A stretch of DNA of 45,174 nucleotides from contig JAFWSS010000235.1 in assembly GCA_017524385.1 (NCBI GenBank), positions 1 through 45,174 of the forward strand, given 5' to 3'. This stretch comes from Prevotella sp. (GTDB lineage Bacteria; Bacteroidota; Bacteroidia; Bacteroidales; Bacteroidaceae). The notes beneath the pieces are model-generated. The model made no database searches and was not told where the DNA came from. It saw only the letters and a list, made by a program, of their open reading frames with translations. Position numbers and translations under genes: made by a program. The stretch's first letter is position 1, and each line of letters opens with the position of its first letter. Shown one piece after another: positions 1 to 45,174 of this stretch.

Positions 1-13
1 ATGAAAGGCTTAT

Positions 14-91
14 GCCCCTACAGGGCGATTGCCTCCTTCCCAATTTCCCAGGGCGTTGCCCTGGGCTGGAGGCTTATTGCCCCTTCGGGGC
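14..91. repeat. Hairpin-rich intergenic element (REP-like)
   Basis: This GC-rich stretch folds into several perfect stems. CCCAGGGC (47-54) pairs with GCCCTGGG (58-65) across a GTT loop. That hairpin is enclosed by GCCTCC (31-36) and GGAGGC (68-73). GCCCC (79-83) pairs with GGGGC (87-91) across TTC, and a weaker GCCC/GGGC pair lies at 14-26. The short open frame through it is probably incidental. Similar modular hairpins are common as dispersed repeats in Bacteroidales genomes, sometimes near REP-associated tyrosine transposases; that link is general knowledge, and no transposase is in view. The element may continue to the left of the window. Confidence 0.6.
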
Positions 92-160
92 GTTATCGGA
101 AAGATGCGGATAATCATTAAAAATTATGTGGAAAAATGACGATAAGTCCACAACTTTTCG

Positions 161-168
161 TATTTTTG
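161..168 (+). promoter_or_regulatory. Possible -7 box (TATTTTTG)
   Basis: The sequence TATTTTTG matches the Bacteroidota -7 consensus TAnnTTTG and lies about 40 bases before the winged-helix gene at 210. No convincing TTTG is seen at the usual -33 position, so the assignment rests on one box and its position. Confidence 0.35.
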
Positions 169-209
169 CCGTTGGAAAACATCATCAACCATTTAATCAT
201 CAAACAACA

Positions 210-383
210 ATGAAAGAACAAGTATTACAAGCCATGCGCGAGGCAGGAAAGCCCGTGTCGGCAGGAGAAGTGACCAAGATGTTGAACGCCGACCGCAAAG
301 AGGTGGACAAGGCTTTCGCCGCATTGAAGAAAGAGGGTGCCATTGTGTCGCCCGTTCGCTGCAAGTGGGCACCGGCTGAGTAA
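210..383 (+). CDS. Small winged-helix DNA-binding protein (57 aa)
   Basis: The product is a single small domain. Its pattern of helix, the AGKPVSAGEV turn, a recognition helix around DRKEVDKAFAALKKEG and a short C-terminal strand (AIVSPVRCKW) is that of a minimal winged helix-turn-helix. Such stand-alone proteins are widespread in Bacteroidales and some archaea and are presumed transcriptional regulators; their targets are not known to me. The frame stays open upstream to 126, but ATG 210 is preferred because it begins the domain and leaves room for the candidate promoter at 161-168. The lysozyme gene starts 10 bases after its stop, so the two are probably co-transcribed. Confidence 0.7.
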   Translation: MKEQVLQAMREAGKPVSAGEVTKMLNADRKEVDKAFAALKKEGAIVSPVRCKWAPAE

Positions 384-393
384 TGTCGTGCCG

Positions 394-888
394 ATGAAAG
401 CAAGTGACATATTGATAAAAAGCATCAAAAGCTTTGAGGGGCTACGATTGGAAGCCTACCAAGACGCGAAAGGGGTATGGACGATAGGATATGGCCATAC
501 AGACCAAGTCAAGCCTGGAGATAGGATAACCTGCGAGGAAGCTGAAACATTGTTGAAGCAGGACCTTGCTGCCTTTGAGCGTTTTGTGAATGGTTTGAAT
601 GTCTGTGAGGGCAGTCAAGGACGATTCGATGCCCTCACAGACTTCGCCTACAATTGTGGAATTGAAAACTTGAAAAACTCCACCTTGCTGAGATATATCA
701 GGGACAATCGCACTGAAGAGGAAATCCGCCATGAGTTTCTCAGGTGGGTTTATTCGGGCGGCAAGATACTGAATGGACTGAAGAAGCGCAGGATGTGGGA
801 GGCTGACCGTTTCTTTGAAAAGGAGAAATCAAAGAAGAGTTCCAAATTCACACTTTTTAGAGATTGGTTGAAGGCGCTGTTCAACTAA
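394..888 (+). CDS. GH24 lysozyme / phage-type endolysin (164 aa)
   Basis: This is a glycoside hydrolase family 24 (T4/P21-type) lysozyme that hydrolyses the MurNAc-GlcNAc bond of peptidoglycan. The catalytic triad spacing E-x8-D-x5-T is intact: Glu15 in SFEG, Asp24 in QDAKG and Thr30 in WTIGYGHT. Length is normal for a single-domain endolysin. The last 20 or so residues are Lys-rich and then hydrophobic, with no clear wall-binding domain. No signal peptide is seen, so export would need a holin or another route. ATG 394 is chosen because it starts the domain; the frame is open back to 337 but would overlap the previous gene. No other phage genes are nearby, which suggests a domesticated or orphan phage gene. 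Confidence 0.85.
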   Translation: MKASDILIKSIKSFEGLRLEAYQDAKGVWTIGYGHTDQVKPGDRITCEEAETLLKQDLAAFERFVNGLNVCEGSQGRFDALTDFAYNCGIENLKNSTLLRYIRDNRTEEEIRHEFLRWVYSGGKILNGLKKRRMWEADRFFEKEKSKKSSKFTLFRDWLKALFN

Positions 889-900
889 CACTTTGGACTA

Positions 901-1005
901 ATGGAGTATGAACTGACCGATGCGAAGATGGACGAAATCAACGCTGCAGTTACAAACAGATCCAAATCAACTCAACTATTGCAAGTGGAAAAATCAGAGG
1001 TGTGA
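901..1005 (+). CDS. Possible small protein (34 aa)
   Basis: A 34-codon frame starts at ATG 901, 12 bases after the lysozyme stop, and ends with TGA at 1003-1005, overlapping the GTG start of the next gene (GTGTGA arrangement). The predicted peptide is hydrophilic (starts MEYELTDAKMDEINAAV) and matches no family I recognise. The overlap is what a translationally coupled leader or small gene would look like, but a frame this short can occur by chance. Confidence 0.3.
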   Translation: MEYELTDAKMDEINAAVTNRSKSTQLLQVEKSEV

Positions 1006-1895
1006 AAAATATGCAACTTACATCAAATTCCGATAAGATAACAAGGGATTTCTTTGACTCCCTTTTGATAGAGACCCGGTATATGGACGCCGTCATCCCT
1101 TCTACACAGATGACGCTGTTTGGTGAGACTTTCCGCACACCGGTCATGACAGCCGCCTTGTCTCATCTTCACAATACCGCACCCGATGGGATGACTGTCT
1201 ATGCCCGTGCTGCCGCTTTGAGTGGTGCGGTGCATTGGGTGGGGATGGGCAGTGAGAGTGAACTGGAGGAAATCGTGGCTACAGGAGCCAGGACCATCAA
1301 GATAATCAAGCCCCATTCCGACAACCGCGTGGTGCTACGCAAAATAGAACACGCCGTCAAGGTTGGGTGCTTGGCAGTGGGTATGGATATTGATCATGCC
1401 TTCAACTCTGAAGGTGGCTATGACAATGTGTTCGGACTACCAATGAAAGCTATATCGACAGAGGAACTGACAGATATGGTGCAGGCTGCAGGTGTGCCGT
1501 TCATAGCGAAAGGTATACTCAGTCCGCTTGATGCAGAGAAGTGTCTGAAAGCGGGATGCGCAGGACTCGTGGTGTCTCATCATCACGGCATGGTCCAATA
1601 TGCTGTACCGCCACTGATGGTGCTGCGCGACATCTTGTCGGCCGTTGGTGGAAGCGTTCCTCTGTTCGTGGATTGTGGGATAGTGAGCGGAATGGACGCT
1701 TACAAATGTCTTGCACTTGGCGCCAAGGCCGTATCTGTTGGCCGACATCTGATGCCACTGCTCAAGGAGGGACCGGAGGCTGTTGCCAGACGGATTGGTG
1801 AGATGACGGCCGAATTGGCGGGGGTGATGGCTCGTACTGGCGTGAGTTCGTTGGAGAAAATGGATCCTACGGTCATTCATAGGAGGACGTTCTGA
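1002..1895 (+). CDS. FMN-dependent alpha-hydroxy-acid dehydrogenase family protein (297 aa)
   Basis: The TIM-barrel pattern follows the glycolate/lactate oxidase family: PVMTAALSH near residue 47 (FMN-side strand), IAKGILSP with Lys170, then VVSHHHG (190-196), VDCGIVSG and SVGRHLM. The usual active-site motif SNHGGR reads S192-H-H194-H-G-M197 here. The catalytic His position is kept, but the substrate-carboxylate Arg is replaced by Met, and the phosphate-side RRG motif reads VSG. The protein is also shorter than most members (about 350-400 residues). The substrate is therefore probably not ordinary L-lactate or glycolate. GTG 1002 or ATG 1011 could be the start. It overlaps the following isomerase gene by one base. 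Confidence 0.7.
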   Translation: MKNMQLTSNSDKITRDFFDSLLIETRYMDAVIPSTQMTLFGETFRTPVMTAALSHLHNTAPDGMTVYARAAALSGAVHWVGMGSESELEEIVATGARTIKIIKPHSDNRVVLRKIEHAVKVGCLAVGMDIDHAFNSEGGYDNVFGLPMKAISTEELTDMVQAAGVPFIAKGILSPLDAEKCLKAGCAGLVVSHHHGMVQYAVPPLMVLRDILSAVGGSVPLFVDCGIVSGMDAYKCLALGAKAVSVGRHLMPLLKEGPEAVARRIGEMTAELAGVMARTGVSSLEKMDPTVIHRRTF

Positions 1896-2719
1896 TGTAC
1901 TTGGGCATTTCATCATCGTTGGAGCATGACTCTCCTGAGGAATGGGCAGCAAAGCACAAGGATCTAGGACTTGATACCGTGGTGTTTCCCCTAAGTTGCA
2001 ATGACGACGAGGATGCCATCATGGCGTATAAGAAGGCTGCCGATGACGCCGGACTCTCGATAGCGGAAGTTGGGGTGTGGCGCAACACGCTTGCTGCCGA
2101 TCCCGGGGAACGAAGACGGTGGACCGACTACGCCATCGAACAACTACGCATGGCCGATGCCATTGGTGCCGCTTGCTGTGTGAATGTGGTGGGTACTCCT
2201 TATGGTCAGCGATGGGACGGCGGATACCGCGACAATTTCAGTGCCGAACTGTGGGATATGGCTGTCGGGATGATACGGCAGGTCATAGACGCAGTCCACC
2301 CTGTTCATTCTAAATTCTGCATTGAGTCCATGCCGTGGATGATTCCGAGCAGTCCTGATGAATACCTGCGTCTGATAGAGGATGTTGACCGTGCGGAGTT
2401 TGGCACACACCTTGACGTTGTGAACATGATCACCTCGCCGAGAAGATACTTTTACAATGATGAGTTTCTTGAGGAATGTTTCCGAAAATTGCATGGAACC
2501 ATCATAAGTTGCCACTTGAAGGACATCATGTTGAAGCAGGAATACACCTTCCAACTCCAGGAATGTGCCTGTGGCGAGGGAACGTTGGATATTGATTTGT
2601 ATGCACGGTTGGCCAATGATGAGAACCCTCGCATGCCAATGATCATCGAGCACCTTGAAACCGACGAGGACTATGTGGCGAGTGTGAGATATGTCCAAGA
2701 GAGGTTGTCAATCAACTAG
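1895..2719 (+). CDS. Sugar phosphate isomerase/epimerase (xylose isomerase-like TIM barrel, 274 aa)
   Basis: The product has the AP-endonuclease-2/xylose isomerase-like barrel pattern: an early glutamate strand (LSIAEVGVW), CCVNVVGT, a metal-ligand Glu in CIESMPW, GTHLDVVNM, SCHLKDI and a late glutamate in IIEHLETDEDY. These are the expected Glu/Asp/His metal ligands of sugar isomerases and epimerases; the exact sugar cannot be read from sequence. The start overlaps the previous stop (TGATG) and is preceded by a strong AGGAGG at 1881-1886, unusual for this phylum, so translation is probably coupled to the FMN enzyme and the two may share a substrate. The 274 bases that follow (2720-2993) hold no gene I can support. 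Confidence 0.75.
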   Translation: MYLGISSSLEHDSPEEWAAKHKDLGLDTVVFPLSCNDDEDAIMAYKKAADDAGLSIAEVGVWRNTLAADPGERRRWTDYAIEQLRMADAIGAACCVNVVGTPYGQRWDGGYRDNFSAELWDMAVGMIRQVIDAVHPVHSKFCIESMPWMIPSSPDEYLRLIEDVDRAEFGTHLDVVNMITSPRRYFYNDEFLEECFRKLHGTIISCHLKDIMLKQEYTFQLQECACGEGTLDIDLYARLANDENPRMPMIIEHLETDEDYVASVRYVQERLSIN

Positions 2720-2993
2720 GGGGGTACTATATGCATATCCCGTTTACACTAAGAATGTCAAGCTTGCAAGAACGACAAGAAACCCTCTCGGCATAAAGAA
2801 ATGTCTGCCACTGCATGATATTTTGTTGATGGTTTTGAAAGTCATATGCTCGCGACATACATCCAGGTTGCAAACAGGTATGTTGAAGAAACGGTTGAAT
2901 TTTCAAGGTTAATTGAAAAATATTTGGATATTTCACTTTTTTTCTATTCCTTTGTCACGAAAAACTTATTCATTATTTAATAATTATAGCATT

Positions 2994-3611
2994 ATGAAGA
3001 AAACATTTTTGACATTTCTTGCAGCCGTGACCTTGATGTTGTCGAGCTGTATGACAACTGGACTCGGGACAACCAACAGTGCAACAGGCAATGTGCTGAG
3101 TAGTGTGCTTGGCAGTGTGTTGAGTAGCGTGTTGTTAGGTGGAACGACTTTTGACCAGTCGGGCATTCTTGGTAGTTGGAACTACAATGCTCCTAGTGCG
3201 GCATTTACGACCGAACAGGCTCTGACAAAGGCCGGAGGTACTGCCATGATTGCCAACATGGCTTCGTCGCTGGCAAGTAACTACAGCAACATCGGAATCA
3301 ATCGTAGCAACACTTCCTTCTCGTTCCTTGACGGCAACAAGTTCTCGGCCAAGGTGAATGGCATCCCTTTCAGCGGGACCTATGCTTACAACTCCCAAAA
3401 CGGTGAAATCACACTCAAGACAGCTACGGAGACCATTAAGGGCAACGTAACAAAGACAGAGAAAGGAATGGGACTGATGTTTGACTCCACACAGATGGTC
3501 AACATCCTTCAGAAAGAAGGCAAGGTCAGCAACACAGCTGCTGTTCAAGCCGTCAGCAAGCTTGCCAAGAGTGCCAACGGTGCTCGTGTAGGCTTTGAAC
3601 TTACAAGATAA
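2994..3611 (+). CDS. DUF4923-type lipoprotein (205 aa)
   Basis: A lipoprotein signal peptide (MKKTFLTFLAAV, then LSSC with lipidated Cys20) leads to a Gly/Ser/Val-rich linker (GNVLSSVLGSVLSSVLLGG) and a folded domain with alternating polar strands (ILGSWNY, FSAKVNGIPFSGTY, GEITLKT). The pattern matches DUF4923-type lipocalin-like lipoproteins of Bacteroidales, whose function is unknown. It should be anchored in the outer membrane or periplasm. ATG 2994 is chosen because it begins the signal peptide; the frame is open upstream to 2913 without coding character. It is followed by a strong terminator and is probably monocistronic. Confidence 0.75.
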   Translation: MKKTFLTFLAAVTLMLSSCMTTGLGTTNSATGNVLSSVLGSVLSSVLLGGTTFDQSGILGSWNYNAPSAAFTTEQALTKAGGTAMIANMASSLASNYSNIGINRSNTSFSFLDGNKFSAKVNGIPFSGTYAYNSQNGEITLKTATETIKGNVTKTEKGMGLMFDSTQMVNILQKEGKVSNTAAVQAVSKLAKSANGARVGFELTR

Positions 3612-3651
3612 ACTTACTTGTTCTTATAAGAACCCACATGTGGAAAGAAAG

Positions 3652-3700
3652 GGTGGGCGAAAACTGATGCCTAAACATCAACTTTCGCCCACCTTTGATG
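3652..3700 (+). terminator. Rho-independent-type terminator after the DUF4923 gene
   Basis: GGTGGGCGAAA (3652-3662) is perfectly complementary to TTTCGCCCACC (3683-3693), with an inner TGATG/CATCA extension closing a CCTAAA loop. A short T tract follows (TTTGATGGATT). It lies about 40 bases after the stop codon at 3611. Confidence 0.75.
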
Positions 3701-4057
3701 GATTAATAAAATCTGAATATCAAACTGTCATTTGTACTTCGGCTTTGAAAGCACCCAAAGCTCGGAACGCTGGTAAGGATTCATCAACGTTCCACAAACA
3801 GGTCATACAATGTATTTGATAGGTGGACAACACTGGCAACCTCCCTTGCATTTCACGTCGTTGTTACCATATCCAATTGGATGTAGTGTATCTTGTTGTG
3901 TATCTTGCTTGCGACAAAGGTTTCTATCATATTTTGGAAGTCCTCTTCATCAGTTTTTGTTATTATTTGGAAGATACAAGAAAGATGTGTTGTTTCCATT
4001 TTATGGTATTGGAGTTTGGGTGGTAATTAACAATAGTTTAGCATAATAATATTGAAA
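3701..4057. other. AT-rich intergenic stretch upstream of the DUF262 pair
   Basis: No gene is supported here. Short overlapping frames exist (for example 3810-4046 and 3823-4026), but they resemble no family and are interrupted in all frames. Base composition shifts to AT-rich towards the right, matching the DUF262 genes. TAGTTTAG at 4034-4041 is a one-mismatch match to a -7 box about 17 bases before the start, without a well-placed -33 element. The region could be the regulatory and insertion boundary of the two-gene island, or an eroded gene. Confidence 0.5.
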
Positions 4058-5443
4058 ATGGGAAAAAATAAAGTTGAACTTAATATTTTAAATTTGGAAG
4101 ATATATTTAAATTAACCTTAGTAATTCCAGATTATCAGCGTATATATTGCTGGGATAAAGATACTTTGCTGCAATTACTCGATGATTTGATGGATAATCA
4201 ACAGTTGAAACAATATAGATTAGGAAGTGTAATCTTAAATAAGAAAGATAATAAATTTGAAATTGTTGATGGCCAGCAAAGACTAGTTTCATTGACCCTG
4301 CTATTATGTGCATTGAAATACTCTGGCAAACTCCCACTCATTGATGCACATTTTGAGAATATCAAATCTCAAAAGTATATAAGCTATAACTATCACTGCA
4401 TTCAAACTTACATTCAAAATCAGAATAGCCTTGATGAAAAATCAAAAAGAGAAAAATGGGTTAAGAATCTCTTGTCACAGGTTGAATTTAGTGTTTTGAT
4501 TATCAGTCCAAATAATCTTGACCTTGCGTTTACGTTCTTTTCAAATACCAATTCTCGTGGTGTTCCTTTGAGTGATTTCGATCTTCTGAAGGCCCATCAC
4601 CTTAGATTCCTTCCAATCAAAAGTCAACAGAGACATCTTGCCATGCGTTGGAATCAAATGGTTTTAAAAGCTGATAATTCTGTTAATGGAGATGTTGTTG
4701 AAGAAAGAGATTATTATCGAACAATAGCTATTTATATCTATGGATTACGTCGTTGGTTAAACAAACGCCCTCTTAAAGAATGGGAAGAGTATCATGTAAA
4801 GAAGGAATTTGAATCAGCGTTGGTTATTGATGAGATACCTCCGTTTGGTGAACGTTTCTGGTATAAAGAACCTATCCAAGGAGGTTCACACTTCTTCGCA
4901 TATGTCGAGCATTTTGTAGAACGATTCAAACAGTTCCGTCGCTTGCCAGAATATTATTATCCCGGAAAAGACATTAATGACAAAGAAAGTAACCTTGATT
5001 TGGATGAAAAGCCATATGGTATACATATGCTAACGGGAGAGTCTCATGAATGGTTTCGAGATGCTATTGAAGCTTTGTTGTTTGCTTATTATCTTAAGTT
5101 TGGTATTGAATACATTAGTGAAGTTTTAGTTTTAATTACTCGTAGACTTTCTCATTATAGATTCCAACAGGGACGGATTTACTATCATAAGTTTATGGAT
5201 GAAAGTGTGGGTGAAACAGAAATTGCAATGATTATAGATCGTGCTTCATCACCAACATTTGTTTTAGCAGATCTCCTTAAGAGTGTAAAGCGACTCCCTG
5301 CCGTAGAATTCAGTGATACGTCGCCGATCAAGAAGAGATATGCCAACAAAGTTGAGAGATGTGTTCAGCCGCTATTGAAGAAGATGTCATCACGAACAGT
5401 AAAAGATTTTTTTAATGACAAGATTTTTAAAATCAAGAAATAA
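4058..5443 (+). CDS. DUF262 protein A, GmrS-like, lacking a nuclease domain (461 aa)
   Basis: The N-terminal half is a DUF262 (ParB/GmrS-like NTP-binding) domain. It shows IPDYQRIYCWD (23-33), a short strand LGSVIL, the signature VDGQQR ending at residue 75, and NTNSRG (163-168) followed by DFDLLKAHHL. The C-terminal half is helical and lacks the [I]EH-x-P motif of DUF1524 nucleases. GmrSD-type proteins use DUF262 for nucleotide binding and DUF1524 for cleavage of modified DNA, so this looks like a regulatory or recognition subunit. ATG 4058 is chosen; TTG 4052 is the alternative. The TAA stop overlaps the ATG of the next gene, implying coupled translation. The AT-rich codon use suggests horizontal acquisition. 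Confidence 0.8.
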   Translation: MGKNKVELNILNLEDIFKLTLVIPDYQRIYCWDKDTLLQLLDDLMDNQQLKQYRLGSVILNKKDNKFEIVDGQQRLVSLTLLLCALKYSGKLPLIDAHFENIKSQKYISYNYHCIQTYIQNQNSLDEKSKREKWVKNLLSQVEFSVLIISPNNLDLAFTFFSNTNSRGVPLSDFDLLKAHHLRFLPIKSQQRHLAMRWNQMVLKADNSVNGDVVEERDYYRTIAIYIYGLRRWLNKRPLKEWEEYHVKKEFESALVIDEIPPFGERFWYKEPIQGGSHFFAYVEHFVERFKQFRRLPEYYYPGKDINDKESNLDLDEKPYGIHMLTGESHEWFRDAIEALLFAYYLKFGIEYISEVLVLITRRLSHYRFQQGRIYYHKFMDESVGETEIAMIIDRASSPTFVLADLLKSVKRLPAVEFSDTSPIKKRYANKVERCVQPLLKKMSSRTVKDFFNDKIFKIKK

Positions 5444-7614
5444 TGAAAAAGATAATAGATGAAACCAAAAATGTAAGAAGTTACAGTCCTCAGCGTGTTG
5501 CTGAAAGTAATTATAAGTTTTCCATTCCAATTTATCAGCGTTTATTTGAGTGGAATAAGGAGACCATCTACACACTTCTTGATGGAATACTTGTTTCCAT
5601 GGTTAAGAATAAAACTGAAGACTACTATGTTGGCATGTTAACTTCTACCAAGATTGAGAATAATGAATTAGTCTTGGTTGATGGTCAGCAGCGTTTTACT
5701 GTCATGACTCTATTGGCAATTACATTTATGCATAGTAACCTCCAGTCGGAAAAATGGAGAAACTTCCTACTTATAAATGGTGAGGCACGACTTGATTTTG
5801 AATCTAGAGATTCTGACATTGAATTTCTCAAAAAGATTGCAAGTGAGAAGAGCTTTTATAAAGATGTTTTAAAATATACGAATACTGATGTGATGGATAT
5901 TCCCCAAAAGTTGTCTTGCATAAACAAGAAGATGGCAGCAGGATTGAATTATATCAAATCATATCTAAGTTCTATTAATGAGCAATTAAGGCGCCTTGAA
6001 TATGGAAAAGAATATTCACCTGACATTTGCAATAAAATGTCTTCATTTATTTATGAGCATCTGAAGTTTTTCATAACTCAATTGCCAGATTATGAAACTA
6101 AAGATTTGAACTTGTATTTCGAGCGTATGAACTCTGCTGGTAAGAATCTTGAAAGTTATGAGATTCTTAAGGTTAATATGCTTAACAGAATTCACAAAGA
6201 GCACCCAAAAGACTATAAGTATTACGTCAAGGCATGGGATGTTGTCGCCGATATGGATACTCGTGTCTTTATTCGTAGGTCAGGCAAGAAAGAAAAGGCA
6301 ACCACTTTTCGAAAACGTTGTCTTGCTGCATTGGAAATCATAAGAAATCCTATGCCTATCAAGGGTATGTTTAAAAAAGGTGATGATAATTGCGTGATTA
6401 ATGCTGCTTTTAGTAAGAGTGATGATCAACAAGAGGTAGAGTTTGGAAGTCGAAGAAATACCATAAGAGCAATAATTCGTAGGGAATTAGAAGTGAAGGC
6501 TCCTTCTGATGATGACCATAGAGATGTACCTTTCATTTCTTTGCTTACTTTTCCAAGATTTCTTCTTCAGGTTCTTTATTACTTTTCATATTACAAAATT
6601 ACTGATAACAACTGTAAGAAAAATGTAAAGAATGAAGAAGATTTCAAGGTGAACGAATTCTTCAATGAGAGCAATTTATTATCAACATTTGACCAATATC
6701 TCTCAGTGGATCAATATCTTGATTTTGTTGATACCATGTTTGCCCTGCGTGTGCTTTATGATTTCTATGTCATTCGTATCAAGAGCAACGATGATTCATA
6801 CACTCTCTTGATGTCAAGAGGGTTGAGGGGAGACTTCAGTGATGATGATGATAATGATGATGACAGTAAAATAGATTTTGCTAAACTTCGCGTATTTCAG
6901 TCAATGCTCTATGTGAACTCTGTTAATGTAACTTATTATCGTTGGTTACCCGGATTGCTTCATTTTGTTTATAAAGCAATCTCTTGCGGTGCAAATAAAG
7001 ACCGAGTAGCTCCAATCAAATTGCTAGAGCATCTTAAGGAACTTGATAACAATACCCATATTGAAGATTTGAATGATAAAAGTGATGATAAAAACCTTGA
7101 TACTTTATCATATAGATTTATTGATCGTTATTGGTTTTGGCGTTTGGACTATTATCTTTGGGAGAGGGTTGTTGAAGATAATATTAAGAACCTCAATAAT
7201 CAAATCGCCAAGAACTACCGGTTCCGTCGTAACCGTTCCATAGAACATCTTCATCCACAAAATGAGAATAATAATGAGAAATGGAATGATGCACTTAAAG
7301 TCAATTCATTCTATAATCTAGCAATGATTTCTTCTTCATTCAACTCCACACAAAGTAATGATTCTGTTCGGATAAAATTCGCTAGAATAGCAGATACAGT
7401 CAACGACTTAGAGAGTCTCAAGTTGTATGATATGTATATTAGTGCTAATAAAATGGAAAACCGGTGGACACCTACCTTGGCTCAAAAACATGGTGAACGA
7501 ATGATGCAAATACTCATAGATTCTTTCCCTGATATTCAAGAGAATAAGGGCATCCGTGAACAACTCGAAAACATCAAAAGAAACAACAATGACCTTATGA
7601 ACAAAATTGACTAG
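5443..7614 (+). CDS. DUF262 protein B with C-terminal DUF1524/HNH-like domain, GmrSD-like (723 aa)
   Basis: The protein starts with a full DUF262 domain: IPIYQRLFEWN (28-38), YVGML, VDGQQR ending at residue 84, and FERMNSAGKNL near 226-236 followed by YEILKVNML. A long helical middle region contains an acidic patch (about 463-480, GDFSDDDDNDDDSK). Near the C-terminus is IEHLHPQ (600-606, His602 and His604), followed by FYNLAMISSSFN and an RIKFARI segment, the pattern of DUF1524/HNH-like nucleases (EHxxPQ, then NL-x-L-x8-N). Together with protein A it forms a two-gene unit resembling type IV restriction systems of the GmrSD class, which cut DNA carrying modified cytosines. Target and nucleotide are not known. 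No partner methylase, integrase or tRNA is nearby. Confidence 0.8.
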   Translation: MKKIIDETKNVRSYSPQRVAESNYKFSIPIYQRLFEWNKETIYTLLDGILVSMVKNKTEDYYVGMLTSTKIENNELVLVDGQQRFTVMTLLAITFMHSNLQSEKWRNFLLINGEARLDFESRDSDIEFLKKIASEKSFYKDVLKYTNTDVMDIPQKLSCINKKMAAGLNYIKSYLSSINEQLRRLEYGKEYSPDICNKMSSFIYEHLKFFITQLPDYETKDLNLYFERMNSAGKNLESYEILKVNMLNRIHKEHPKDYKYYVKAWDVVADMDTRVFIRRSGKKEKATTFRKRCLAALEIIRNPMPIKGMFKKGDDNCVINAAFSKSDDQQEVEFGSRRNTIRAIIRRELEVKAPSDDDHRDVPFISLLTFPRFLLQVLYYFSYYKITDNNCKKNVKNEEDFKVNEFFNESNLLSTFDQYLSVDQYLDFVDTMFALRVLYDFYVIRIKSNDDSYTLLMSRGLRGDFSDDDDNDDDSKIDFAKLRVFQSMLYVNSVNVTYYRWLPGLLHFVYKAISCGANKDRVAPIKLLEHLKELDNNTHIEDLNDKSDDKNLDTLSYRFIDRYWFWRLDYYLWERVVEDNIKNLNNQIAKNYRFRRNRSIEHLHPQNENNNEKWNDALKVNSFYNLAMISSSFNSTQSNDSVRIKFARIADTVNDLESLKLYDMYISANKMENRWTPTLAQKHGERMMQILIDSFPDIQENKGIREQLENIKRNNNDLMNKID

Positions 7615-7742
7615 AAAAATAGCAAGTGAATGTTTCTTATTGAAGAAAATACAATGTGATAAATGTTTAAAAGTAACACACCCAATCTTGCTATCCGGTA
7701 TGCATATTATCCCAATTAAAATTCCAGTGTAGAAGTGGCTTA

Positions 7743-8657
7743 TTACGGTTTCTTCAGCGATGCGATGTATTTCGAGGGCTGAAGGCCAGCATGTTTCTTG
7801 AAAAAACGGGTAAAGTGCTGAGGGTATTCGAAGCCGAGGGTGTCGGAAGCCTGGGTGGCTGTGAGGCCGCCGACCAGCAGGCTCTTGGCGCGGTCGACAA
7901 GAAAGCGCTGGATAATCTGTGTGGGACTCTCACCAGAGACACTTCGCACCACATCGCCGAAATAGCTGGGCGACAGGCAGAGTTCGGAGGCACAATATTT
8001 CACGGTGGGCAGGCCATGCTGACGTTGCAAGCCGCGCTCGTAATAGCTGGTGAGTACCCGATGGAAACGCGAAAGCAGGTCTCCTTGGCGGCGGGCGGCA
8101 TCCTGAAATTGTCGTTGATAGAACAGCAGGGCGTAGTCGCACAGCAGCAGGATGTAGTCCTGTAGGATGCGGTCGGTCTGTGGCAACTGCTCGCGGTGCT
8201 GGATGAAGCGCCTGATCATCCACATCAGTTGCCACAGCAGCTGTTTCTCGCCCTCAGTGGTGTGCAGCGCCTCGTTCACGTTGTAGGAGAAGTAGTGATA
8301 GTCGTGTTGCCGTTGCTCGAATGCCGTACCGCGCATGAACTCCGCTTCGAAGTGCAGCGTCCAGCCGTGGTATACATTGCGTGTGCCGTCGTCTGCCTTG
8401 CCGATGACCTGTCCGGGCGAGGCCGCCGTCAGCGAGCCTTTCGACGTGTCATAGCCGCCCATGCCGTAGGTGGCGTCGGCGGGAAAATTGTCCTGAACGA
8501 AAAAGGCATACACATCTCCCATCTTGTTCAGCGTGTGGGCTATCGGCCCCAGTTCGTCGAAGTGGACGACGCTCACCATCGGGTGATACGTCTCGGCTCC
8601 TACACTCTGTGCGTAGTCGTTCGCGTGGTAGAGGTAGAGATAATTCTTTGTTATCAT
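7743..8657 (-). CDS. AraC-family transcriptional regulator (304 aa)
   Basis: The last 100 residues form a double helix-turn-helix of the AraC/XylS type: KYCASELCLSPSYFGDVVRS (first HTH), GESPTQIIQRFLVDRAKSLL, then ASDTLGFEYPQHFTRFFKKH and GLQPSKYI. The N-terminal 200 residues are a cupin-like sensor region with no recognisable ligand motif. The gene is divergent from a reductase, hydrolase and acetyltransferase operon that it probably controls. A consensus promoter lies so close to the ATG at 8657-8655 that the mRNA would have almost no 5' leader (see the promoter entry). The next Met is at residue 27 and would cut into the sensor domain. Confidence 0.85.
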   Translation of the reverse strand: MITKNYLYLYHANDYAQSVGAETYHPMVSVVHFDELGPIAHTLNKMGDVYAFFVQDNFPADATYGMGGYDTSKGSLTAASPGQVIGKADDGTRNVYHGWTLHFEAEFMRGTAFEQRQHDYHYFSYNVNEALHTTEGEKQLLWQLMWMIRRFIQHREQLPQTDRILQDYILLLCDYALLFYQRQFQDAARRQGDLLSRFHRVLTSYYERGLQRQHGLPTVKYCASELCLSPSYFGDVVRSVSGESPTQIIQRFLVDRAKSLLVGGLTATQASDTLGFEYPQHFTRFFKKHAGLQPSKYIASLKKP

Positions 8658-8661
8658 GCCG

Positions 8662-8692
8662 CAAAGTTACGAATAAGCAAGCAAAAAGCAAA
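8662..8692 (-). promoter_or_regulatory. Consensus Bacteroidota promoter for the AraC gene, leaderless
   Basis: On the minus strand, TTTG (8692-8689) is followed by exactly 19 bases and then TAACTTTG (8669-8662), a full match to the Bacteroidota sigma-ABfr pattern. Only four bases separate the -7 box from the ATG, so transcription should start at or within a base or two of the start codon. The 305-base divergent region (8658-8962) otherwise contains a weaker -7-like TTACTTTG at 8844-8851 on the plus strand, about 110 bases before the reductase gene, and presumably the AraC operator, which I could not delimit. Confidence 0.65.
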
Positions 8693-8962
8693 ATATATGA
8701 TTTTGCTTTTTCGAGTAGAAATAACTTCGAAAATCAACTCAAAATTGCTATATTTTACTAGAAAAAGGGTGTTGCCGGCGAAAAAAGGTAAAATTGGTAA
8801 GTATTCCATCGATTCGGATAACCACATAATGAGGATTTCATCGTTACTTTGCACCCTGTAAACAGACCGCGATTCCGATGTGCCTCGGAATGGTTCAAGC
8901 AAACTTGGCTTTTCACCCGGCATGCGCAGAATTGCAACGGATTTCAAAACAAGCAAAGGAAT

Positions 8963-9634
8963 ATGAGGAGACCATACGTGATTTGCCATATGATGGCATC
9001 TATTGACGGACGCATAGACTGCGCCATGACGGAGCAGATTGGTGCGGACGAGTACTACGAGGCTTTGGAAATGCTCAGCATCGACACCACCATAGAGGGA
9101 AAGACCACAGCCATGAACCACTATGCCGAGAAAGAACTGTTTGTTGCACAAGACGCAACACCTGTCGGACGCGAGGAATTCTACAAGAGCCACGACTCCG
9201 AGAGTTGGGAGGCTGTGGTGGACACCCATGGCACCTTGCGCTGGCCGGAGGACGACACGCCGAACCGCATTTGCATCGTCAGCCAGCAGGCTTCACGCGA
9301 ATATCTGGATTATCTGCGTGAGCGTGGCATCTCCTACATCGCTACGGGCGAGACGAGCATCGACCTAAGCCGTGCGCTCAGCATCCTGCAGTATGAGTTC
9401 GGCAGCGAGCGTGTCGGCGTGGTGGGCGGCGGACACATCAACGGTGGTTTCCTGCGCGAAGGACTGCTCGACGAGGTGAGTATGCTCTACGGTGCCGCCA
9501 TTGATGGTCGTGAAGGCTTCTGTGCCGCCTTCGACGGTATCGAGGCCTGTCATACCTGTCCCTACAAGCTCCACTTGAAGAGTGTTCGTCAGATGGGTGA
9601 CAACTCCGTTTGGATAAGATACAGTTACATATAA
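8963..9634 (+). CDS. Dihydrofolate reductase/RibD C-terminal family protein (223 aa)
   Basis: The product matches the bacterial bifunctional-deaminase reductase (RibD_C) fold, an NADPH-dependent reductase family. It starts PYVICHMMASIDGRID, typical of the family's first strand and helix, and contains GVVGGGHINGGFLREGLLDE (the NADPH-binding glycine loop) and a DEVSMLYG segment. It lacks the deaminase domain, so a role in riboflavin synthesis is unlikely; stand-alone members are generally of unknown substrate. ATG 8963 is preferred over the open frame back to 8849 because the family domain begins there. It is the first gene of a four-gene plus-strand set divergent from an AraC regulator. Confidence 0.75.
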   Translation: MRRPYVICHMMASIDGRIDCAMTEQIGADEYYEALEMLSIDTTIEGKTTAMNHYAEKELFVAQDATPVGREEFYKSHDSESWEAVVDTHGTLRWPEDDTPNRICIVSQQASREYLDYLRERGISYIATGETSIDLSRALSILQYEFGSERVGVVGGGHINGGFLREGLLDEVSMLYGAAIDGREGFCAAFDGIEACHTCPYKLHLKSVRQMGDNSVWIRYSYI

Positions 9635-9646
9635 ACAGTATGAATC

Positions 9647-10222
9647 ATGAAACATATTCTATTATTTTTGGCAGCCATACTACTGACATGCTGCTCGAAG
9701 GACAGCGACATAACGGCACAGACTATGACACAGAAATTATACATCACCATCGGCAATCAGACACAAAGCGTGACGCTGGTCGATAATGCTGCCACGCAGG
9801 AACTGGTGAGCCGCTTGCATTCGGGCGACATCACCTTGACACTCGACAGCAACGGAAGTTTCGAGATATGGGGACCGTTGGGTTTCTCATTACCCACAAG
9901 CAATGAGCAAATGACAGCGCAGCCCGGCGACGTCATTCTCTATAGCGGTTCGAACATCTGCATCTTCTGTGGAACCAATTCCTGGAGCTACACCCGTCTG
10001 GGCAAGATCGACGGGCTGTCGGAAAGCGAGTTGCGTACCTTCCTCAAAATCGGGCAGAATGATATCATGGTGAAGCTTTCATTATCATCTGGTACGACGG
10101 CTATCAACAGCGCCTGCAGCACAGTCACTGAAGACGGGGCCTACCATTCGCTGAACGGGCAGAAGGTGGTGAATCCTTCGAAAGGAATATACATCAGAAA
10201 TGGCAAAAAGGTAATCCTATAA
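9647..10222 (+). CDS. Cyclophilin-like fold lipoprotein (191 aa)
   Basis: A short signal peptide ends in LLTCC (Cys15 or Cys16 as the lipidation site). The core (KLYITIGNQTQSVTLVDNAA, SFEIWGPLGFSLP, PGDVILYSGSNICIFCGTNSW, YTRLGKIDGL) is the pattern of small cyclophilin-like proteins found beside reductases and flavodoxins in Bacteroidetes and Firmicutes. After a short linker the C-terminus reads YHSLNGQKV, then PSKGIYIRNGKKVIL, resembling the last strands of a type IX secretion C-terminal domain. Having both a lipobox and such a tail is odd. The gene starts 12 bases after the reductase and ends 3 bases before the hydrolase. Confidence 0.65.
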   Translation: MKHILLFLAAILLTCCSKDSDITAQTMTQKLYITIGNQTQSVTLVDNAATQELVSRLHSGDITLTLDSNGSFEIWGPLGFSLPTSNEQMTAQPGDVILYSGSNICIFCGTNSWSYTRLGKIDGLSESELRTFLKIGQNDIMVKLSLSSGTTAINSACSTVTEDGAYHSLNGQKVVNPSKGIYIRNGKKVIL

Positions 10223-10225
10223 AGT

Positions 10226-11374
10226 ATGAAGAACGTATTAATAGTCACTGTGCTGATGGGTTTGACGCTCATGGCATGCAACGAGAACAAACAAACTACA
10301 AACGAGAATATGAAACAGACAACATTGCAATTAACTCTGGAGTGGGACAAGACGTTCCCCAAGAGTGACAAGGTGGACCACAAGAAGGTCACGTTCAAGA
10401 ACCGTTATGGCATCGAACTTGCTGCCGACATGTACACGCCGAAGGATGCCACAGGCAAACTCCCTGCCATAGCCGTCACCGGCCCGTTTGGAGCCGTGAA
10501 GGAGCAGTCGAGCGGACTTTATGCACAGCATATGGCAGAGCGTGGATTTATAACCATCGCCTTCGACCCCTCGTTCACTGGCGAGAGCGGTGGAGAGCCT
10601 CGCCGCATGGCTTCGCCCGACATCAACACCGAGGACTTCCTCGCTGCCGTCGACTTCCTCTCCGTTCAAGACAACGTCGATCCTGAGCGCATCGGCATCA
10701 TCGGCATCTGTGGTTTCGGCGGAATGGCTGTCAACGCTGCCGCCCTCGATCCACGCATCAAAGCCACTGTAGCCTCGACGATGTACGATATGACGAAGGT
10801 GAACCGTGAAGGATACTTCATGAGTAGCGACTCAAAGGAACAACGCATGGCAGCTCGCAAGGCGATGGCCGCTCAGCGCACTGAGGACTACAAGGCCGGC
10901 ACTTATCAGCGTGCCGGTGGGGTCATCGATCCTCTGCCAGAGGACGCCCCCTGGTTTGTGAAAGACTACCACTCATATTACAAGACCAAGCGTGGCTATC
11001 ACGAGCGCTCAGGCAATTCCACCGACGGTTGGAACGTGACGGGCTGTCAGTCGTTCCTCAATCAACCCATCCTCGACTATGCCAACGAGATTGAGGCTCC
11101 CGTGCTGCTCATCCATGGCGAGAAAGCCCACTCGCGCTACTTCTCAGAGTATGCCTTTGAAAAGATGACGGGTAAGAAGCCTTTCGCCTCCTCTGTTGCA
11201 GAGTGTGCCATGGCCAACGAGATTCCCACGGGCAAATACGCCGGCAGCTACAAGGAAGGCAACAAGGAACTGCTCATCATCGATGGTGCTTCGCACGTTG
11301 ACCTCTACGACGATGTGGCAGGCGTTGTCCCCTACGAAAAGATGGAAGCTTTCTTCAAGGCTGCGATGGAGTGA
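10226..11374 (+). CDS. Alpha/beta hydrolase, lipoprotein, dienelactone hydrolase-like (382 aa)
   Basis: A lipobox (LMAC, Cys18) precedes a Thr/Gln-rich linker and an alpha/beta hydrolase domain. The oxyanion strand reads LPAIAVTGPFGAVKEQ. The nucleophile elbow is GICGFGG, with Cys rather than Ser in the GxSxG position, as in dienelactone hydrolases. A late acidic residue in LLIHGEKAHS and His in GASHVDLY complete a plausible triad. The family resembles the YcjY/DLH-like hydrolases common in Bacteroidales; the substrate is unknown. It lies 3 bases after the cyclophilin-like gene and is probably in the same AraC-controlled operon, exported to the periplasm or outer membrane. Confidence 0.75.
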   Translation: MKNVLIVTVLMGLTLMACNENKQTTNENMKQTTLQLTLEWDKTFPKSDKVDHKKVTFKNRYGIELAADMYTPKDATGKLPAIAVTGPFGAVKEQSSGLYAQHMAERGFITIAFDPSFTGESGGEPRRMASPDINTEDFLAAVDFLSVQDNVDPERIGIIGICGFGGMAVNAAALDPRIKATVASTMYDMTKVNREGYFMSSDSKEQRMAARKAMAAQRTEDYKAGTYQRAGGVIDPLPEDAPWFVKDYHSYYKTKRGYHERSGNSTDGWNVTGCQSFLNQPILDYANEIEAPVLLIHGEKAHSRYFSEYAFEKMTGKKPFASSVAECAMANEIPTGKYAGSYKEGNKELLIIDGASHVDLYDDVAGVVPYEKMEAFFKAAME

Positions 11375-11398
11375 AAGCTGAATGAAGGTCACGGCAAT

Positions 11399-11971
11399 AT
11401 GATGACGATACAAGAATTTAGAGACCATATGGCTTCGGGCAAGCCCATTGAGGGCGGCTCGGAGCTGCATTTGATGTTTCACAAGCTGTCGCAGGAGGCT
11501 CTACAGATAACGGCAGAAATCAATGGGAAATACCATACTCCGGAGCAACTCCATGGACTGTTGGAGCAACTTTGGGGACGTGAGGTCCCCAAGAGTGTAG
11601 GCATGTTCCCACCGTTCCATACCGACTGTGGCAAGAACACCATGGTGGGTGAACGTGTATTCATCAACATGGGCTGCAAGTTTCAGGACCAGGGTGGCAT
11701 CACCATCGACGAGGGGGCTCTCATAGGCCATAATGTGGTGCTGGCAACCCTCAACCACCTGCTCGACCCTAACCACCGTGCAGGAATGACCTACGCCCCC
11801 ATCCATATCGGCAAGAACGTATGGATAGGGGCCAACGCAACGGTGCTGGCTGGCGTGACCATCGGCGACGGTGCCGTGGTAGCCGCTGGTGCCGTGGTGA
11901 CGAAAGACGTGGAGCCTAACACCATCGTTGGCGGCGTACCCGCAAAGGTGATCAAGAAGATTGAGGTGTAA
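11399..11971 (+). CDS. Hexapeptide-repeat sugar O-acetyltransferase (190 aa)
   Basis: An N-terminal maltose-acetyltransferase-like cap ([16 protein letters not shown] to about residue 60) is followed by left-handed beta-helix hexapeptide repeats ([22 protein letters not shown], then [22 protein letters not shown]). The catalytic His region reads [10 protein letters not shown], and the coenzyme-binding end reads [23 protein letters not shown]. These enzymes move acetyl groups from acetyl-CoA to sugars, but many members have unknown acceptors. ATG 11399 is used; an in-frame ATG follows immediately. This is the last gene before a terminator and probably closes the operon. Confidence 0.85.
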
Positions 11972-12094
11972 ACTATTTTAATACGGAAATCCTGCTGAGG
12001 AAGAATCATCAACAACAGTACATAAGTTGGTAAAGGAATTGAACAAATTTCTGTAAGTAAAAAATCAGTACATTTGTGTTTATCTTCGATAAAT

Positions 12095-12157
12095 CCGAAA
12101 GAAAACTCCTTGAAATGTAAAAAATCTGCAAATTACGGAGTTTTCTTTCGGGTTTTT
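12095..12157 (+). terminator. Terminator of the reductase-acetyltransferase operon
   Basis: A perfect 15-base inverted repeat, CCGAAAGAAAACTCC (12095-12109) and GGAGTTTTCTTTCGG (12137-12151), is followed by GTTTTTG. It lies about 120 bases after the acetyltransferase stop. The rest of the 310-base region 11972-12281 is AT-rich and holds no supported gene. Confidence 0.75.
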
Positions 12158-12281
12158 GATATTTTACAAGAATTGCAATTTTGCTCCTAAGTTCGTTCTT
12201 TTGATGGCATATTACTATTAGGCTGTTTATGTTTTATAACAATTTAATTGTGTTGCCAACCATAGTGGTGGAGTTTTTGAA

Positions 12282-12605
12282 TCAAAAATCACATAGCCAT
12301 TCTTGTTCGCCGATGTACAGTCCTTCCCACTCCACACGGCGCTTGGACAAATTGATCTCATAAATGTATTCCGCGTCACCAGCCATGCATGGGGTGGTGA
12401 TGCGAAATTCTTTTTCGCTACTGCAAATGTAATTGGCCAATTCCTCCTTTGACACAGTTGAATGATTTTCGGCGCTAAACTTGTGCAGGATGCGGGTCAA
12501 ATCTTTGCCCACTCCCTCAGGATAGCCGTCGCAATGATGGTATATGACAACTTTTTCATCATCATCGTAGTCGTTTCTTATGAAAATATTAGCACGTGTT
12601 GACAT
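12282..12605 (-). CDS. Conserved hypothetical protein (107 aa), phage/plasmid-type family
   Basis: The protein begins MSTRANIFIRND and contains VVIYHHCDGYPEGVGKDL, followed by a short helical region and a C-terminal strand region (YIYEINLSKRRVEWEGLYIG). Proteins with a similar start and an [IY]-x-H-x-DGYPEG motif occur in many bacteria and phages, but no function is known to me. No signal peptide or membrane segment is seen, so it is probably cytoplasmic. It is encoded convergent to the acetyltransferase operon. It is separated from the next minus-strand gene by a terminator, so it is likely transcribed alone. Confidence 0.65.
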   Translation of the reverse strand: MSTRANIFIRNDYDDDEKVVIYHHCDGYPEGVGKDLTRILHKFSAENHSTVSKEELANYICSSEKEFRITTPCMAGDAEYIYEINLSKRRVEWEGLYIGEQEWLCDF

Positions 12606-12703
12606 TTTTGACAGGTGTTATGTTTTATAGAATCATGGGGTAAGGAGCTTTTGATCCAAATATGAATTACGTAAACAATGTTAGGAAAAAACTTCAAACA
12701 GAG

Positions 12704-12728
12704 TAAAGAGGTCTCAAAGACCTCTTTA
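12704..12728 (-). terminator. Terminator after the DUF3843 gene
   Basis: TAAAGAGGTCT (12704-12714) and AGACCTCTTTA (12718-12728) form a perfect 11-base stem with a three-base loop, 33 bases beyond the stop of the minus-strand gene ending at 12761. The T-rich arm favours termination in the minus direction; the symmetry would allow some activity both ways. Confidence 0.6.
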
Positions 12729-12760
12729 TTAGGGTGTTATGAAAGAAGGAATGACATTTT

Positions 12761-14296
12761 TTAATATCTCTCTTTCCTCATATAGCGGAGGAGGAAGCGT
12801 ACGTCCTGCTCTTTCACCTTTTCTGGATTGTCCTGTATGATGAAACTGTCATTGAGGATGTCGGGCAGATATCCCTTTTCGAGCAAAAAAAGTATGGCAC
12901 TTGTTTTTATGGAGTTGTCGTTCCACAGCATTTCAATAGCTTCCTTACATGCAATGTTGGCATCATAGAATGGATTGTCGGGAGCCTTGATGCATTCGCA
13001 GAATTCGGATGACAAATTCAGGTAGTTCTTGGATTCCTTGTCGATGAACATGATGACACGATGGCCATTTTCGAATTTACCACTCAACTCTTGCTTCCAT
13101 TCTTTACGGAAATCCATTTCAGAAACCATGAAATCATATAATTCATCCTGTCCATCAAAGAAGAGCATCTGCTTGCCTTTTGTACGTTTTAGGAACCAGT
13201 CTGCATCAGCGACGAGATAGTCTTCTGGCTTGTATTCAGGATCTTTCTTGACTAGTTCATCCCATCGTTCAACACAGCCCTCAAATGGAGACATTGCTCC
13301 ATTCAGGCGCCACTCTCCATGATACGAGACAAAAGATGCTACACATCCGTCAAATTTGTTGAGTTCCTTGTCTTTGAGCGTGATCTCATCGCGCTTGATC
13401 GTGATGTTCTTTCCATTTGTGGATAACAGGTCGATGGTCTTGCCATCCTCGCTGACTTTCATTTTGAAAGCATGTGTCGGGAATACCTTCAAGGCCTCCA
13501 AGGTGTCTAAGAGAGCACTTTTTCCCTTCACGCGAGCCAATGCGGACAGATAATCTTTCGGATATAATGCCAACGGTCCCACTTTATAGGCAAAGATGCT
13601 GAAATTGATGGCCTGGTAAAAACTTAAGGAGATATCGCCCGATATTCGATCGGTGCCTTCAATTTGTTTTTCCAACAAATTTTCGGATGTTTCTGAACGT
13701 GTAAGATAACAGTGTGAGAAAAACCATGTCAAAGCAATGCGCATCTTGTAGAAGTCTTCGTCAGCAACATCCATCATGGTTTCGATGTCTTGTGATAACT
13801 GCTCGTTGACGGGAGCATTCTCAAATTCATTCACAAGACGTTGGTAAGCCGTATGTGCCATTGTCTCAAGAAGAGGTAGGCCAGGCGTCCACCAGATGTC
13901 GTCCATTTCAGTGGCGGAATGCCATATCAAGAATCTGACTGCCATCAAACTCGGCTCATCAGGATAATACTCCTCGGTGGAGTCATGGTATATAGGCACC
14001 GGAAAACCGAACATCTGCTGGCATAGGTCGGAGAAAGCCCTCCATTGCCCACTGTCAGCTACGATGTCTTCCATATAGCAAGCCAAATTGATGGAAGCGT
14101 AGCGGAAGATGCTGTCTGTGTTCTCTTCGAGATCCAATTCGGTGCTATAAAAATCACCTAAAAGACTGTTTGCCAATTTGGCATAGTAAGAGTCTGTTGC
14201 GTATGCCTTTTTTGCCAAGGGATGCGCATGAGTGATATCGGATATCCGTATTCGTTTTGGTTTTGGTTTTGGTTTTGGTTTCGTTTTCATTTTCAT
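12761..14296 (-). CDS. DUF3843-type hypothetical protein (511 aa)
   Basis: The sequence resembles the Bacteroidetes-restricted DUF3843 family. A basic start is followed by RISDITHAHPLAKKAYATDS and YYAKLANSLLGDF, then a mostly helical region with aromatic-rich segments such as IWHSATEMDDIWWTPG. A mid-section has alternating strands (ITIKRDEITLKDKE), and the C-terminus is helical. No enzyme motif is recognised. The first 14 residues are a Lys-Pro run (KPKPKPKPK) encoded by a hexanucleotide repeat, followed directly by the conserved start of the family. No signal peptide is seen. It is flanked by a terminator downstream and lies between two transcription units. Confidence 0.7.
   Translation of the reverse strand: MKMKTKPKPKPKPKRIRISDITHAHPLAKKAYATDSYYAKLANSLLGDFYSTELDLEENTDSIFRYASINLACYMEDIVADSGQWRAFSDLCQQMFGFPVPIYHDSTEEYYPDEPSLMAVRFLIWHSATEMDDIWWTPGLPLLETMAHTAYQRLVNEFENAPVNEQLSQDIETMMDVADEDFYKMRIALTWFFSHCYLTRSETSENLLEKQIEGTDRISGDISLSFYQAINFSIFAYKVGPLALYPKDYLSALARVKGKSALLDTLEALKVFPTHAFKMKVSEDGKTIDLLSTNGKNITIKRDEITLKDKELNKFDGCVASFVSYHGEWRLNGAMSPFEGCVERWDELVKKDPEYKPEDYLVADADWFLKRTKGKQMLFFDGQDELYDFMVSEMDFRKEWKQELSGKFENGHRVIMFIDKESKNYLNLSSEFCECIKAPDNPFYDANIACKEAIEMLWNDNSIKTSAILFLLEKGYLPDILNDSFIIQDNPEKVKEQDVRFLLRYMRKERY
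14255..14278. repeat. Hexanucleotide repeat (TTTTGG)4 inside the DUF3843 gene
   Basis: Four perfect TTTTGG units lie at 14255-14278, followed by degenerate units (TTTCGT, TTTCAT) up to 14296. Read on the coding strand they give the Lys-Pro run at the N-terminus. Unit gain or loss would keep frame and change only the length of the basic arm. Confidence 0.85.
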
Positions 14297-14397
14297 TTTA
14301 TCATTATGCTTTGCCAGAGGATAACACTAATACATCTTTATGATGGTGGCGTTATCAGATGAAATATCTGAAATGGTGATTGTTTGTGATGTGGCTT

Positions 14398-15783
14398 TTA
14401 CTTTCCCACGCAAAAATTCTTGAAAATGTTCCCAAGCGTTTCGTCGGGGGTGATGGCGCCACCCACGATGGTGGCGAGGTGGTCGATGCAGGCGCGTAGG
14501 TCTTCGCTGAGCAGGTCGCCGCTCAGTCCTTGGGACAACCCTGCGATGACGGCCTCAATGTCGTCATGGGCATTCACCAATGCCTCGTAGTGGCGGGCGT
14601 TGGTGACAATGACATCGTTTTGGGTCACTTCAGGGATGTCGGCAGCACGATAGAGGGCCTCTTCCAACGGGGAGAGGTCTTTGTCGTGCTTGGCACTCAT
14701 CCTCACCACGGGGATTTCGAAACAGGGTAGGGTGGCGGTGGGGTCATAGGCCAATGATGTCAAGTCGGTCTTGTTCACGATGGCGATGACCTTCTTGCCT
14801 TCGGTGCGACAAGCAATTTCCTCAGCCTCCTCTGCCGTGGGGGGAGCGTCGGTCAGCCACAGCACTATGGTGGCTTCGTCGAGTTTCTTGTAGGTGCGCT
14901 CGATACCCATGCGTTCCACGGTGTCGGTAGTCGAACGGATGCCGGCGGTGTCGATGAAACGAAAGGTGATGCCGTGAATCTGCGTGGTGTCCTCTATCAC
15001 GTCGCGCGTGGTGCCGTGGACGTCGCTCACGATGGCCTTGTCGTCGTGCAGCAAGCGGTTGAGCAGCGTGCTCTTCCCCACGTTGGTCTTGCCTATGATG
15101 GCCACGGCGATGCCTTGGCGCAGGGCGTTGCCAGTCTCAAACGACCGTGCCAGTTCGCGGATGCGGCGCTCGGTAGATTCCGCTATTTGCAGCAACTCGC
15201 TGCGGTCGGCAAACTCCAGGTCCTCATGGTCGCTGAAGTCCAACTCCAGTTCCAACAATGAAGTCAGCCTTAACAGTTCTTCGCGGAGCACGCCGAGTTC
15301 GTGGCTGAAGTTGCCTCGCAACTGACTCAGCGCCATCTTGTGCGTTGCGCTGTTTGTGGAGTTGATGAGGTCGGCCACAGCCTCTGCCTGGCTGAGGTCT
15401 AGTTTACCATTCAAGAAGGCACGCTGTGTGAACTCTCCGGGAAGAGCCTGGCGGCAACCGTGCTTGGTGAGCGCATGGAGGATAAGTGTGATGATGTATC
15501 GCGAGCCATGACAACTGATTTCCGCTGTGTCTTCTCCGGTATAGGAACGGGGCGCGCGCATCACCGTGACTACCACGTCGTCGATGACCTCGCCATCGCC
15601 TTCACGGAGAGTGCCGTAATGGGCGGTGTGGCTGTGGGAGTCAACAAGTCGATGCCCTGTTGGTGAGACAAACAGGGCATCGGCGATGGAGATTGCTTGG
15701 GTGCCTGACACTCTGATAATGGCCATCGCACCGCCGGAGGCGGTGGCGAGGGCGCAAATGGTGTCATCGTTCAGATAGGCCAT
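14398..15783 (-). CDS. mnmE: tRNA modification GTPase MnmE (461 aa)
   Basis: MnmE works with MnmG to place the (carboxymethyl)aminomethyl group on U34 of certain tRNAs. The N-terminal folate-binding domain starts DTICALATASGGAMAIIRVS. The inserted G domain has GKTNVGKS (231-238), DTAG in IDTAGIRST, and the NKTD motif. The protein ends in the invariant C-x-G-K (Cys458 to Lys461), the catalytic tail. Length is normal. The P-loop reads TNVGKS rather than the more usual PNAGKS, a minor variation. The ATG is 3 bases after the stop of the nucleoside phosphorylase gene, so both are on one transcript. Confidence 0.95.
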   Translation of the reverse strand: MAYLNDDTICALATASGGAMAIIRVSGTQAISIADALFVSPTGHRLVDSHSHTAHYGTLREGDGEVIDDVVVTVMRAPRSYTGEDTAEISCHGSRYIITLILHALTKHGCRQALPGEFTQRAFLNGKLDLSQAEAVADLINSTNSATHKMALSQLRGNFSHELGVLREELLRLTSLLELELDFSDHEDLEFADRSELLQIAESTERRIRELARSFETGNALRQGIAVAIIGKTNVGKSTLLNRLLHDDKAIVSDVHGTTRDVIEDTTQIHGITFRFIDTAGIRSTTDTVERMGIERTYKKLDEATIVLWLTDAPPTAEEAEEIACRTEGKKVIAIVNKTDLTSLAYDPTATLPCFEIPVVRMSAKHDKDLSPLEEALYRAADIPEVTQNDVIVTNARHYEALVNAHDDIEAVIAGLSQGLSGDLLSEDLRACIDHLATIVGGAITPDETLGNIFKNFCVGK

Positions 15784-15786
15784 GGG

Positions 15787-16659
15787 TTACATCCTGTCAA
15801 GCACCTTCTCGATAAGGGTGTCGATGGAATTCTTGTACTCGGTGTTCATCTCCTTGGCATAACGGTTGGCGATGACCATGCAGCAGGTCATGGCGCGGTG
15901 GCCGTGGAGTGAGGCGAGGCCGGCGAGAGCCGACGACTCCATCTCGAAGTTGCAGACACGCATGCCATCATATTCAAACGACTCCACCTTCTCGTTCTGA
16001 CGTGGGTCGGCGATGTCTGCACGAAGCATACGCCCCTGGGGACCATAGAAGCCGCCGCAGGAGATGGTGTAGCCACGCACCATGTCGTCTTTGGCTATCT
16101 GGTTGATGAGGTCGGCATCGGCCACAGATACATAGGGTGCACCCTTGATGGGGTTCCAATCCATATGCTTCTTGAAGGCTTCTTCAAGGTCGAGGTCGCA
16201 GACCTTGTTGCGGTCAGCATAGAAATTCAGAAGACCGTCGAATCCGATGCTCTTCACAGATGCGACAAAGCATCCCGTGGGGGTGAAGGGTTGCAGTCCG
16301 CCGCAGGTGCCGATGCGTACGCATGTCAGTGTGCGGTGCTCATCGAATTCGGTGCGGGTGGAATAGTCGATGTTGGCCAAGGTGTCAAGCTCGTTCATCA
16401 CGATGTCGATGTTGTCGCAGCCGATGCCATGGCTTTGGCAGGTGATGCGCTTGCCTTTGTAGGTGCCGGTGATGGTGTGGAACTCACGACTCTGTACTTC
16501 GCACTCGATACTGTCGAAGTGGTTGGCTACGGTGTTCACTCGGGCGGGGTCGCCAACGAGCACTACGCGGTCGGCCAGTTGTTCTGGACGTAGATGCAGA
16601 TGGAAGCATGAACCATCAGAATTGATGATCAGTTCGGATGCTGGAAAAGATTTTTTCAT
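15787..16659 (-). CDS. Nucleoside phosphorylase, uridine phosphorylase-like (290 aa)
   Basis: The protein belongs to the PNP/UDP phosphorylase family, which cleaves nucleosides with phosphate to base and ribose-1-phosphate. It shows VVLVGDPARV (phosphate-binding), HGIGCDNIDIV, RIGTCGGLQ, and the nucleoside-binding stretch ending FEMESSALAGLA (Glu-Met-Glu motif). Length is typical of the Bacteroidetes form. Uridine is the likeliest substrate by similarity, but purine nucleosides cannot be excluded. It lies directly upstream of mnmE. Its own 5' region (16660-16700) has a near-consensus -7 box CACCTTTG on the minus strand at 16687-16680 with a TTTG upstream at a shorter spacing than usual. Confidence 0.85.
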   Translation of the reverse strand: MKKSFPASELIINSDGSCFHLHLRPEQLADRVVLVGDPARVNTVANHFDSIECEVQSREFHTITGTYKGKRITCQSHGIGCDNIDIVMNELDTLANIDYSTRTEFDEHRTLTCVRIGTCGGLQPFTPTGCFVASVKSIGFDGLLNFYADRNKVCDLDLEEAFKKHMDWNPIKGAPYVSVADADLINQIAKDDMVRGYTISCGGFYGPQGRMLRADIADPRQNEKVESFEYDGMRVCNFEMESSALAGLASLHGHRAMTCCMVIANRYAKEMNTEYKNSIDTLIEKVLDRM

Positions 16660-16787
16660 AATCGTTTATTTTTGTACAACAAAGGTGGTTGAGTTTCGAA
16701 AATACAAATATACGCATTTTTTGCGTAGATTGTTCCTGCGAAATCGTGTTTTAACAATTTTTTACGATGCCACCCCCTGATTTCGTC

Positions 16788-18005
16788 TCACCTCTGGTAA
16801 CAGAGGAAGTATTTGCTCACTTTTTTTGACAGGAGCGAGACATTGAGGATTTCAGAAGCGTCGGCGATGTCTTTCATCGAGCCGTCCTTGAAAAGAATGG
16901 TGATGTGGTCTTCGTGGATGTCGTACATGTCCTTCTCTATCTTGCTCACATTGTAAAGATATTTTACGTCCTCGCGACTCACTCCGTAGGTTTGCATCAG
17001 TTGGTTCTCCAACTCTTCCAGACGTTCATCGTCGATGGGCTGCTCGTGCACTTCCACCTTGAAGGGTCGACGTGCCACCACGTTGTTGGCCAGCAGCGAG
17101 AGCACCTTGTCGCTGCTGCACACCCATTCCTTGATGGAGCAGTGGATGTCGGTGTCGTCGAGGCGACTATAATGCTCCAATGCTTCAGGGTGGCAGTTGA
17201 AGAAAACCTTGTCAATGGGTTGGGTGAGGAAATATTGGAGGGAGGGAGTGGCGAAAAGAGGAGTTCCCGACTGCATGAGAAGTTTTGCTCGTAGCAGCAG
17301 GTTGACAAGCATTTTCTCCGTGGCCACGGTGGTCTTGTGCAGATAGACCTGCCAGTACATCAGTCGGCGGGATGTGAGGTAGTTCTCTATCGAGTAGATG
17401 CCTTTCGAGTCCACCACGAGGTTGTCGTCCACCACATTGAGCATTTTGATGATGCGTGCGCTGCCGATGTTTCCTTCTGTCACGCCGGTGAAGAAACTGT
17501 CTCGGCGCAAGTAGTCGAGGCGGTCCATGTCGAGTTGGCTGCTGATGAGTTGGTGCAGGAAATGCTTGGAGTAGTGGTCTTTGAAGATGTTCAAGGCGAG
17601 GTTGAGGCAGCCGTTCATCTCGGTGTTGATTTTTTCCATCATCATCAGCGACACATCCTCGTGTGACACCCCTTCCATCAGCGTGTGCTCCAACACGTGT
17701 GAGAAAGGGCCGTGACCGATGTCGTGCATCAGGATGGCAGCCTTCACCGCTTCCGCCTCACTATCGAAAATAAAGATGCCTTTCTGGCTCAAGGTCACCA
17801 CGGCCTCGCTCATCAGATGGAACGCCCCCAAGGAGTGCTGGAAACGAGTGTGTTGCGCTCCGGGATACACCACTGAGGCCAAACCCAATTGCTTGATGTT
17901 ACGAAGACGCTGCATCAAAGGATGGTCCACGATTTCCATCAAGGGACCTCCGGGTACCTTGATGAATCCGAAGACGGGGTCGTTGATGATCTTGCCTACA
18001 GACAT
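16788..18005 (-). CDS. HD-domain phosphohydrolase (COG1078-like, 405 aa)
   Basis: The HD metal site is intact: His in HTRFQHSLG, the HD pair in LMHDIGHGPFSH, and a downstream Asp in DMDRLDYLRRD. The order matches COG1078 proteins related to dNTP triphosphohydrolases and SAMHD1, which hydrolyse nucleotides. Start ATG 18005 is chosen because it begins [14 protein letters not shown] and overlaps the pyrF stop by one base (TAATG). The frame is open to 18302, but that part lies wholly within pyrF in another frame and has no family similarity. A CCTCTG/CAGAGG hairpin (16791-16806) spans the last codons before the stop. Translation is probably coupled to pyrF, fitting a role in nucleotide balance. 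Confidence 0.85.
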   Translation of the reverse strand: MSVGKIINDPVFGFIKVPGGPLMEIVDHPLMQRLRNIKQLGLASVVYPGAQHTRFQHSLGAFHLMSEAVVTLSQKGIFIFDSEAEAVKAAILMHDIGHGPFSHVLEHTLMEGVSHEDVSLMMMEKINTEMNGCLNLALNIFKDHYSKHFLHQLISSQLDMDRLDYLRRDSFFTGVTEGNIGSARIIKMLNVVDDNLVVDSKGIYSIENYLTSRRLMYWQVYLHKTTVATEKMLVNLLLRAKLLMQSGTPLFATPSLQYFLTQPIDKVFFNCHPEALEHYSRLDDTDIHCSIKEWVCSSDKVLSLLANNVVARRPFKVEVHEQPIDDERLEELENQLMQTYGVSREDVKYLYNVSKIEKDMYDIHEDHITILFKDGSMKDIADASEILNVSLLSKKVSKYFLCYQR

Positions 18006-18832
18006 TACAGTCCTTTCTTCTCCAATTCGACAGCCATTTCCTGCTGCAAGGTCTTGGCACTGGCGGCGGCGGCTTCGGCGAAGTCGGTACCATAGCTGGC
18101 ATAAATAATGCCACGAGAGGAATTCACCAATAGTCCACAGTCGTTGTTCATCCCGTAGCGGCACACCTCGCTGAGGCTCCCGCCTTGCGCGCCCACGCCG
18201 GGCACGAGGAGGAAATGGTCGGGTGCGAGGCGGCGGATGTCCTCGAACATGGCACCTCGTGTTGCTCCCACCACATACATCATCTTGTCGGGACCGGCCC
18301 ATTGTTGCGACTGGCGTATCACACGCTCAAAGAGCCGCTCACCATCTTTGCTTTCCGTCAGTTGAAAGTCATGACAGCCCTTGTTGCTGGTGAGGACGAG
18401 CAGGATGACCCATTTGCCGTCATATTCCAGAAACGGTCCCACGCTGTCTTCACCCATGTAGGGGGCGACGGTGAGCGAATCGATGTCATATTCCTCGAAG
18501 AAAGTGCGGGCATACATCGCAGAGGTGTTGCCGATGTCGCCACGTTTAGCGTCGGCAATGATGAAATGGAGGGGGTAGAATTTCTTCAGGTATTTCACAG
18601 TCTGCTCGAAAGCGGCAATGCCGCTCACACCGAGGCTCTCGTAGAAGGCGAGGTTGGGCTTGTATGCCACGCAATAGGGTGCAGTAGCGTCGATGATGGC
18701 CTTGTTGAATGAGAAGATGGGTGAGGCCTCCTCCTGCAAGTGCTTCGGGATTTTATTGATATCGGTATCAAGACCTACGCACAAGAAACTGCGTTTGGTC
18801 TTGATTTGATTGATGAGTTCTTTTCTTGTCAT
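18005..18832 (-). CDS. pyrF: Orotidine-5'-phosphate decarboxylase (275 aa)
   Basis: PyrF converts OMP to UMP, the last step of de novo pyrimidine synthesis. This is the longer type 2 form. It starts [24 protein letters not shown], carries the catalytic Lys/Asp segment [15 protein letters not shown] and the phosphate-binding PGVGAQGG. The frame is open without stops to 18991, but that extension encodes copies of a palindromic repeat and is absent from the family, so ATG 18832 is chosen. The stop overlaps the HD gene's start by one base. The 258-base gap to prfA upstream is mostly repeat. Confidence 0.93.
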
Positions 18833-18852
18833 AGCGTAATCTTCAATTTTAT

Positions 18853-19069
18853 CTTCGCTGATTTTTTTTCGCGACTCGGCAGAGTTCAAGCAAGCTGACT
18901 CTGCTCTCGCTGCTCCAAAAATTACCTTTGCTGATTTTTGTCGCGACTCGGCAGAGTTCAAGCAAGCTTGACTCTGCTCTCGCTGCTCCAAAAATTATCT
19001 TCGCTGATTTTTTTCGCGACTCGGCAGAGTTCAAGCAAGCTTGACTCTGCTCTCGCTGCTCCAAAAATT
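18853..19069. repeat. Three tandem copies of a 71-74-base palindromic repeat
   Basis: Three copies begin at about 18853, 18925 and 18999. Each has the order CTTCGCTGATTTTT, CGCGACTCGG, CAGAGTTCAAGC, AAGCTTGACTCTG and CTCTCGCTGCTCC, ending in AAAAATT. The core GCAGAGTTCAAGC and GCTTGACTCTGC form an imperfect inverted repeat with one bulged T. The first copy has lost one T in the right arm. Two more copies in the same orientation lie at the right end of the window (45038 onward). The copies sit between prfA and pyrF inside a minus-strand operon, so they will be transcribed and could form RNA hairpins. The repeat is open in several frames. Confidence 0.9.
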
Positions 19070-19090
19070 CAATCTTCAATTTTCAATCTT

Positions 19091-20200
19091 CTAAAGTTCA
19101 CTTTCTTTCATGCGTTCAGCGTTCTCGGCCACGGTGAGGGCGTCGATCATCGCTTGGATGTTGCCGCCAAGGAACCCTTGCAGGTCGTGGGTGGTGAACC
19201 CGATGCGGTGGTCTGTGACGCGCCCTTGGGGGAAGTTGTATGTGCGGATTTTAGCAGAGCGGTCGCCCGAAGACACCAGGCTCTTGCGGCGGGATGCGAT
19301 GTCGTCAATGTATTTCTGGTGCTCCTTGTCGTAGATGAAGGTATAGAGGCGTGAGAGAGCTCGCTCCTTGTTCTTCGGCTGGTCACGAGTCTCTGTACAT
19401 TCGATGAGGATTTCCTCGGTCTCGCCAGTGTTGGGGTTCTTCCACATATATCGCAGGCGTACACCCGACTCCACCTTGTTGACGTTCTGTCCGCCGGCAC
19501 CGCTAGACCGGAAGGTGTCCCATTTGATTTCGCCCTCGTTGATATTGACCTCGAATTTGTCTGCTTCAGGCAGTACGGCCACCGTGGCAGCCGACGTGTG
19601 CATGCGGCCTTGTGTCTCGGTGGCCGGCACGCGTTGAACGCGGTGAACGCCGGACTCGTATTTCAATGTGCCATAGACATCGGTGCCGCTCACTGCGAAG
19701 TCTATCTCCTTGTAACCTCCTACGGCACCCTCGCTCACGCTGGTGACGGAGAGTTTCCAACCCTTGGAGTCGCAGAAGCGCTTGTACATCTGGAACAGGT
19801 CGCCGGCGAAGAGGCAAGCTTCGTCACCACCGGTGCCCGCACGGATTTCCATCTGCACGTTCTTGGCGTCTTCGGGATCCTTTGGCACGAGGGCTATCTT
19901 GATTTCTTCTTCTATCTTCGGTTGCATCTCCTCGTTCAGTGCCAGTTCCTCGCGGGCCATCTCGCGAAGGTCGGGGTCGCTCTCGTTGGCGATGATGTCC
20001 TTCGCTTCCTTGATGGTGTTCAGGCATGCGATGTAGCGCTTCCGGGCATCCATGATGTCGCTCAGGTCCTTGTATTCCTTTGTGAGTTTCACAAAACGTT
20101 GCTGGTCGCTGATTACGTCGGGATCGGTGATGAGTGTGGAAACCTCTTCGAACCTTGCCTCGAGACCGTCGAGTTTTTGTAATATGCTGTTGTTGTCCAT
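19091..20200 (-). CDS. prfA: Peptide chain release factor 1 (369 aa)
   Basis: RF1 reads UAA and UAG stop codons and triggers peptide release. The GGQ motif is in RSSGAGGQNVNKVESG, and the codon-recognition region contains the PxT-type segment RVPATETQGRMHTS. Length matches RF1 (about 360). The frame is open upstream to 20350, but residues before MDNNSILQKLDGLEARFEE overlap a small membrane-protein gene and are not family-like, so ATG 20200 is chosen. It begins one base after the stop of that small gene. Confidence 0.95.
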   Translation of the reverse strand: MDNNSILQKLDGLEARFEEVSTLITDPDVISDQQRFVKLTKEYKDLSDIMDARKRYIACLNTIKEAKDIIANESDPDLREMAREELALNEEMQPKIEEEIKIALVPKDPEDAKNVQMEIRAGTGGDEACLFAGDLFQMYKRFCDSKGWKLSVTSVSEGAVGGYKEIDFAVSGTDVYGTLKYESGVHRVQRVPATETQGRMHTSAATVAVLPEADKFEVNINEGEIKWDTFRSSGAGGQNVNKVESGVRLRYMWKNPNTGETEEILIECTETRDQPKNKERALSRLYTFIYDKEHQKYIDDIASRRKSLVSSGDRSAKIRTYNFPQGRVTDHRIGFTTHDLQGFLGGNIQAMIDALTVAENAERMKESEL

Positions 20201-20201
20201 T

Positions 20202-20378
20202 CTATTTCTTGCGTTTGTAGTGTTTATATGATGAGTATGCAGTGACTGCCATGGCGATACCCAATACGATATGAGTCCAATATGACAGCCCATGACTCCA
20301 GCTATAGTATGCCATGAACAGGTTGGTGACCAATAAGATGATGCTGGCAATCAAAATGAAAAGGGTGAAATGTTTCAT
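20202..20378 (-). CDS. Small membrane protein (58 aa) between purM and prfA
   Basis: A 58-codon frame runs from ATG 20378 to TAG 20202. It begins MKHFTLFILIASIILLV, a hydrophobic segment of about 20 residues. A polar turn with several aromatic residues (AYYSWSHGLSYWTH) follows, then a second hydrophobic segment (IVLGIAMAVTAYS) and a basic tail KHYKRKK. This is the pattern of a two-helix inner-membrane protein. It starts 15 bases after the purM stop and ends one base before the prfA start, so it is tightly embedded in the operon. No function is recognised. It is short enough for routine gene callers to miss. Confidence 0.7.
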   Translation of the reverse strand: MKHFTLFILIASIILLVTNLFMAYYSWSHGLSYWTHIVLGIAMAVTAYSSYKHYKRKK

Positions 20379-20392
20379 AACATCTGGATGGA

Positions 20393-21568
20393 TTAATAAT
20401 TGAACTCTCCATATTCGGAGCGGATGGTGAGGCTTTTGGTGCCTTCCTCGATGTGTCCTACCACCTGGGCATCGATGTTGAACGACTTGGAGATGGCGAT
20501 GACATCATCGGCCAGCGATGGGTCGACATAGATTTCCATCCGATGTCCCATGTTGAACACTTGGTACATCTCTCGCCAGTCGGTGCCACTCGCCTCTTGG
20601 ATGAGGTGGAAGAGTGGCGGGGTGGCGAAAAGGTTGTCCTTCACCACATGGCAGTTGTCGCCTACGAAATGAAGCACCTTGGTCTGGGCTCCGCCGGTGC
20701 AGTGCACCATGCCGTGGATGTCGGGACGATGGACGTCGAGTAAGCGTTTCACCACAGGAGCGTAGGTGCGGGTGGGAGAAAGCACCAGGCGCCCGGCGTC
20801 GAGACAGGTTCCCTCCACGGGGTCGGTGAGGCGGTGACGGCCGCTGTACACCAGTTCGTCGGGGACGGCATGGTCGTAGCTCTCGGGAAATAGTGCGGCG
20901 AGGTATTTGGCGAAGACGTCATGGCGGGCGGAGGTGAGACCGTTGCTCCCCATCCCGCCGTTGTAGCAGTGCTCATAGGTGGCTTGGCCAGTTGATGACA
21001 ACCCCACGATGACGTCGCCGGGACGGATGTTGGCATTGTCCACCACGTCGCTGCGCTTCATACGGCAGGCCACGGTGGAATCGACGATGATGGTGCGCAC
21101 CAAGTCGCCCACATCGGCCGTCTCGCCGCCTGTGGGGTGGATGCCGATGCCCATCGAGCGCAACTCACCTAGCAGTTCGTCGGTGCCGTTGATGATGGCA
21201 GAGACCACTTCACCCGGGATGAGATGCTTGTTGCGGCCTATGGTGCTCGACACCAGGATGTTGTCGGTGGCACCCACGCAGAGCAAGTCGTCGGTGTTCA
21301 TCACGATGGCATCCTGTGCGATGCCTTTCCACACGCCGAGGTCGCCGGTCTCCTTCCAGTACATGTAGGCCAGCGACGACTTCGTGCCGGCGCCGTCGGC
21401 ATGCATGATGTTGCAGTATTCGGGATCGCCGCCGAGAATGTCGGGAATGATTTTACAGAACGCACTGGGATAGAGTCCTTTGTCGATGTGCTTGATGGCA
21501 TTGTGAACATCCTCTTTAGCGGCTGAGACGCCTCGTTGCATATAGCGGTTGGTGCTGTTTTCTTCCAT
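20393..21568 (-). CDS. purM: Phosphoribosylformylglycinamidine cyclo-ligase (AIR synthetase, 391 aa)
   Basis: PurM closes FGAM to AIR in purine synthesis, using ATP. Family features visible are the N-terminal DGAGTKSSLAY segment, MNTDDLLCVGA, the glycine-rich GGETADVGDL, VIVGLSSTGQATYEHC and the C-terminal FNMGHRMEIYV. The length of 391 residues is that of the Bacteroidetes-type PurM, longer than the E. coli enzyme (about 345). It sits downstream of aroE with a 46-base gap. Confidence 0.9.
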   Translation of the reverse strand: MEENSTNRYMQRGVSAAKEDVHNAIKHIDKGLYPSAFCKIIPDILGGDPEYCNIMHADGAGTKSSLAYMYWKETGDLGVWKGIAQDAIVMNTDDLLCVGATDNILVSSTIGRNKHLIPGEVVSAIINGTDELLGELRSMGIGIHPTGGETADVGDLVRTIIVDSTVACRMKRSDVVDNANIRPGDVIVGLSSTGQATYEHCYNGGMGSNGLTSARHDVFAKYLAALFPESYDHAVPDELVYSGRHRLTDPVEGTCLDAGRLVLSPTRTYAPVVKRLLDVHRPDIHGMVHCTGGAQTKVLHFVGDNCHVVKDNLFATPPLFHLIQEASGTDWREMYQVFNMGHRMEIYVDPSLADDVIAISKSFNIDAQVVGHIEEGTKSLTIRSEYGEFNY

Positions 21569-21614
21569 TGGGATTCCTTTATGTTGATGTGTTACAATTC
21601 TGCTCTATGGCCTT

Positions 21615-22358
21615 TCACCTGTTGTGCCAGAACTCCCAACTGGCAAAGGCTTGCAGCAAGAGCATCTCAAGGCCGTTCACCACGGTGGCGCCTTGCTTGG
21701 CACCTTTGTGCATGAACATCGTCTCGTCGGGGTTGTAGATAAGGTCGTAGAGCAGGTTATGGCTGTCCATCGCTTCGTAGGGAAGGTCGGGGCATTCGTT
21801 GGTATGGGGATACATGCCGCAGGGGGTGCAGTTCACGATGACATTGTATTCACGCACGTCGTCGCCTGTCAATTTATTGTATTGGATGGTGCCGGGGCGC
21901 TCGTAGCGACTGACGAAAACCGTCTCCAGCCCCAGGGACTTCAAACCGTAATTGATGGCCTTGGAAGCTCCCCCGGTGCCAAGGATGAGGGCTTTCTTGT
22001 GGAAAGGCTCAAGCATGGGCTCAATGCTTTGAGTGAAACCTATCACGTCGCTGTTGTAACCTTTCAGCAAGATGTTTCTTCCTTTGTGGATGACGCTGAT
22101 GACGTTCACGGCGCCGATGGCCCTGGCTTCAGGACTGATGAAGTCGAGGTAACTCATCACTTTCTCCTTGTAGGGGATGGTGACGTTCAGCCCGAGCAGC
22201 TCGGGGTTGGAGGCAATCACTTCTGGCAGCATCTCAATGGACGGAATCTCGAAGTTCACGTATTCCGCATCTATGCCCTCGTTCTCGAACTTCTCGTTGA
22301 AATAGCCGATGGAAAACGAGTGGGTGAGGGGATAGCCTATCAGTCCGTATTTGTCCAT
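21615..22358 (-). CDS. aroE: Shikimate dehydrogenase (247 aa)
   Basis: AroE reduces 3-dehydroshikimate to shikimate with NADPH. The shikimate site is visible as GYPLTHSFS at the N-terminus, NVTIPYKEKV with the catalytic Lys, and GYNSDVIGF with the catalytic Asp. The NADP-binding loop is LILGTGGASKAI. The C-terminus carries VNGLEMLLLQA, a typical family ending. It is somewhat shorter than E. coli AroE (272), as is usual in Bacteroidales. The gap to menG upstream is 79 bases and contains a small GTGAAG/CTTCAC hairpin at 22401-22416. Confidence 0.92.
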   Translation of the reverse strand: MDKYGLIGYPLTHSFSIGYFNEKFENEGIDAEYVNFEIPSIEMLPEVIASNPELLGLNVTIPYKEKVMSYLDFISPEARAIGAVNVISVIHKGRNILLKGYNSDVIGFTQSIEPMLEPFHKKALILGTGGASKAINYGLKSLGLETVFVSRYERPGTIQYNKLTGDDVREYNVIVNCTPCGMYPHTNECPDLPYEAMDSHNLLYDLIYNPDETMFMHKGAKQGATVVNGLEMLLLQAFASWEFWHNR

Positions 22359-22437
22359 TTCTTTCCTTTTTTGTTAAGGTGGTATTGTTTACAATATATG
22401 GTGAAGATGACTTCACTTTTCCAGCGTGGGATGTTGC

Positions 22438-23172
22438 CTATTTAGTGGCAAAATACATGGTGCAAATGCCAAAGGTCAGGCGTTTGAAAGAGCACTCACG
22501 GAACCCTGCCTTGCCCATGATCTCCATCATCGCTTCACCTTGGGGGAAGGCCTTGATGGTGGCGGTGAGGTAGTCGTAGGCGAGGGTGTCCTTGGACACC
22601 AGGCGGCCATAGAGGGGTAGGATGGTGTGGCTGTAGAGCCAGAACAATTGTTTCATCGGGAATCGGGTGGGGTGGGTGAGTTCCACGATGCTCAGGTGTC
22701 CGCCGGGGCGCAACACGCGGTGCATCTCGCGTAGGCCGAGGTCGAGGTTGGCGAAGTTGCGGATGCCGAACGCCGAGGTGACGGCGTCAAAACTACCTTC
22801 GGCATATGAGAGCGACAGGCAGTCTTCCTTTTCAAAGGTGATGATGTCGGAGAGGCCGGCCTTGGCCACTTTCTCACGACCTATGGCCATCATGCCTTCC
22901 GAGATGTCGACACCCTTCAGCGTCTTGGGCGACAGCATCTTCGCTGTCTCGATGGCGAAGTCGCCGGTACCTGTGGCGATGTCGAGGATAGTCTCCGGAA
23001 GGAAGGGAGCCAGTTGTCGGATGGCAGCCCTGCGCCACCGCTTGTCGATGTCGAAAGACATCCAGTGGTTGAGCATGTCGTAGCGCGAGGCGATGGTGTC
23101 GAACATGCGCTCCACCTGTTCACCTTTGCCGGAACTGCTGTCGTAGGGCTTGATTTCCTCTTGGCCGTACAT
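22438..23172 (-). CDS. menG: Demethylmenaquinone methyltransferase (244 aa)
   Basis: This is a class I SAM-dependent methyltransferase of the UbiE/MenG family. The start is followed by [20 protein letters not shown], the family signature. The SAM loop is [14 protein letters not shown], followed by GVDISEGMM and the post-motif segment [13 protein letters not shown]. In a respiring Bacteroidales cell it would methylate demethylmenaquinone in the last step of menaquinone synthesis. It starts 4 bases after the purC stop, indicating co-transcription. Confidence 0.92.
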
Positions 23173-23176
23173 CTTC

Positions 23177-24124
23177 TCAACGATTTGCGAGATAAGCGCT
23201 CACGTTCCTCTCTATGCGCTCGGCAAGGTCGCCGTCGAACGCCTCTTTCTCAAACTGCTCGCCAGTGATGTGCTCGTATAACTCGATATAACGGTCGCTG
23301 ACACTCTCGGCATAGGCGTCGGTGATTTCGGGCATCTCCTGGCCAGGCTCGTTCATAAAGCCGTGCTCGATGAGCCATTGGCGCACGAACTCTTTCGACA
23401 ACTGGCGCTGAGGCTTGCCGCTGGCGAGGTTCTCTTCGTAACCGTCGGCGTAGAAATAACGGCTGCTGTCGGGAGTGTGGATCTCATCGATGAGATAGAC
23501 CTGTCCGTCGCGCTTGCCGAATTCATATTTCGTGTCGACGAGGATGAGGCCGTGGCGCGCCGCTATTTCTTGACCGCGAGCGAAGAGGCGGCGGGTGTAG
23601 TCTTCCATCACTTCATAGTCGGCAGCAGATACCAGACCTTGGCTAATGATTTCGTCCTTGGAGATGTTCATATCATGTCCTTCATCTGCTTTCGTCGTCG
23701 GAGTGATGATTGGCTCAGGGAAACGCTGGTTCTCAACCATGCCGTCGGGCAACTCAACGCCGCACAAATCGCGGCAGCCGTCCTTGTAGGCACGCCAGGC
23801 AGAACCGGTGAGGATGGAGCGGATGATCATCTCGACACGGAAACCTTCGCATTTCAAACCCACCGTTACCATCGGGTCGGGTGTGCACAATTTCCAGTTT
23901 GGACAAATGTCACTGGTCTGGTCGAGAAACTTCGACGCAATCTGGTTGAGCACCTGTCCTTTATAAGGAATTCCCTTGGGAAGGATTACGTCGAAGGCGG
24001 AGATGCGGTCGGTAGCTACCATCACCATCAGGTCGTCGTCGATGGTGTAGACGTCACGCACCTTGCCGTGATAAACTCCTGTCTGTCCCGCAAAATGGAA
24101 TGCGGTCTTTGTCAATGCTTTCAT
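23177..24124 (-). CDS. purC: Phosphoribosylaminoimidazole-succinocarboxamide synthase (315 aa)
   Basis: PurC joins aspartate to CAIR using ATP to form SAICAR in purine synthesis. Family motifs are [28 protein letters not shown] (start of ATP grasp region, split around residues 19-46), [30 protein letters not shown] and the aspartate-site stretch [15 protein letters not shown]. Length fits the longer, eukaryote-like bacterial form. It lies 46 bases downstream of phoH. Confidence 0.93.
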
Positions 24125-24170
24125 TTTCTTCCTTGATGAATGTTGGCTATTATGAATGTTGCTATTTTTC

Positions 24171-25163
24171 TTATAATGTTTCCTTTTTGTCGTGGCGGTC
24201 CTGACCCTCTTGCCGTTCCTTGGCGGAAGATTTGTCGGCGCGCTCGTAAGCGTTGACGATGCGGGTCACCAGCTTGTGCCTGACGATGTCTTTCTTTTCC
24301 ATACGCACGAATCCGATGCCTTCGATGCCTTCCAGCAACTCCATCGCCTCCGCCAAACCGCTGCGTTGGCCGCGGGGAAGGTCCACCTGTGTCAGGTCGC
24401 CGGTAATCACCATCTTCGTGTTCCACCCCATGCGGGTGAGGAACATCCTGATCTGGGCCGGGGTGGTGTTCTGTGCCTCGTCGAGGATGACGACGGCATC
24501 GCTAAGCGTACGGCCGCGCATGAAGGCAAGGGGTGCTATCTGGATAATGCGCTTGTCCATCATCTCTTGCAATTTCGTGGCGGGAATCATGTCTTCCAAC
24601 GCGTCGTAGAGCGGCTGAAGATAGGGGTCTATCTTGTCTTTCATGTCGCCAGGAAGAAAGCCCAACTTCTCTCCGGCTTCAACAGCGGGACGGCTGAGGA
24701 TGATCTTCTTCGCACATTTCTCTTTCAATGACTTCACAGCAAGGGCGATGCTCAAGTAGGTCTTGCCTGTGCCGGCAGGACCTTCTGCGAACACCATGTC
24801 GGAGTGCTCGAACAAATCAACCAATGTCTGCTGGTTGGCGCTGCGGCTCTTGATGGGACGGCCGGATATGCTGTAAACGATTACATCCTTCACGCTCTCG
24901 GCTTTCGTCTGACGACCTTTCACAATGTCGATGATGTCTTCTTCCGTGAGAGTGTTGAAACGCTCCACATGCTTGCGCATCATCTCTATGTTGTCCTCGA
25001 AGCGCTCTGTCTCGTCATCGTCGCCCAACACTTTTAGGACGTTGCCTCGTGCAACAATGCGTAACTTGGGAAACAGCGACTTCACCATCTGAAGATGGAT
25101 GTTGTTGACACCATAGAACACCACGGGGTCGATGTCCTCTAATACTATATGCTTCTCTATCAA
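24171..25163 (-). CDS. PhoH family ATPase (330 aa)
   Basis: This PhoH-like P-loop ATPase has the Walker A motif [15 protein letters not shown], a Walker B-type segment in [12 protein letters not shown], and [15 protein letters not shown], all characteristic of the family; members are linked to RNA metabolism. The protein probably starts at TTG 25163, giving [17 protein letters not shown] at the N-terminus as in Bacteroidales homologues. An upstream ATG at 25205 would run through the candidate promoter. It is the first gene of the long minus-strand operon (phoH to pyrF and beyond). Confidence 0.88.
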
Positions 25164-25185
25164 TGTATGTGTGTTATTTTTGATG

Positions 25186-25193
25186 CAAAAATA
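25186..25193 (-). promoter_or_regulatory. -7 box for phoH operon (TATTTTTG)
   Basis: On the minus strand TATTTTTG at 25193-25186 fits TAnnTTTG and lies about 22 bases before the TTG start of phoH, giving a short leader. No TTTG is found at the standard distance upstream. It supports TTG 25163 over the upstream ATG. Confidence 0.5.
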
Positions 25194-25298
25194 CGCAAAA
25201 AACATGAAAACACCATCTCTGACAACAGAAATGTGACAGGGAACTCTACTTTTTTGACGCTTTTGTCTTATTGCAACCTTTTTTTGAGGATTTTGTCG

Positions 25299-25306
25299 TA
25301 CCTTTG
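25299..25306 (+). promoter_or_regulatory. -7 box for the DUF5715-like gene (TACCTTTG)
   Basis: TACCTTTG followed by C matches the Bacteroidota -7 consensus, about 65 bases before ATG 25371. The T-rich upstream region (25280-25295) has TTTG sequences, but none exactly 19-21 bases away. Confidence 0.5.
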
Positions 25307-25370
25307 CACATGCATTTTCAGCAAGCGGAGGTCATGCTGCTGCTGAGATGCATCACACTTCAAACACGAT

Positions 25371-26213
25371 ATGACAAAAAACAAGTTCTTGCAGGGCTTC
25401 GGCATCATCGTCATCATACTGGCACTTGTCAGGTGTGTATTCCCGTCCATTGCCGAGCAGCGTGTACAGACTGCCCAGGTGTCGGATAGCAATGATAGGG
25501 AAAATGGTGATTCGCTAAAGATAGGGGAGCCCGCCAAACCAGACAGCATCGACAAGGCAGATGACAAAGATAAGTCAAAGGAAGACAAGCAATTGGCTTT
25601 CACACCTTTGCCCAGACCTGACTTCGACATGGTGGAAGGGGGAAACCATCCGGTCATGGGGGTGTACAGTTACTCCAAGGCATTTCCCGACTCCAACGAT
25701 GTGCAGTTGGAAACAGCAAAACGCATGGGGGTGAATGTGGTGTACGACAGGAAGGAGGCTGAGGCGCGCAAAGGCGAATTGGTCTATGTCGCCGCCAGCC
25801 CCTATTACAAGGTTGACCAACTCAAGAACAGCATCCCTTACCTGGTGCCGAGGGCATCGGTGCTGCTCAACGACATCGGGCGTAATTTCTTCGACAGCCT
25901 TTTTGTAAAAGGCATTTCATTGCACAAGATGGTGGTTTCCAGCGTACTGAGAAGCCAACTTGACTTGGAGAACCTCAGAAAGAAAAACGGTAACGCATCG
26001 GAAAACAGTTGCCATCTCTATGGCACCACTTTTGACATCGCATACAACCGTTATGTCACCGTGCAAGACCCTGACGGGCCGTCAAGGAGGGTGGTGTCAA
26101 ACGACACTCTCAAGTGGGTGCTGAGCGAGGTGCTACGAGACTTGAGAATGCAACAGAGGTGTTATGTGAAATATGAGGTGAGGCAGGGTTGCTTTCACGT
26201 CACGGCAAGGTGA
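25371..26213 (+). CDS. DUF5715-like protein with M15-peptidase-like motif (280 aa)
   Basis: An N-terminal membrane anchor (FGIIVIILALVRCVF) is followed by a charged Lys/Asp linker and a C-terminal domain. The domain contains the stretch KMVVSSVLRSQLDLENLRK and SCHLYGTTFDIAYNRY, where His and Asp in H-x6-D occupy the positions of zinc ligands in M15 D-Ala-D-Ala carboxypeptidases. It resembles DUF5715 proteins of Bacteroidales, suspected to act on peptidoglycan. Whether the full zinc site is present cannot be settled by eye. The gene converges on the minus-strand gene at 26215, with only one base between the stops. Confidence 0.65.
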   Translation: MTKNKFLQGFGIIVIILALVRCVFPSIAEQRVQTAQVSDSNDRENGDSLKIGEPAKPDSIDKADDKDKSKEDKQLAFTPLPRPDFDMVEGGNHPVMGVYSYSKAFPDSNDVQLETAKRMGVNVVYDRKEAEARKGELVYVAASPYYKVDQLKNSIPYLVPRASVLLNDIGRNFFDSLFVKGISLHKMVVSSVLRSQLDLENLRKKNGNASENSCHLYGTTFDIAYNRYVTVQDPDGPSRRVVSNDTLKWVLSEVLRDLRMQQRCYVKYEVRQGCFHVTAR

Positions 26214-26214
26214 G

Positions 26215-27693
26215 TCACATCGAGGGCGATGAGACGATAACCTTGGCGTTGCTGTTGTTGTAGCCAACAGGGATGGTGAAGGACACTCCGTCATAGCTGA
26301 GGGTGCTTCCGCCCGATACTTTCACCCCAGAGTATTTCTTGTATTTGCACGTGGAGGTGGAGACAGGGGTTACTGCCTTGTTGCCTATGCCCATCAGTGT
26401 GGCTCCGTTGGTATATACGCTGAAGTCTGTCTTGAAGGGGTTGCCGCTGTCGCTGGAGGCACAAGAGAGGATGGTGCCGCCTGAAAGGACGATGTTTCCG
26501 TCGCTCTTGATGGCTTGTGGCTTGGTGTCATCTGCGCCGTAGGTAAATACCTTGCCCGTGGTGACAACTGTCAAGTTGCCGCCGCTGATGGTCACCGCTC
26601 CGGTGGAGTTGATGCCTTTTCCGCCGTCGCCGGTGCTGGTGAGGCTCATGGTGCCACCGCTCATGGTGAAGATGCCGTCGCATTTTGCACAGGCATTGCT
26701 GGAGATGTCAGACTCGCTGCTGTCATAGATGGCGCTCCCGGTGGTGGTTGCGGTGACCACGCCTCCGCTCACCAGCATGTCGCTCTCGCATTTCAGTGCT
26801 TTCGTCGCATTGCCAGTGGTGGTGACGGCCAGTGTGCCGCCTTCGATGAAGAGTTTACCGTTGTCTTCCTTGTCGGTCTTCTTCTTGCCTACATCGATGC
26901 CGTCACCGGTGCAGGTGATGTTCAACGTTCCTCCCTGCTGTTTGAAATATTGGTTGACGTGAAAGCCATCGCCCGGGGCTTGACTTACAGTGATGGTGCC
27001 GAGGTTGGAGGTAAGCAGCACGTATTCGTCGCCACTGAAGCCATGCTTTACGTTGCCGGTGATGGTCAGTGTGCCGTTGCCACTCCAGGAGGAATGGCCA
27101 TCCACATAGAAGGCAGCACTATGTCCGTCGCTGCCATTGTCTGAGACATGGGAAAGGCCGTCGGAAAGGCTGTTGGATGTGCCATCGGCAAGCGTGATGG
27201 CTATCAACTTGCCGTTCTGTATGTTGATGGCGGCACTATCTGGATTGGCAAGAGACAGGTTGTTGAGCACCAACCCCATCTCGTAGCTGCCTTCCATATA
27301 GAAGGAACCGTCGGTGGATGCACCGCTGAGAGTGTAGGCTACTTGCTGCTCAAGGGTGGATGCGGCCACGACCTTTACATGGGCACCTGTGACTTCGGCT
27401 GTGACGTACGGGGCAAGATTGCCGGATATCACCACCTTGGCAGCCGAACCGTCATAAGTCACGGCGACGGTGTTGTCGCTCACATTGCCCTCGTCGATGG
27501 TGATGTTGGTCAGGTCGCTGAGCATGTAGCTCTTTCCGTTGATGGTAAGTGTGGTGCCGTCGCTGAACAACATTTCGCCAGCCTGTGCTGCAGGAATGGC
27601 ATAAGTGACATCACCCTTGTTGACACAAAGGGTCTGGGAGTTGGCGGCAATGCTCAGTAGGAGAGTGGCGCTTAGGATGAATGCTTTTTTCAT
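26215..27693 (-). CDS. Secreted Cthe_2159-like carbohydrate-binding protein (492 aa)
   Basis: A signal peptide (LLLSIAANSQT) precedes a domain with the MLFSDGTTLTINGKSYMLSD pattern shared with the neighbouring gene. The remainder is a right-handed beta-helix-like series of repeats (GTLTITGNVKHGFSG, GTLNITCTGDGIDVG, GTLAVTTTGNATKAL, GTMSLTSTGDGGKGI, GNLTVVTTGKVFTYG). This is the pattern of Cthe_2159-type proteins, known to bind cellulose and polygalacturonate with bound calcium. Surface or secreted location is likely. Its start overlaps the stop of the upstream partner gene by four bases (ATGA). Confidence 0.75.
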   Translation of the reverse strand: MKKAFILSATLLLSIAANSQTLCVNKGDVTYAIPAAQAGEMLFSDGTTLTINGKSYMLSDLTNITIDEGNVSDNTVAVTYDGSAAKVVISGNLAPYVTAEVTGAHVKVVAASTLEQQVAYTLSGASTDGSFYMEGSYEMGLVLNNLSLANPDSAAINIQNGKLIAITLADGTSNSLSDGLSHVSDNGSDGHSAAFYVDGHSSWSGNGTLTITGNVKHGFSGDEYVLLTSNLGTITVSQAPGDGFHVNQYFKQQGGTLNITCTGDGIDVGKKKTDKEDNGKLFIEGGTLAVTTTGNATKALKCESDMLVSGGVVTATTTGSAIYDSSESDISSNACAKCDGIFTMSGGTMSLTSTGDGGKGINSTGAVTISGGNLTVVTTGKVFTYGADDTKPQAIKSDGNIVLSGGTILSCASSDSGNPFKTDFSVYTNGATLMGIGNKAVTPVSTSTCKYKKYSGVKVSGGSTLSYDGVSFTIPVGYNNSNAKVIVSSPSM

Positions 27694-28076
27694 CTGATGG
27701 TGGTTTTTTGTGTGTTGCCTTGATGGTCTTTGATGATGTAAATGCCTTTGGGAAGGCTGACAGGTACCAGGCCGTCTGTGTAGGTTCCGACAAGGATGCC
27801 AGAGAGTGTGTAGACCTTCAAGGCTCCGCTTGCAGAACTAGTGGCTGTAGTGATGCCAGACGTCTCTGTGAAATACATCTTGGCAAGACTGCCGAGTGGA
27901 ATGATGGTGCCGTCGCTGGCTACAAGGTTGCCATCGGAAAAGGTGAGTGTCAAGCCTGTGGCGGCCAAACTGACCTTGCTGCCGTCGGTGTTCTCAAACG
28001 TAAGGAATTTGTAGTCGGTGGCGCTTGCCGACAATAGAAGGCAAGTGAAGACCAATGATGAAAGTACCCTTTTCAT
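27690..28076 (-). CDS. Small secreted partner with T9SS-like tail (128 aa)
   Basis: A signal peptide (LLLSASATD) is followed by a short domain (SKVSLAATGLTLTFSDGNLV, LAKMYFTE) resembling the N-terminal part of the downstream protein. The C-terminal 45 residues (ALKVYTLSGILVGTY, then VSLPKGIYIIKDHQG and a basic end) look like a type IX secretion system C-terminal sorting domain. It is probably exported and attached to the surface, or acts as a partner or chaperone for the beta-helix protein. The overlap with the next gene implies coupled translation. Function unknown. Confidence 0.6.
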   Translation of the reverse strand: MKRVLSSLVFTCLLLSASATDYKFLTFENTDGSKVSLAATGLTLTFSDGNLVASDGTIIPLGSLAKMYFTETSGITTATSSASGALKVYTLSGILVGTYTDGLVPVSLPKGIYIIKDHQGNTQKTTIR

Positions 28077-28112
28077 TGTTATGTTTTTTGATATGTTTAA
28101 GTGTCTGCTCTG

Positions 28113-28469
28113 TCAAAATGACCCTTCAAAAACGGGGTTAGGAGACAGTCGTGGAGTCTCCTTGCCCAAACGTTGGAAAATGGCATGGCGTCTTTCCTCT
28201 AAAGCGTTAATGATAGCATCTTTTTTCCAAACAGCCAATTTGATGGTTTCCTCGTTGTTAAGATATATATTCATAAACGTTAGCAACCCTTTCTTATAGC
28301 CACAAATTTCACTGATAGGGATAACTTTTTCGGAAGAGTCCCCAAAATTGAATTTGTGAGCTTTAAAAACAGCCACTTCATCTCTGATATACAGAATCCC
28401 TCCCAAGGCATTCAAACCTTTAATATAGTTGGCTGTAAATGAAAGTTCTTCGAATTGCGATTGCTCCAT
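28113..28469 (-). CDS. GRAM/PH-like domain protein (118 aa)
   Basis: The sequence ALGGILYIRDEVAVFKAHKFNFGD, then VIPISEICGYKKGLLTFMNIYLNN and a closing helix INALEERRHAIF follows the GRAM/PH-like pattern of seven strands and a C-terminal helix. The function of such stand-alone domains in Bacteroidales is not known. ATG 28469 is chosen; an earlier ATG at 28514 would add 15 residues with no domain content, and the promoter box at 28552-28559 fits either. No signal peptide is seen. Confidence 0.55.
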   Translation of the reverse strand: MEQSQFEELSFTANYIKGLNALGGILYIRDEVAVFKAHKFNFGDSSEKVIPISEICGYKKGLLTFMNIYLNNEETIKLAVWKKDAIINALEERRHAIFQRLGKETPRLSPNPVFEGSF

Positions 28470-28551
28470 ATTTTCTTGTAAATGAAATATATAAAAAGGC
28501 TTCAAATGACCCAAGGACCAAAAGATGACCTCATTTTGCTTCTTTTGCGTG

Positions 28552-28559
28552 CAAAATTA
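28552..28559 (-). promoter_or_regulatory. -7 box upstream of the GRAM-like gene (TAATTTTG)
   Basis: On the minus strand TAATTTTG (28559-28552) followed by C matches the -7 consensus about 80 bases before ATG 28469. The remaining region 28560-28780 between this promoter and the mgtC stop holds an A-rich tract and no gene I can support. Confidence 0.5.
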
Positions 28560-28780
28560 CAAAAAAAAGAAGAAAAAGAACTCTTGGACTATTTTTTTTA
28601 CAGTTTTTTATAGGCTACTCAATTGCAAGGCTTACGGGCGCGCTCCTTCTTTGTTGGCGTCGGTGGTTACAGTGCCCTCCAATTCCTTTCATAAGAAACA
28701 ATCTTCCACCAATTTCACATTTTCTTCATCTTTCGGATTTTGAAAAAGTATTTCAGAATAGAAAAGACAAAACCGTGAAA

Positions 28781-29446
28781 TCACTCGATGCTCTCCACGC
28801 GCACCCCGTTGAGTTCTTCCATCAGTCCCATCACTCGCTCTTCATACTTGTCGCGCTTGACGATGACATCCATTTTCACAAGGTATGACAACTTGTCGCC
28901 AGAGGAGGTTTCCGACATGTTGTATGTGTCGATGCGCATCCCATTCTTGCGAAGACGTTCAAGCACCTCTGTCACCTCGCTCACGCTGCGTGAAGAAAAA
29001 CTGATGTAGATGTTACGGGTGCCGAAGCGTTGCATCAACCAGTTGAGCGCTTCAAGGCACAGGAGCACCATGACGGTGGCAGCACCAGCCAGTATATAAA
29101 GACCAGCACCGCAAGTCATGCCGATGGCAGCCGTCACCCATAGTCCGGCGGCAGTCGTGAGCCCCTTCACCACATGCTTCTGGAAGATAATCGTGCCAGC
29201 GCCGATGAAGCCGATGCCACTCACCACCTGTGAGGCGATGCGCGACGGGTCGAGTCGGATATTCAAAGGCAGTTTCAAGACCTCCTCGAAACCAAACTGA
29301 GATATGATCATGAACAAACCGCTGCCCAACGCCACTAAAAAATGGGTGCGGAAACCAGCTTCTTTGGCACGATAGCCTCGTTCAAGACCGATGGCGCCAC
29401 CAAACAACGCGGCGGCGAAAAGTCGAAGGATGAATTCTGTTGTCAT
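28781..29446 (-). CDS. MgtC/SapB family membrane protein (221 aa)
   Basis: The N-terminal half has several hydrophobic helices with the family pattern ALFGGAIGLERGYRAKEAGFRTH, VVSGIGFIGAGTII and LTTAAGLWVTAAIGM. The C-terminal half is a soluble ACT-like domain. MgtC proteins are linked to magnesium adaptation and control of ATP synthase in pathogens; whether that holds here is unknown. The longer frame from 29479 runs through the clpC terminator, so ATG 29446 (or 29452, two codons earlier) is taken. It follows clpC and depends on readthrough or a local promoter. Confidence 0.85.
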   Translation of the reverse strand: MTTEFILRLFAAALFGGAIGLERGYRAKEAGFRTHFLVALGSGLFMIISQFGFEEVLKLPLNIRLDPSRIASQVVSGIGFIGAGTIIFQKHVVKGLTTAAGLWVTAAIGMTCGAGLYILAGAATVMVLLCLEALNWLMQRFGTRNIYISFSSRSVSEVTEVLERLRKNGMRIDTYNMSETSSGDKLSYLVKMDVIVKRDKYEERVMGLMEELNGVRVESIE

Positions 29447-29460
29447 AGGCATAATCAATG

Positions 29461-29499
29461 AAAAAAGGCGACAGACCATGCGCGATGGACCTGTCGCCT
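29461..29499 (-). terminator. Terminator after clpC
   Basis: Read on the minus strand, AGGCGACAG (29499-29491) pairs with CTGTCGCCT (29474-29466) around a 16-base loop, and six T residues follow (29466-29461). It lies 6 bases after the clpC stop. It overlaps the longest open frame of mgtC, which argues for the shorter mgtC start. Confidence 0.8.
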
Positions 29500-29505
29500 A
29501 AAGGG

Positions 29506-32037
29506 TTATTCGAATGTCAACGACTCTTGGTCGGGAAATTTGTCAATCTTGATGGTGTCACCCTGGCTAATCTCTCCACCCAGGATCTTCTCGCATAAAC
29601 CATCTTCAATGTAATTCTGGATGGCTCGTTTCAAGGGGCGGGCGCCAAACTGCACGTCGTAGCCTTTAGTGGCAACAAACTCCTTGGCGGCATCGCTGAT
29701 TTCAATGTGGTAGCCCAATGCTTCCACACGCTTGAAGAGCCCGGACAACTCGATGTCGATAATCTTCTTGATGGCAGCCATGTCGAGTTGGTCGAAGGTG
29801 ATGATTTCGTCAAGACGGTTCAGGAATTCTGGAGCAAACTGCTTGCTCAGGCTCTTCTGGATGATTGAGCGGGCGTGTTCCTTGTCGCTCTCGTTGAGAC
29901 TTAAGCCAAGAGTTCCAACGGAATTGAAGCCTACGCCACGCCCAAACTCCTTGAGTTGGCGCGTACCGGCGTTGGAAGTCATGATGATGACGGTGTTGCG
30001 GAAGTCAACCAAGCGGCCGTTGCCATCGGTGAGACGGCCTTCGTCGAGCACCTGGAGGAGAATGTTGAACACGTTGCCATGGGCCTTCTCGATTTCGTCG
30101 AGCAGGACGATGGAGTAGGGGTGACGGCGCACCTTCTCGGTCAACTGACCTCCCTCCTCGTATCCGACATATCCCGGAGGGGCACCCACCAGGCGAGAGA
30201 CATTGAAACTCTCCGTATATTCGCTCATGTCGATGCGGATGAGGTCCTCTGCGCTGCCAAACATCTGCTCTGCAAGTTTCTTCGCAAGGTAGGTTTTGCC
30301 AACACCGGTGGGTCCCAGGAACATGAACACACCGATGGGATGATTGGGGTCTTTCAAACCCACTCTGTTGCGCTGGATGGCTTTCACCATCTTGTCTATC
30401 GCAGCATCCTGGGCAATCACGGCCTTCTTCAATTCGATCCCCATGTTGCGGAGGCGCACTCCTTCAGCCTCGGCCATTCGTTGCACGGGAACGCCACTCA
30501 TCATCGAAACGACATCGGCAACTTCACTCTCGGTCACCGTCTCTCGCTGTCCGTCGTCACCATTGTTCCATTCCTCGTTCATACGCAGCAACTCCTCTTC
30601 CAACTGTGTTTGCTGGTCGCGGTAACGCGCAGCAAGTTCATAATTCTGGTTGGCAACGGCATTGCGTTTCTTCACCTTAACCTCTTCTATCTCCTTTTCC
30701 TTCAAGGCGATGCCAGGAGGAATCTGGGCGTGCTGCAGATGGACACGTGCTCCCACTTCGTCCATGGCGTCAATGGCCTTGTCGGGGAACGAACGGTCGG
30801 TGATGTATCTCTCGGTAAGACGTACACAGCAGGAGAGGGCATCCTCAGTGTAGTTCACATGGTGGTGCTGCTCGTAACGGTCGCGGATGTTCTGTAATAT
30901 TTGCAACGTCTCCTCGCTCGTCGTTGGCTCTACCATCACTTTTTGGAAACGACGCTCAAGAGCACCGTCTTTCTCTATACTGTTACGGTATTCGTCCAAC
31001 GTCGTAGCGCCGATGCACTGGATGGTGCCTCTGGCCAATGCCGGCTTGAGAATGTTGGCGGCGTCCATCGAACCAGGGGTGGACCCCGCTCCGATGATGG
31101 TGTGCACCTCGTCGATGAAAACAATGATGTCGGGACTTTGCTCCAACTCCTTGATGAGAGCCTTTATGCGTTCCTCGAATTGTCCGCGATATTTTGTTCC
31201 TGCCACAACGGAGGTGAGGTCGAGGCTCACAAGGCGCTTGTTGAACAGTATGGGCGAGGTGCGGTGTTTCACAATCATCTGTGCCAAACCTTCCACTATG
31301 GCACTTTTGCCCACACCGGGTTCACCTATCAAGATGGGATTGTTTTTCTTGCGACGGCAGAGGATTTCCATCACCCTCTGCATCTCTTTCTCACGCCCCA
31401 CAACAGGGTCGAGCTTGCTCTCGGAAGCGGCTTGCGTCAAATCAACGGAAAAGTTGTCGAGGACGGGCGTCTTGCCGGCAGGCTTGCGCGTCTGGGTGGT
31501 CGTTCCTTGCCGCTGGCTGTCGGCAGAATTGCCCATATCCATGGCCTCGTCATCTTCTTCCATGTCATCGGGAAGGTCTATGCCGTCTATCGAGCGACCG
31601 GCCTTCTGCTGGAAATATCTCAATGTCTCTTCGTAATCCATATTGTTCTCTTCCAATACAATCTTGGCGCCATTGTTGGCCTTGTCGTGAAGGATGGCGA
31701 GCAGAAGGTGCTGCACATCAACAGTCTCCGTGCGCTGAAGGCGTGCTTCCAGCACGGCCAACTTCAGGATGTTGCTCGCCTGGTCGTCAAGAAGCAATTC
31801 ACGAGGATTTGCCACGACGGAACGGCCGTTCTTCCTCACACGCGTCTCCAATGCATCTTTCAACGTGGAGGGACTGATGGAAAAACGCTCCAACAATCGA
31901 GTAACATCATTCAGGCGCCCCCTGAGGATTCCCATAAGCAAATGTTCGGGGCTTACACAATCACAGGCAAGACGGGTAGCTTCCTCACGGCTATAGGAGA
32001 GTATCTCGGATACTCGTGGTGAAAACTGGCTTGTCAT
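29506..32037 (-). CDS. clpC: ATP-dependent Clp protease ATP-binding subunit ClpC (843 aa)
   Basis: ClpC is a two-ring AAA+ unfoldase that feeds proteins to ClpP. Features in order: N-terminal Clp_N repeats (SREEATRLACDCVSPEHLL), first P-loop GEPGVGKS (238-245), a UVR-like middle coil (NYELAARYRDQQTQLEEELL), second P-loop GPTGVGKT near 580, and the D2 small domain. The length is that of ClpC rather than ClpB because the middle domain is short. No McsA/McsB or CtsR partner is nearby. The gene is followed by a strong terminator. Confidence 0.93.
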   Translation of the reverse strand: MTSQFSPRVSEILSYSREEATRLACDCVSPEHLLMGILRGRLNDVTRLLERFSISPSTLKDALETRVRKNGRSVVANPRELLLDDQASNILKLAVLEARLQRTETVDVQHLLLAILHDKANNGAKIVLEENNMDYEETLRYFQQKAGRSIDGIDLPDDMEEDDEAMDMGNSADSQRQGTTTQTRKPAGKTPVLDNFSVDLTQAASESKLDPVVGREKEMQRVMEILCRRKKNNPILIGEPGVGKSAIVEGLAQMIVKHRTSPILFNKRLVSLDLTSVVAGTKYRGQFEERIKALIKELEQSPDIIVFIDEVHTIIGAGSTPGSMDAANILKPALARGTIQCIGATTLDEYRNSIEKDGALERRFQKVMVEPTTSEETLQILQNIRDRYEQHHHVNYTEDALSCCVRLTERYITDRSFPDKAIDAMDEVGARVHLQHAQIPPGIALKEKEIEEVKVKKRNAVANQNYELAARYRDQQTQLEEELLRMNEEWNNGDDGQRETVTESEVADVVSMMSGVPVQRMAEAEGVRLRNMGIELKKAVIAQDAAIDKMVKAIQRNRVGLKDPNHPIGVFMFLGPTGVGKTYLAKKLAEQMFGSAEDLIRIDMSEYTESFNVSRLVGAPPGYVGYEEGGQLTEKVRRHPYSIVLLDEIEKAHGNVFNILLQVLDEGRLTDGNGRLVDFRNTVIIMTSNAGTRQLKEFGRGVGFNSVGTLGLSLNESDKEHARSIIQKSLSKQFAPEFLNRLDEIITFDQLDMAAIKKIIDIELSGLFKRVEALGYHIEISDAAKEFVATKGYDVQFGARPLKRAIQNYIEDGLCEKILGGEISQGDTIKIDKFPDQESLTFE

Positions 32038-32103
32038 CTTTTTTTATACCTTTCTTCTTAATCAATTACAACCTTAGCTTATCAAACTCCGTGCCAAAAT
32101 CTC

Positions 32104-32604
32104 TCAGTCGATAAATAATTTTCTATATTCCTCTTCGAAATTCGGGGTGAGACAGCCTTTCCCCATCATTCCCATGATCTCCTCCCTAGTGAAAAAACGA
32201 CCGCCCGCCAACTCCTCGGGGTTGGGGCATACCTCTCCGTCATACACTGTGGTAAAGACGTAAACCAACTCTCGCTCCCGTTTGCCATCGAAGATGTAAC
32301 GTGCCAGAAAGCGAGGCTCGAACTCAGTGACCCCCAACTCTTCCCGAACCTCTCTTAACAAAGCCTCATTTACACTCTCACCATAGTCAATATGACCACC
32401 TGTGGCAGTGTCCCACTTGCCGGGTTGGATGTCTTTCCAGTCAGGGCGTTTCTGAAGGTATAGCTCCCCCATTTTATTAAAAAGGTGGAGGTGCACCACG
32501 GGGTGAAGCACTTTCGTGCCATCATGGGCTTCGCTTCTTAGGATGCACCCAAGTACGCGTCCTTCTTCATCAACTTTTGGGAATCGTTCTTGCTGATTGT
32601 CCAT
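32104..32604 (-). CDS. Nudix hydrolase, IDI-like (166 aa)
   Basis: The Nudix box is complete: GGHIDYGESVNEALLREVRE followed by ELGV (G-x5-E-x7-REUxEExGU). The flanking sequence (HLHLFNKMGELYLQKRPDWKDIQPGKWD) is characteristic of the isopentenyl-diphosphate isomerase-like Nudix group, but the Cys needed for isomerase action in that position is absent, so hydrolysis of a diphosphate-linked substrate is the safer call. Substrate unknown. The gene lies between clpC and ispE on the same strand, 37 bases after ispE. Confidence 0.88.
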   Translation of the reverse strand: MDNQQERFPKVDEEGRVLGCILRSEAHDGTKVLHPVVHLHLFNKMGELYLQKRPDWKDIQPGKWDTATGGHIDYGESVNEALLREVREELGVTEFEPRFLARYIFDGKRERELVYVFTTVYDGEVCPNPEELAGGRFFTREEIMGMMGKGCLTPNFEEEYRKLFID

Positions 32605-32641
32605 CTTCTGTCGTGAGGGATTTAATATTGTTTTGACTGTG

Positions 32642-33481
32642 TTACAGCTTCAAAACCTCGGTGATGCAGTCGGGGAAATGCTTGCCAATGGGTAGGGGAT
32701 TATCCTTGAAGATGCCAAACACGCAACTACCACTACCGCTCATCTGTGCGTAGACCGCCCCCAGTTCATAGAATTTTTCCTTCAGCGCACCTATGGAAGG
32801 GTGGAGCGGGAAGATAGACTGCTCGAAGTCGTTAGTCAATTCGGTGCGCCATGTCTCAATAGGTTGCCTGACGATGTCACGGCAGCATTTCAAGGGATGG
32901 CGTGGAGTGATCTTGGAAAAGGCTTCACGAGTGGAAACAGCGATGGGTGGCTTGGCAAGGGCCAGGTAGTAACCTTCAAGGTTGCCGTATTCGTTGTCGG
33001 CGGGTTCAAGGATTTCTCCAATACCTTGGGCGTAGGCTGTCTCTGAGGTGATGAAGAAAGCGCAGTCGGCACCCAACTGAGCTGCGTAACGCTCCATCTC
33101 GGAGATGCCCATATTGAGGTGGAACTCCTCATCGAGAAGACGAATCATATGAGCTGCATCGCTGGAACCACCACCAAGACCGGCTTGGGTGGGGATGCGC
33201 TTGAAAAGGTGGGCGTGGACGCGTGGAAGGCGGAAATCTTTGGATATCAGGTTGTAAGCCTTCACCACGAGGTTGCTGTCTTCGTCGCCTTCTATGTCCA
33301 GGCCTGTGACCTTCAGGTCGCATGGCTTCTCACTAGGGAAGTCGTGGTCCATTTTGTGTACGCTGAGAACATCGCAGAGTGGGATGGGGTAGAACACCGT
33401 CTCAAGGTTGTGGTAACCATCCGGACGACGGGAGACGATGTTCAGCCCCAAGTTGATTTTGGCACAGGGAAAAATGGTCAT
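32642..33481 (-). CDS. ispE: 4-diphosphocytidyl-2-C-methyl-D-erythritol kinase (279 aa)
   Basis: IspE is a GHMP kinase in the non-mevalonate isoprenoid pathway. Seen are the N-terminal FPCAKINLGLNIVSRRPDGYH (substrate side), the ATP loop PTQAGLGGGSSDAAH and the catalytic Asp in LGADCAFF. The third GHMP motif is near MSGSGSCVFG. Start ATG 33481 is favoured over ATG 33496 because a consensus promoter ends just upstream and the family begins at MTIFPCAKINLG. Length is normal. Confidence 0.93.
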   Translation of the reverse strand: MTIFPCAKINLGLNIVSRRPDGYHNLETVFYPIPLCDVLSVHKMDHDFPSEKPCDLKVTGLDIEGDEDSNLVVKAYNLISKDFRLPRVHAHLFKRIPTQAGLGGGSSDAAHMIRLLDEEFHLNMGISEMERYAAQLGADCAFFITSETAYAQGIGEILEPADNEYGNLEGYYLALAKPPIAVSTREAFSKITPRHPLKCCRDIVRQPIETWRTELTNDFEQSIFPLHPSIGALKEKFYELGAVYAQMSGSGSCVFGIFKDNPLPIGKHFPDCITEVLKL

Positions 33482-33508
33482 GATTGATGTTGGCATTGGT
33501 TCATGCTA

Positions 33509-33540
33509 CAAAAGTAGCACCTTTTTCTTATTCAGCCAAA
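33509..33540 (-). promoter_or_regulatory. Consensus promoter upstream of ispE
   Basis: On the minus strand TTTG (33540-33537), 20 bases, then TACTTTTG (33516-33509) matches the Bacteroidota consensus in both boxes and spacing. The predicted start near 33503 leaves about 20 bases before ATG 33481, supporting that start codon. Confidence 0.7.
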
Positions 33541-33593
33541 TTTTGCGGGATGGAATGACATTCTTTTTGTCATGCTGCTTCACTTTCGGCGTC

Positions 33594-34001
33594 TCATTCC
33601 TCACAATCCTGCCCCAGCATTTCCATGTTTTGACGGAAAAGCGTCTTCACCTTGCCGAGGATGTTAAGGCTTTGGCGAAGGTTCAGTTCCAATGCCTCGT
33701 CGTTGGCATAGTAAAACTCGAAACTAGAAGACGCATGCTTGAAAGACGGGTCAACATATACTTTGCACAGCTTCAACTCACGCGTCATCTTGTTGCACGT
33801 TGCCAGCACCAAGGTTTCCTCGCCTTCGTCGATGTCGTATAAATGAGGGTATAACAATGTTGCGTATGGCTCGTCGTCATCAGACACGATAATGTAAACG
33901 CATTTCAACTGGTAATAGAACGAGATGTCTCCATCTTCGTCCAAACAGGATTTTAACCCGATACGGGTCAAGACATCCATGATATTCTCTTTCTTTGTCA
34001 T
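33594..34001 (-). CDS. Small YbjN/type III chaperone-like protein (135 aa)
   Basis: The pattern of an N-terminal helix (ENIMDVLTRIGLK), a strand pair (DGDISFYYQLKCVYIIVSDD), further strands (LVLATCNKMTRELKLCKVYVD) and a final helix (EALELNLRQSLNILGKVKTLFRQ) resembles the YbjN and type III secretion chaperone-like fold, which often acts as a small peptide-binding dimer. No function is known to me. It begins 12 bases after the gene for a similar protein and belongs to a three-gene minus-strand set with an AAA+ ATPase. Confidence 0.55.
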   Translation of the reverse strand: MTKKENIMDVLTRIGLKSCLDEDGDISFYYQLKCVYIIVSDDDEPYATLLYPHLYDIDEGEETLVLATCNKMTRELKLCKVYVDPSFKHASSSFEFYYANDEALELNLRQSLNILGKVKTLFRQNMEMLGQDCEE

Positions 34002-34013
34002 AACTTCGTTTTT

Positions 34014-34517
34014 TCAGGGTTGGTCGTCGAGGGTGTCTGTGGCATCGCTGTCATTGTTGTCGTTGTCAGCATCATCGCCGCTTTCTGTGTCAATGCTCTC
34101 GTCAGCGTCGTCATCAGTGTCGGGCATAAATTCCCTCAGGTGTTTATGAAACATGTACAAGGCTCTATCAAGATGGAGAATCATCAAGGGGATGACCTCT
34201 TCCAACTTTTCATCTTCCATGACCTCACGTTCGTAGAAGAGCCACAGGCTGCCGCCAGCCTTGTAGCATTTCACGTATTTCAAAGTGGCGTTGAGATAGT
34301 CTGTCAACTTGTAAAACGACAAACTCGATTCCTCATCATATTCCAATACGGCTGGAATGCCGATGGTAAGGAAGGAATCGTCGTTCTTTGGATGAATGTA
34401 CACGTATGTGGTGCCTTCATACTCGAAGTCGTAGCCGAATCCTTCCTGTTCTTCTAATTGGAATCCTTGCGATTGCAAGAATTCCAATACTGTTGCATTC
34501 AAAGTCTCTGCTGTCAT
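34014..34517 (-). CDS. YbjN-like protein with acidic tail (167 aa)
   Basis: The first 130 residues have the same helix-strand-helix order as the downstream protein (ATVLEFLQSQGFQLEEQEG, then TTYVYIHPKNDDSFLTIGIP, KYVKCYKAGGSLWLFYE, and a closing helix EEVIPLMILHLDRALYMFHK). The last 35 residues are almost all Asp, Glu, Asn, Ser and Thr (DDDADESIDTESGDDADNDN and beyond), an acidic tail that could bind a basic partner. It lies between an AAA+ ATPase gene upstream and the smaller paralogue downstream. Function unknown. Confidence 0.55.
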   Translation of the reverse strand: MTAETLNATVLEFLQSQGFQLEEQEGFGYDFEYEGTTYVYIHPKNDDSFLTIGIPAVLEYDEESSLSFYKLTDYLNATLKYVKCYKAGGSLWLFYEREVMEDEKLEEVIPLMILHLDRALYMFHKHLREFMPDTDDDADESIDTESGDDADNDNNDSDATDTLDDQP

Positions 34518-34575
34518 CTTCTAATAATTGTTTAATGTGGAATATATATGGATAGTAAGTTATATTGCTCTATGA

Positions 34576-35613
34576 TTACATGAAACCGATGGACTGATTA
34601 TCCTTACGGGCGGTATCGGGACTGAACTCGCGACGGATGCGTTCATATTCCTTCAAGTCTTTCCTGCTGAGGGAAGGCGACTTGGCGGAAATCATCTCTT
34701 CGAGTAGCGACTGGCTAATCTTCTTGTAGGGTTTGTCTTTCTCTGCGATACTGGCGTTGAACATCTGGAGGGAAGCCTTCTTGATTACATAGCTGATGTC
34801 GCTGCAGGTGTAACCTTCCGTTAGTTCGGCCAGACGGGAAAGGTCGATGTCGTCGGCTGACGGAAGTTTCGAAAGTTCAAGACGGAACAGGCTCTCTCTG
34901 ACAGACATATCGGGTATGTCGATGTAGATGACCTCGTCGATACGTCCCGTGCGAAGGACCGCCTTGTCGATACGCTCGGGATGATTGGTTGCAGCTAGGA
35001 CATATATGCCTTTCGAAGAGGCATTGTTCAACATGCATAAGAACTCGTTGGTTTCGCCGTTCTGGTAACTGCGGTCGTCTTGTGAGCGGTGGGGAACCAT
35101 CGCATCAAACTCGTCGAAGAAAAGTAAAGTGGGTGCTTGGCGCTCAGCCTTGCGGAACAACTCGCCTATCTTCTCTTGTGTGCCATGTACAAGGGTGGAA
35201 GCCAAGTCGTCGGGAACCACCTTGATGAAGTTCACACCAACCTCCTCGGCAATCTTTTCTGCGAAATAAGTCTTGCCACACCCCGTGGGGCCATAAAAAA
35301 GGAGGCTGGGGGGATGCACACCATAGGCTTTCGCACATTCCCGGTTGTTGAGCACGTTGATGAAGCCCTCCTTCACCATACGTTTCAATTCTTCCATGCC
35401 TGCCACGTCTTCCAGTCCATGACGGACAGGTTGTGAGACCTCTTCCTTGGAGCACACCCCCTTCGAAACCGAGGGACTAGAATCGTTGGATTCCACAGGT
35501 GGTGTCTTTGAGAGGGCCACCGGGGTGCTCTCCGAGGTTTCGGCGGGTATGTTTCTTCTGCCGACTGCCATCTTGCGAATCCACTCTTTCTCTTCTTTTG
35601 ACGGATTTATCAT
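34576..35613 (-). CDS. AAA+ ATPase, CDC48/FtsH-like single domain (345 aa)
   Basis: An N-terminal low-complexity region of about 60 residues precedes one AAA+ domain. It has Walker A GPTGCGKT (108-115), Walker B LLFFDEFDA (163-171), sensor 1 in VLAATNHPE, and an arginine-finger region RTGRIDEVIY, followed by a C-terminal lid domain (YTCSDISYVIKKASLQMF). This is the classic clade (CDC48/FtsH-like) without a protease or a second ring. It is followed on the same strand by two small chaperone-like genes with short gaps, so the set probably works together, perhaps as an unfoldase with adaptors. Substrate unknown. Confidence 0.8.
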   Translation of the reverse strand: MINPSKEEKEWIRKMAVGRRNIPAETSESTPVALSKTPPVESNDSSPSVSKGVCSKEEVSQPVRHGLEDVAGMEELKRMVKEGFINVLNNRECAKAYGVHPPSLLFYGPTGCGKTYFAEKIAEEVGVNFIKVVPDDLASTLVHGTQEKIGELFRKAERQAPTLLFFDEFDAMVPHRSQDDRSYQNGETNEFLCMLNNASSKGIYVLAATNHPERIDKAVLRTGRIDEVIYIDIPDMSVRESLFRLELSKLPSADDIDLSRLAELTEGYTCSDISYVIKKASLQMFNASIAEKDKPYKKISQSLLEEMISAKSPSLSRKDLKEYERIRREFSPDTARKDNQSIGFM

Positions 35614-35872
35614 TGCATTTCCTCCAATCTTTATGCTGTTTAGTAAATAGATTGGTTTTCCCCCTCATCTTCTATCACCATATTTCATCTTTTTTATATC
35701 CATAACATCCATAACTGAAGAAAACATCCCTATAGGAGCTAACAAGAAGTGCGGCGGCAACGTGTTCGCTATAAAACAAAGACAGAGGAAGGGATACATC
35801 AGTCCATATTATCTTTCATAATCTATACACAATGTAAAATATTCTAAATTTATACCCTTATTGTCCACATCT
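35614..35872. other. Intergenic stretch between the AAA+ cluster and the envelope genes
   Basis: No gene or clear element is seen. The sequence is AT-rich near the right end, where the promoter at 35873-35904 begins. It separates divergent units, so it should also contain the promoter of the AAA+ gene, but I could not find a good match on the minus strand. Confidence 0.5.
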
Positions 35873-35904
35873 TTTGCATATTTCAAAAAAAAATGCCACC
35901 TTTG
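35873..35904 (+). promoter_or_regulatory. Near-consensus promoter for the envelope gene run
   Basis: TTTG (35873-35876), 20 bases, then CACCTTTG (35897-35904) matches the Bacteroidota consensus with one mismatch in the first base of the -7 box. It lies 75 bases before ATG 35980 and probably drives the outer-membrane protein, lptC and the CBS protein. Confidence 0.55.
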
Positions 35905-35979
35905 CAGAAATTTTCATTGCTGTCGTGACATCCCAATGATTGGAAGGGGTGGAAGACAGCGAAAAAGTCTCTATCAGAA

Positions 35980-37272
35980 ATGAACAAATCTTTGATTTTT
36001 GCACTTCTCTTCGCCGGCACAATTGGATGCCATGCACAGAGTGGTACCAATTCACCATACAGCCAGTTTGGATTTGGAGCGCAAGCAGAGCAGACAAGTG
36101 GATTCAACAGGGGTATGAATGGACTGGGACTGGGATTCCGTGACGGGAAGCAAATCAATTTCCTCAACCCGGCTTCCTATTCCGCCATTGACTCGCTCAC
36201 ATTCATTTTCGATGTGGGGATTTCAGGTCAGCTTACCAATTTTGAGGAAAAAGGGAAGAAGGTGAATGCCAGAAACGCTAATTTCGAATATGCCGTTGCA
36301 GGATTCAGGGCCTTCAAGCATGTGGGAGTCAGTTTCGGTATACTGCCTTTCACCAACGTGGGATATTCTTACGCCAGCACAAACAACGTTGGAGATGTGG
36401 GCAACACCAAATACACCAATACTTATTCCGGTTCAGGAGGAGTGCATCAGGCATACCTGGGAGTAGGCTGGGAACCCTTCAAAGGCTTTGCCCTGGGAGT
36501 CAACGGAGCATATCTCTGGGGGGATTACGAGCGGTCTATCGTCAATAGTTACAGCGACAACTCCGTGAACACCTTGTCGAAGTTCTATACCGCTGAAATC
36601 ACAAGCTACAAAGTGGACTTTGGTGCACAAATCACCATTCCTTTCTCCAAGAAAAACTCTATGACACTCGGTGTGGACTATGGCATGGGGCATAAACTTG
36701 GATCAGACCCAGAATGCAAGGTCATCTCAAACAATGTGCAGACAGGGGTTGCCGACACCGTGGCTTTCGTAGTGAAGGACGGATTGAAACTGCCTGCCGT
36801 CATCAGTGGGGGAGTCATGCTCAATTTCAACAACAGGCTGAAAGTGGGGGCAGACTATCAATTCCAGAAATGGGCCGAGGTGGGATTCCCTGAATATGTG
36901 CAATCCAATGGAAAAGCGGCATATGGCCTCAAGAAGGATTATTTTGACGACAGGCATAAAGTGACATTGGGAGGAGAGTTCTGCAGCAACCCTAATGCAA
37001 GAGGTTTTTTCCAACGCATCAAGTACAGGGTGGGAGCTTCTTATGCCACACCTTATTTATATGTCAATGGAAAAGAGGGTCCTAAGGAAATCAGCGTCAG
37101 CGCAGGTTTGGGAATACCCATCACCAATGTATGGAACAACCGTTCGACTCTTAATATCAGCGGCCAATGGGTGAGGATGGCTGCAGATGGGCTGCTCAAG
37201 GAAAACTCCTTCCGTATCAACTTGGGCATCACGTTCAACGAGAGATGGTTTATGAAATGGAAGGTGGATTGA
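35980..37272 (+). CDS. Outer-membrane beta-barrel protein (430 aa)
   Basis: A signal peptide (LIFALLFAGTIGCHAQS) is followed by a Gly/Asn/aromatic-rich sequence with many alternating strands (SPYSQFGFGAQAEQ, FLNPASYSAIDSLTF, VSFGILPFTNVGYSYAS, LGVGWEPFKGFALGVNG), typical of outer-membrane barrels. The NPAS motif and the overall pattern recall OmpP1/FadL-like porins of Bacteroidetes. It ends in an aromatic residue run (ITFNERWFMKWKVD), a common barrel terminus. The neighbouring lptC and membrane CBS genes suggest envelope biogenesis, but its substrate is unknown. Confidence 0.75.
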   Translation: MNKSLIFALLFAGTIGCHAQSGTNSPYSQFGFGAQAEQTSGFNRGMNGLGLGFRDGKQINFLNPASYSAIDSLTFIFDVGISGQLTNFEEKGKKVNARNANFEYAVAGFRAFKHVGVSFGILPFTNVGYSYASTNNVGDVGNTKYTNTYSGSGGVHQAYLGVGWEPFKGFALGVNGAYLWGDYERSIVNSYSDNSVNTLSKFYTAEITSYKVDFGAQITIPFSKKNSMTLGVDYGMGHKLGSDPECKVISNNVQTGVADTVAFVVKDGLKLPAVISGGVMLNFNNRLKVGADYQFQKWAEVGFPEYVQSNGKAAYGLKKDYFDDRHKVTLGGEFCSNPNARGFFQRIKYRVGASYATPYLYVNGKEGPKEISVSAGLGIPITNVWNNRSTLNISGQWVRMAADGLLKENSFRINLGITFNERWFMKWKVD

Positions 37273-37276
37273 GAAC

Positions 37277-37924
37277 ATGAGACACCATGCCCTTTTATAC
37301 GTCACATTATTGGCTGTCTTCCTCATGGCATGCAGCGAGGAGCACGAGCATGTCGCACCTGCCATCTATCCAAGGGATTCTGTCTCGGTGATGATTTCCA
37401 ATGGGGTCAACACACTCATTTCCGACTCTGGCGTGGTCAAATACAGGATTGTCGCAGAGCAATGGGAAGTCAACCAAAACAAAAAGCCATCAAGGTGGAT
37501 TTTTGAAAAAGGACTCTTTCTTGAGCAATTCGACCTAGCCATGCACGTACAGTCTTTCATACAATGCGACACGGCATACTACTACGACACCGACAGGTTG
37601 TGGGAATTGAGAGGAAGGGTGAGAATCCACACAAAAAACGGTGTCAAGTTCAGCAGTGAGGAACTGTTCTGGGATGAAAGGGTCAAAGAATTCTACTCCA
37701 ACAAGTTCTCGCATGTCATCACACCCGACAAGGAACTGAAAGGAAACAGATTCAGAAGCGATGACAAAATGAACAAATACAGTGTCAAATACACCAACGG
37801 ATATTTCGACAGGAACGATTTCGCCAACTCACCGAGAAGCAACATGACAAAAACACAGGCAGACTCCGCAAAAATGCAAGGAAGGGGTCAGGCTTCTCCA
37901 AGACGAATCAACAAGAACAACTAA
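37277..37924 (+). CDS. lptC: LPS export protein LptC, lipoprotein form (215 aa)
   Basis: LptC bridges the inner-membrane LPS exporter to periplasmic LptA. The protein has a lipobox (LMAC, Cys19) instead of the helix seen in E. coli, as in many Bacteroidetes, followed by the OstA-like beta-jellyroll pattern (KYRIVAEQWEV, RWIFEKGLFLEQFD, IQCDTAYYYDTDRLWELRGR, NGVKFSSEELFWDE). The C-terminus is a polar extension. It lies 4 bases after the barrel gene, which could be its partner in LPS or lipid export. Confidence 0.85.
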   Translation: MRHHALLYVTLLAVFLMACSEEHEHVAPAIYPRDSVSVMISNGVNTLISDSGVVKYRIVAEQWEVNQNKKPSRWIFEKGLFLEQFDLAMHVQSFIQCDTAYYYDTDRLWELRGRVRIHTKNGVKFSSEELFWDERVKEFYSNKFSHVITPDKELKGNRFRSDDKMNKYSVKYTNGYFDRNDFANSPRSNMTKTQADSAKMQGRGQASPRRINKNN

Positions 37925-37925
37925 C

Positions 37926-39185
37926 ATGGGCATTGCAGTAGTCATTGGCATCATCGTCAGCATGGTGTTCTCCGCTTTCTTCTCGGGAATGGAAATCGCT
38001 TTCGTCTCGAGCAACAGAATGCTGGCGGAGATGGACAAGGATAAAAACGGATTCTCACAAAAGTGCATCTCTTTCTTCTACAAGCATCCTAACAATTTCG
38101 TCAGCACAATGCTCGTGGGAAACAACATTGCACTCGTGGTCTATGGAATCCTTATTGCAAAACTCTTCGATGAAACCATTTTCAAAGGAATGTCGGCAGG
38201 CTTCACCGTGCCGGCTGACACCATACTCTCTACGCTCATCGTACTCTTCACTGGGGAGTTCCTGCCAAAAACACTCTTCAAGAACCTACCCAACAAACTA
38301 CTCACCGTCTTCGCGTTACCAGCTTTCCTTTGCTATGTCATATTATGGCCCGTTTCAAGATTCGCCACTTTCATCGCCAGAGGACTGCTGAGAATCGTTG
38401 GAGTGAAAATGCACAAGGAAAACGACGAAGAAGCCTTCACCAAGGTGGACCTGGACTATTTGTTGCAAACCACCATTGAGAACGCAACCGATGAAAACGA
38501 AATCAACGAGGAGGTCAAAATATTCCAAAACGCTCTCGACTTCTCTGAGACCAGGGTCAGGGACTGCATGGTGCCAAGAACTGAAATAGATGCCGTGCCC
38601 GAAGATTGCACCGCAGCACAACTCAACCAGAAATTCATTGAAAGCGGACATTCTAAAATCATTGTATATAGAGGCGACATCGACCATATCGTTGGCTATA
38701 TTCACTCTTCAGAGATGTTCAGAAAGCCAGATGACTGGAGAAACGACATCAGAAGCATGCCTTTTGTTCCCGAAACCATGGCCGCTCAGAAAATGATGCA
38801 AATCTTCCTGCAACAGAAAAAAAGCCTTGGAGTCGTCATTGATGAGTTTGGAGGAACAAGCGGCATCGTGTCGCTTGAGGACATCGTAGAGGAAATCTTC
38901 GGAGACATCGAGGACGAGCACGACAACTCCAATTACATCGCCAAAAAGGTAGGAGAGGGCGAGTATCTGCTTTCTGCCAGACTAGAAATAGACAAAGTCA
39001 ACGAACTTTTCCAATTACAACTGCCGGAAAGTGATGATTACATGACGATAGGTGGGCTCATTCTCCACTATTATCAAAGTTTCCCCAAACTCAACGAAAT
39101 CGTAAACATTGGGAACTTCCAATTCAAAATCATCAAGAATACAATGACCAAAATCGAACTCGTGAAATTATTTGTGAAACAATAA
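37926..39185 (+). CDS. CorC/HlyC-family membrane protein with DUF21 and CBS domains (419 aa)
   Basis: An N-terminal DUF21 domain with about four membrane helices (VVIGIIVSMVFSAFFSGMEI, FVSTMLVGNNIALVVYGIL and others) is followed by a CBS pair (VRDCMVPRTEIDAVPED, IVYRGDIDHIVGYIHSSEM) and a CorC_HlyC domain with DEFGGTSGIVSLEDIVEEIF. The family includes magnesium/cobalt efflux proteins and GldE of gliding bacteria; in this context a GldE-like role or ion handling are both possible. It starts one base after the lptC stop, indicating co-transcription. Confidence 0.88.
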   Translation: MGIAVVIGIIVSMVFSAFFSGMEIAFVSSNRMLAEMDKDKNGFSQKCISFFYKHPNNFVSTMLVGNNIALVVYGILIAKLFDETIFKGMSAGFTVPADTILSTLIVLFTGEFLPKTLFKNLPNKLLTVFALPAFLCYVILWPVSRFATFIARGLLRIVGVKMHKENDEEAFTKVDLDYLLQTTIENATDENEINEEVKIFQNALDFSETRVRDCMVPRTEIDAVPEDCTAAQLNQKFIESGHSKIIVYRGDIDHIVGYIHSSEMFRKPDDWRNDIRSMPFVPETMAAQKMMQIFLQQKKSLGVVIDEFGGTSGIVSLEDIVEEIFGDIEDEHDNSNYIAKKVGEGEYLLSARLEIDKVNELFQLQLPESDDYMTIGGLILHYYQSFPKLNEIVNIGNFQFKIIKNTMTKIELVKLFVKQ

Positions 39186-39320
39186 GTAGCAATGCGGAAT
39201 GCATCTACCTCGACGAAGAGCGGCTGGACTCAGAAATAATGGATTATTCGAGATAATTTGCGTTCTTTTTTTATTACTACTTAATTTTTATCGTCTCAAA
39301 AGCCATTTTTCACTCCAAAA

Positions 39321-39353
39321 ATTGTGCCGTTTCCCAATTTATTAGTAATTTTG
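39321..39353 (+). promoter_or_regulatory. Promoter for the PpiD-like gene
   Basis: ATTG (39321-39324), 21 bases, then TAATTTTG (39346-39353) matches the Bacteroidota pattern, with one mismatch in the -33 box. It lies about 105 bases before ATG 39459, within a 273-base gap that otherwise holds no gene. Confidence 0.6.
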
Positions 39354-39458
39354 TGCGCATTTTGTAAAAATTTGCCTTTTGTGTCCAAAAAATCGACATT
39401 TTCGGCAATTCCAAATGACATATTAATAGAAGACAAATAATTAACATAACTAAAAGTA

Positions 39459-41636
39459 ATGGCAGCAATAGGAAAAATTAGAAGCTGGGGCCCCCTCCTG
39501 GTTATCATCATTGGATTGGGTCTGTTTGGATTTATCGCGGGTGACATGTTCCGCTCATGTGAAACTACTGGCAGAATGAGCAGTAACAGAGTAGGACAAA
39601 TACTTGGTGAAAACATTAACGCCCAGGACTATCAGGAGTATCAGAATGAGTTCGTGGAATTCACCAAAATGAGTGCACAGCAGCAAATGGATGAAGAACA
39701 ATTGAGACAGATGGCTTGGCAAAGCTTTGTGACAAACAAGATTGTCGAAAACGAAACATCCAAAATTGGACTTTCTGTCACCAATGAAGAAATCAAAAGT
39801 CTTATGGAGAAGGGAAGCCCCATGCTGAATGAAATTGCCAATTTGTTTGGCTTTGTCAACGAGCAAACAGGAAAGTTTGACAAGAACAAATATGATACTT
39901 TTAACAGTCAGAAAAATGCGGTAAAAGACCCTCAACAGGCTGAAGCTTATGAAAAGGGAGCCAAGCTCTTGGAGTTCAAATTGGAAGAATTAAAAGATCG
40001 TCTCTTGGCTCAAAAATACCAAGTGCTGATTCAAAATGCCGTCCTCTCAAATCCTATAGAGGCAAAATTCGCCTTTGATGCTGAAAAGCAAGAGAGTGAC
40101 ATCCAACTTGCATACATAGAATACAAAAGTGTAAAAGACGACGAAATCAAGGTCACGGAAGACGACATCAAGGCTAAGTACAATGAGTTGAAAGAAAGAT
40201 ATGAAACAAGATCTTATAATGGTTCATTGTTTGGTATCAAGATTCCAGAGGAACAGAGAAACGTCAAGTACATTCTTGTTAAGAAAGAAGCGTCACAAGC
40301 TGACAGGGATGAGCTTTACAAGGCTTTGGCCAAGTGCGCTGACAGACTCAAGGAGGGAGAAGACCCTGAGAAAGTTACAAGAGAAGGACGGTCTGACTTG
40401 TCATACCTTGGAGTGCCTGTAACCAAAAAAGTTTTCAATACCGAAATTGCCAATAAAATCGACTCCATGGCTGTGGGCGAGGTTGTTGGTCCTCTGGAAA
40501 GCAAGATAGACAATTCACTTAATGTTGTAAAACTCATTTCCAAGACATCATTGCCCGACTCTGTAGAGTTCCGTGTCATAGGATTGTCAGAAGGAAAGGG
40601 TAACATAGATGCCACGGCAGACAGCATTTTCAAGGCCATCGGTTCTGGTGGAGATTTTGAGGCCATCGCCAAAAACTACGGACAAACCGGACAAAAGGAA
40701 TGGTTTACAACTGCCAGTTATGAGAGGGCTTCAAACATTGGCAAAGACGAGAACGCTGTCATCAACACTCTTAATAACATGGCTGTCAATGAAGTGAAAA
40801 TCATTCCACAGGCACAAGGTAGACTCGTCGTTCAGGTTACAGACAAAAGGGCTATGACAACGAAGTATGACGTAGCCATTGTCAAACGTGAAATACGTTA
40901 CTCAACTGCCACTTCCGATGAAATCACCAACAAGTTCAACCAGTTTATCGCTGGTCACAAGACATTGGAGGCGATGGAGAAAGATGCGGCAAAAGCAGGG
41001 TATCAAGTGCTTGAGTCCAATAGAATCACCACTTCGGCTGGAATGATTCCCAACATTCCCAATTCAAGAGATGCTCTCAAATGGGTGTTCGAGGCTGATG
41101 TAAATGATATTTCAGAGGTCTTCAATTGCGGTGCAAACCGTGACGAACTCCTTGTTCTTGCACTGACCAGCATTGCTCCCAAAGGTTATTTGTCTTTGGA
41201 CAACCCAGATTTGAAAGAAAAAATCAAGCAAGAAGTCATCAAAGACAAAAAGGCTGAATTGCTTGCAGCAAAACTTAAGGACGTGAAGAGCATCGATGCA
41301 GCTAAGGCCAAGGGTGCGCAGGTAGTAGAAGACGGTGTGAAGCAAATTACATTCGCCGCTCCTGTTTTCATCCCTGCAACACAGTCAAGTGAACCTGCTC
41401 TTAGCGGTGCTGTCGCTGCTACAGAAAAAGGTAAGTTCTCGGCAAAACCGGTCAAAGGAAACAGCGCTGTTTATGTCTTCTTGGTAGAGGACAGGAGAAC
41501 ACTTGAAGGAAAATACGACGAGAAAGAATACAAGCAAAGAATGGAACAGGACAATCTAGGTGTCTTGATGAACTACTTCTTCACCGACCTGCTCTATAAT
41601 GCTGAACTTAAAGACAACAGATACCTCTTCTTCTAA
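39459..41636 (+). CDS. PpiD-like periplasmic peptidyl-prolyl isomerase (725 aa)
   Basis: An N-terminal membrane anchor (LLVIIIGLGLFGFIAGDMF) is followed by a SurA_N-like region with helical segments (QDYQEYQNEFVEFTKMSAQQ, SFVTNKIVENETSKIGLSVT) and parvulin-type PPIase domains. Recognisable parvulin elements are YILVKKEASQADRDELYKAL and AIAKNYGQTGQKEWF. This layout is the PpiD type, an inner-membrane foldase that helps outer-membrane proteins. Catalytic activity of the parvulin domains cannot be judged by eye. It is a single unit ending in a strong terminator. Confidence 0.88.
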   Translation: MAAIGKIRSWGPLLVIIIGLGLFGFIAGDMFRSCETTGRMSSNRVGQILGENINAQDYQEYQNEFVEFTKMSAQQQMDEEQLRQMAWQSFVTNKIVENETSKIGLSVTNEEIKSLMEKGSPMLNEIANLFGFVNEQTGKFDKNKYDTFNSQKNAVKDPQQAEAYEKGAKLLEFKLEELKDRLLAQKYQVLIQNAVLSNPIEAKFAFDAEKQESDIQLAYIEYKSVKDDEIKVTEDDIKAKYNELKERYETRSYNGSLFGIKIPEEQRNVKYILVKKEASQADRDELYKALAKCADRLKEGEDPEKVTREGRSDLSYLGVPVTKKVFNTEIANKIDSMAVGEVVGPLESKIDNSLNVVKLISKTSLPDSVEFRVIGLSEGKGNIDATADSIFKAIGSGGDFEAIAKNYGQTGQKEWFTTASYERASNIGKDENAVINTLNNMAVNEVKIIPQAQGRLVVQVTDKRAMTTKYDVAIVKREIRYSTATSDEITNKFNQFIAGHKTLEAMEKDAAKAGYQVLESNRITTSAGMIPNIPNSRDALKWVFEADVNDISEVFNCGANRDELLVLALTSIAPKGYLSLDNPDLKEKIKQEVIKDKKAELLAAKLKDVKSIDAAKAKGAQVVEDGVKQITFAAPVFIPATQSSEPALSGAVAATEKGKFSAKPVKGNSAVYVFLVEDRRTLEGKYDEKEYKQRMEQDNLGVLMNYFFTDLLYNAELKDNRYLFF

Positions 41637-41654
41637 AAGCATTTTACATAGGAG

Positions 41655-41690
41655 AAAAAGAGGGCTTCCCATCAGGAAACCCTCTTTTTC
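41655..41690 (+). terminator. Terminator after the PpiD-like gene
   Basis: AAAAAGAGGG (41655-41664) pairs with CCCTCTTTTT (41680-41689), extended by TTCC and GGAA around a CATCA loop, with the T tract forming the tail. It is 18 bases after the stop codon. Confidence 0.8.
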
Positions 41691-41719
41691 GTAAAACAGT
41701 AACAAGCAATCACGAGAAA

Positions 41720-43270
41720 ATGAACAACATCAACTATCGCAAATTCAGACAATTGGTGGTTTGTGTGGCGATAAACAGCATCGTCTTGGCAGCTTTGTTG
41801 GCTTGCGGCAGCACATCCACTGTTGATGCCATCCAATCGCCTGCCAAGAGAGAGTTCAGAGCGGCATGGATACAAGCCGTCAACGGGCAATGGGTTGGAA
41901 TGACAACACAGCAGATGCAGAGTACATTGACATACCAACTCGACGAATTATGGAAAGATGGTGTCAATGCCATCATATTCCAAGTAAGGCCCGAGTGTGA
42001 TGCTCTCTACAAAAGCGATATCGAACCTTGGAGCCGGTTTCTGACAGGCGAGCAAGGCAAGGCCCCGAGCCCATATTGGGACCCCCTGCAATGGATGGTG
42101 GATGAATGTCACAAAAGAGGAATGGAACTACATGCTTGGATCAACCCGTACAGAGCCAGGACGAAAACAACAAAGGCACTCGCATCAAACCACATTGCTG
42201 CAAAAAGACCAGATTGGTGTTTCGAATATGACGGACTCCTCATACTCAACCCGGGCATACCTCAAACTAAAGACTACATCTGCAAGGTGGTGGATGACAT
42301 CGTCAGCAGGTATGACATAGATGGATTGCATATCGACGACTATTTCTATCCTTATCCTGTTGCAGGCCTGCCCATCAATGATGACAGGGAGTTTGAACGA
42401 TACAACAATGGATTCTCAAGCAAGGCCGACTGGAGGAGAGACAATGTCAACATCTTCATCAAGCAACTCTACAAAACCATACACGACAGAAAACCTTGGG
42501 TGAAATTCGGTGTTTCACCATTTGGAATTTACAGGAACAGCAAGTCGGACCCAAGGGTGGGAAGCGCTACAAACGGTACGCAGAATTATGACGACCTCTA
42601 TGCCGACGTCTTGCTATGGGTGAACAATGGATGGGTGGACTACTGTGTGCCACAACTCTATTGGGAAATTGGAAACAAGGCAGCTGATTACAAGACGCTT
42701 ATCAACTGGTGGGACAAACATGCTGCCAACCGACCACTGTATATCGGGGAAGATGTGGAGAGGACAGTGAAATACCCTGACCCAGACAATCCCAATTCGC
42801 ATCAAATGGGGGTGAAATACAAACTTCACAAGCAGATGCCCAATGTCAAGGGGACGGTGTTGTGGTATGCAAAAGCTGCTGTCGACAACGTGGGCAACTA
42901 CGGTTCGGCTCTCAGAGGAAACTATTGGAGATACAAGGCGTTGCAACCAAACATGCCTTTCATCGACGACAAGGCACCAGGCAAACCAAGGAAAGTAAAG
43001 CAGGTGAGGACGGATGATGGATACGTACTCTTCTGGACAGAGCCCAAAGGGGTGGAATGGAAAGACAAGGCTGTCAAATATGTCATTTACAGGTTTGCTG
43101 ATAAAGAGGACATCAACTTGGCAGACCCTTCAAAAATCGTTGCCATCACTGCCAATAGTTTCTACAAGTTGCCCTACAAGGATGGCAGCACCAAATGGAA
43201 ATATGTGGTCTCTTCGCTCGACAGAATGAGCAACGAGAGCAAAGGAGTGGTGGTGAAAGTGAAACTATGA
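41720..43270 (+). CDS. GH10-like (GHL10, YngK-type) lipoprotein hydrolase (516 aa)
   Basis: A lipobox (LLAC, Cys29) follows a long signal peptide. The catalytic domain has FRAAWIQAVNGQW, NAIIFQVRPECDALYKSDIE, ELHAWINPYRAR, DGLHIDDYFYPYP and VKFGVSPFGIYRN, the order of DUF187/GHL10 hydrolases, followed by a C-terminal fibronectin-like domain (KPRKVKQVRTDDGYVLFWTE). These proteins are thought to act on glycosidic bonds, perhaps in peptidoglycan or surface glycans; the substrate is not established. It follows the terminator of the PpiD-like gene. Confidence 0.85.
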   Translation: MNNINYRKFRQLVVCVAINSIVLAALLACGSTSTVDAIQSPAKREFRAAWIQAVNGQWVGMTTQQMQSTLTYQLDELWKDGVNAIIFQVRPECDALYKSDIEPWSRFLTGEQGKAPSPYWDPLQWMVDECHKRGMELHAWINPYRARTKTTKALASNHIAAKRPDWCFEYDGLLILNPGIPQTKDYICKVVDDIVSRYDIDGLHIDDYFYPYPVAGLPINDDREFERYNNGFSSKADWRRDNVNIFIKQLYKTIHDRKPWVKFGVSPFGIYRNSKSDPRVGSATNGTQNYDDLYADVLLWVNNGWVDYCVPQLYWEIGNKAADYKTLINWWDKHAANRPLYIGEDVERTVKYPDPDNPNSHQMGVKYKLHKQMPNVKGTVLWYAKAAVDNVGNYGSALRGNYWRYKALQPNMPFIDDKAPGKPRKVKQVRTDDGYVLFWTEPKGVEWKDKAVKYVIYRFADKEDINLADPSKIVAITANSFYKLPYKDGSTKWKYVVSSLDRMSNESKGVVVKVKL

Positions 43271-43308
43271 CGATTTTATACAAATCCTTGCTAAAAAAAC
43301 AAAAAAAA

Positions 43309-43339
43309 ATTGCCGTATGAAAATTTTGTGCTATTTTTG
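43309..43339 (+). promoter_or_regulatory. Promoter for the lipoprotein gene at 43379
   Basis: ATTG (43309-43312), 19 bases, then TATTTTTG (43332-43339) fits the Bacteroidota consensus with one -33 mismatch, about 40 bases before ATG 43379. Confidence 0.65.
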
Positions 43340-43378
43340 CAAGCGATAATAGAATATGTTCAACCAAAAAAAACAATC

Positions 43379-44179
43379 ATGAAAAAAACATTCCGTTTCA
43401 TTTGCATGGCTTTCATTGGCATGTCTTTGTTGATGATGGCTAGTTGCGACAAGACTGCAGCCGTAAAGGAAGCTGCTGAAGCTGCTGCTAAATCATGTCC
43501 CATCAAACTCGGGCCTGTTGGCGAAGCCACCTCATTCTCCGTTGATGACGAAGCACTCGTTTGCGACATCACACCAGATTCCGCTTTCATCTCCAATGAT
43601 AATGTGGACAAGTCGCTTGTGGCAAAGTTCCTGGCAGTTCAACTTTTGCAAAAAGCCCCAGAGCTTTTCATGAAATTGACTGAAAGTGGAATAGGGCTTA
43701 AGGGTAATGTAAAACTCGGTTCCGGCAACATTGAGGCTTTCGTCAGTGGTGAGGAACTTTCTCACTTCAGCAAACAGGTCTCTGAAGCTGGAGGAAAATA
43801 TGCCTCCATCCTGCTGCCGATTGTCAACCAATATCTTAACTCCCAAGCCAAGAAGGAATTGGGCGAAGGTCTTACCTTGAAGAAAGTGCAAGTCAAGGGG
43901 ACGAAAGAAGAAGTTATGGTGAATGTAGACGAGGAGAAAATCAAGTTCGATGATCTCAAGAACAAACTCTTCCCTATGAAGGATGACGGAAAACAAAAAA
44001 TTGAATACGTCAAGGATTTTATCAGCATAGCCTTACCTCTTGTCGCTGAAATGGGTTATGACTTGGATTTCAGGTATGCAACAAAATCAGGCAATGAGAC
44101 ATATATTGAAATCACTGCCGATGAAATCAATGCTTATCTGAATGGTGAAAATCAAGAAGAAGTAAAAGAAGAAAAATAA
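43379..44179 (+). CDS. Hypothetical lipoprotein (266 aa)
   Basis: The lipobox MASC (Cys23) follows a hydrophobic signal. The mature region opens with an alpha-helical Ala/Lys/Glu segment (VKEAAEAAAKSCP) and then alternates strands and helices with the sequences GEATSFSVDDEALVCDITPD, GKYASILLPIVNQYLNSQAK and ALPLVAEMGYDLDFRYATKS. No family is recognised. The Lys/Glu-rich end (ENQEEVKEEK) is likely flexible. The frame is open upstream to 43310, but ATG 43379 begins the signal peptide and follows the promoter. Confidence 0.7.
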   Translation: MKKTFRFICMAFIGMSLLMMASCDKTAAVKEAAEAAAKSCPIKLGPVGEATSFSVDDEALVCDITPDSAFISNDNVDKSLVAKFLAVQLLQKAPELFMKLTESGIGLKGNVKLGSGNIEAFVSGEELSHFSKQVSEAGGKYASILLPIVNQYLNSQAKKELGEGLTLKKVQVKGTKEEVMVNVDEEKIKFDDLKNKLFPMKDDGKQKIEYVKDFISIALPLVAEMGYDLDFRYATKSGNETYIEITADEINAYLNGENQEEVKEEK

Positions 44180-44189
44180 CAATTGACAG

Positions 44190-44239
44190 CTGCCTCCCCT
44201 CGACACAGAACTGTAGGACGTGACGAGGGGAGGTTTTTT
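44190..44239 (+). terminator. Terminator between the lipoprotein gene and tcdA
   Basis: CCTCCCCTCG (44190-44199) pairs perfectly with CGAGGGGAGG (44224-44233), followed by six T residues (44234-44239). It lies 10 bases after the lipoprotein stop and rules out the longer start of tcdA. Confidence 0.85.
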
Positions 44240-44252
44240 CATTATATGCGAT

Positions 44253-44972
44253 ATGGTGGTTAATGGTATTTTTCATCGGGCCGAACTGCTCTTGGGCCAG
44301 GAGGCGATGAGGAGGCTTGGCGAAAAGAAAGTCATCATCTTCGGTGTGGGTGGCGTTGGTTCATGGTGCGTGGAAGCATTGGTGAGAACAGGAGTAGGGC
44401 ATTTGACCATCGTGGATAATGATTGTGTTTCCATATCCAACATCAATCGGCAGTTGATGGCCACGACGAAAACGGTTGGGCAAGTGAAGGTTGATGCCTT
44501 AAAGCAACGCTTGCTCGATATCAATCCTGATGTTGAAGTCACCGCATTGCATCAAGTGTTCACAGAGGATACTGCCGAGAGTTTCAACCTCAGTGACTAT
44601 GACTATGTCATTGACGCCATCGACTCCCTCAAGGACAAGGCTTTGCTCATAGATATGACTTGCAAGACTAAGGCCAGGCTGTTCTCATCCATGGGAGCGG
44701 CATTGAAAATGGATCCAGCAAGAGTGAAAGTCGATGAGTTTTGGAAGGTGAATGGCGATCCTCTGGCAAGAGCTCTGAGAAATCACTTCAAGAAAAGGAA
44801 AACATTTCCAAAGAAAAAATTCAAATGTGTCTTCTCAGATGAGTTGCTAAAAAATATGGAGAAGAATGATGATGATGTACTCCATACAAACGGTTCTCTT
44901 GTACACATCACTGCCATATTCGGACTCACTCTCGCTGCGCTTGTTATAAAGGATGCGACAGAATTGAAATGA
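44253..44972 (+). CDS. tcdA: tRNA threonylcarbamoyladenosine dehydratase (TcdA/CsdL, 239 aa)
   Basis: This E1-like enzyme uses ATP to convert t6A37 of tRNA to its cyclic form ct6A. The Rossmann loop is VIIFGVGGVGSWCVEALVR, followed by IVDNDCVSISNINRQ (adenylation site, with the Asn-Arg-Gln motif), and a DYVIDAIDSLKDKALLI segment. The C-terminal half contains the basic stretch NHFKKRKTFPKKKFK, likely for tRNA contact. ATG 44253 is chosen because the frame's earlier ATG (44220) lies in the terminator. Length fits the family. Confidence 0.92.
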   Translation: MVVNGIFHRAELLLGQEAMRRLGEKKVIIFGVGGVGSWCVEALVRTGVGHLTIVDNDCVSISNINRQLMATTKTVGQVKVDALKQRLLDINPDVEVTALHQVFTEDTAESFNLSDYDYVIDAIDSLKDKALLIDMTCKTKARLFSSMGAALKMDPARVKVDEFWKVNGDPLARALRNHFKKRKTFPKKKFKCVFSDELLKNMEKNDDDVLHTNGSLVHITAIFGLTLAALVIKDATELK

Positions 44973-45037
44973 CTATTTCAGATTCCCCCGTCTATTCGCC
45001 ACGCCCTTCGAGGAAATGAGCCTGGCATTTTTCTTAG

Positions 45038-45174
45038 CTTCGCTGATTTTTGTCGCGACTCGGCAGAGTTCAAGCAAGCTTGACTCTGCTCTCGCTGCTC
45101 CAAATTAGCTTCGCTGATTTTTGTCGCGACTCGGCAGAGTTCAAGCAAGCTTGACTCTGCTCTCGCTGCTCCAA
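45038..45174. repeat. Two copies of the 71-74-base palindromic repeat (cut by the window end)
   Basis: Copies begin at about 45038 and 45109, a 71-base period, in the same orientation as the three copies between prfA and pyrF. Both contain CGCGACTCGG, CAGAGTTCAAGC, AAGCTTGACTCTG and CTCGCTGCTCC. The window ends inside the last copy, so the tandem array may continue. It lies downstream of tcdA, in a non-coding stretch after 44972. Confidence 0.9.

Follow-up and report, generated by a model that had tools for sequence, protein, structure and literature searches.

Why should a nuclease that carries its own DUF262 domain be encoded next to a second DUF262 protein that has no nuclease? The question is raised by two genes, here called A and B, on contig C251 of a Prevotella assembly, of which 45,174 nucleotides were analysed (the window), and the need for such a nuclease-less partner in two-protein GmrSD systems is stated to be open in PMC11411939 and PMC12137116. 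The features concerned are as follows.

3612..7740, no strand assigned: stretch of low GC between two conserved genes, differing from the DNA of relatives (GC profile, DNA similarity)
4058..5443, plus strand: gene A, 461 aa, DUF262 and DUF7834, predicted nuclease-less partner, TgvA-like (ORF and translation, Pfam, tree clade)
4103..4603, plus strand: DUF262/GmrSD_N domain of A (A16-182), with QR, DGQQR and FxxxN (Pfam, motifs)
4625..5293, plus strand: DUF7834 domain of A (A190-412; PF25202, 71.6 bits against a cut-off of 27)
5443..5443, plus strand: one-base overlap of A's stop (TAA) with B's start (ATG)
5443..7614, plus strand: gene B, 723 aa, DUF262, helical linker and predicted DUF1524 nuclease, TgvB-like (ORF, Pfam, model)
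5509..6174, plus strand: DUF262/GmrSD_N domain of B (B23-244; Pfam)
7081..7509, plus strand: predicted DUF1524/GmrSD_C His-Me nuclease domain of B (B547-689; PF07510, conserved residues)

Gene A runs from an ATG at 4058 to a TAA at 5441-5443, with an in-frame TTG two codons 5′ of its ATG, at 4052, and gene B from an ATG at 5443-5445 to 7614. The preliminary description of this DNA had placed the two reading frames and their one-base overlap correctly, and its assignment of DUF262 to both proteins and of a DUF1524/HNH-like motif to B only agrees with Pfam and with the motifs. PF03235 matches A with E 6.7e-31 and B with E 1.5e-23, and PF07510 matches B with E 9e-8 (32.6 bits against a cut-off of 23) while a Pfam search of A gave no match to PF07510. 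The description of A as a DUF262 protein without a nuclease stands; what it overlooked is that A is more than DUF262, its C-terminal half being a second domain, DUF7834 (PF25202, E 1.1e-19). These E-values are far from chance. The literature searched gave no mention of DUF7834 by name, NCBIfam gave no match for either protein, and B had no match among PDB sequences up to E 10. The DUF262 motifs are found in both proteins, QR at A27-28 and B32-33, DGQQR at A71-75 and B80-84, and FxxxN at A161-165 and B226-230, and B has in addition EHLHP at B601-605. E601, H602, P605, N625, N634 and K645 of B are the same in all 49 aligned B proteins (an alignment that leaves out six of the 54 relatives, in which B is missing or incomplete), and all 44 aligned A proteins have DGQQR (11 of the 54 left out). 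Since BLASTP aligns well only 72 residues of DUF262 between A and B, at 36% identity, the two are distant paralogues.

Are A and B a real pair, or do they merely happen to touch here? A profile scan of named genomes, based on an alignment, gave 54 relatives of A; a scan of the same genome contigs with the A sequence alone gave none. In 52 of them the next gene downstream of A is a homologue of B, and in the other two (L116 and L140) the end of the sequence falls within A. B is on the strand of A at a distance of -65 to +33 bases in 51 of the 54; in L135, A is in two frames and B follows the second piece. In a family survey of 301 genomes at E <= 1e-10, A was matched in 30 and B in 12, the 10 matches closest to A, one of them the window's own, all have B beside them, and each of the 12 B matches has an A-like match at a distance of about 1.3 kb or less. 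A second, independent sample, collected by DUF7834 only, consists of eight of 395 genomes of the phylum Bacteroidota, seven of them above the cut-off; apart from the window, the eight comprise five A-B pairs and two single proteins, the weakest matches, with DUF262 and a nuclease motif. These two (L162 1451-3184 and L163 3457-5232) match DUF7834 weakly and fall on the B side of the tree described below, so that DUF7834 is not strictly confined to A. Matches to A occur in 887 records of a plasmid collection and matches to B in 873, mostly from Klebsiella. The pair is present in all five records that were examined, two of them beside type I restriction-modification (RM) genes, in one case in the order hsdM-hsdS-A-B-hsdR. 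Four of the plasmid pairs have a complete A, the two beside type I RM genes among them, and each of these four proteins has DUF7834, as does the A of the window. In the fifth record A is broken by a transposase gene: on a plasmid of Segatella copri DSM 18205 (L054 5557-8954), a gene for an IS1380-family transposase interrupts the A homologue, and B looks full length. A is also in two pieces in L127. The preliminary description had held that its idea of a paired system would fail if homologues of the two proteins were usually found apart; they are found together, and A and B are a conserved, real pair.

The two genes also appear to have travelled together. In a tree of DUF262 domains from 26 chosen pairs and the two single-chain proteins, the A clade and the B clade are separated by a branch with support of 100/100, and a number of groupings seen among the A proteins are seen among the B proteins as well. 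In both halves of the tree, a pair from an uncultured Prevotella (L095) is the sister of the window pair, with support of 100/98 and 100/96, and these two loci have the pair in common, not the flanks. An ORF near the L095 pair resembles, as we take it, a relaxase. Distances among A proteins and those among B proteins correlate with r 0.85 over 54 pairs and with r 0.75 in the 49 of the window's kind, while shuffles of the 54 pairs gave an r of at most 0.38. This correlation reflects inheritance as a unit, not contact between the proteins. The window pair lies outside the sub-branch of the plasmid pairs that neighbour type I RM genes; thus, its target need not be glucosylated cytosine.

How did the pair come to its present position? 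The GC content is 34.1% in A and 34.4% in B against 48.3% in the window, and DNA similarity to the flanking genes of relatives ends near 3611 and restarts near 7733-7767. The pair is flanked by a DUF4923 lipoprotein-like gene and a gene for an AraC-type regulator, which sit in different places in relatives. Because of the low GC content, the separate location of the flanking genes in relatives and the break of similarity at about 3611 and 7733-7767, the A-B stretch is probably acquired DNA. Twelve regions of relatives gave no intact empty site; the flanking genes are never together in them, several of them end at contig ends, and they hold no A or B match above the applied cut of 38% identity. 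An origin from phage was considered and rejected, as none of 50,697 phage records was matched by A in a tblastn search at E 1e-5, and no relative came from scans of viral contigs for peptide patterns, which pick up exact matches only. In the window, neither Rfam (at the gathering threshold) nor a tRNA scan gave a match. A gene for a phage-type lysozyme (PF00959, E 1.4e-41) is located at 337-888 of the window, 3.2 kb upstream of the pair. The assembly (G000) measures 5.05 Mb in 272 contigs with 6.56% contamination, while genomes of the same genus are 2.5-4.1 Mb, and the assignment of the window to its host could be affected by this contamination and large size. The same assembly holds, on contig C29 (L003 211-2568), a DUF262 arrangement unlike the A-B pair, in which a 396-aa ORF precedes a DUF262 protein of 387 aa whose end is HNH-like; the 396-aa product is presumably methylase-like.

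Around the relatives, genes for WYL-domain and DEDD-type proteins recur just upstream of A, and those for PLD-type proteins on either side (L101, L120, L123, L125, L138 and others). Among the upstream ORFs scanned (n=72) there are 11 WYL regulators, 11 DEDD-type exonucleases and three PLD-type proteins, and among the downstream ones (n=55) five PLD-type proteins; this tally covers 127 of 189 listed ORFs, nearly all on the strand of the pair, and is not an unbiased rate. At least one of the WYL, DEDD and PLD clusters is present at 22 of the 54 loci. Beside the window pair, none of the three was found.

To which known system does the pair belong? The preliminary description considered the arrangement to lie beyond the known kinds of GmrSD systems, but it has been published as TgvAB (PMC11411939), GrwAB (PMC12137116) and GmrS1/GmrSD2 (PMC12373910), and two-gene systems are summarised in a review (PMC12409362). 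DUF262 proteins adjoining GmrSD homologues were noted already in 2015 (PMC4619093), and three two-gene groups are counted among 15 common enterobacterial GmrSD groups. In TgvAB, both genes, both DGQQR motifs and the nuclease residues of TgvB are required, the system acts on phages with modified cytosines, and homologues are listed in Bacteroidales (PMC11411939). Like the window, it has a nuclease-less DUF262 gene first and a DUF262-DUF1524 gene second, with a His-Me nuclease only in the second; this likeness of TgvA (VC1767) and TgvB to the window's A and B is one of published description. In the five-gene form of TgvAB, hsd genes surround the pair, whereas the neighbours of the window pair are the DUF4923 and AraC-type genes. 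As 1,341 matches to tgvAB are reported, compared with 79 to the five-gene form within a type I RM operon (PMC11411939), the type I RM setting is not defining for TgvAB. GmrS1/GmrSD2 of E. coli ECOR17 likewise consists of two genes with DUF262/ParB_n and a nuclease in one only, a likeness again of published descriptions; both proteins and the nuclease site are required, and the system is blocked by T4 Ip3 (PMC12373910). GrwAB, from the WASA lineage of V. cholerae, comprises two DUF262 proteins, one with DUF1524 and both required, but in reversed order, the nuclease protein GrwA being first, and GrwB has an extended C-terminus with several further domains and is distinct from TgvA outside DUF262 (PMC12137116). 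The GrwAB type was ruled out for the window, where A precedes B and is just 461 aa. A split GmrS plus GmrD was also ruled out, as B holds DUF262 and DUF1524 together; that such a split is a known class, as the preliminary description had it, is itself doubtful, since the original CT596 system is reported to have been misannotated as two proteins, GmrS and GmrD, and to be a single GmrSD protein (PMC12373910).

B alone has the layout and the fold of the single-chain GmrSD proteins BrxU, SspE and DndI, namely DUF262-linker-DUF1524. The model of B (m3ae765712291; mean pLDDT 81.1) gives its best structural alignments with SspE, DndI and BrxU, the nuclease region included. The preliminary description had held that the lack of a DUF1524-like fold in B would also count against a paired system; its picture of an asymmetric two-protein system agrees with the results. 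Fold matches over full-length chains have a large rmsd, 9 to 16 A, so the placement of domains differs or is wrongly modelled. The fold of A was viewed through the A of L114, which is 41% identical and was modelled in place of the window's A; its DUF7834 part prolongs the alignment with the middle region of DndI. By PADLOC, the best match of both A (E 5e-25) and B (E 9.2e-17) is HEC-06. BrxU, SspE, DndI and HEC-06 act as single nuclease proteins, whereas B is always adjoined by a nuclease-less DUF262 protein in the relatives that could be judged; from this pairing, it is unlikely that B works without a second DUF262 protein.

Taken together, A and B are likely to be two subunits of a type IV restriction system of the GmrSD family, of the TgvAB kind, in which B would be an NTP-using effector that cuts DNA and A a nuclease-less paralogue that licenses B, most probably against modified DNA. 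As read from the sequences and the predicted models, the domains are those described, the DUF262 motifs are intact in both proteins and the nuclease motif in B only, pairing is strict, and the two proteins share descent and are inherited together. By the same reading, the window pair is another member of the published two-gene architecture, and it branches apart from the plasmid pairs linked to type I RM. The published relatives suggest that both proteins would be required, that NTP would gate the activity and that modified DNA would be the target, and by this analogy the type IV system is probably modification-dependent. The DUF262 domain of B is expected to bind and hydrolyse NTP, and its C-terminal His-Me (DUF1524) domain is predicted to cut DNA. 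A, with its DUF262 and helical DUF7834 region, probably joins B in an asymmetric complex, in which it would be the sensing or licensing subunit: by target sensing or by NTP turnover, A may release B onto incoming DNA, most likely with modified bases.

What, then, varies among the A proteins? In 39 of the 54 relatives DGQQR lies beyond residue 150 (L146 among them with a probably wrong start), in 14 it does not (L136 among them beginning at a sequence end), and in L127 the fragment read has no DGQQR. One N-terminal profile matches 34 of the 39, of which 20 were used to build it. It corresponds to a domain of some 140 aa that matches no Pfam family, present in the A of L114 (8542-8970) and in 33 further A proteins, with H49, E51, H60 and E62 invariant in 19 of 19 aligned; its predicted fold has a weak likeness to YbjN-type proteins or to the McrB reader. 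A second N-terminal domain is common to L098 and L142, and in L104 the N-terminal domain is either another one, the third, or very distantly related to the second. The A cores of L098 (7895-9652), L103 (8914-10254) and L104 (1093-2844) are 75-84% identical, and yet they carry one domain, none and another, respectively, those of L098 and L104 joining the core at the same fixed boundary. An exchange of target-reading domains among A subunits is possible, and the arrangement suggests that A is the specificity subunit.

Could A serve another purpose? In a stronger sense of target recognition, A itself would read the mark on the DNA, helped in many relatives by an extra reader domain at its N-terminus, and B would be a generic nuclease; we regard this version as conceivable, if still doubtful. 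Alternatively, B, which has the full layout of a single-chain GmrSD protein, could in principle recognise and cut modified DNA alone, and A could serve only to hold it together or to shield it from inhibitors made by phages, for example the Ip proteins that T4 injects. The authors of TgvAB name the overcoming of a phage inhibitor as a possibility, but substitutions in DGQQR of TgvA alone abolished activity (PMC11411939), DGQQR is invariant in the aligned A proteins, and GmrSD2 of ECOR17, even when overexpressed alone, gave no protection against T4 lacking ip2 and ip3 (PMC12373910). These results with TgvA and ECOR17 indicate that, in the relatives tested, A does more than shield B, and an A that only protects or stabilises B is unlikely.

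Adjacent, overlapping genes are also what a toxin-antitoxin module would show, with B as a DNA-damaging toxin and A as its antidote, and the ECOR17 pair is indeed toxic when strongly expressed; this toxicity, however, appears when both genes are induced together, which is the opposite of what an antidote would do (PMC12373910), and A, a paralogue of B, has its NTPase motifs intact. We consider such a module very improbable. Scarcely more probable is that the pair is a decayed or inactive remnant: its GC content is low, it is isolated from other defence genes, and A is interrupted in two relatives, by the IS1380-type element in L054 and into two pieces in L127, but both frames of the window are open and of full length, with the invariant motifs intact.

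If A and B form the two subunits of a GmrSD-family system as we think likely, what does the pair tell us about the family? Tentatively, two-gene GmrSD systems may be modular, with a constant A core (DUF262-DUF7834) and a B nuclease, and interchangeable N-terminal domains of A might set the DNA mark to be attacked; the window pair would then be a stripped-down form without such a domain, on a deep, Bacteroidota-rich branch apart from the plasmid-borne, type I RM-linked branch. Conserved A cores, which at a fixed boundary carry one N-terminal domain, another or none, give a direct handle on why a nuclease-less partner is needed, and domain swaps between near-identical A cores could show whether it is A that sets the target.
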